A stretch of DNA of 33,036 nt. Source: an uncultured Roseiflexus sp. Lineage in GTDB: Bacteria; Chloroflexota; Chloroflexia; Chloroflexales; Roseiflexaceae. Below, in pieces: positions 1 through 33,036 of this stretch (positions within the stretch are counted from its first letter, which is position 1; each line of letters begins with the position of its first letter). Below the pieces are notes generated by a model. That model had not been told where the DNA came from. It was given only the letters and a program-made list of their open reading frames with translations, and did not search any database. Where the stretch lies: NCBI GenBank assembly GCA_937935075.1, contig CALGYB010000203.1, forward strand, positions 1-33,036. Direction: 5' to 3'. The translations under genes and the position numbers were made by a program.

Positions 1-19
1 GGGCGGGCGCGCTGCCAGC

Positions 20-49
20 GCTCCTGGTGTTACCTGTGTTCCCAGGAGC
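20..49. other. stem-loop upstream of the STAS gene pair
   Basis: An 8-bp inverted repeat, GCTCCTGG at 20-27 and CCAGGAGC at 42-49, is separated by a 14-nt loop. No T-run follows, so an intrinsic terminator is not supported. It may belong to an upstream gene end or to the leader of the STAS operon. Nothing else could be assigned between 50 and 223, and no convincing -35/-10 pair was found. Confidence 0.35.
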
Positions 50-223
50 AGCCCGTATCCCTGAACGGTTGGTAATACCCTGGTGATATTCGCTCTATAT
101 ACTCACAACAAGTCGCGTGTATGTGACCATGATCTGAGGAAGAACACAAAGAACCTGCGTTGTTGTCGAGTCGCAGACGCATTTTCGTCAATCAGCCTTG
201 TACGCTCTCAGGAGGAAACAAAC

Positions 224-1489
224 GTGTCGTGGAGTCTGACCCGCAAAACTGCCATGATTGCAGTCGCGTATCTCGTTATTCTGAGCATCCTGGCGACCGA
301 TCTGACATTCACCGTGATTGAAATTCAGAAAATCGCCAACGATGTGAATCAGTCAATTGTAGAGGATGTGCAGACTGTCGGAGAAGTCAGTCTCACCCTC
401 CAGCAAATCCTGACCGAAGCAGTCTCATATGTGCAAACCGGTGATCCTGGAGAGTATGAGGAGAGCGCCGAATTCCTGCAGAAGTTGGAGGAGACGGTGG
501 CAAGATTGCGCGGATCTGAAGCCGTGTATCGCGATTTCCTCGATAATACCGCTCAACACGACGGTCTGATCGCACAGGAGGCAGTGGCGATTCTGAATGC
601 AGCGCAGCGCCTTCACGACCGGCTGCCGACTGACCCGGAGGGCCTGACCGACGAACAGCGCGAAGCGATCTACGCAGAGATCGAGACGATCGAAGAGCAG
701 CGCGAGTCGTTTACAGAGCAAGCAAATGCACATTTTGCAGACATACGCAACGTTGCCCGGCAGCATATAGCCGATGATGTCGCGCTCACCTTCGGCGGCA
801 TTGCGCTCGCTTTGGCTGCCATGGTCGCGCTGACTGCGGGTGTGCTATGGCTGATCGAGCGACATATTGTTCGCCCTCTGCGATCACTTACAAATGCTGC
901 GGGCAGTCTCGCAGAAGGGCGTCTGGAAGGTGAATTGCCGGTCACGAGCAATGATGAAATCGGCGCCCTGCAACAGACGTTCAACCGCATGGCGGCGACG
1001 ATCCGGCGGCAAACCGGCGATCTCGAGGCGCACTATCAGGAGATCAAACAGGCGCGCGATGCACTCGACGTGGCGCATCAACAGGCGCTCGAACAACTGG
1101 CGGTCATTCAGCGCCAGCAAGAAGCCATTCGTGAACTCAGCGTCCCTGTGCTGCCGGTCAGCCACGATACGCTGGTGATGCCGCTGGTCGGCGCGCTCGA
1201 CAGCGCCCGGTTGCTCCAGGTGCAGGAGCAGGCGCTGGAACGGCTCGCGGCGACCCGCGCCCGACGCCTGCTGCTCGACATTACTGGCGTGCCGATTGTA
1301 GACAGTCATGTCGCGCAGGGGTTGATCCGCGTCGTGCAGGCGGCGCGACTCCTTGGCGCAGAGGTGACGCTGATCGGCGTGCGCCCCGAAGTGGCACAGT
1401 CCATCGTCGGGCTGGGCATCAATCTGAGTCATATTCGTACTTGCCGTGACCTGCAAAGTGGATTGAGTCGAAACGGAGGACGCGCGTGA
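224..1489 (+). CDS. Membrane sensor with HAMP and STAS domains (RsbR-like anti-anti-sigma)
   Basis: A 421-aa protein. The GTG at 224 is preferred because AGGAGG at 210-215 lies 8 nt upstream; the open frame extends to 83 but that extension is unlike any family member. Order: transmembrane helix (about residues 9-31), extracytoplasmic helical region (32-186), second transmembrane helix (188-210), HAMP (211-263, with the DEIGALQQTFNRM signature), a coiled coil, and a C-terminal STAS domain (306-413). The STAS core reads DITGVPIVDSHVAQ. T354 and S361 sit where RsbR/RsbS proteins are phosphorylated by an RsbT-type kinase. The likely role is passing an envelope signal to a stressosome-like partner-switching module. 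It overlaps the next gene by four bases (GTGA), so the two are probably translationally coupled. No RsbT-like kinase or sigma factor gene is in the window. The general class is secure; the signal and partners are unknown. Confidence 0.85.
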   Translation: MSWSLTRKTAMIAVAYLVILSILATDLTFTVIEIQKIANDVNQSIVEDVQTVGEVSLTLQQILTEAVSYVQTGDPGEYEESAEFLQKLEETVARLRGSEAVYRDFLDNTAQHDGLIAQEAVAILNAAQRLHDRLPTDPEGLTDEQREAIYAEIETIEEQRESFTEQANAHFADIRNVARQHIADDVALTFGGIALALAAMVALTAGVLWLIERHIVRPLRSLTNAAGSLAEGRLEGELPVTSNDEIGALQQTFNRMAATIRRQTGDLEAHYQEIKQARDALDVAHQQALEQLAVIQRQQEAIRELSVPVLPVSHDTLVMPLVGALDSARLLQVQEQALERLAATRARRLLLDITGVPIVDSHVAQGLIRVVQAARLLGAEVTLIGVRPEVAQSIVGLGINLSHIRTCRDLQSGLSRNGGRA

Positions 1490-2451
1490 TCCGCCTGACG
1501 CAACAACAGATTAACCATGGGACGTTTGGATTGCTCAATAGTATGGCTGCCATAGCGCTGCTGATCTCGTTCTTTTTGGAGGTAGAACAGGCTACGATCC
1601 TCTCAGTCCTCGCAGGTCTGGGGATCAGCGGCGGTTTGTGGTTCGCCTATTGGCGTGGTTGGGAGCCTGCACGTCCGCTGCTCGTCATCTTTCTTACTCT
1701 GGTGATCGTCTTCGGTATGAGTGATCAGTTTCTTGCGTCTCACTTCAACCATGTTATCTATGTCATCCCGGCGCTGGCGCTGGTGCTGACCGGTCCGGTC
1801 TGGATTGTCGGCAGCGCGCTGGCGCTCCTGAGCGTTTTTGCCATCCGTGTGGGCGGCGGTCCCTACGTCAACCCTTTTGAACTGGCGACGTTCCTGTTGG
1901 TTATCGGCGGGATGGTCTTCAGCCGACTGGCAATCGACAATGTGCAGCGTCTGGAAGCGGCAAAGCGTGAAGCGGAAGAGGCGCGGGCGCGCGCCGAGCA
2001 GCGCGAACGCGACCTTGCGGCGCAGGCGGAAGAACTGGCGCAGCGCAACGCCGAACAACAACGCCTCCTCGAACTCGTCTCGGTGCTGGAGACGCCAACC
2101 ATTTCACTTTCGGAAGGGGTTCTGCTGGCGCCGATCGTCGGTGCGCTCGATACCCGCCGCGCGCAGGCGCTCACTGCGCGTCTGCTCAACGACGTCAGCG
2201 CCCAACGTGCGCAACGGGTCATTCTTGATATCAGCGGTGTGACGGCGGTCGATACGCAGGTGGCGCAGGCGCTCATTCAGACCGCGCGGGCGCTGAATCT
2301 GCTCGGCTGCCAGGTGACGCTTACCGGCATCTCGGCGACCGTGGCCATGACCCTGACCCATCTGGGAGTGGCACTGGAGAACATTCACGTTGTCCGTTCG
2401 CCGCAGGAGGCGCTGGTTGTGAGAACCGGAGAACCGAGAACCGAGAGCTGA
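1486..2451 (+). CDS. Multi-pass membrane protein with C-terminal STAS domain
   Basis: A 321-aa protein. It starts at GTG 1486, with GGAGGA at 1475-1480 and a 4-base overlap with the stop of the upstream STAS gene. The first 150 residues hold about five hydrophobic segments. A charged coiled coil follows (152-198, rich in AEEARARAEQ-type heptads), then a STAS domain (199-312) with the core DISGVTAVDTQVAQ. S250 and T257 are the candidate phosphorylation positions, the reverse Ser/Thr order of its neighbour. There is no HAMP domain, so the membrane part itself may sense or anchor. The pairing suggests the two STAS proteins work in one complex. The last residues (about RTGEPRTES) are encoded by a heptanucleotide repeat that runs through the stop codon, so the C-terminal tail is probably repeat-derived and dispensable. 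Confidence 0.82.
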   Translation: MIRLTQQQINHGTFGLLNSMAAIALLISFFLEVEQATILSVLAGLGISGGLWFAYWRGWEPARPLLVIFLTLVIVFGMSDQFLASHFNHVIYVIPALALVLTGPVWIVGSALALLSVFAIRVGGGPYVNPFELATFLLVIGGMVFSRLAIDNVQRLEAAKREAEEARARAEQRERDLAAQAEELAQRNAEQQRLLELVSVLETPTISLSEGVLLAPIVGALDTRRAQALTARLLNDVSAQRAQRVILDISGVTAVDTQVAQALIQTARALNLLGCQVTLTGISATVAMTLTHLGVALENIHVVRSPQEALVVRTGEPRTES

Positions 2452-2470
2452 GAACCAAGAACTGAGAACT
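2421..2470. repeat. Heptanucleotide tandem array, GAGAACC type
   Basis: Seven 7-bp units of the GAGAACC type (GAGAACC, GAGAGCT, AAGAACT, GAGAACT variants) with one extra G after the first unit. The array starts inside the coding sequence of the second STAS gene and passes its stop codon at 2449-2451. It resembles the short heptanucleotide tandem repeats known from cyanobacteria and other filamentous bacteria. Confidence 0.85.
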
Positions 2471-2508
2471 GATGCCAATGCGCAGTCATTTGGACAATCA
2501 TGGTTTTT

Positions 2509-2695
2509 GAGCACATCATCCGGTATCGCTTGGTGCAGCCCGCGCAGGCGGGCTTTGCGACCGTAGCCCGCAGCTTCAGCCGCTGTGCGGCCTGACCGCA
2601 AGTTAGGAAGAGCACATCATCCGGTATCGCTTGGTGCAGCCCGCGCAGGCGGGCTTTGCGACCGTAGCCCGCGGCTTCAGCCGCCGGGCGGCCTG
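2509..2695. repeat. Two tandem copies of an 87-bp repeat with 101-bp period
   Basis: Copy 1 spans 2509-2594 and copy 2 2610-2695, nearly identical and 101 bp apart. Each starts GAGCACATCATCCGGTATCG and contains two short palindromes, CCCGCGCAGGCGGG and a GC-rich hairpin around GGCTTCAGCC. No credible reading frame runs through it. The second copy abuts the broken 3' end of the PIN-domain pseudogene, so its arrival or duplication may have truncated that gene. Confidence 0.85.
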
Positions 2696-2696
2696 C

Positions 2697-3112
2697 GGTC
2701 CACGACAGCCTGCTGGCGCGCGTTGTGGATCGTTGCGCCTTGCGAACCGGACGCTTGAACGGCTGCGATCCGAGCGATCAAATGATGCCAGGTCCGGGTC
2801 ATTGGGAAACTCTGCGAAGTCACGTCCATCATTGGTGGAGGTGATCGCAACAGGTACACAAATCTGGGGGTTAGCCTGGTTGTTCCAGAGCCATTTGAAG
2901 AAGGCATCACCCAGGCCCGGCTGACCACCGGGCGAACGATGCCTGCGGTGCTCCTGCAAAATCAATCCCGACCGATCAACAGCAATGCGCCGTTGCGCTC
3001 GAATCTGACGCAGGGCTGTGATACATGCCAGCTGGCAGGCAGGACTCGCCTGTTCGGCGCGACCATTCGCAGTGATTGGCACATTGGTGTCTACAACGAC
3101 GATGGCCTTCAT
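2697..3112 (-). pseudogene. PIN-domain protein remnant (frameshifted, 3' end lost)
   Basis: The intact N-terminal part starts at ATG 3112 with VVVDTNVPI, the first catalytic Asp region of a PIN domain, and continues through GQPGLGDAFFKW and a stretch ending DLASFDRSDR. After that point similarity moves to another frame (AAVQASGSQG then IHNA), which indicates a small deletion and frameshift near 2775. The expected C-terminal part with the last acidic catalytic residues is missing and is replaced by the 101-bp repeat. PIN proteins are Mg-dependent ribonucleases. The start overlaps the stop of the upstream ATPase pseudogene (ATGA, 3109-3112), the usual arrangement of this gene pair. It is almost certainly inactive. 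Confidence 0.78.
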
Positions 3113-4312
3113 AAAGCCCCTGATTGTCGCTTGAGCGCGGCTTCCTGCATTGCTGCGATTTCGCCAAATTCATCGCCGAAGAAGTTCTCGGGCCAGTTAG
3201 TAATGTTGCCATACGGGTCAATCTGCAAAGGTTGCAGCTGTGATACGCCCTGTTTATCGGTGGTGCAGAAGTAGAGAGCGGCATGTTCCGGTTTGAGCCG
3301 CTCTTCAGCGATGCGTCGCTGAAGGCGACGCAAGAGGTGTTCGCTATGGCTCTCCAGAATGATCTGAATATTGCAGGTGCGGATAGCGTCGATGAAGATG
3401 TCGTCCAGCCCGGCCTGCACGCGCGGGTGCAGATGGATTTCGGACTGTTCGAGGATGATCGTTGATTCCTCAGGTGCATAGTAGCAGAGCACAATCACGG
3501 GTAAGATCTGTGAGACGCCGAAACCAACATCGGTGATTGACGTCTCAGGGCTGTGCGGCGTCAACCGGGTGCGCACCTCATACGATTTGCGGTTCTCAGC
3601 AATTGGCCGCAGTGAGAAATCATGGATCAGGCCAAGCTCGCGCATCCATACCGCAACACGCTCTTCGACAGTTTTTGTCGGCCTGTTCCCCCTGCCGACC
3701 CTGATCGTCGGTTGCTCGCGTGAAGCAAGAATGGCGGCAACTGCTAATTCGCCGCGACGGCCAACATCCTTGGGGCGTCCACGGGTACGCTTCAGATCGT
3801 AACCTTCGGCATCAGTTCGTACTCCTGGCGTGATTGCCCGTTTGTCTTCGACTGCTGTTCCATGCCGAAGCGGTATCGGTGCGCCGCGTCGTGCTCACCG
3901 GTCTGAAATGAGTACTCGAAGCGTTCGACCGTGATTGTCTGATCCGTGCCCTTGATCGAGGTGGAGAAGCGCAGTTCAGGGATGGCGAACGAAGCGTGCG
4001 GCCGGACGGGATCCTCCACCCGCAGCGCAGGCTCAAGCCTCCATGCTACAGATAAGGTGAGCGATCCAGGAACCTGGTGCGCATAGGCTATGTCGGAACA
4101 CGTGCCAAGATCGACATATGCGTGTTCATCGCCGGTGTGCAGCACCCGCTGGCGATCAGAGGACTCCGCCGTCTGTTTGAGTAACAGCAATATTTGGAGG
4201 ATGGATGTCTTGCCGGATCTGTTCGTGCCGAACAAACCCGTTATGGGGCCATGTGTATAATCCCTGTGTCCTTCCACGACTTAAACCGTTCAGCCTGGGG
4301 CTCAGTGATCAT
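3109..4312 (-). pseudogene. AAA ATPase (DUF3696 type) pseudogene, two frameshifts and an internal deletion
   Basis: The original start is ATG 4312 (MITEPQAERFKSWKDTG), with AGGAG 8 nt upstream. The frame breaks near 4246, where a C-run appears one base short. The next frame carries the Walker A region GTNRSGKTS and continues to about 3811. A second one-base loss near ELMPK/AEGYDLKRTRGRP returns to the frame that runs to 3109. At RTRGRP the sequence jumps straight to KDVGRRGE, implying an in-frame internal deletion, possibly between short GRP-encoding repeats. The C-terminal part is well preserved: DVGFGVSQILPV (signature), IILEQSEIHLHP (Walker B; EQPEIHLHP is more usual) and ESHSEHLLRRLQRR (switch-like His). 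The family is an OLD/RecF-like ATPase found in operon with a PIN protein. Function in the intact form is not established; defence or RNA-related roles are plausible. Confidence 0.85.
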
Positions 4313-4366
4313 GTCCGGCTCTCCTGGTTGAAAACATGTTCAGATGATTGCTCCTGCGCTTGATGT

Positions 4367-4461
4367 TTAGATTCCATCTGGAAAAGCTCGTTGGGCAGGC
4401 GAAGGCGTTGCTTTCGCCTGCCCGTCGCTCTTAAGTCAGCGATTTTTTGGATAGGCTCTTA
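4367..4461. repeat. MITE-like palindromic element, copy A (95 bp)
   Basis: It begins TTTAGATTCCATCTGG and ends TTTTGGATAGGCTCTTA, with a central palindrome built on GGGCAGGCGAAGGC and its complement. It aligns end to end with the 95-bp element at 12361-12455 and more loosely with 31412-31498. The last three bases on the plus strand, TTA, form the TAA stop codon of the leftward gene ending at 4459, so the element sits exactly at that gene's end. Confidence 0.8.
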
Positions 4462-4983
4462 GCATTCCAATTCTGCATCAAGCGTTTTAATACTCTTTTG
4501 CGCCATTTGACGCACGGTTTCGCTGCGGTCGTTCAGGAGCAGTTCCAGAACGTCGCGCCGGCGCGTTTCACGGGCGACCACTTTGCGAAACTGCATGGCG
4601 ATGCGCTCAGAATGCAGCAGCGTTGCGATGGACTGAAAGGGTGTTTTGGGATTGCAGCATAACAACACCCCCGCTTTGAATCCCATCTGATGCTCCCGAC
4701 CATTGTCCAGCACCGGCGCCAGCCGTTCAGCGAGCATCTCCAGCGCATCGACCGGTGTGCGGGGATGCTGCGCAATGGCAGCCGCGAGCGCCTGTTCATT
4801 CCACGATGTGATGGTTACAGGGAGCAGCGCCGCAAGCACGTCAGGTTCAGTGTTTGGGTGCCGTGCTACCGCTACTGCGACGAAATCGTAGGGTGAGGTT
4901 GCCAGTTCGCGCAACTCTTCCGGCGAGGTCTCAGGCGACCTGGCGGCGTCCAGATACTCTTTCGGCGTGTGGTATCGAGGCAT
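4459..4983 (-). CDS. Leucine-rich-repeat-variant/HEAT-like helical repeat protein
   Basis: A 174-aa protein from ATG 4983 (MPRYHTPKEYLDAARSP). This start is chosen for the GAGGAG just upstream; an in-frame ATG at 5001 lacks a ribosome-binding site. The protein shows short alpha-helical repeats: SPEELRELATSPYDFVAVAVARHPNTEPDVLAAL, then AIAQHPRTPVDALEML and further weaker units ending RSETVRQMAQKS. The pattern (LA-x-SP-x4-V-x3-VARHPNTP) is typical of leucine-rich-repeat variant (LRV) proteins. No catalytic motif, signal peptide or membrane segment is visible. A scaffold or binding role is likely, with unknown partner. The stop codon is supplied by the adjoining 95-bp repeat, so the original C-terminus may have been slightly different. 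It is not obviously linked to its neighbours. Confidence 0.78.
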   Translation of the reverse strand: MPRYHTPKEYLDAARSPETSPEELRELATSPYDFVAVAVARHPNTEPDVLAALLPVTITSWNEQALAAAIAQHPRTPVDALEMLAERLAPVLDNGREHQMGFKAGVLLCCNPKTPFQSIATLLHSERIAMQFRKVVARETRRRDVLELLLNDRSETVRQMAQKSIKTLDAELEC

Positions 4984-5069
4984 GTTCTCCTCACTGCTCA
5001 TCGTACCAGCGCTTTGTCAGCGCCGCTTCTTCATTGTAGCCGTTTCCGGCGCGCTTTGCCAGTTGCGGA

Positions 5070-5149
5070 GATGACCGTCACCCGCAGGCGCCTGGCGGGA
5101 CGCGCAGAGGATGCGCCGCAGCGCAGGCGTTGGGTGAGGGTGACGGTCA
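5070..5149. repeat. Long inverted repeat in a gene-poor stretch
   Basis: GATGACCGTCACCC at 5070-5083 is perfectly complementary to GGGTGACGGTCATC at 5136-5149, forming a 14-bp stem around a GC-rich 52-nt interior. The G-rich tract GGCGGGGGCGGGTGGGGCGG follows. The stretch 5002-5275 has no convincing gene. The element could be a structured dispersed repeat; function unknown. Confidence 0.6.
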
Positions 5150-5275
5150 TCGGCGGGGGCGGGTGGGGCGGCGCCGGGGTGGGGGGCAGCCCGCGCTGGA
5201 ATAGAGTGTGACAGGGCTTATAGGACGATCGGTCTAAATCCGGACAACCACGCTGGCGCCTGTGAAGCGGTTGGT

Positions 5276-5300
5276 GTTGGCTGAGCCTGTCGAAGCCAAC
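5276..5300. repeat. Short stem-loop with TGAGCCTGTCGAAG core
   Basis: GTTGGCT (5276-5282) pairs with AGCCAAC (5294-5300) around the core TGAGCCTGTCGAA. The same core, in either orientation, recurs at 12304-12322 and 14555-14573 with different flanking stem bases, so the loop is conserved while the stem varies. This matches a dispersed stem-loop repeat. Confidence 0.6.
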
Positions 5301-5364
5301 GTCGATCACGAGATTGTCTCATATCCGGTTGATCTTCCTATTAGTTGTCTGTTGCTGCTGCTTG

Positions 5365-5607
5365 CTATGCTGCCCGGCGCATCGGCACGCGCATGCGGAC
5401 CCGGGTAGGCGAGCGTCTGGGTGCGCAGGCATTTTGCTCGCATGTAGACGTCAGGCGCTCATACCCCTGCTGTAGCAGCAGACGGGAGGAGGCCAAACCT
5501 ATGCCCAATACGCCCGGCGCCGATTTCAAAGAGGTGCGGACTGCCGCCGTTAGCTGATTGGGGAGCAGCTTCATCTGCTCGGCGAGAAACCTCAACCGTG
5601 CCCGCAT
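5365..5607 (-). CDS. Possible short protein or gene remnant, unrecognised
   Basis: An 80-aa reading frame from ATG 5607 (MRARLRFLAEQMKLLPNQL). Its middle part has plausible amphipathic helices and a coding-like third-position bias, unlike the surrounding sequence, and continues as SLKSAPGVLGIGLASSRLLL. The C-terminal 30 residues become Arg-rich and non-protein-like. No ribosome-binding site is evident and no family is recognised. It may be the eroded 3' part of an old gene. The rest of 5301-5621 shows nothing assignable. Confidence 0.25.
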   Translation of the reverse strand: MRARLRFLAEQMKLLPNQLTAAVRTSLKSAPGVLGIGLASSRLLLQQGYERLTSTCEQNACAPRRSPTRVRMRVPMRRAA

Positions 5608-5621
5608 GGCGGCATCGCTTT

Positions 5622-6449
5622 CTAATAGGTTTTGTACGTATACCCTTCCTGTGAGACTCTGCGCGCAGCGCCGCGAATCCAGTATGCCAGCGTCCGTACA
5701 AAGCCATGATGCTCGAAGCCGCGTGGCGAATTCCACAGGATCATGCCCGCACAGAAGCGCCCCCGATAGACCGATTGTCGCCAGAACCTGCGGCTGAACC
5801 AGAGCCCTTCGCCAATGACCGGCTCGTAGCCGCCCAACTGCAGAAACAGGTTGCGCCGGATCGCCAGATTGTTGCCCGTAAAGATCATGCGCCGGAAGAA
5901 CAACTGTGATACCACGACCGAAACGATGACGCCAACCACATACAGATTATACCAGAGTCGTTTCCACAGACGCGGATGGACATAGATGCTCAGCCCTGAC
6001 ACTGCGCCAATGTCGGATTGCGCAAAGCAGCGCTGTGCGCTTCGCAGCCACCCCTTCGCCAGCCTGCAGTCGGCGTCAATGAAACAGACAATATCTCCGC
6101 TTGCCGCCAGCGCACCCCGATTGCGGGCATGGCTGAGGCCGCGTTGTTCCTCATGAACAACGATACATCCCAGTTGCCGGGCGAGCGGCGCCGTCTGATC
6201 AGTGCAGCCATTATCAACCACGATGATCTCGCAGGGCTGCTCCTGCTGCGCCTGGATCGATCGAACGCAGTCCTCGATGAACGCTTCTTCATCGAGCGCC
6301 GGGATAACAAACGAAAAGCGCAGGGGACATGGGCGCGCGGGCGTGTGACGTCGATGGACATGGGTCGCAAGCATCCGGCGGAGCAGCCTGCCATGTCTGT
6401 GGGTGTTGCACGATGGCATGCGCCTGTTCATAGGGCGTGATCGATTCAC
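5622..6449 (-). CDS. Family 2 glycosyltransferase (GT-A fold)
   Basis: Up to 275 aa. The GT2 core begins at about residue 44 (RFSFVIPALDEE), followed by EIIVVDNGCTDQT, the SHARNRGALAASGDIVCFIDAD segment with the metal-binding DxD-like IDAD at 124-127, and TGNNLAIRR. A hydrophobic segment (about 168-186) suggests membrane association. It likely transfers a sugar from a nucleotide donor to a lipid or cell-surface glycan. The first 40 residues are Arg/His-rich and unlike the family, so the true start is uncertain; no initiator ATG lies next to RFSFVIPAL in frame. In the acceptor motif GEGLWFSRR a Gly stands where an acid is often found (GED), so activity may be altered. A promoter can be read just upstream (6466-6495). 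It stands alone between the LRV gene and the catabolic locus. Confidence 0.78.
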   Translation of the reverse strand: MNRSRPMNRRMPSCNTHRHGRLLRRMLATHVHRRHTPARPCPLRFSFVIPALDEEAFIEDCVRSIQAQQEQPCEIIVVDNGCTDQTAPLARQLGCIVVHEEQRGLSHARNRGALAASGDIVCFIDADCRLAKGWLRSAQRCFAQSDIGAVSGLSIYVHPRLWKRLWYNLYVVGVIVSVVVSQLFFRRMIFTGNNLAIRRNLFLQLGGYEPVIGEGLWFSRRFWRQSVYRGRFCAGMILWNSPRGFEHHGFVRTLAYWIRGAARRVSQEGYTYKTY

Positions 6450-6465
6450 ACATACGGATGCTGTT

Positions 6466-6495
6466 ACTATACATAAAGACCTGGTGATCGGTCAA
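6466..6495 (-). promoter_or_regulatory. Candidate sigma70-type promoter for the glycosyltransferase gene
   Basis: On the minus strand TTGACC (6495-6490) and TATAGT (6471-6466) are separated by 18 nt. This would place transcription start near 6459, just upstream of the longest reading frame. The -35 lies within the terminator-like hairpin that ends the upstream amidohydrolase gene. Confidence 0.5.
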
Positions 6496-6527
6496 GCCGC
6501 TTCCGGCTCACGCGTTGCCTCCAGGTC
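6478..6527 (-). terminator. Nested hairpin at the end of the catabolic operon
   Basis: An outer stem GACCTGG (6478-6484) with CCAGGTC (6521-6527) encloses an inner hairpin AGCCG/CGGCT (6495-6508, CTTC loop). On the minus strand it starts at the stop codon of the amidohydrolase and is followed by a weak T-rich stretch (TCTTTATG). It probably ends the leftward operon; the poor T-run keeps confidence moderate. Confidence 0.45.
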
Positions 6528-7419
6528 ATGCCAATCCCAACAACGCCAGACTGTCGCGGTGGATGATGGCTTCAATCTGATCGTCCGGCACTTTCGGCAG
6601 CCGCGTTCCATCGACGATCTGATTGACATTGCGCAGCGCCGTGATGGTTTCATCGGGGGTGGCGATCGGAAAATCGGAAGCCAACAGCAACTTGTGCATC
6701 GCACCCCATTCTGAGCATTTCAGCAGACACTCATAGAATGAAAAGGGGCGGTAGAAGAGACCTGAAATATCGGCATAGACGTGGGGATGTTTCCGTATGA
6801 CCGCAATCGTGTCAACCTGCCAGGGATGCCCCATATGCGCCATGATGATCCGTAATTCGGGATAACGGATGGCAATCTGGTCCATGATCAGCGGGTGAGC
6901 CAGCCGTATGGGCGCGGTGCGCACGGGTGATGTGCCCTGATGAAACAGGACTGGCAGGCCGAGCGACTGGGCGCGTTCGTAGATCGCCAGGGCGCGATCC
7001 TCGAGCGGATCGAAGTTCTGGTAGTTCGCCGCCAGCTTGATGCCGCGCAGTTCCAGATCGCGTACACAGGAGTCAATTCTGGCGAGCGCCTTTGGGTCAT
7101 ACGGGTGGATCGACATAAACCCGATCAACTTGTCGGGATGGGCGCGGACGAATTCCGCCGTCGCTTCGTTCGGGTCGATAGGCGCCGGCGAATCCAGAGC
7201 GAGCGGCGTGCCGGTGACGCCGCCGTCATTCGAGCCAGGCGACCAGGCGATGGGAAACACAATAGCGCGATCCACCGGTGTCATCGCCGCCAGGTGATCT
7301 TCCCAGTTGTACACAGCCCGCACAGGCCGGTCGGGGCGCCATGTATCATACGTTTCCTCGCAATCCGGCGGCACAGGGCCACGGTACTGCGGGGTGTGGG
7401 TATGAACGTCGATAATCAT
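6526..7419 (-). CDS. Amidohydrolase-superfamily metal-dependent hydrolase (COG2159 type)
   Basis: A 297-aa protein from ATG 7419 (MIIDVHTHTPQ). The frame is open far upstream inside the neighbouring gene, but similarity starts only at the DVHTH motif, as in the family. Visible metal and catalytic positions: H6 and H8 (HxH), H160 (VLFHQGTS), H195 (AHMGHPW) and D249 (LASDFP). The fold is a TIM barrel. Relatives include decarboxylases and sugar-acid lactonases, so hydrolysis of a lactone or decarboxylation is possible; the substrate cannot be read from sequence. It lies 14 nt after the mandelate-racemase-type gene, the last gene of the operon. Pairing of such hydrolases with enolase-superfamily dehydratases is known from non-phosphorylative sugar pathways, where the lactonase acts just before the dehydratase. 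Confidence 0.85.
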   Translation of the reverse strand: MIIDVHTHTPQYRGPVPPDCEETYDTWRPDRPVRAVYNWEDHLAAMTPVDRAIVFPIAWSPGSNDGGVTGTPLALDSPAPIDPNEATAEFVRAHPDKLIGFMSIHPYDPKALARIDSCVRDLELRGIKLAANYQNFDPLEDRALAIYERAQSLGLPVLFHQGTSPVRTAPIRLAHPLIMDQIAIRYPELRIIMAHMGHPWQVDTIAVIRKHPHVYADISGLFYRPFSFYECLLKCSEWGAMHKLLLASDFPIATPDETITALRNVNQIVDGTRLPKVPDDQIEAIIHRDSLALLGLA

Positions 7420-7433
7420 TGGAAAGCCTTCTT

Positions 7434-8546
7434 TTACGCCACGCGATAGCGTGCGATCACCTCTTCGTCGAGCGTAATGCCCAGCCCCGGTTCTTGCGGC
7501 ACGCTCACCCACCCATCCACCACCGGAAAGGTTTCGCGGGTCAGTGTCTGCCGCAACGGTCCCTGCTCGACGCAATACTCCAGGAGCGAAGCGTTTGGCA
7601 GCGCCGCCAGGAAATGCAGCGAAGCGGCGATGCTGATGCCGGTTTTGTAGGAGTGATTGACGCACAGACGATGACGCTGCGCCGCCATTCGCCCGATCTG
7701 GATCGCCTGGGATAACCCGCCGACTCGCGCCACGTCTGGCTGCACCACTGCCAGACCGGCATCCAGCAGCGCCTGAAACCCGCCAAGGGTGGTCTCCTGT
7801 TCCCCGGCGGCGATACGGATGGACGAGACGGCGGTCAGGCGCGTATACCCTTCGAGATTGTCGGGATGCAGCGGCTCTTCGAGCCAAAACGGATTGTATT
7901 CAGCAAACTGATGCGCACGCCGGATCGCCGTCGCCGTGTCGTAGCAGATTCCTGCGTCGATCATCAGGTCGGTGCGATCCCCCAGCCCGCGCCGCGCCAT
8001 CCGCACCAGGGCGAGATCCATCTCCTCGCTCGTTCCGATCGGTCCCCAGCCGAACTTGACCGCCGTGAACCCCTGGTCGACGAGGCGGCGGGCAAGATCA
8101 TACGTTCCTGCGGGCGTCTCCTGGAACAGGATCGACGCATAGGCGCGCAAACGGTTGCGGAAGCCGCCGCCGAGCAGCCGATAGACCGGTTGCCCCATCA
8201 CCTTGCCGGCAATGTCCCACAAGGCGATGTCGATGCCACTGATCGCCTGCTGCACCGCGCCGCCGCGCCCGAAGAAAATCGACCCCTGGTACATGGCGTG
8301 CCACAGGCGCGCAATATCGAGCGGATTTTCGCCGAGCACGCACAGCCGTAATCCGCGCGCAATCTGATGGGACATCGGCGCTTCGATGATGGCTTTTGCC
8401 GCCATCGGCGACGAGTCGACCTCGCCAACGCCGATGATCCCTTCATCGGTGTGAACTTTGACCACCAGCGTGTCCTGCGTGCCGTCGGCGCGGTCGTCTA
8501 CGGTTGGAAGTTGCAACCAGATGGCTTCGACATCGGTAATTTTCAC
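7434..8546 (-). CDS. Enolase-superfamily enzyme, mandelate racemase-type acid-sugar dehydratase
   Basis: A 370-aa protein starting at GTG 8546 with AAGGAG 6 nt upstream. The N-terminal capping domain (about 1-125) is followed by a (beta/alpha)7-beta barrel. Ligands and catalytic groups expected from the family are present: K164 (AVKFGWG), D197 (LMIDAG), E223/E224 (WLEEP), E249 (AAGEQ), and the Asp-His dyad D271 (QPDVARVGG) and H298 (NHSYKTG), matching D270/H297 of mandelate racemase. It likely abstracts the alpha-proton of a sugar acid and eliminates water to give a 2-keto-3-deoxy acid; racemisation is the alternative. It sits 16 nt after the DoeB-like deacylase gene and 14 nt before the amidohydrolase gene. 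It is one of three diverged members of this superfamily in the locus. Confidence 0.88.
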
Positions 8547-8562
8547 AAACCTCTCCTTACTA

Positions 8563-9570
8563 CTATGGCAGGTGAAATGGTCGTGCCAGCGTTGCGAGGC
8601 AGTCGCCCTGGCGCACGAGAGGGAACGCGCGCCGACTGATCAGCAAGCCTTCCGTTCTGGCCTGCACGAGCGTCGGCGGCTCGAAGGGCTGATCGATTGA
8701 ATGGATCTGACCAAGCGCCTGACCTGTGATGATCCACGCGCCCATTTCGACGAAAGGCTCGAAGATGCCGCTCACCGGCGCCATGATGTAATCGTCGTAC
8801 TGATCGGCGGCTATGATCTGCGCAGACGCGGGCGGCGGTTCGGGCGCCTGATCGGTCAGGATGCCCGCCTGACGCAGCACATTGCGTACCCCCCGCTCCG
8901 TCATGCTGAGCATCTCGGCGCCAAACTGCGCAGCGCTGCCCATTTCTGTGCCAAGCGTCAGCTTTCCCAGACGTTCGGCTTCGCCAGGCAGCAAACCCGT
9001 GCCGCCCACATCGCGATAGAGCAGGACGTAGGGCGCGCCCCACGCCAGCGCCAGATCGATCATGGCGCGCAACTGGTCGTGGTTGGGAACCTTGTGCATG
9101 CTGACCAGCGGCAGAAAGTGCGCCGACCGTCCGCCGGAGTGAATGTCGATCACCAGATCAGCCAGCGGAAAGAGCGCCGTCGTGACGTAATGCGCGATCA
9201 TCTCGGTAATCGTTCCGTCGGCGCGTCCGGGGAACACGCGATTCATGTTTTTGCCATCAAGCGGTGACAGTCGGGCGCCGGCGGCGAGCGCCGGTCGGTT
9301 CAACATGGGGAGGATGATGATCCGCCCACGGATACTGTCTGGTGCGAGGGTGCGCGCCAGGTTCAGCAGCGTCACCGGTCCTTCATACTCATCGCCGTGG
9401 TTGCCGCCAAATAGCAGCGCCGTCGGTCCGGGAGCGCCGTTGATCACGGCAATCGGCAGATATTCGGTCGCCCATCCAGAGGTGTTGGTCGATTGTGGAA
9501 TGGCCAGTCGCCCCAACTGCTTGCCAGGCTGTTCAAAATCGACCAGGGTCACGATCTGTGTTGCGCTCAT
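8563..9570 (-). CDS. Zn-dependent deacylase, DoeB/aspartoacylase (M14-like) family
   Basis: A 335-aa protein from ATG 9570, overlapping the stop of the upstream gene (ATGA) with GGAG 5 nt before. The zinc motif [10 protein letters not shown] gives H58 and E61, and DIHSGG gives H144. [14 protein letters not shown] is the substrate-anchoring segment and E209 (LGTEMG) is the likely catalytic Glu. The C-terminal 100 residues form a beta-rich domain with a biotinyl-lipoyl-like look ([17 protein letters not shown]). Overall layout and motifs are closest, as far as I can recall, to N-acetyl-diaminobutyrate deacetylase of ectoine catabolism (DoeB/EutE), but the rest of an ectoine pathway is absent here. 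Hydrolysis of an N-acyl amino compound in the cytoplasm is the best guess. Confidence 0.85.
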
Positions 9571-10946
9571 AGACTCTCCAATCCGCTGATAGCGGCGGCA
9601 ATCGTTTGTTCCAGGCAACCGGGAAGGAAGGGCGACTGTTGTTCCTGATACAGACCGCTGCCATACGCATCGCGGGGCGGGAGATAGCCCAGTGTGCCAT
9701 TGGTGCAACCAAGAACCAACACAGGTTGGCGATGAAATCGGGTGCGGAGTTCGACCTGCATCCGGGCATACGCTTCGTTGGGACAGGCGACGAGGAGCGC
9801 ATCACCTAACCGCCAGAACCAGAGCGTCATCGGATACACCGGCTCATCGCCAAGGGCCGCCTGGAGCATGCGGCGCCGCAGCGCTTTCTCCGCCTCAGCG
9901 ATGGCATCGCTGCGGTCAGCCCCTGGAGGATCGACCGGCGTAAGGTCGGGCTTGCGTTGCAGCGGCACGAGCGTACTGTGATGCCGGAGAGTCGCACAGC
10001 GTCTTTGGGCAGAGTCATCAATCGGCTGATAATCCCAGGTAGCGAGGTTGGCGCCCGAAGCCACCACTCCGGTGTAGACGAAATGTGATGCAGGCGGTGG
10101 TAATGCCTCGAACGCCGCAGCGGCGGCATACGCCAGTTGGCGGCCATTCCGATCGGCGACTGCGGGATCGCCCACGAATCCTTCACGTGGACCGAGATCG
10201 CCCGCAGCGCCATACAGGAACAGGCAGGGTGCGCCGTAGATTGATTCGAGCGTTTCCCGCAGAGCGCCGACGTAATCCGGCGAGAGCAACCGATTCTGCC
10301 AGGCAAGGGTCGTCGGGTGGCAGGCGTAGTTGACCAGTGTGGCCATGATTGTGCCATCCTCTGCGGTCACGCGACCGACGAGCACCGTATCGTCGGCGGG
10401 CGCCGCCGGATTATAGCCGCAGGCATATCTGCCGATATCCGGCGCCCAGAAATCGCGATTTGCCGCCAGTGCACAGCGCCCATACCCGTAGGTGATCCAC
10501 GCCGGGCGCAGCGCGGCTCTGGCTTCAATTATCGCCTCGATGAGCGCATTGGTCAGAGCATCGATGTATGGTTCGATCAAGTGCGCGCCGGGTTTATCGG
10601 TGATCTGGCTATTAATGCACGCGCCAGCGTGGGTATGCGAGAAATTGATCAGCAACGCATCTTCGTCCAGCCCGATTGCGCGCAGGACGGCGTCTCGGAT
10701 GCGGCGCTCATCGGGAAGGTACGGAAACCAGCCCACATCGAGGGCCACGAGCGCCAGCACCGGAGCATCCGCGTGAATATGGCGCATCACCAGCGCCGTC
10801 GCCGTGAGCGGCCGATGCACCCCCTCGGCGACATCGTGGCGCGCAGCCGCCCAGGAGCGTGCATAGATGCCAACCGGCGGCGTCACATCGCGGCGCGCGA
10901 CGCCAACCGCACAATGGGTAAAACCATGGATCTGCGTCAGGTTCAT
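9567..10946 (-). CDS. Neutral ceramidase N-domain-like protein (PF04734-like), paralogue 1
   Basis: A 459-aa protein from ATG 10946 (MNLTQIHGFTHCAVGVARRDVTPP), with a GAGG about 7 nt upstream. The opening VGVARRDVTPPVGI, the HTH at 104-106 (NFSHTHAGA) and H210 (VNYACHPTTL) match the zinc-site regions of neutral ceramidases. The nucleophile motif of true ceramidases (GDxSPN) is here GAAGDLGP (246-253), with Gly in place of Ser. There is no signal peptide and the C-terminal Ig-like domain of real ceramidases is absent, so ceramide is an unlikely substrate. Genes of this type are often mis-named ceramidase. Its overlap with the DoeB-like gene suggests a shared pathway. A metal-dependent hydrolase of an amide, ester or lactone is plausible. 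Confidence 0.85.
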   Translation of the reverse strand: MNLTQIHGFTHCAVGVARRDVTPPVGIYARSWAAARHDVAEGVHRPLTATALVMRHIHADAPVLALVALDVGWFPYLPDERRIRDAVLRAIGLDEDALLINFSHTHAGACINSQITDKPGAHLIEPYIDALTNALIEAIIEARAALRPAWITYGYGRCALAANRDFWAPDIGRYACGYNPAAPADDTVLVGRVTAEDGTIMATLVNYACHPTTLAWQNRLLSPDYVGALRETLESIYGAPCLFLYGAAGDLGPREGFVGDPAVADRNGRQLAYAAAAAFEALPPPASHFVYTGVVASGANLATWDYQPIDDSAQRRCATLRHHSTLVPLQRKPDLTPVDPPGADRSDAIAEAEKALRRRMLQAALGDEPVYPMTLWFWRLGDALLVACPNEAYARMQVELRTRFHRQPVLVLGCTNGTLGYLPPRDAYGSGLYQEQQSPFLPGCLEQTIAAAISGLESL

Positions 10947-11034
10947 GGATTGCCTCGCTTCTGATGACCACTGTGTCGGCGCTTCCTCGATGATAGAGTT
11001 TGTGCCAGGATGCTTCGTGGGTGCTTTGTTTCCT

Positions 11035-12006
11035 CTACATCCGTGATTGCAGAGCGTTGATCCGCACCGTTTCCTCCAGGCGGCGACGTAAAAAATCGAT
11101 CGACTGCTGATCAATGGTGAATACCACGGTAATGATGGGAAGCACGGGGTTCAAGGCAAGCAGGCGTTCACGGCACGAGCGCGTGACCACAAGCGCGTCG
11201 ACTTGCTCGATCATTTCGTGGAGGCGGGTCCGATCATCGATCAGCGCAGGGACAACCACCGAGGTCGGGTGATAGGTGCGAATGATATGGGACAGACTCT
11301 CAACTGTTCCCGGCGAGTCGCACACAAGACCGAACGTCGGCACATGCAGGCGTGCCAGCGCAAGCAGCGATTCATGGGATGGCGTCGCCAGGACGCCAAC
11401 CACCCGCTGACGCGCTGAAGCCGGTACAGCCTGGCGAATCTGCCCAAGATGCTGAAACGTGGTCACAATCAGATCGTAGCGGTGTGCCGGAGTGACCGGA
11501 TCGCGCAGGACATCGTCGAGCAACGCCCGATCCATTGGCGCATCGGCAATACTTTCGATCTCGTCGCCGAGCGTTTCAACATCGCGCCGGTTGCATTCGA
11601 CAAACAACACGCGAGGCGCCTCAGACCCATACGACTGTTGCACAGCGTTGTGGATCAGGTCGAGCAACTGGCTGCGGCTTAACCCTGCCTGCTGAGCAGC
11701 CTGAACGAAGCGCTCGATCTGCTGCTGTAACGTTGGTTGATCGTCCTCTGATCTGGCGCAAACAAATGCGCCTCGACCGCGTGATACTTCGATCAACCCG
11801 CGTTGTTCCAGTATCTGGTAAGCGCGTGCAGCGGTATTCTTGTTCACCTGATACTGTTCTGCAAGTTCACGGACAGTTGGCAGGCGCATGCCGAACCGGT
11901 ACACGCCGGCGCGGATCTGTTGCTCCAGAACATGCACAATTTCACTTGCGCGCAGTGAGCGTTGTGCGGTTTCGCCGTGCGAATCAGAATCGGTTGTGTC
12001 TTTCAT
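11035..12006 (-). CDS. GntR-family regulator with periplasmic-binding-protein-like effector domain
   Basis: A 323-aa protein. ATG 12006 (MKDTTDSD) is preferred; an upstream in-frame TTG at 12027 is possible and no strong ribosome-binding site is seen for either. The winged helix-turn-helix spans about 17-85 (RLPTVRELAEQYQVNKNTAARAYQ, then LIEVSRGRGAFV). A short helical linker follows and then a region from about 132 with alternating beta-alpha pattern (RVLFVECNRRD, YDLIVTTFQHL, VVGVLATPS, TSVVVPALIDD, PIITVVFTID), which looks like a partial periplasmic-binding-type domain rather than FCD or UTRA. It probably controls the downstream genes (ceramidase-like to amidohydrolase) after binding a small ligand. 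Its own leader carries repeated GACA/TGTC half-sites that recur before the second importer, hinting at autoregulation and a shared regulon. Confidence 0.85.
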   Translation of the reverse strand: MKDTTDSDSHGETAQRSLRASEIVHVLEQQIRAGVYRFGMRLPTVRELAEQYQVNKNTAARAYQILEQRGLIEVSRGRGAFVCARSEDDQPTLQQQIERFVQAAQQAGLSRSQLLDLIHNAVQQSYGSEAPRVLFVECNRRDVETLGDEIESIADAPMDRALLDDVLRDPVTPAHRYDLIVTTFQHLGQIRQAVPASARQRVVGVLATPSHESLLALARLHVPTFGLVCDSPGTVESLSHIIRTYHPTSVVVPALIDDRTRLHEMIEQVDALVVTRSCRERLLALNPVLPIITVVFTIDQQSIDFLRRRLEETVRINALQSRM

Positions 12007-12021
12007 ACAGTTTTGGACGCC

Positions 12022-12121
12022 TGACAAAAATATTCAGACATAATTAAGACAATAGAGGACAGTTTGCATACAATATGGCTGCTGCCCCTAAGAACATAGC
12101 AGAACCTGTCCAAAAAGTCAA
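12022..12121 (-). promoter_or_regulatory. Promoter and operator-like half-sites before the GntR gene
   Basis: On the minus strand TTGACT (12121-12116) and TATGTT (12098-12093) are 17 nt apart, giving a start near 12086. Between there and the gene lie four GACA half-sites on the plus strand (near 12023, 12037, 12048, 12058), read as TGTC on the transcript strand. A fifth TGTC (12107-12110, plus strand) lies in the spacer. Their placement downstream of the -10 suits repression. Confidence 0.5.
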
Positions 12122-12303
12122 GCATGCCGTCAGACAGGGGTGCAGTCATGATGCGTCAGGAACCACGGTGTTGTATCTTCCGCTCTGTGTCGCCAATCCC
12201 GACCAGGGGCATCAGCGTGGATGTGAGCGCCCACACTGAACGAATGCAGCCCCGTGCAGCGGAGCTGGCTCAGGGGCGCGCTGCTGCACAGCGTGTGTGC
12301 ATA

Positions 12304-12322
12304 CCCTGAGCCGGTCGAAGGG
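12304..12322. repeat. Short stem-loop, TGAGCCGGTCGAAG core
   Basis: CCCT and AGGG flank GAGCCGGTCGA, followed by GGGGCGCGCT. The same stem-loop with the same downstream bases is found in inverted core orientation at 14555-14573, and its core also occurs at 5276-5300. Confidence 0.6.
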
Positions 12323-12360
12323 GGCGCGCTGCAGTCAGTCGCGCAGTGTGCTGAAAATGC

Positions 12361-12455
<95 letters not shown>

Positions 12456-12585
12456 GTGATTTATTTAGCCCGCAGCGTCAGAATGCCGCCTGACAATCCA
12501 TGCCCGCTTCCAGACAGCCGGATGCGGTTATGAAGTCGGCAGCGCCTGGGGTTCGGTGGCAGTCGCGGGGATGGCACATCGTCGT

Positions 12586-14205
12586 CTAACCCAGGAAGCG
12601 ATGAATGACATTTGAGGTGATACGTGATACGTGCGGATCAACCAGCAGTGCAAGCGGCCAGGTGATTGATCCGACCGAGAAGACGCTGCCGCCGCTGCTG
12701 GTTGTGTAGGACGCCATCTCAGCGCCGCCATTGTCTGGATTCAGCCCTTTCGCAAGCAGATCCGTTCCCGCCGGCGACGACGCGCTCATTTTATCCGTTT
12801 CGTGGCCGGAGGCGCCTCCAGGGCAGCGTTCGTGCAGACTCTCCGCGCCAAAGATATCGCCGTTTTGTAAGCCTGTGCCTTCAAACACCCAGTGATCCGC
12901 CTTCACTACCCGGTATGGAGCGGCAGTCATAATCCCGGCGTCGGTCGTGACAACGCCGAGCAGGCTGGCTTCCGGCGCAACAGTGGCGTGGAACCTGCTC
13001 TCGAAATAGACATCCGGGCGCTGCGGGTCGCGCATGCCCAGGCTGCCGTCGCTGCTGAGCAGCTGCGTCTTGCAGCGCATTGTCGCACTATCCAGGAACT
13101 CGACTTCACAGTTGAGACCGTTCCCTCCCAGATACATCAGTTTGCCGCCGCGCTCATCAACCCATGATTTCACTCGCTCGAACATGGTGCGCGACCAGTA
13201 CTCCGGGTGAACACTGAGGATCAGGACGGCGTAGGCATCGAGGTCGAGCGTGCCATCGTGGAGTTGGGTGTCAGCGTACAGGTCGTAGGCGAACCCTTCG
13301 CGCTCCAGCCATCCGAGCAGGCGCCACTCTGCTGGCGCCAGGCTGCTGGCCAGTCGCCCGGGAACCGGATCGAGAACGTGGGCATTTCCGGGTACACTAT
13401 TCCCAATTTCGGGTCTGTCGAACGACAACGGCGCGTAGGCGTCATTGGGCGCGTGCCATTCGGACAATCCGCTTCCTGCATAGCGCGGCAGATCGAGCCG
13501 CGCGTTCACCGTTGGAGTCGGCGGGAGCCGGGTTGCGTTGATGTAATTGCTGCGCCCGCCAAAGTTGTTGTAGGCGTTCCAGGTATTGGTGGAAGCAAGC
13601 ACAGCAATGGGGTGCGCCGGTTTCGCGGGAGCGACGACCCACGGAAACGCAAAGAATTCGCCGGCTTCGTTCTCGGCGTGCAGGTAGTACAATCCTGATC
13701 GCTCGGGCGCGGTAACATATTGGGTGTGGTGGAGACTGCCGTATCCCTGCGTGTTCCAGCGCACCCCGGTCTGGGTGTAATCGCCGTCGGGCGTGACCTG
13801 CATCACCGCGCGCGGACCATGTTCGTCGAACCAGCCGAGCGGGCGCACCCGGACTTTCTCCCACCCGTAGCGCCAGAGACTCAGGTGATACGGGGTCGTC
13901 GAGTGGACGCGGAATTCGCTGCGTTCGCCGGAGCGCACCCATTTGGGCCACATGTAGCCGAGCAGGCGGTCGGAAAGCAGGCGAAAATGGTGCGGATGTT
14001 CGGCGGATACGGTGATGTTCACCCGTTTGGCGCCATATCCCGGCTTGTGCAGCGTCACCTGATACATCCCAGGAGCGATGTCGGTATGCACAGCGCCGCC
14101 CGGCGTTGATCGCGCGACAGCGACGGTATGTCCATCAGCAGTAAATTCCAGCACCACATCGCACAGCGCCATATAGTGTTCATCACTGACATATCCGACC
14201 AGCAT
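12586..14205 (-). CDS. N,N-dimethylformamidase large-subunit-like protein
   Basis: A 539-aa protein from ATG 14205 with AGGAGG 6 nt upstream. The first 78 residues form a small beta-rich domain (VARSTPGGAVHTDIAPGMYQVTLHKPGYGAKRVNITV) like PEGA/carboxypeptidase-regulatory modules. The rest resembles the C-terminal domain of dimethylformamidase beta subunits: LLGYMWPKWVRSGE, GLYYLHAENEAGEFFAFPWVV, NTWNAYNNFGGRSNYIN, LLSVHPEYWS-type segments (here LILSVHPEYWSRTMFE), LMYLGGNGLNCEVEF, and a closing GSGSVFSVGSITW-like segment. In the characterised enzyme an iron is held by two Tyr and a Glu; I could not map these with certainty. No small subunit gene is present. It may hydrolyse an amide other than dimethylformamide. 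It is flanked by non-coding repeats, so its membership of the operon rests on orientation only. Confidence 0.8.
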   Translation of the reverse strand: MLVGYVSDEHYMALCDVVLEFTADGHTVAVARSTPGGAVHTDIAPGMYQVTLHKPGYGAKRVNITVSAEHPHHFRLLSDRLLGYMWPKWVRSGERSEFRVHSTTPYHLSLWRYGWEKVRVRPLGWFDEHGPRAVMQVTPDGDYTQTGVRWNTQGYGSLHHTQYVTAPERSGLYYLHAENEAGEFFAFPWVVAPAKPAHPIAVLASTNTWNAYNNFGGRSNYINATRLPPTPTVNARLDLPRYAGSGLSEWHAPNDAYAPLSFDRPEIGNSVPGNAHVLDPVPGRLASSLAPAEWRLLGWLEREGFAYDLYADTQLHDGTLDLDAYAVLILSVHPEYWSRTMFERVKSWVDERGGKLMYLGGNGLNCEVEFLDSATMRCKTQLLSSDGSLGMRDPQRPDVYFESRFHATVAPEASLLGVVTTDAGIMTAAPYRVVKADHWVFEGTGLQNGDIFGAESLHERCPGGASGHETDKMSASSPAGTDLLAKGLNPDNGGAEMASYTTSSGGSVFSVGSITWPLALLVDPHVSRITSNVIHRFLG

Positions 14206-14437
14206 GGCATGCCTCCTGGAATAATATGTGACAGAAGGGGAGTTCCGCCCCTGGAAGCGTCGGAGTGTCCAGGCGACTCGTCAGACGGCATCCTGGCGCA
14301 GCGGGCTAATGAACATAGTTCGGCACGACGGTGCGCTGCGATCTGAAGCTCCGGCTAAGATCATGCCAGCCCATGCGGGGCTTTCATGTCTTCAGCGAGG
14401 ACTTATGAATATTAAGAATGACTTCACTGCAAAAAGC

Positions 14438-14497
14438 AACCACGAAGGTCACAAAGGGACACAAAGAACCTTCGTGCGCTTCGTGTCCTTTGTGGTT
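14438..14497. repeat. Solo palindromic CACGAAGG repeat
   Basis: AACCACGAAGGTCACAAAGG and its near-complement ending TCCTTTGTGGTT form a 60-bp hairpin. The 17 bases before it (GACTTCACTGCAAAAAGC) are the same as those before the tandem array at 32674, so this is a solo copy of that element. On the plus strand the stem is followed by AAGCCTTTTTT and might terminate transcription. The rest of 14206-14437 holds nothing assignable. Confidence 0.8.
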
Positions 14498-14554
14498 AAG
14501 CCTTTTTTCAGTGGACTCAAGAATTTAATTCGGCATACGCCACCTGCCCTTCGA

Positions 14555-14573
14555 CCCTTCGACAGGCTCAGGG
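14555..14573. repeat. Short stem-loop, CTTCGACAGGCTCAG core
   Basis: CCCTTCGACAGGCTCAGGG, followed by GGGCGCGCT, is the inverted form of the stem-loop at 12304-12322. Confidence 0.6.
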
Positions 14574-14680
14574 GGCGCGCTACTGGCGGTATACCCAAAG
14601 AAATACTTTCATTAGCCCGCAGCGAGACGGCAGTTCCTGACACATCCTGCCCGCACCCATCGCTCTTCACTCTGTGCGAT

Positions 14681-14749
14681 GCCTCTCGCCTCTCGCCTCT
14701 CGCCTCTCCCCTCTCCCCTCTCGCCTCTCCCCTCTCCCCTCTCCCTCTC
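14681..14749. repeat. Heptanucleotide tandem array, SCCTCTC type
   Basis: Nine exact-phase 7-bp units (GCCTCTC or CCCTCTC) and a partial tenth run right up to the stop codon of the leftward gene at 14748-14750. Read on the minus strand it is a GAGAGGS repeat beginning at a gene's 3' end, the same placement as the GAGAACC array at 2421-2470. Confidence 0.9.
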
Positions 14750-15860
14750 AATCCGTGCGATACCGCTCGACCTTTCGCTCGTCCAGCGCCACGCCCAATC
14801 CAGGTCCCGACGGCGCTCTGGCAATGCCTGCCTGCACAGGCAGCGGTTCAGCCAGAATGTCGGACTCGTAGAAAAACGGTCCGATGATGTCGCAGGGAAA
14901 CGCCTCCGCATCAATTGCTGGCGTCGCCAGCGCCAGGTGGATCATGGCTGCGCTGCCGATGCCGAGTTCCAGGTTGCTGCCGACCGTGCAGACGATCCCC
15001 GCTGCTTCGGCAATCGCAGCAATCTTTCGTGCAACGCCCAGGCCGCCTTTGCCGACGTAGACCGACAGGACATCGGCAGCCGACGCTCGCACGAGCGCCA
15101 TCGCATCCTGGGGCGCGGCAACGCTTTCATCCGCCATAATCGGTATTTCGACCTGTCGCCGCACCTCGGCCATCCATGCCACATCGAACGGCGCGACCGG
15201 TTGTTCGGCGAAGATGAGATCGTGATCGGCGAGCCGCCGGATGGTTTGAATGGCTGTGCGCGGCGACCATCCGCCGTTTGCATCGATTGCCAGCCGAATG
15301 TCGGGGCCAACCGCAGCGCGCACGGCGCGCACCCGCGCAATATCCTGCTCAGGTTCGATGCCAACTTTGATTTTCAGGGTGCGGAAGCCCTGTTCAACCG
15401 CCCATACCGCAATCTGCGCTGCTTGATCCGGTTCACGCCCGGAGATGGAAAACTTCGTCGGCACGGCGTCGCGCACCGGACCGCCAAACAGACGGTAGAG
15501 CGGCAAGCCGGCGATCTTGCCCAGCACATCCCAGAGCGCAATCTCAACACCGGCTTTGGTGAAGGGGTGCCCGGCTATCCCGCGATGCATACGCAGCGTG
15601 AGACGTTCGATCGCCGTCGGGTCTTCGCCAATCAGAAGCGGCGCAAGGTAGGCAGTGATGCAGTGAACAGCGGTCGTCTGGTCTTCCCCGCTCCAGATGG
15701 GCGTGCACGACACCTCGCCCAACCCGATCACTCCTTCGTCCGTGTGGACCCTGACCAGCACGAAGGGAGACTCCGTATGGCTGCCGCGACCGCCCTGGAT
15801 TGCGAGTTGCTGATTGATTGGCACGCGCACCGGAATGGTCTCGATGTGCGAAATCTTCAT
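14748..15860 (-). CDS. Enolase-superfamily enzyme, muconate-lactonizing/dipeptide-epimerase type
   Basis: A 370-aa protein from ATG 15860, which overlaps the creatininase stop (ATGA) and has AAGGTG upstream. It carries the two-lysine active site of the MLE subgroup: KIKVG (K163 and K165) and K271 (VYVGKGGLG). The metal ligands are D193 (AIDANGGW), E219 (FAEQPV) and D244 (IMADES). This layout supports proton transfer from either face: cycloisomerisation, epimerisation or N-succinylamino acid racemisation, rather than the Asp-His dehydration chemistry of the other two paralogues. Coupling to a creatininase-family hydrolase suggests the pair act on consecutive intermediates. The stop codon abuts a heptanucleotide array. 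Substrate not deducible. Confidence 0.88.
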   Translation of the reverse strand: MKISHIETIPVRVPINQQLAIQGGRGSHTESPFVLVRVHTDEGVIGLGEVSCTPIWSGEDQTTAVHCITAYLAPLLIGEDPTAIERLTLRMHRGIAGHPFTKAGVEIALWDVLGKIAGLPLYRLFGGPVRDAVPTKFSISGREPDQAAQIAVWAVEQGFRTLKIKVGIEPEQDIARVRAVRAAVGPDIRLAIDANGGWSPRTAIQTIRRLADHDLIFAEQPVAPFDVAWMAEVRRQVEIPIMADESVAAPQDAMALVRASAADVLSVYVGKGGLGVARKIAAIAEAAGIVCTVGSNLELGIGSAAMIHLALATPAIDAEAFPCDIIGPFFYESDILAEPLPVQAGIARAPSGPGLGVALDERKVERYRTD

Positions 15861-16630
15861 TGGGTCACCTTATCGAACTCCAGAAAAGCATGAGTCACGG
15901 CGTCAACGATGGCATCGAGATACATGCGCCCGTCCTCTGCCGTCGCCTGTGCCGGGTTATCGCTGTACCCATCGATTGCCTGCCAGAACCCGTGCGTTTC
16001 CAGGCGAAACGGCGCCGCTTCCGGCGGCTCGTTCTCCTTCGTCCAGCCGCGGGATGGCAATGGCAGACGCACAAGTTCGGGACGCAGCGCAAGCATCAGC
16101 GCACTCTCGAAGCCGCCAGCGTGCCCGGGCAGGCGTTGACCATGATGGGCATGCAGCGCGACCAGTCGCTCGCGCGCGATCTCCCAATAACTGGCGGCGC
16201 CGATCCGCAGCGGATGCCGGAGCGCCATATCACGCGCTACGAGTTGCATGATTTCCTGGTTGCCGCCATGCCCGTTCAGTATGAACATGCGCCGGAAGCC
16301 GCAGGCGCTCAGCGATGTCACGATGTCAACGAGCAACTGATAGTAAACAGTTGCGCTGAACGAGATCGTACCGCCAAAGGAGAGATGATGATCCGATGAG
16401 CCGAACGGAAGAGTCGGCGCAACAATCATCGGAATGTATTGTGCTGCTGCTGCGGCGGCGGTGCGTGCCACATACTCAACAATGATCCAGTCGACGCCGA
16501 CGGGAAGATGGGGTCCATGCTGCTCCACTGCGGCAATCGGCAGGATGAGCAGCGCACTCACGCTGGCAACGCGCAGATCGTCACGCGTCAGTTCATGAAA
16601 GAGGTGAACTGACGAACGTTGACCGGTCAT
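15857..16630 (-). CDS. Creatininase-family metal-dependent hydrolase
   Basis: A 257-aa protein from ATG 16630 with GAGG 6 nt upstream. Motifs: PIAAVEQHGPHLPVGVD (E36, H38 and D47 as metal ligands), GSSDHHLSFGGTIS, NGHGGN (H121) and GHAGGFESA (E175). Creatininase itself has a Glu two residues after that His (NGHYEN); here it is Gly, as in the wider family that includes hydrolases of cyclic amides, of 3-dehydro-scyllo-inosose and of formamidopyrimidines. It probably opens a ring (lactam, lactone or cyclic ketone) in the cytoplasm. It is 36 nt after the SDR gene and overlaps the next enolase-superfamily gene, so all three likely act in one route. Confidence 0.87.
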   Translation of the reverse strand: MTGQRSSVHLFHELTRDDLRVASVSALLILPIAAVEQHGPHLPVGVDWIIVEYVARTAAAAAAQYIPMIVAPTLPFGSSDHHLSFGGTISFSATVYYQLLVDIVTSLSACGFRRMFILNGHGGNQEIMQLVARDMALRHPLRIGAASYWEIARERLVALHAHHGQRLPGHAGGFESALMLALRPELVRLPLPSRGWTKENEPPEAAPFRLETHGFWQAIDGYSDNPAQATAEDGRMYLDAIVDAVTHAFLEFDKVTQ

Positions 16631-16666
16631 AGCAAACCTCGTGCGATTCGATACCGGATACGCGGC

Positions 16667-17437
16667 TCATCGAAACGGACGCGGCAGCGGCGGATGCCCA
16701 ATCGTCCAGCCGCCGTCGACTGCCAGATTCTGACCGGTGATATACGATGCCTCATCGGAAGCCAGAAAGAGTGCTGCGGCTGCGACTTCGTCGGGGCGCC
16801 CCATGCGGTCGAGCACCGTCATCTCGCGCCAGAAGCGCGAGATGTCTGGATCGTGTTTCAGGCGCTCGATATCGGGCCGGCCAGAATCGATGATGCCGGG
16901 GCTGATGGCATTGACGCGAACACCGTGCTTGCCGAAGTCGATCGCCATAGAACGCGTCAATCCAAACAGGGCGCTCTTTCCTGTCACATACGCGGCGTGA
17001 TTGGCGGCGCCCGTCATGCCTTCCACTGAGGCAATGGTAACAATCGATCCGCCGCCGGTTTTGAGCATCTCCTGAACAGCATACTTCGAGCAGTAAAAGA
17101 CGCCGTCCAGGGTCACAGCAAGCACGGCGCGCCACTCTTCGGGCGTCATGGCTGCGGCATCGAAGTAACCGCCCAGGTGCGCGGCGGCATTGATCAGAAT
17201 GTCGAGGCGTCCATAGCAGGCGACGGTTTCTGCAACCGCTGCGCGACACTGTTCGGCGATCGCGACATCGCAGAAGATGAACTGTCCGCTCATAGATTCC
17301 GCTGTGCGCCTCCCGTCGTTTTGGTTGATGTCGGCAATTGCGACGCGCGCGCCCTCCTGGGCGAAGCGCCGGGCGCATGCTGCTCCAATTCCGGTTGCGC
17401 CGCCGGTGATCAGCGCCACTTTGTCGAGTAGCCGCAT
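16667..17437 (-). CDS. Short-chain dehydrogenase/reductase (SDR)
   Basis: A 256-aa protein from ATG 17437 with AAGGAG 7 nt upstream. Classical SDR features: TGGATGIG (11-18) for NAD(P) binding, an acidic D36 after the second strand (IADIN) that favours NAD, NAAA at 83-86, the catalytic S137, Y150 and K154 (YVTGK), and the C-terminal GQNLAVDGGW. Likely oxidises a hydroxyl of a sugar, sugar acid or cyclitol. It follows the second ceramidase-like gene by 58 nt and precedes the creatininase gene. In non-phosphorylative sugar catabolism an SDR usually makes the lactone or keto intermediate, which fits the hydrolase next door. Confidence 0.9.
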   Translation of the reverse strand: MRLLDKVALITGGATGIGAACARRFAQEGARVAIADINQNDGRRTAESMSGQFIFCDVAIAEQCRAAVAETVACYGRLDILINAAAHLGGYFDAAAMTPEEWRAVLAVTLDGVFYCSKYAVQEMLKTGGGSIVTIASVEGMTGAANHAAYVTGKSALFGLTRSMAIDFGKHGVRVNAISPGIIDSGRPDIERLKHDPDISRFWREMTVLDRMGRPDEVAAAALFLASDEASYITGQNLAVDGGWTIGHPPLPRPFR

Positions 17438-17495
17438 ATGGTCGCTCCTTGTATCGTTTCGCTTGCAGTGATGCCAGGCGTGATCGCGCGTATGT

Positions 17496-18917
17496 TCATC
17501 TGTGCTGCTCCAGTGATACATCTCGCAACAGCGCCAGGCTTGCATCAACCAGAATATCGGCGGCTTCGGGAGCAAACGGCGTGATCTCGATTTCGTATCC
17601 GCCCAACGGATAGGCATCGGCGGTGGGGATGTACGCCCAGCCGATATTCGCGTAACCGGTGAAGAGCGTATATGGAAAGGGCGAGCCGGCCTTTACACGT
17701 CTGCCAATGTTGCAGAACGGTTCGCCTGGCACGGCTGGCAGGGCGATCTGGTCGCCAATCGCAAAGGTTTGCAGGGTCACGGTGCGATAGGTGTGACCCG
17801 CATTGCGGCGCGCAAGATCGGCGCGCATGCCGGCGCGCTTTGCCAGCATCGTCTCGGTGCGGATCGCCTCGAGATCGCCGCCTTCGGCGCGCAGATGGTT
17901 GAGCCGTGCGATATGCTGCGCTGCCGCCGCAGCCAGTTCGGCAGCCGGGGCGAACTGTTTCAGCGGCAATTGCGCCTCGCGCACACCAACCCGGAGCGTG
18001 GCATCGAGGTCGGGCAGGCGCTCATCTTGGTAGATCGCCAGTGGCGCGCCGGACTCCAGCGTTCCGGCGTAGCGCTCACGCCGCCGCCACGGTTCGAGTC
18101 CCCACCAGATCCGGCTCACTTCGTGGCCCAGGATGCTCCCCAACCGCCGATACTCAGCCAGACCATTGCGGGCGACGCCCCGGATCGGTCCGAGATCGCC
18201 GGCTGCTCCCTGAAGGAACAGGCATGTCGCGCCGGTGGACTGTTCGACGACGCGCTTCATCACCCCTGGATAGTCGGGCGTAATCAGGTCGCAATCAGGA
18301 CCGACCGTAATCGGGTGGCAGGCATAGTTCACGATCACCGCCAGTGGCGCCCCATCCAGATCGTCGAGCCGCACGACCTGCACCTGATGATCAACCGGAC
18401 CAGCCCAATTGCGCCCACAAACGACCGCGCCATCTTCAGGTCGCTGAAATCGCCGATTAACGTTGATCCGCGCCTCGCCGGAACCGGCAGCAATGCGCAC
18501 CGGGCGCATCCGTTGCAGGGCCTGCCGGGCGACACCGGCGATATGATGTTCCAGAATTGCGTCGTAGGCTGGTGTTATCTCGGCGCCTTCCTTCACCCAC
18601 GAACTCCAGGTTGCGCCGTTAACTGGCCCGGAGTGGGTATGGGTGTAGGCGAGACGGATATGCGAAGACGGCAGACCGGTCGCATGCTCCACCGCCTGCA
18701 TGACGCCGGGCGCCTCCGTATCCCAGAGGTAGACCAGATCACTATCAACGATCACAACCGTCTCGATCCCATCAGAGAGCGCCAGCGCCGTCGCCCAGAG
18801 CGGCAGATCGACGCCAGCGGCCCGCTGATGGGTCTGCGCGCCCCACCCGGCATGGGCAATTCCGGGGGGCGGCGTGATATCTGTTCGAGCGACTCCAGCG
18901 TGTAGTCGTCGCGCCAT
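17496..18917 (-). CDS. Neutral ceramidase N-domain-like protein, paralogue 2
   Basis: A 473-aa protein from ATG 18917, with AGAGGA upstream and only 2 nt after the ferritin-like gene's stop. It shares layout with the protein at 9567-10946: GVARTDITPPPGI at the start, YTHTHSGP (H93, H95), NYACHPITVGPD (H201) and GAAGDLGP (237-244). Again Gly replaces the Ser of the ceramidase nucleophile motif, and signal peptide and C-terminal Ig-like domain are lacking. The two copies are clearly diverged, so they probably handle different substrates or steps. Tight coupling to a ferritin-like gene is unusual for the family. Cytoplasmic hydrolase is the best call; ceramide is an unlikely substrate. Confidence 0.85.
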   Translation of the reverse strand: MARRLHAGVARTDITPPPGIAHAGWGAQTHQRAAGVDLPLWATALALSDGIETVVIVDSDLVYLWDTEAPGVMQAVEHATGLPSSHIRLAYTHTHSGPVNGATWSSWVKEGAEITPAYDAILEHHIAGVARQALQRMRPVRIAAGSGEARINVNRRFQRPEDGAVVCGRNWAGPVDHQVQVVRLDDLDGAPLAVIVNYACHPITVGPDCDLITPDYPGVMKRVVEQSTGATCLFLQGAAGDLGPIRGVARNGLAEYRRLGSILGHEVSRIWWGLEPWRRRERYAGTLESGAPLAIYQDERLPDLDATLRVGVREAQLPLKQFAPAAELAAAAAQHIARLNHLRAEGGDLEAIRTETMLAKRAGMRADLARRNAGHTYRTVTLQTFAIGDQIALPAVPGEPFCNIGRRVKAGSPFPYTLFTGYANIGWAYIPTADAYPLGGYEIEITPFAPEAADILVDASLALLRDVSLEQHR

Positions 18918-18919
18918 GG

Positions 18920-20182
18920 TTATTCCTCTTGTTGCAAGATCGCCGGCACAAGTCCGGTATACGCCATGACAATCGGGTCATCGGCGTGGGCCTGTTCATA
19001 TGCGGCGCGCAGTCGCATCGTCTCGCGCTCGATCTGACGGAAAGCCGCTTCATCACTGTTGAGCAGCCAGCGTAGCCAGCGCCCGTTCTTCACGTGCGGC
19101 ACCTCATCGGCGTGGACAAAATCGTTGAGCAGGGCATACGGGAAATCGCCGCGCGCACGGGCGGTTTCGCGGTAGCGGATCAGATCCGGCATGCCCAGTT
19201 TTTCACCGCGCAGATGCAGATCATAGAGCCGGTGCGGGAAGTCGAGGCTTATCCGATAGGCGTAGTTGCCGGGGATGACCGGAAAATCGCCCAGTTTGCC
19301 GCCCAGATGCTCCAGGTACCGCTGATAGAGCACGGCGTGGCGCACTTCATCCCAAAGCTGGCGCGCCATATCAACGTGGTATTCCCAGGGCATCTCTGGA
19401 TGCTCATAGAGGTTGCGACCGAGCAGTTCGGCGGCGTGCATCTCATTATCGGCATCGCGGTGCGCCATCATCAGCGCCATTTCGTGTTCATCGGCGGGTG
19501 GATGATCGGCGGCCCGCTCGCCGAAGCGGAAGCGCGCATCACGGGCGGCGATCGGCGGCGCCGGTCGCACCGTTTGGTCCTCGAAGGAACCGCTGGCTTC
19601 GCGCTCAGCCGCAGTTGCCGGGTCGGCGAAACTGCCGATCCCATCGCATGCCTCAGCCACAGCGGATTCGTAGTTCTGCGCAACGGCACGCGCCGCAGGC
19701 GAGAACGACTCGAGCAGCGCCATGCCCTGGCTTATCTGTTCTTCTTCGTCGGCGTGGATTCGCGCAAGCAGATCCCGGGTTGGCTCATCAGCCAGTGATG
19801 CGCACGCCTGGTGATGAGCAGCATACGCTGCCACAAGGCGCGGCTTCACCTGGCGATAGACCGCAGCAACGAATGCAGCGCTGTCGGGTGCATCATCGAG
19901 CAACCGCAACATCCGGCAGGTCGCCTCGCCAGGGTTGAGCGGCGCGCGGCGTGGCCAGCGCAGATCGATCAGACGGGACAGCCATGCATCGGCATGCTGC
20001 GAATCCTGCCAGAGATGCCGTCCCAGCAGACATTTCAATTCCCACTCAGGCAGTTCGGCCATTCGTCCTGCCGCGATACGCATCAATTGCGCCTCAATAT
20101 AGTGATAACGCGCTACCAGACGGGCCGTCTGGGCCACATCGAACCCGCTATCAAGCCGGTAACCGGCGTAGATGTCGTACAT
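18920..20182 (-). CDS. Tandem ferritin-like (DUF455-type) protein, possible di-iron enzyme
   Basis: A 420-aa protein from ATG 20182 (MYDIYAGYRL), with AAGGA 8 nt upstream. It appears to hold two helical ferritin-like halves. The first (about 20-165) has E30, E48 with H56/H63 (WELKCLLGRHLWQDSQHAD) and HADEEEQI (143-150). The second (about 235-395) has E247/H249, the EXXH-like DEVRH (E279, H282) and HADEVPHVKNGRW (357-369). The second half looks like DUF455. The Glu/His spacing suggests one or two metal centres, as in di-iron oxygenases. No signal peptide. It lies 2 nt before a ceramidase-like gene and 56 nt after the galactonate-dehydratase-like gene. It could be an oxygenase or dealkylating enzyme on the imported substrate, or a tRNA-hydroxylase-like protein; the role is not established. 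Confidence 0.75.
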   Translation of the reverse strand: MYDIYAGYRLDSGFDVAQTARLVARYHYIEAQLMRIAAGRMAELPEWELKCLLGRHLWQDSQHADAWLSRLIDLRWPRRAPLNPGEATCRMLRLLDDAPDSAAFVAAVYRQVKPRLVAAYAAHHQACASLADEPTRDLLARIHADEEEQISQGMALLESFSPAARAVAQNYESAVAEACDGIGSFADPATAAEREASGSFEDQTVRPAPPIAARDARFRFGERAADHPPADEHEMALMMAHRDADNEMHAAELLGRNLYEHPEMPWEYHVDMARQLWDEVRHAVLYQRYLEHLGGKLGDFPVIPGNYAYRISLDFPHRLYDLHLRGEKLGMPDLIRYRETARARGDFPYALLNDFVHADEVPHVKNGRWLRWLLNSDEAAFRQIERETMRLRAAYEQAHADDPIVMAYTGLVPAILQQEE

Positions 20183-20238
20183 GGCTTGATCCTTCCCGGG
20201 AAAACAGGTGAACGTGCAGAGACGTTTATGCACCGTAT

Positions 20239-21405
20239 CTACCAATCAGCCACGGAACCGTCGGGATGGAAATAGCGTTGCACCAGTTCCGGTTGCCACG
20301 GGTGACGCGCCGCCTCGCGCTCATTCACCTCGATGCCTAATCCGGGGCGTGAGGGCGCCGCAACATACCCATCCCGCACCTCATGCTCCGAGTCGACCAC
20401 ATCGTATCGCCAGGGGACATCGTTGCTGATCGCTTCCTGAATCACCCAGTTTGGCGTTGCAGCGGCAAAATGAATGGCAGCCGCAGTTGCAATCGGCCCA
20501 TTCGGGTTATGCGGCGCGACGGCCATCGAGTATGCTTCGGCGAGAGCGGCGATCTTGCGCGCTTCCCACAGACCGCCGCAGTGCGAAAGATCGGGCTGAA
20601 TGATGTGGCAGGCGCGCCGCTCGAACACTTCGCGGAATTGATGTCGCCCCACCAGGCGTTCACCGGTGGCGATCGGGATGTTCGAGGCGCGGGTGACCTG
20701 AGCAGTGGCTTCGATATCCTCGCTGGGGCAAGGCTCCTCGAAAAAGAGCAGTCCATATGGCTCGAATGCGCGGCAGTAGTGCAACGCCATCGCCGGGGAA
20801 GCGCACCGTGCGTGGAGATCGACCATCAGATCGACACTGTCGCCGACCGCATCGCGCACGGCGTGCACCAGACGCTCGGCGTAGCGCACCGGACGCATGC
20901 CTTCGATAGGCTCAGTCCGCGGCACGGCCATGAACTTGATCGCCGTATACCCCTGCTCCTGGACTGCCAGCGCGCGTTCGGCAAACATTTGCGGATCGGT
21001 AGTTTCGTACATCTGTTCCATCTCGCCGCCGCCGAGATGGTTGTACACCCGAATGCGATCACGTACCCGACCACCAAGCAACTCATAGACCGGCACGTTC
21101 AACCATTTGCCTTTGATGTCCCACAGCGCCTGCTCGATGCCGCTGATAGCCGTCATACCCTCGATACCGGCGCGCCAGAAGTACTGACGGGTCATCATCT
21201 GATACAGGTGTTCGATACGCCGGGGGTCTTCACCGATGATCAGGCGACTGACATCGTCGACGGCGCCCACCACGCCTTTCGTTTTCCATTCGAGTGTCGC
21301 CTCGCCCCAGCCGTAGAGACCGTCCTGATCGGTTTCGACCTTCACAAAGATCCAGTTGCGCATCCGTGCGTGCACAACGAGTGTCGAGACGCGGGTAATT
21401 TTCAT
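20239..21405 (-). CDS. Enolase-superfamily enzyme, D-galactonate dehydratase-like
   Basis: A 388-aa protein from ATG 21405 with GGAG 7 nt upstream. Metal ligands are D196 (MVDLHAR), E223/E224 (FFEEP) and E249 (TGER). H198 in the VDLHAR motif and H299 (APHNPNGP), with D272 (QPDLSHCGG), are the acid/base groups typical of the galactonate dehydratase/mannonate dehydratase subgroups. K157 lies in AIKFMA. It likely dehydrates a C5 or C6 sugar acid to its 2-keto-3-deoxy form. It is the first catabolic gene after the importer genes (53 nt gap), so its product or substrate is close to the entry point of the pathway. No 2-keto-3-deoxy-sugar-acid kinase or aldolase is visible in the window. Confidence 0.88.
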   Translation of the reverse strand: MKITRVSTLVVHARMRNWIFVKVETDQDGLYGWGEATLEWKTKGVVGAVDDVSRLIIGEDPRRIEHLYQMMTRQYFWRAGIEGMTAISGIEQALWDIKGKWLNVPVYELLGGRVRDRIRVYNHLGGGEMEQMYETTDPQMFAERALAVQEQGYTAIKFMAVPRTEPIEGMRPVRYAERLVHAVRDAVGDSVDLMVDLHARCASPAMALHYCRAFEPYGLLFFEEPCPSEDIEATAQVTRASNIPIATGERLVGRHQFREVFERRACHIIQPDLSHCGGLWEARKIAALAEAYSMAVAPHNPNGPIATAAAIHFAAATPNWVIQEAISNDVPWRYDVVDSEHEVRDGYVAAPSRPGLGIEVNEREAARHPWQPELVQRYFHPDGSVADW

Positions 21406-21458
21406 GCAGTTGCTCCATGGATATCATCTGTGCGGTCGCACGCGATAGTTGCCTTGAA

Positions 21459-22352
21459 TCAGAGTTTCATGCGGGGATCGAGCCAGTCGCGCAATCCATC
21501 GCCAAGCAGATTCGCGCCCAGAACGGTGAGCGCAATCGCCGCACCCGGAAAGAAGCCGATCCACCACGCAAGACGAATGAATTGTCGTCCATCGGCAAGA
21601 ATCAAGCCCCATTCCGGCGTCGGCGCCTGCGGTCCCATGCCAATGAAACTGAGGGCAGCGCCGGTGAGAATCGCGCCGGCGACGCCCATCGAAGACATCA
21701 CGATCAACGGCGCGATCGTATTCGGCAGAATATGCCGCATCAGGATGCGGCGGTCGCTCAATCCGAGCACACGCGCCGCTTCGACGAAGCTATACTCGCG
21801 GAGCGACAGCGTGATGCTGCGAACCATCCGGGTGTAGTAGGGAATCCATGCGACGCCAATCGCAATCATAATGTTGATCAAACCGGGGCCAAGCGCCGTG
21901 ACGATCGCCAGCGCCAGCAGGATGATCGGCAGTGCGATCCAGACATCCATGATGCGCATCAGAAGCGCATCCAGCCAGCGCCCATAGTACCCGGCGATGA
22001 GTCCGAGCATTGCGCCGACGCCGGCAGCGATCAAGATGGGAACGACTCCCATCACGAGCGAGGTGCGCCCGCCATACAACACGCGCGCCAGCATATCGCG
22101 CCCATACTGGTCGGTACCGAAGGGATAGGTCGGATTCGGCGGTTGGAGCCGTTCCCGGATGTTCATCACAACCGGGCTGCGATTGGTGAACAGCGAAGGA
22201 AATGCGACGCCAAAGAGGATGACGGCGAGAAGCGCAGAACCAACCAGCAGTGAGCGATGGCGCCAGAAGGCGTGTTGCCAGCGTCGCGCTCGCAGCGCAA
22301 TGGAAGTGGACGTATCACCGGTACGCAGCGGTTGTTGTACTGCCTGGCTCAT
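21459..22352 (-). CDS. ABC importer permease, DppC/OppC type (importer 1)
   Basis: A 297-aa protein. ATG 22352 (MSQAVQQPLRTGD) is preferred; an upstream start would overlap the neighbouring permease. It shows an N-terminal transmembrane helix near SLLVGSALLAVILFGVAF, an OppC-type motif (YPFGTDQYGRDMLARVLYGGRTSLVMG) and five further membrane segments. The EAA loop (VEAARVLGLSDRRILMRHILPN) docks an ATPase. It pairs with the DppB-type gene 13 nt upstream to form the channel of an oligopeptide-type importer. Confidence 0.9.
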   Translation of the reverse strand: MSQAVQQPLRTGDTSTSIALRARRWQHAFWRHRSLLVGSALLAVILFGVAFPSLFTNRSPVVMNIRERLQPPNPTYPFGTDQYGRDMLARVLYGGRTSLVMGVVPILIAAGVGAMLGLIAGYYGRWLDALLMRIMDVWIALPIILLALAIVTALGPGLINIMIAIGVAWIPYYTRMVRSITLSLREYSFVEAARVLGLSDRRILMRHILPNTIAPLIVMSSMGVAGAILTGAALSFIGMGPQAPTPEWGLILADGRQFIRLAWWIGFFPGAAIALTVLGANLLGDGLRDWLDPRMKL

Positions 22353-22365
22353 GATGCACAGCGCC

Positions 22366-23289
22366 TCAGGAATAGCGAATCCGGGGATCGACAACGACAT
22401 AGAAGATATCGACCGCCAGATTCACTAACACATACATGGTTGCCGCCACCAGGACACATCCCTGGACAACCGGGAAATCGCGGTTGATGACCGCCTGCGT
22501 CACCAGCGTGCCCAGTCCCTGTCGGGCGAAGACGTTTTCGATTACAACCGCGCCTCCCAGCAACGTACCAAACTGCATCCCGATCATGGTGATGATCGGA
22601 AGGAGGCCATTGCGCAGCGCGTGGCGCCAGAGCACGATATGATCGAGCAATCCCTTCGCGCGCGCGGTGCGCACATAGTCGGCATTCAGGATTTCGACCA
22701 TGGTCGCGCGCGTCAGGCGCACGATGATCGCTGCTTCCGCCAGCCCCAGCGCCACGGCCGGCATAATCAATCCGCGCGCGCTGCGATCCTCGATAATCGG
22801 CAGCCATCCCAGCGTAACGGCAAACAACTGGATCATCATGAGACCAAGCCAGAATGACGGGATCGAAACGCCGAGCATGGCAAGAACAACCGCTGTCACA
22901 TCCCAGAGGGTTCCACGTTTGACAGCCGCCAGGATCCCCAGCGGCACGCCAATGACGATTGCCACTGCCATAGCCGCAATGGTCAATTGAACAGTTGCGC
23001 CGATGTTGGAGGCGATCAACACCGCGACCGGTTGACCGCCGAAGAGCGACCGCCCCAGATCGCCTTGAGCCAGTTTTGCCAGATACCGTCCCAACTGAAC
23101 GTGGAGCGGGTCATTCAATCCAAGCGCCTCTCGCATCTGTTCCATCTGCTGGGCGCTCATCTTCAACTGTCCCTGCATGGCGGACACAGCGTCTCCCGGG
23201 ATCAGGTGCACCAGAAAAAACGTGAGGATGACGACCCCGAACAGGATCGGAATCGTCAACAGCATCCGCTGCGCCAGATACGCGCTCAT
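22366..23289 (-). CDS. ABC importer permease, DppB/OppB type (importer 1)
   Basis: A 307-aa protein from ATG 23289. It opens with the typical DppB helix (ILFGVVILTFFLVHLIPGD), followed by a short extracytoplasmic stretch (LGLNDPLHVQLGRYLAKL) and five more transmembrane segments. The EAA loop is RTARAKGLLDHIVLWRHALRNG. The C-terminus (DIFYVVVDPRIRYS) is the family's usual ending. It lies 18 nt after the lipoprotein gene. It forms the membrane channel with the next permease. Confidence 0.9.
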   Translation of the reverse strand: MSAYLAQRMLLTIPILFGVVILTFFLVHLIPGDAVSAMQGQLKMSAQQMEQMREALGLNDPLHVQLGRYLAKLAQGDLGRSLFGGQPVAVLIASNIGATVQLTIAAMAVAIVIGVPLGILAAVKRGTLWDVTAVVLAMLGVSIPSFWLGLMMIQLFAVTLGWLPIIEDRSARGLIMPAVALGLAEAAIIVRLTRATMVEILNADYVRTARAKGLLDHIVLWRHALRNGLLPIITMIGMQFGTLLGGAVVIENVFARQGLGTLVTQAVINRDFPVVQGCVLVAATMYVLVNLAVDIFYVVVDPRIRYS

Positions 23290-23307
23290 TCGTTTATCCG
23301 CAGCGAG

Positions 23308-25005
23308 TCACTCGAAGTATGCCGGCGCAAAATACTTGTAGAAGCCGGTGCCATCGACAATGAATCCTTTCAGATTGTTCGCGTGGGCGACATAGAAGTA
23401 CAGCTCGAAGATCGGAACCATCAGCGCATTTTCCATGATGAATCGCTGAATGTCACGATACTTTTCCTTGCGCTTCTCTGGATCGATCTCTGTCTCGGCA
23501 TCGTTCAGCATCGCGTCCAATCTGGCGCCTTCTTCCCCCTTCAGGAAATGGCCCGAAGGAAAGGTTCCATACCCCTCTGAGTGCCAGTCACGCGTCATCT
23601 GGCTTGCAGAAGCGAAGACGTCCCCCATCGCCGGAACATGGTGCTTGCCGCTGGCAATCGCCTCGGTGTTCGATGGACCCTGGGTTGTGATGACTTTCGC
23701 GTCAAAACCGACCGCCTGAAGATTGGCTTGCAGCACGTAGACCCAGTCGTTCCAACCCTTGTTCTCCACAATGGTCACTGCAAGACGCTGACCGTCCTTG
23801 ACACGAACGCCATCAGGTCCGGGAAGCCAGCCGGCTTCTTCGAGCAATTGCGCGGCTTTCTCAGGATTATACTCGTACATCTGCTCCAGCGCCGGTTCGT
23901 ACTCCGGGAAGACGCGCGACAGCGGTCCGTATGCCGGTTCGACCATGTTGAAATAAACGCTCTCGATGATGCCCTGCTTATCAGTCGCGTAGATGATCGC
24001 TTTGCGCACATTCAGGTCATCGGTCGGCGCGAGGCTGGTATTGAGATAGTTCATCTGCGGCATGCCGGGCAGCAGGACGCCCGTCACGGTAAAGCGCGGA
24101 TCGGTGCGGACACGCACGACGTCCTGGAATGGCAGGAGATCGACGAAATCGACCTCGCCGGCTTCCAGCGCCGCCAATCGGGTTTGCGCCTCGGAAGAAA
24201 AGCGAAAGATCACCTCTTCAATCAAGGGAGGTCCGCTCATCTGGAACATAGGCGAACCCCACGTCCACTCCGGATTGCGCACCAGGACAATCTGACTGCC
24301 GCGCACCCATTCCTTGAACTTGAACGGACCGGTGCCAATCGGATTGAAACCGGCGTCGGCGCCGACCCGTTTCACATGGGCGGCATTGCCAATTCCCAAT
24401 CCCGGGTCGGCAAGCTCGATCAGAAGATCGGGACGCGGCGCGGTCAGCGTGAGTTCCACCGTGGTTTCATCGATCGCTCTGGCGCTATCAATCACCGCTT
24501 TGAGCGAGCCGGGTCCGCTACCGACCGGGTTATCACGCACGTACTCAAAATAGTCCACCACTGATTGAGCGGTAAACGGTGCGCCATCGTGCCATTTCAC
24601 CCCCGGAACCAGTTTGAACGTCCATGTTTTCGCATCGTCTGAACGACTCCATTCGCGCGCCAGACCGGGGTAGATCTGCTGACTCTGGTCCATGTACACC
24701 AGGGTCTCGAAGATCTGGGCGGCGATCTGACGCTCGTTCACATTACCCGACATGGTGATGACGTCGATACTGGCCGGTTCGAGGTTGCCGAAGAACACCA
24801 GGCGTGACCGGCTGGTCGTTTGCGGTCTGGTCTCGGCAGGCGCCGCAGGGACGGAGGTGGGGGGCGGCGCCGCGCCTCCGGCTGATGTGGGCGTCGGAGC
24901 GCTCGGTTGGGGTGCGCCGCCGCACGCAAAGAGAATCTGCGAGCATAAGACCAGCAAAACCATGATCGTCAGGCGGGAACGTGCGGATGAGAGGTGGAGC
25001 ATCAT
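23308..25005 (-). CDS. Solute-binding lipoprotein of an oligopeptide-type ABC importer (importer 1)
   Basis: A 565-aa protein from ATG 25005 with AAGGAG 6 nt upstream. A signal peptide with lipobox ILFAC puts the lipidated Cys at 28, followed by a Pro/Ala/Thr-rich linker. The family 5 (SBP_bac_5) body has the signatures WSRSDDAKTWTFKLVPGVKWHDGAPFTAQSVVDYF and GPFKFKEWVRG. Family members bind peptides but also opines, nickel chelates, glycosides and other compounds, so the ligand is open. It is the first gene of the leftward operon, with a strong promoter and a palindromic operator upstream (25100-25152). No ATPase genes follow the permeases. Confidence 0.92.
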   Translation of the reverse strand: MMLHLSSARSRLTIMVLLVLCSQILFACGGAPQPSAPTPTSAGGAAPPPTSVPAAPAETRPQTTSRSRLVFFGNLEPASIDVITMSGNVNERQIAAQIFETLVYMDQSQQIYPGLAREWSRSDDAKTWTFKLVPGVKWHDGAPFTAQSVVDYFEYVRDNPVGSGPGSLKAVIDSARAIDETTVELTLTAPRPDLLIELADPGLGIGNAAHVKRVGADAGFNPIGTGPFKFKEWVRGSQIVLVRNPEWTWGSPMFQMSGPPLIEEVIFRFSSEAQTRLAALEAGEVDFVDLLPFQDVVRVRTDPRFTVTGVLLPGMPQMNYLNTSLAPTDDLNVRKAIIYATDKQGIIESVYFNMVEPAYGPLSRVFPEYEPALEQMYEYNPEKAAQLLEEAGWLPGPDGVRVKDGQRLAVTIVENKGWNDWVYVLQANLQAVGFDAKVITTQGPSNTEAIASGKHHVPAMGDVFASASQMTRDWHSEGYGTFPSGHFLKGEEGARLDAMLNDAETEIDPEKRKEKYRDIQRFIMENALMVPIFELYFYVAHANNLKGFIVDGTGFYKYFAPAYFE

Positions 25006-25099
25006 AGCAGTCTCCTTGCTACCGGATGAGGAATCCCGAATCGTTGCCAACACAGCCGCAACGCTCTACGGCTGGCGGAGAGGTCTTGCTGATATGTGA

Positions 25100-25152
25100 T
25101 TGTATACAAGTATACGATATGCCTATTATAGAAGAAAATTAAGAAAAGTCAA
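25100..25152 (-). promoter_or_regulatory. Strong promoter with GntR-type operator for the importer 1 operon
   Basis: On the minus strand TTGACT (25152-25147) and a perfect TATAAT (25130-25125) are 16 nt apart, so transcription should start near 25118. The palindrome TTGTATACAA (25100-25109), directly followed by GTATAC (25110-25115), sits just downstream of the start. A repressor bound there would block initiation. The divergent FCD-type GntR gene at 25404 is the obvious candidate. Confidence 0.72.
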
Positions 25153-25160
25153 GTAGCCGC

Positions 25161-25297
25161 GGGTCTGAGACCCGCCGCCCGTTGTCCCGCCGGGGCGCCC
25201 CTGCCGCCCGCCGCCGCGCTGTCGCCCCGGCGGGACGCCCCTGCCGCCCGTTGCCCGTTGTCCTGGCGGGGCGCCCCTACCGCCCGCCGGAGACCCG
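25161..25297. repeat. GC-rich triple repeat with hairpins between divergent promoters
   Basis: Three related 30-33 bp units (25181-25210, 25218-25250, 25257-25286), each containing GCCCCT(G/A)CCGCCCG, are preceded by the palindrome GGGTCTGAGACCC (25161-25173) and followed by GGAGACCCG. GTCCCGCCGGGGCG (25184-25197) is the exact complement of 25223-25236, giving a 14-bp stem. No gene is supported here. It separates the two divergent promoters. Confidence 0.75.
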
Positions 25298-25335
25298 TCG
25301 CCGCCATACATCGGCCTCGTGGGAAGACGACGATC

Positions 25336-25363
25336 TTGACATTGTTCCCAATCGCGGTATGAT
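25336..25363 (+). promoter_or_regulatory. Sigma70-type promoter for the GntR/aminotransferase pair
   Basis: TTGACA (25336-25341, perfect) and TATGAT (25358-25363) are separated by 16 nt, giving a start near 25370 and a 5' leader of 34-46 nt. A second GGTATACACA site (25406-25415), similar to the operator TTGTATACAA at 25100, overlaps the two candidate start codons, which suggests autoregulation. Confidence 0.62.
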
Positions 25364-25403
25364 TGCATACGGACAATAGTCTGATTCGTCCTATTATCAG
25401 TTT

Positions 25404-26126
25404 ATGGTATACACAATGCTCACACCTATCGATCAACTTGCCCTGGAGAGAGCGCCCACGTTCCGCGAAGCGGCATACCATGCCATCAAGCAGGCGATCC
25501 TGAACGGTTCGCTGGAGTCGGGGCAACCATTGGTTGAAGAGCGACTGGCGGAGATGCTTCAGATCAGTCGCACGCCGGTGCGCGAGGCGCTGGCCATCCT
25601 GGAGCACGAAGGTCTGATCGCGCCGGTGTACCGGCGCGGATTGTTTGTATGCAAACTCACGCGCGAGCAGGTGATCGAACTCTTCACTGCCAATGAAGCG
25701 GTTGAGCCGTTTCTGGCGCGCCGCGCGGCGCACTATGCCAGCCCCGAGCAGACGGTGGCGCTTGAGTCTGCCATTCGTGACGGTGAAGCGTGTGCGGAAC
25801 GCAACGACATTGCCGGGTTTTTGCGCGCCGGGCGCATCTTCCACGCCGGTATCGGGCGCGCCGCCGGCAATCTGACGCTTGCCCGGTTCGTGGAACGCAA
25901 CGAAGAGCGCGTCGATCTCTTTCTCATGGGGTATCGCAAAGCCGTTGATGTTGAGATGATGCGCACATCCAATCGTGAGCACCGGGCCATCTACCGCGCC
26001 ATCGTCCAGCGCGACCCCGATGCCGCTGCACGTCTGTCGATTTACCACCTGCAATCGGTGCGTGAGCGCTTTGCAGCGCTCGTTGGCGATGATGATCGCG
26101 ACGATGCTCTACCTCTCGATAATTAG
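25404..26126 (+). CDS. GntR-family transcriptional regulator, FCD subfamily
   Basis: A 240-aa protein from ATG 25404; ATG 25416 (MLTPIDQL) is an equally good start because neither has a clear ribosome-binding site. The winged helix spans about 20-85 (EERLAEMLQISRTPVREALAILEHEGLI, YRRGLFV). The helical FCD domain (about 90-225) carries H147 (FHAGIG), H193 (NREHRAI) and H215 (IYHLQ), positions that bind a metal and the carboxylate ligand in this family. FCD regulators commonly sense sugar acids or other small carboxylates, which fits the neighbouring dehydratase genes. It is transcribed away from importer 1 and is 17 nt before the aminotransferase gene. Confidence 0.9.
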   Translation: MVYTMLTPIDQLALERAPTFREAAYHAIKQAILNGSLESGQPLVEERLAEMLQISRTPVREALAILEHEGLIAPVYRRGLFVCKLTREQVIELFTANEAVEPFLARRAAHYASPEQTVALESAIRDGEACAERNDIAGFLRAGRIFHAGIGRAAGNLTLARFVERNEERVDLFLMGYRKAVDVEMMRTSNREHRAIYRAIVQRDPDAAARLSIYHLQSVRERFAALVGDDDRDDALPLDN

Positions 26127-26143
26127 ACGAAGGAGCCAATCGA

Positions 26144-27442
26144 ATGACTATCACGAAAACGAACTCGATGCTGGTCGAGCGTGCCCGCCAGGTCATTCCA
26201 GGCGGGGTGAACTCTGGCAATCGCGCGCTTCCCTGGCCTATCGCGTTTGTGCGCGCCGAAGGCGCATATCTGTTCGATGCTGATGAGCACCGGTATCTTG
26301 ATTATCATGCCGCCTTTGGTCCTATCATTTTGGGTCATAACCATCCGCGGGTGAACGCTGCCGTCGCCGAGACGATGAGCCGCATCGACATCGTTGGAGC
26401 GGGAGTCACCGATCTGGAAGTCGAACTTGCCGACCGGCTCAACTGCCATATTCCCTGCGCTGAGCGCGTCCTGCTGACGAACTCCGGTTCGGAAGCGACG
26501 TATGCCGCGCTCCGTCTGGCGCGTGCTGTCACCGGGCGCAACAAGATCATCAAATTCCAGGGGACGTACCACGGCTGGCACGATGCGGTGCTCATGAATG
26601 TCATCAGCCCGCCGGAGAAAATTGGTCAGCACGATCCGCTCTCGCTCGGCATGCTCCCCGACGTTATTCGTCAGACGATTGTGCTGCCGTTCAACGATAC
26701 CGAAGCGGTTGCCGAAACGCTGCAACGCCAGGGCGAGGAGATTGCCGCGATTATCGTAGAGGTGATCCCGCACAATATCGGGTGTGTGTTGCCGCGACCG
26801 GAGTTTCTGCGAGCGCTGCGCGACCTGACACACCAGTACGGCGTCGTGTTGATCTTCGATGAGGTGATTACCGGGTTTCGCCACGCCCTTGGCGGATACC
26901 AGTCGATTGTCGGCGTGACGCCCGACTTGGCGACATTCGCCAAAGCCATGGCGAACGGGTTCCCAATAGCCGCGCTTGCGGGTCGCGCGACGTTGATGGA
27001 TCGCTTTGCTCCAGGCGGGGGCGTGCTTTTTGCCGGAACATACAACGGGCACAGTATTGGAGTGGCGGCGGCGTTGGCAACCATTGCCGAATTGGAAAGC
27101 GGCGCTGTCCATGCCCACTGCTTTGCGCTGGCGCAGATCGCCGCCGACGGGCTGACGCAGATCGGCGTAGAACTGGGCATTCCGCTCACCGTGGCACGCT
27201 TCGGGTCGGTCTTCGTTCCCTACTTTATGGAACCCGGTCCAATTGAGAACTACACCGATCTGTTCCGCAACCACACGGCGCGGGACGTGTGGTTCCGCAA
27301 GACAATGTGTGAGCACGGCATCTTTATGATACCAACGGCGCTCAAGCGCAATCACGTGAGTGCGGCGCACACCCGTGCCGATATTGATCGCACGCTGGAA
27401 ATCGCCCGTCAGGTGCTGCGCGCAATGCCGGCCGATCTCTAA
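26144..27442 (+). CDS. Class III aminotransferase, glutamate-1-semialdehyde aminomutase-like
   Basis: A 432-aa protein from ATG 26144, with AAGGAG 8 nt upstream. PLP-binding features: NSGSEA (113-118), YHGWHD (142-147), D239 (IFDEVITGFR) and the Schiff-base Lys K267 (TFAKAMANGFP). The sequence resembles HemL, but the segment VEVIPHNIGCVLP replaces the usual VEPVAGNMG-type stretch. Its setting next to a catabolic regulator, not tetrapyrrole genes, argues for a different substrate. It may transfer an amino group from or to an intermediate of the imported compound, perhaps an amino-sugar acid or beta-amino acid. It is convergent with importer 2 and ends at a shared hairpin. Confidence 0.88.
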   Translation: MTITKTNSMLVERARQVIPGGVNSGNRALPWPIAFVRAEGAYLFDADEHRYLDYHAAFGPIILGHNHPRVNAAVAETMSRIDIVGAGVTDLEVELADRLNCHIPCAERVLLTNSGSEATYAALRLARAVTGRNKIIKFQGTYHGWHDAVLMNVISPPEKIGQHDPLSLGMLPDVIRQTIVLPFNDTEAVAETLQRQGEEIAAIIVEVIPHNIGCVLPRPEFLRALRDLTHQYGVVLIFDEVITGFRHALGGYQSIVGVTPDLATFAKAMANGFPIAALAGRATLMDRFAPGGGVLFAGTYNGHSIGVAAALATIAELESGAVHAHCFALAQIAADGLTQIGVELGIPLTVARFGSVFVPYFMEPGPIENYTDLFRNHTARDVWFRKTMCEHGIFMIPTALKRNHVSAAHTRADIDRTLEIARQVLRAMPADL

Positions 27443-27473
27443 CGGGAGTGTATCTGGAAACTCGAAGCACTGG

Positions 27474-27508
27474 TTGGGTGAGCGAAGGCGCTGCCTTCGC
27501 CCACCCAA
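27474..27508. terminator. Bidirectional hairpin between convergent genes
   Basis: TTGGGTGAGCGAAGGC (27474-27489) pairs with GCCTTCGCCCACCCAA (27493-27508) around GCT, with one mismatch. It lies between the aminotransferase stop and the convergent permease stop at 27511. The stem is closely related to the core of the 95-bp MITE-like repeats (GGGTAGGCGAAGGC), so it may be a reduced copy now serving as terminator. T-runs are weak. Confidence 0.6.
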
Positions 27509-27510
27509 TC

Positions 27511-28407
27511 TTATGTGCTGCCGCGTAACCGCGGATCGAGGGCGTCGCGCAAGCCATCGCCCAGCAGATTGAACCCCAGCACCGTGATCACAATCGCAAT
27601 GCCAGGAGCGATGGCAACCCATGGCGTCAGCTCCATGAAGCGACGTCCGCTGCCGAGCATCGCCCCCCACGACGGATCGGGCGGCTGCGCCCCAAGCCCC
27701 AGGAAACTGAGCGCCGCCTCTGCCAGAATGGCAGTGGAAAGAAGCAGCGATGTCTGAACAATCAGCGGCGCAGCGATGTTCGGCAGGAAATGGCGAACGA
27801 TCAATCCAACCGGACGAACCCCAACCGCACGCGCGGCTTCAATATAGGCATAGTTGCGCACCGCCAGCATCTCACCGCGCACCAGGCGCGCATAGATCGG
27901 CGCGTAAACGATGCCAATCGCAATCATCGCATTGGTCAGGCTTGGACCGAGCAAGCCGGCGATAACAATCGCCAGCACCAGGCTCGGAATGGCGAACAGC
28001 ATATCCACCAGACGCATGAGCAGGGTATCGACTCGCCCGCCGACATACCCGGCAATCAACCCCAGCGCACCGCCAAACGCGAGCGCCAGGCTGACCGACA
28101 CGGCTCCGACGTACAGCGAAATGCGCGAGCCATGGATCACGCGTGAAAAGATGTCGCGGCCAAACTCGTCGGTTCCGAGCAAATACTGCGCGCCCGGTTC
28201 GAGCAGGCGTCGCGATACCTGCGCCGTCGGGCTATATGGGCTGATCACCGGCGCCAGCAACGCAGCCAGCACAACCAGCGCAATAATCGCCATACCAACA
28301 AGACCAGGGACATTCCGCCGCAATGCTGCGATCAGCGGCGAAGTGCGGCGACGCATAAGCGGCAGACCGCCAGCCCGTGCATCGGTGATGGCTGATGGAC
28401 TAGTCAT
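27511..28407 (-). CDS. ABC importer permease, DppC/OppC type (importer 2)
   Basis: A 298-aa protein from ATG 28407 (MTSPSAITDARAGG), overlapping the end of the DppB-type gene by 8 bases. Features: a first helix near VPGLVGMAIIALVVLAALLAP, the OppC motif (YLLGTDEFGRDIFSRVIHGSR), the EAA loop (IEAARAVGVRPVGLIVRHFLPN) and about six transmembrane segments. It forms the channel of importer 2. It resembles the importer 1 permease only moderately, so the two systems are old paralogues and not a recent duplication. Confidence 0.9.
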   Translation of the reverse strand: MTSPSAITDARAGGLPLMRRRTSPLIAALRRNVPGLVGMAIIALVVLAALLAPVISPYSPTAQVSRRLLEPGAQYLLGTDEFGRDIFSRVIHGSRISLYVGAVSVSLALAFGGALGLIAGYVGGRVDTLLMRLVDMLFAIPSLVLAIVIAGLLGPSLTNAMIAIGIVYAPIYARLVRGEMLAVRNYAYIEAARAVGVRPVGLIVRHFLPNIAAPLIVQTSLLLSTAILAEAALSFLGLGAQPPDPSWGAMLGSGRRFMELTPWVAIAPGIAIVITVLGFNLLGDGLRDALDPRLRGST

Positions 28408-29350
28408 AGCGAATCCGTGGATCAACGGCGCTGTAGAGAAGATCGACCGCCAGATTGACAAGCACGAAGATCAACGACAGGAGCAGCACCGTACTTTGTA
28501 CAACCGGATAATCACGATTATAAAGCCCGTTGATCAACAAAAATGCGATTCCAGGCAGCGAAAAGATCTGCTCGATGATCACCGAACCGCCCATCAACAC
28601 GCCAAATTGGACGCCGATGACGGTCAGGACCGGAATGAACGCATTTTGCAGCGCATGACGCAGCAAAACCGCGCGATCGCGCAGACCTTTGGCATATGCC
28701 GTTCGGATATAGTCCTGGCGCAGCACTTCCAGCAGCGAGGCGCGGGTCATGCGCATGATGATCGCCATTGGTTGGAGCGCCAGCAAGAGCGCCGGCGCCA
28801 GCATGATCTGCATATTACGCCCAAAATCGACGAACGGCGACACCCAGCCCAGCGGCGGCGTCCAGCGAAACATCGTCGAACTGATGAGCAGAAACATCGT
28901 TGCCAGCCAGAACGCCGGAAACGAGAGACCGATCAACCCAACGATGCGCGTCAGCATGTCGGTGACCCCGTTGCGGCGCACCGCCGCGACAATCCCCAGC
29001 GGAATGGCAAACAGGCATGCAAACACAATCGCCATCACCGCCAGTTGGAGCGTAACCGGCATCCCCTGAGCGATGCTCTCCGCCACAGGGATGCCGGTGC
29101 GCATCGAGACGCCGAAATTGCCGCTCAGAAACCCGCCGATCCACTCCAGATACTGCACCGCCAGCGGGCGGTTGAGACCCAGGTTCTCACGAATCTGATC
29201 GAGTGTTCGCTGATCGGCCTGCGTATCGCCGCCGAAGAGAATATCAACCACATCCCCTGGCAACAGCCGCATCAGCGTGAAAATAATGAGCGACACCCCC
29301 GCCAGTGTCGGGATGACCAGCATCAGGCGTTGAAGCAGATAGCGGTTCAT
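28400..29350 (-). CDS. ABC importer permease, DppB/OppB type (importer 2)
   Basis: A 316-aa protein from ATG 29350, with AGGA close upstream. It has the usual DppB start (LVIPTLAGVSLIIFTLMRLLPGD), an extracytoplasmic region with LGLNRPLAVQYLEWIGGFLSG, six membrane segments, the EAA loop (RTAYAKGLRDRAVLLRHALQNA) and the C-terminal DLLYSAVDPRIRYD. It lies 13 nt after the lipoprotein gene and overlaps the next permease. Confidence 0.9.
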   Translation of the reverse strand: MNRYLLQRLMLVIPTLAGVSLIIFTLMRLLPGDVVDILFGGDTQADQRTLDQIRENLGLNRPLAVQYLEWIGGFLSGNFGVSMRTGIPVAESIAQGMPVTLQLAVMAIVFACLFAIPLGIVAAVRRNGVTDMLTRIVGLIGLSFPAFWLATMFLLISSTMFRWTPPLGWVSPFVDFGRNMQIMLAPALLLALQPMAIIMRMTRASLLEVLRQDYIRTAYAKGLRDRAVLLRHALQNAFIPVLTVIGVQFGVLMGGSVIIEQIFSLPGIAFLLINGLYNRDYPVVQSTVLLLSLIFVLVNLAVDLLYSAVDPRIRYD

Positions 29351-29363
29351 CGTCCTGCCAGGC

Positions 29364-31001
29364 TCACGCGGTCACGAAGATTTCGCGCAGCGCGGGGCGA
29401 AATGTCGTAAAGGCGACGTAGTAATTCTGCACCCGCTTTCGAACCGCCGAAAAACGATAGTCCTGGTAGAGATAGAGGTGCGGCGCTTCATCGAGCACAA
29501 TCCGCTGAACTTTCTGCATCAACTCGCGGCGTTTTGCCTGATCGAGCGTCGCCATCGCCGCGTCATACGCCTCATTGAGTTCGGCGTTCTCCCACGCGGG
29601 AAACCAGTTGGTCTCCGCAATGCCCAGGCGACGAAAATCGTTAAGGTATCCGCTCACGTCGGCGCGCATGCCGCGCGCTGTAAAACACCACTCGAACTCG
29701 CCATTGGTCACGCGCTGCGCAAAGGCGCCGAACTCGATCTGCTCAATTTGCATCTCGATGTTCAACTGACGCAGTTGCTCCTGAACAATAATCGCGTTGT
29801 CGTTGGAATAGTTTGCAAAGGTCATCGCTGTCACCTTGAAACCATCAGCGTATCCGGCCTGCGCCATCAGTTGGCGCGCCTTCTCGACATCGACCTGATA
29901 CGCGGCGCGCAACTCATCCTGGCTGAGGGGCCAGTCGCCATAGCCGGGCACGACCGGTCCGGTCAGTTCCGCTTCGCCCTCCATCACCTTGTCGATCAGT
30001 TCCTGACGGTCGATGGTCAGACTGATCGCCTGGCGCACCTCTTTGATGTCCCACGGCTTCCCGCCCTTTAGCGTGAACTGAAGCACCTTGGGTTGAGAGA
30101 AAAGACCTTTCAGAATGGTGATGTCCGCATCGTTCTGAAGTCGCCGCGCACCTAACGGTGTGACGTCCGTTCCGTCGATGTCGCCGGAGCGCAGCGCCGC
30201 AATACGAGCGTCTTCCTCCGGAATGACACGATAAATCAGTTGATCGACCTTCGGCTGTTCCGGGTTCCAGTGGTCGGCAAAGCGCTCATAGACGATTTCG
30301 GCGTTGGGCGTGTAACTGACCAGGCGGAAAGGACCGGCGCCGATCGCCTGGATCACAGGATTGATCTGCTGTGGCATATCGGCAGGAAAGATGTTCGTAT
30401 AGCGCGACCAGGCGAACAGCCCTGGGATGGTCGGGTCGAGCTTTTTCAGATTGATGCGAATGGTCAACGGATCCACCACCTCGACCGTATCGAAGTTGGC
30501 GAAGAACGCTGCGCCTGGATTGCGACCATCGGGCGGATTGATGATGGTATCGAGCGAGAACTTGACATCCTCGGCGGTGAGTTCCTTGCCGTTGTGGAAT
30601 TTCGCGCCCGAACGCAGTTTGAAGATATAGGTCGTATCATCCGGCGTCTCGAATGACTCGGCTAGCGATGGCTGCACCTTCAGATCGCGATCCCATACGA
30701 GCAGTGAGTCATATATTGGCTCACGCGCTTCGTAATTGTACTGCCCGGTAATGTTGATCCCGTATGGCTCCAGCGACACCGGATCGCCAAGCATTGCCCA
30801 TGTGACCTTCCCGCCAGGAGCAGCCTGCGCGGCGGGCGCGGTCGTCGGCGCGACGGGCGCGGTCGTCGGCGCGGCAGGGGCGCCGCCGCCGCAGGCCTGT
30901 AGCGCCAGAGCGCCTCCGCCTGCCGCAACGAGGCGTAGAAACGCGCGTCGGTTCAGCATACGTTCAGTCGGTCCTGTGGGATCAGAGCGTTTGTCGTCCA
31001 T
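29364..31001 (-). CDS. Solute-binding lipoprotein with Tat-type signal (importer 2)
   Basis: A 545-aa protein from ATG 31001, with AAGGAG 9 nt upstream. The signal sequence contains LNRRAFLRL (twin Arg at 18-19) and the lipobox-like ALQAC with Cys37, so it is probably exported folded by Tat and then lipidated. A Pro/Ala/Thr linker follows, then the family 5 body: DLKVQPSLAESFETPDDTTYIFKLRSGAKFHNGKELTAEDV and GAGPFRLVSYTPN. Ligand unknown. First gene of the importer 2 operon; its long leader (about 165 nt) carries TTGTC/GACAA half-sites. Confidence 0.92.
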   Translation of the reverse strand: MDDKRSDPTGPTERMLNRRAFLRLVAAGGGALALQACGGGAPAAPTTAPVAPTTAPAAQAAPGGKVTWAMLGDPVSLEPYGINITGQYNYEAREPIYDSLLVWDRDLKVQPSLAESFETPDDTTYIFKLRSGAKFHNGKELTAEDVKFSLDTIINPPDGRNPGAAFFANFDTVEVVDPLTIRINLKKLDPTIPGLFAWSRYTNIFPADMPQQINPVIQAIGAGPFRLVSYTPNAEIVYERFADHWNPEQPKVDQLIYRVIPEEDARIAALRSGDIDGTDVTPLGARRLQNDADITILKGLFSQPKVLQFTLKGGKPWDIKEVRQAISLTIDRQELIDKVMEGEAELTGPVVPGYGDWPLSQDELRAAYQVDVEKARQLMAQAGYADGFKVTAMTFANYSNDNAIIVQEQLRQLNIEMQIEQIEFGAFAQRVTNGEFEWCFTARGMRADVSGYLNDFRRLGIAETNWFPAWENAELNEAYDAAMATLDQAKRRELMQKVQRIVLDEAPHLYLYQDYRFSAVRKRVQNYYVAFTTFRPALREIFVTA

Positions 31002-31125
31002 GAGTGTTCACTCCTTAGATGTTCAAACAGAGAACCTTTGCTGCTAGCGGCTGTATGTCTCAGTCTTGCATACAGTCAACGTCGAGGATCGCTCCTTGCG
31101 GTCGCTCTATGAGGTATGGTTAATG

Positions 31126-31203
31126 CAATTGTCTGGAAAATACCGGACAAGTTCGGACAATTGGGATGAGATATACTCTAACATGGAGACAAAATAGTGT
31201 CAA
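31126..31203 (-). promoter_or_regulatory. Promoter and palindromic operator for the importer 2 operon
   Basis: On the minus strand a perfect TTGACA (31203-31198) and TAGAGT (31180-31175) are 17 nt apart; start near 31168. Downstream lies a palindrome with arms TTGTCTGG (31129-31136) and CCGGACAA (31143-31150) around AAAATA. It is nested in a wider CAATTGTC (31126-31133) and GACAATTG (31156-31163) pair. More half-sites (GACAA near 31189 and 31220, TTGTCC near 31233) lie upstream. The half-sites resemble those in the leader of the GntR gene at 11035-12006. Confidence 0.6.
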
Positions 31204-31270
31204 TAGTCGAGGTTATTGGGACAAAACGTGAATTGTCCGGCGTCTTCGCTTATGTCTGAGCGCACACAAA

Positions 31271-31351
31271 GGCGCAGAGGCGCAGAGATGTCCGCTGGCG
31301 CAGATAATCTCCGGGTCAACTGACAGTCCGGGTGCGCGGGCGTCCCGCCCG
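31271..31351. repeat. Short dispersed-type repeats in the long intergenic region
   Basis: GGCGCAGA occurs twice in tandem at 31271-31286, after ACACAAA. A hairpin CGGGCG/CGCCCG with a TCC loop lies at 31337-31351. Both are typical of repeats scattered between genes. No protein-coding frame is convincing between 31204 and 31899. Confidence 0.5.
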
Positions 31352-31411
31352 TATGCGAGCTAGAGACCATACCCGGGTTGCCCCAAGGATTCTTCGCACG
31401 AACCGGATGTT

Positions 31412-31498
31412 TTAGAGGCTATCCGAGAACATGCCACGAGAAGTGAGACCAGGCGGGCGAAGGCAATGCCTTCGCCTAACCAGACGGATAGACTCTTA
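31412..31498. repeat. MITE-like palindromic element, copy C (87 bp, diverged)
   Basis: It begins TTAGAGGCTATCCGAGAAC and ends CGGATAGACTCTTA, the same terminal inverted repeats as the elements at 4367 and 12361. The central stem is GGGCGAAGGCA/TGCCTTCGCC. The left inner arm has lost its match to GCTCGTTGGG, so this copy is older or shortened. Confidence 0.7.
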
Positions 31499-31731
31499 CT
31501 CAGCAGGAGCCGCGCGCCACCGTCAATCGTAGAAGCCGCCATTGTCATCCGCCGCTGAGTCAGGAGCAGAAATCAAGAACCCGATCCGCTGCGTTCAACC
31601 GCGCACCTGCAACCTTGCAATCCTTATTACATTGCATGCGCCCGCTCAACAAACTTCGCACCACGCTATGACTCTGGTACTACCCGGTATCACTCCTCTC
31701 TGTCGGTTAGGTGCGGGACACAAATCCCCCT

Positions 31732-31759
31732 TTGATTAAAGAGAGGTTAATTCTATACT
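31732..31759 (+). promoter_or_regulatory. Candidate promoter for the 71-aa small gene
   Basis: TTGATT (31732-31737) and TATACT (31754-31759) are 16 nt apart, in a locally AT-rich stretch within GC-rich sequence. Transcription would start near 31766, giving a leader of about 134 nt before the start codon at 31900. Confidence 0.5.
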
Positions 31760-31820
31760 ACTCACCATAGTGCGGGCTCCAAGGGCCACGCCATCGCCGC
31801 AACACAGGGAGGCTGTGATC

Positions 31821-31859
31821 GCCTCGGCGTTGTGCTGTACGTCGGGTCGGACCCGAGGC
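31821..31859 (+). promoter_or_regulatory. Structured leader with two mutually exclusive hairpins
   Basis: Hairpin 1: GCCTCGG (31821-31827) with CCGAGGC (31853-31859), extendable by GAT/ATC with a one-base bulge. Hairpin 2: TCGGGTC (31842-31848) with GACCCGA (31850-31856) around G31849. They share 31853-31856 and cannot form together. Position between promoter and ribosome-binding site suggests control of the small gene, though hairpin 2 has no real loop and may instead be a DNA operator. Confidence 0.35.
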
Positions 31860-31899
31860 ATCACCGGACGCTCTGTGTGTAAAAGAAGGAGAAGTCCAG

Positions 31900-32115
31900 A
31901 TGAATCTTCACTCCGCTCAGCAGGTCTCTGTTACGGCTCCCATCGGCAATCCGGCGAGTTCTGGCATCCCCCCTGTTCCCGATGAAAAAATCCTGGTTTC
32001 GCGTCAGCATCTCGAGCAACTTCAACGCCACATTCGCCTTGGATACGAACGCTTCCCTACCCGTCATCTGCGTCAGTCGCTCCTGATCATCGAGCATATA
32101 CTTAAGCATCGTTAG
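31900..32115 (+). CDS. Small protein of unknown function (71 aa)
   Basis: Starts at ATG 31900 with a strong AAGAAGGAG 8 nt upstream, which is the main evidence that it is real, together with the upstream promoter-like pair. The first 25 residues are flexible (VSVTAPIGNPASSGIPPVPD). The rest looks like two amphipathic helices rich in Arg, His, Gln and Leu (LEQLQRHIRLGYERF, then LRQSLLIIEHILKH). No signal peptide, membrane segment or known motif. The basic helical C-terminus could bind nucleic acid or a partner protein. Not recognised as a family member. Confidence 0.55.
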   Translation: MNLHSAQQVSVTAPIGNPASSGIPPVPDEKILVSRQHLEQLQRHIRLGYERFPTRHLRQSLLIIEHILKHR

Positions 32116-32243
32116 GAAAACAGGATCTTTCTATGATCACCCGCTGATTGTCGCAGACGGCTGTGGAGGAGGTGCAGGTTTTTTCGGTGGGATGTCTGCG
32201 GCGTGTCCCTACGTCGCATCGTCCATTTCGGTTATCAGGACGG

Positions 32244-32286
32244 CCCTCGCCCCTCTGCTCCCACAAGAAGAGCAGAGGGGCGAGGG
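32244..32286. repeat. Perfect 17-bp hairpin downstream of the small gene
   Basis: CCCTCGCCCCTCTGCTC (32244-32260) is exactly complementary to 32270-32286, with a 9-nt loop CCACAAGAA. Very stable, but no T-run follows, so it is more likely a mobile or dispersed palindromic repeat than a terminator. The stretch 32287-32651 shows no gene and only weakly related GC-rich sequence. Confidence 0.75.
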
Positions 32287-32673
32287 ATACGCGCTTTACA
32301 AAGGTGATGTTTTTGAGCACGTCCTCGCATTGCTCCATTCGTTTGGGTCGTCAGGGTGTTCTCCACCTCCAACCTTATTTTAAGAGCGGATTTTCAGGCA
32401 AGCCCTGCGTCGTATCACTCGTTTCAGGCATCAGAATGCGCCGGTACGGGTGCAGTGCCACCGCGCCCCAATGCCCCCTGCTCGCACGCGACGTGTCAGC
32501 GGTCAACCGTCGGGAAGTCTCGTAAGGACGTGGCGCCTCGCCCCGGCGCCTCTTCCCCCTGTGGGCGCAGGAGAGCGGGGAATGAGGGAAAAACGGGCAT
32601 TATACTAACTTGTGGTCAGTCAAACAAGATGTTCGCGCGTTCATTGTGCATTGACTTCACTGCAAAAAGCTGC

Positions 32674-33036
32674 AACCACGAAGATCACCAAGGGACACAC
32701 AGGAAATGCGCTTCATTTTTACGAACCTTCGTGCGTTTCGTGTTCTTGGTGGTTCAGCCGGTGTGCAGTAACCACGAAGGTCACCCAGGGACACGAAGGA
32801 CATGCGCTTCATTTTTATGAACCTTCGTGCGCGTCGTGCCCTTGGTGGTTGAGCCGGTGTGCAGTAACCACGAAGGTCACCAAGGGACACGAAGGACATG
32901 CGCTTCATTATTTTTATGAACCTTCGTGCGCTTCATATCCTTGGTGGTTGAGCCGGTGTGCAGTAACCACGAAGGTCACCAAGGGACACGAAGGACAGGC
33001 TTTCATTATTTTTATGAACCTTCGTGCGCTTCGTGT
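32674..33036. repeat. Tandem array of 96-99 bp palindromic CACGAAGG units, cut by the window end
   Basis: Units start at 32674, 32770, 32866 and 32965 (lengths 96, 96, 99, then incomplete). Each reads AACCACGAAGGTCACCAAGG, then GACACGAAGGACATGCGCTTC, an AT-rich centre (ATTTTTATGAA) and the near-complement CCTTCGTGCGCTTCGTG...CCTTGGTGGTT, followed by GAGCCGGTGTGCAGT. Each unit can thus fold on itself. Short open frames through the array encode near-identical repeats and are not genes. Confidence 0.9.

Follow-up and report, generated by a model that had tools for sequence, protein, structure and literature searches.

A tandem DUF455 ferritin-like protein with one complete di-metal ligand set, encoded next to a ceramidase-like gene in a Chloroflexota operon

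Closest described systems

The Pfam family DUF455 (PF04305) is without known function by Pfam's own label, and no functional paper for DUF455, PF04305 or COG2833 was found by literature search. The di-metal carboxylate ferritin-like fold is better known from bacterioferritins, the MiaE tRNA hydroxylase, R2-type subunits, aldehyde decarbonylase and a VlmB homologue. Neutral ceramidases (PF04734) use a catalytic serine (Ser274 in PaCD), which lies in the motif AGNLSP of the Pseudomonas enzyme. The iron site of N,N-dimethylformamidase (DMFase) has three ligands, Tyr440 among them, with Tyr399 and Glu521 as reference positions (PMC7686228). Here we describe a locus in which relatives of these proteins are encoded together. 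The window, that is, the whole stretch of DNA analysed (33,036 nt), is contig C203 in a Chloroflexota genome that comprises 4.85 Mb in 220 contigs.

The locus and its genes

The initial annotation had placed a ceramidase-like paralogue at 17496-18917 and a 420-aa protein 2 nt from it. Both ORFs, 17496-18917 (473 aa) and 18920-20182 (420 aa) on the minus strand, are real and correctly placed. The upstream gene, FER, starts with ATG at 20182 and ends with TAA at 18922-18920, followed by two nucleotides (CC) and the ATG of CER1 at 18917; a longer start (TTG at 20245) has no support from the orthologues. Since dN/dS is 0.07-0.12 against three orthologues, the coding status of FER is certain. The genes discussed below are as follows.

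20239..21405, minus strand: MLE(1), galactonate-dehydratase-like enolase-superfamily enzyme (NF010624, 372.8 bits, cut-off 311)
18920..20182, minus strand: FER, tandem DUF455 ferritin-like protein, 420 aa, ATG start (PF04305, 63.1 bits; orthologues 80-92% identical)
17496..18917, minus strand: CER1, neutral-ceramidase-like hydrolase domain, 473 aa, nucleophile Ser replaced by Gly, Zn-type H95, H201 and E399 kept (PF04734; alignments)
16667..17437, minus strand: SDR dehydrogenase, start approximate (Pfam adh_short_C2)
15857..16630, minus strand: creatininase-family amidohydrolase (PF02633)
14748..15860, minus strand: MLE(2), second enolase-superfamily enzyme (Pfam)
12586..14205, minus strand: DMFase/N-acylase-like protein, DMFA2_C (PF20254)

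On the minus strand the order is an SBP5-DppB-DppC importer, MLE(1), FER, CER1, SDR, creatininase, MLE(2), DMFA2_C, GntR, CER2, an AstE/AspA-like protein, MLE(3) and an amidohydrolase. Because the operon combines amide-hydrolase families (CER1, CER2, creatininase, AstE/AspA-like and DMFA2_C) with two SBP5-type importers and three enolase-superfamily enzymes, it is a reasonable guess from these family assignments that its substrate is an amide of a sugar acid. The earlier suggestion of a possible di-iron protein in a sugar-acid operon is borne out as far as a probable di-metal protein and a galactonate-dehydratase-like neighbour above the NCBIfam cut-off.

CER1 matches Ceramidase_alk (PF04734) with 60.3 bits against a cut-off of 32.1, and the catalytic Ser of AGNLSP aligns with Gly in its AGDLGP, as had been claimed for this paralogue; the same Gly is found in the second paralogue, CER2 (9567-11114), and in four orthologues. 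CER1 has the N-terminal domain family and the Zn-type residues in common with neutral ceramidase, but it differs in the Gly at the place of the catalytic Ser, in its shorter length and in its location in a putative sugar-acid operon. Elsewhere, three tandem ceramidase-like genes occur without FER (L129, 6240-10860, genome G147). The DMFA2_C protein has N-acetyl-(R)-beta-phenylalanine acylase and DMFase as relatives and is homologous to them in its C-terminal region. In the alignments the equivalents of Tyr399 and Glu521 are kept, but the name DMFase should not be applied, since a Trp seemingly replaces Tyr440. In addition, ten copies of the heptamer GCCTCTC form an array at 14681-14749, where the MLE(2) gene ends, before DMFA2_C, and a 96-bp unit is repeated in tandem (3.7 copies, 88% match) at 32674-33036, up to the contig end. 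No Rfam family was found in the window.

One complete and one degenerate half in FER

FER matches PF04305 with 63.1 bits against a cut-off of 34.3, and the match covers residues 204-384 only; 26 of 29 FER family members match the same model. Profile-profile comparison by hhalign indicates that the two halves of FER are homologous (E 1e-4, 153 columns, probability 56%), so the two ferritin-like halves proposed earlier for the 420-aa protein hold together with the DUF455 match. AlphaFold2 models of the entire FER and of its second half alone, made from five close sequences, are all-helical but of low confidence (pLDDT 45 and 43, respectively). The halves and the ligand codons are located as follows.

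19598..20155, minus strand: FER first half, residues 10-195, degenerate ferritin-like repeat, ligand set incomplete in every homologue (hhalign against the second half)
18983..19570, minus strand: FER second half, residues 205-400, ferritin-like domain with the full di-metal carboxylate ligand set (PF04305; ligands in register in the profile alignment to bacterioferritins)
19442..19444, minus strand: Glu247 codon, helix-1 ligand
19337..19348, minus strand: Glu279-x-x-His282 codons, helix-2 ligands, motif DEVRH
19202..19204, minus strand: Glu327 codon, helix-3 ligand
19094..19105, minus strand: Glu360-x-x-His363 codons, helix-4 ligands, motif DEVPH

The family set comprised 36 near-complete sequences from class and phylum searches, with 22-92% identity to the FER of the window. 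In all 36, E247, E279/H282, E327 and E360/H363 are invariant, so that the set Glu, ExxH, Glu, ExxH is complete; in the second shell D359 is invariant and D278 nearly so. The loss of metal ligands in most homologues, which the initial annotation had named as a result that would speak against it, is therefore absent. At the equivalent positions of the first half, the FER of the window has E30, D60, H63, K113, E146 and Q149, and a complete first-half set is found in none of the 36. The initial annotation had pointed to E/H pairs in both halves: the DEVRH pair (E279, H282) is real and invariant, but HADEEEQ has Q149 where the His is expected, and the helix-3 Glu is K113. Because the set is complete in 0/36 first halves and 36/36 second halves, FER is read as one active-type half plus one degenerate half rather than a protein with two metal sites, and HADEEEQ as the relic of a metal site, not a second one. 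The second half probably binds two metals at the predicted site.

Among PDB entries the FER family profile matched bacterioferritins best (E 5e-6), and their alignments pair the FER ligands with the DExxH motifs and with the glutamates of helices 1 and 3; the VlmB homologue and R2-type subunits were also matched, and the matches to R2, aldehyde decarbonylase and the VlmB homologue are weak. Single-sequence phmmer of FER against PDB gave chance-level matches only. FER shares the six-ligand arrangement, in register, with bacterioferritin, but it is a tandem fusion with one dead half in a catabolic gene context and shows no sign of a cage or haem. Likewise, its second half scores above the gathering threshold of DUF455, but FER differs by the fusion behind a degenerate ferritin-like repeat. 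The fold is probably common to FER and MiaE, but the MiaE family model gave no match for FER in Pfam or NCBIfam at E 1e-3, and the neighbours of the FER family are not tRNA genes. A plasmid search returned one distant DUF455 match, which adjoins transposase genes.

Gene neighbourhoods of FER homologues

At 29 of 35 non-orthologous FER loci there was at least one callable co-directional neighbour within 250 nt, and the 82 neighbours were scanned with Pfam. These included Gfo/Idh/MocA (9), zinc ADH (7), sugar-type SBP_bac_1 (6) and BPD permeases (9), and furthermore DAO, FMN_dh, 2-hydroxyacid dehydrogenase, PfkB, sulfatase, arabinofuranosidase, AP_endonuc_2 and fucosidase. As a control, 69 proteins were taken from arbitrary regions of these genomes; among the families seen more than once in them there was no Gfo/Idh, zinc ADH or SBP_bac_1. 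Carbohydrate-catabolism neighbours numbered 22/82 against at most 3/69 in the control (Fisher p 1e-4, to be taken as a guide since the loci are not independent); L038, L039, L040 and L041 are related clusters within the sample. At least one gene of this type is present at 17 of the 29 loci. This shows that the neighbourhoods of the FER family lean to carbohydrate catabolism. A link of FER to tRNA modification is rejected from these neighbourhoods, and the conserved connection to such an unrelated process that had been raised as a counter-case is not seen. In L041 (3384-10461) a distant FER homologue stands last in a gene row that encodes a protein matching no Pfam family, FMN_dh, Gfo/Idh, 2-hydroxyacid dehydrogenase and DAO, which is a second conserved catabolic context of the family.

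These data bear on the view that FER is a peroxidase or an iron- or oxidant-handling protein of the rubrerythrin/ferritin type, which would guard the metalloenzymes of the operon and not act on a metabolite. Bacterioferritin has the same ligand set, and the best PDB profile matches are bacterioferritins, but dehydrogenases, sugar importers and glycosidases predominate among the family neighbours, a rubredoxin domain was not found, and a tandem fusion with a dead half would be ill-suited to a ferritin cage; we consider this view unlikely.

Conservation and loss of the FER gene

FER and CER1 orthologues adjoin, at 80-92% identity, in G069 (on two contigs), G017 and G032. The gene pair, whose conservation the initial annotation had proposed to check, is syntenic in four genomes, but these are of one order only, and the link of FER to CER1 is weak. 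A gap of 2 nt separates the genes in the window, in L004 and in L005; in L007 it is 110 nt. A metallo-beta-lactamase-fold gene, missing from the window, lies between CER1 and SDR in L004 (11207-12166; Pfam for this copy) and L005 (12176-13141), and a metallophosphoesterase-like gene replaces it or lies beside it in L005 and L007. In other families, CER1 homologues at 59-62% identity adjoin MLE(1) without FER (L119, L120, L121 and L123); the partner conserved with CER1 is MLE(1). MLE(2) and DMFA2_C are present in each of the four genomes that have FER orthologues. These two do not require FER, because both occur without it in G104, in the arrangement DMFA2_C-creatininase-MLE(2) (L141).

A natural deletion was found in two genomes of the same genus, G068 (contig C34, 51 kb) and G067 (C142), in which the operon is 84-96% identical to that of the window and FER is missing.

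19017..20238, no strand: FER segment missing in G068 and G067 (blastn breakpoints; last ~31 codons left with stops; remnant 97 nt)
12868..15836, no strand: second segment missing in G068, MLE(2) plus the 5' 83% of DMFA2_C (blastn breakpoints; same breakpoints in G067, at the contig end)

The first alignment jump leads from window position 20239 (the MLE(1) stop) to 19016, so that only ~31 terminal FER codons, with in-frame stops, are left, and the second from 15837 to 12867. MLE(2) was not found elsewhere in G067 or G068, and of DMFA2_C only residues 447-539 remain in both. An assembly gap is unlikely as the cause, since two separate assemblies show the jumps within contigs and at identical breakpoints. 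The two losses probably represent one lineage and count as a single comparison, since both genomes belong to the same genus and share the breakpoints. MLE(1), CER1, SDR and creatininase are intact in both genomes, and CER1 (92% identity, dN/dS 0.11-0.14, no clear rise) is apparently under normal selection where FER is a stub. Considering these deletions and the arrangements without FER in L121, L123 and L141, FER is a dispensable addition, which travels with the MLE(2)/DMFA2_C side; it is lost in step with MLE(2) and the DMFase-like gene, not with CER1.

The initial annotation had suggested an oxidative step specifically feeding the ceramidase-like hydrolase, which amounts to an obligatory pair in which the product of a di-iron FER is the substrate of CER1. 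The 2-nt gap at three loci and the synteny in four genomes would fit, but CER1 is kept where FER is a stub, it adjoins MLE(1) without FER elsewhere, the gap is wide in L007, and no CER-type gene was found near the non-orthologous FER homologues at any locus. The specific feeding of CER1 is thus not supported, and we regard an obligatory pair as quite improbable.

Proposed role of FER

The reading we prefer, to which we give about an even chance, is that FER is an O2-activating di-metal oxidase or oxygenase, which works in the same optional branch as MLE(2) and the DMFase-like amidase and is non-obligatory for CER1. What we infer for metal binding, O2 chemistry, substrate, the role of the first half and the functional link between FER and DMFA2_C is as follows. 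The second half would bind two metals (Fe/Fe or Mn/Fe) via E247, E279/H282, E327 and E360/H363, and the first half would be a metal-free repeat, which probably acts as a dimer partner or shapes the substrate entrance. FER would most likely activate O2 (or peroxide) to oxidise a small metabolite of sugar origin, and the reaction would be a hydroxylation, a dehydrogenation or an N-/O-dealkylation. The core of ABC importer, MLE(1), CER1, SDR and creatininase would work without it, and a step before DMFA2_C in which a compound is oxidatively dealkylated or hydroxylated would suit the optional branch.

Judged from the ligand set and from what is known of the ferritin-like superfamily, the chemistry is most likely that of a di-iron or Mn/Fe centre which reacts with O2 or peroxide. 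That FER is instead a di-metal protein of sugar catabolism without redox chemistry (e.g., an isomerase, a hydrolase or a regulatory subunit) would fit the operon, in which no electron donor (reductase, ferredoxin or other) was recognised, and the first half, now a non-metal repeat, but it is very improbable, as ferritin folds that carry the whole E, ExxH, E, ExxH set nearly always show redox or ferroxidase activity.

Going beyond this locus, we tentatively suggest, as a possibility somewhat short of even, that the tandem DUF455 proteins, each with one active and one dead ferritin fold, form a widespread but unrecognised class of di-metal enzymes that activate O2 in the sugar and sugar-acid catabolism of Chloroflexota. 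If this is true, the class would provide the first function for DUF455. Oxygenases are uncommon in sugar-acid breakdown, and the invariant di-metal site together with the carbohydrate-catabolic neighbourhoods would bring an oxygen-dependent step into it. Furthermore, the gene-loss comparison picks out MLE(2) and DMFA2_C as the associates of FER, and the neighbouring hydrolase need not depend on it.
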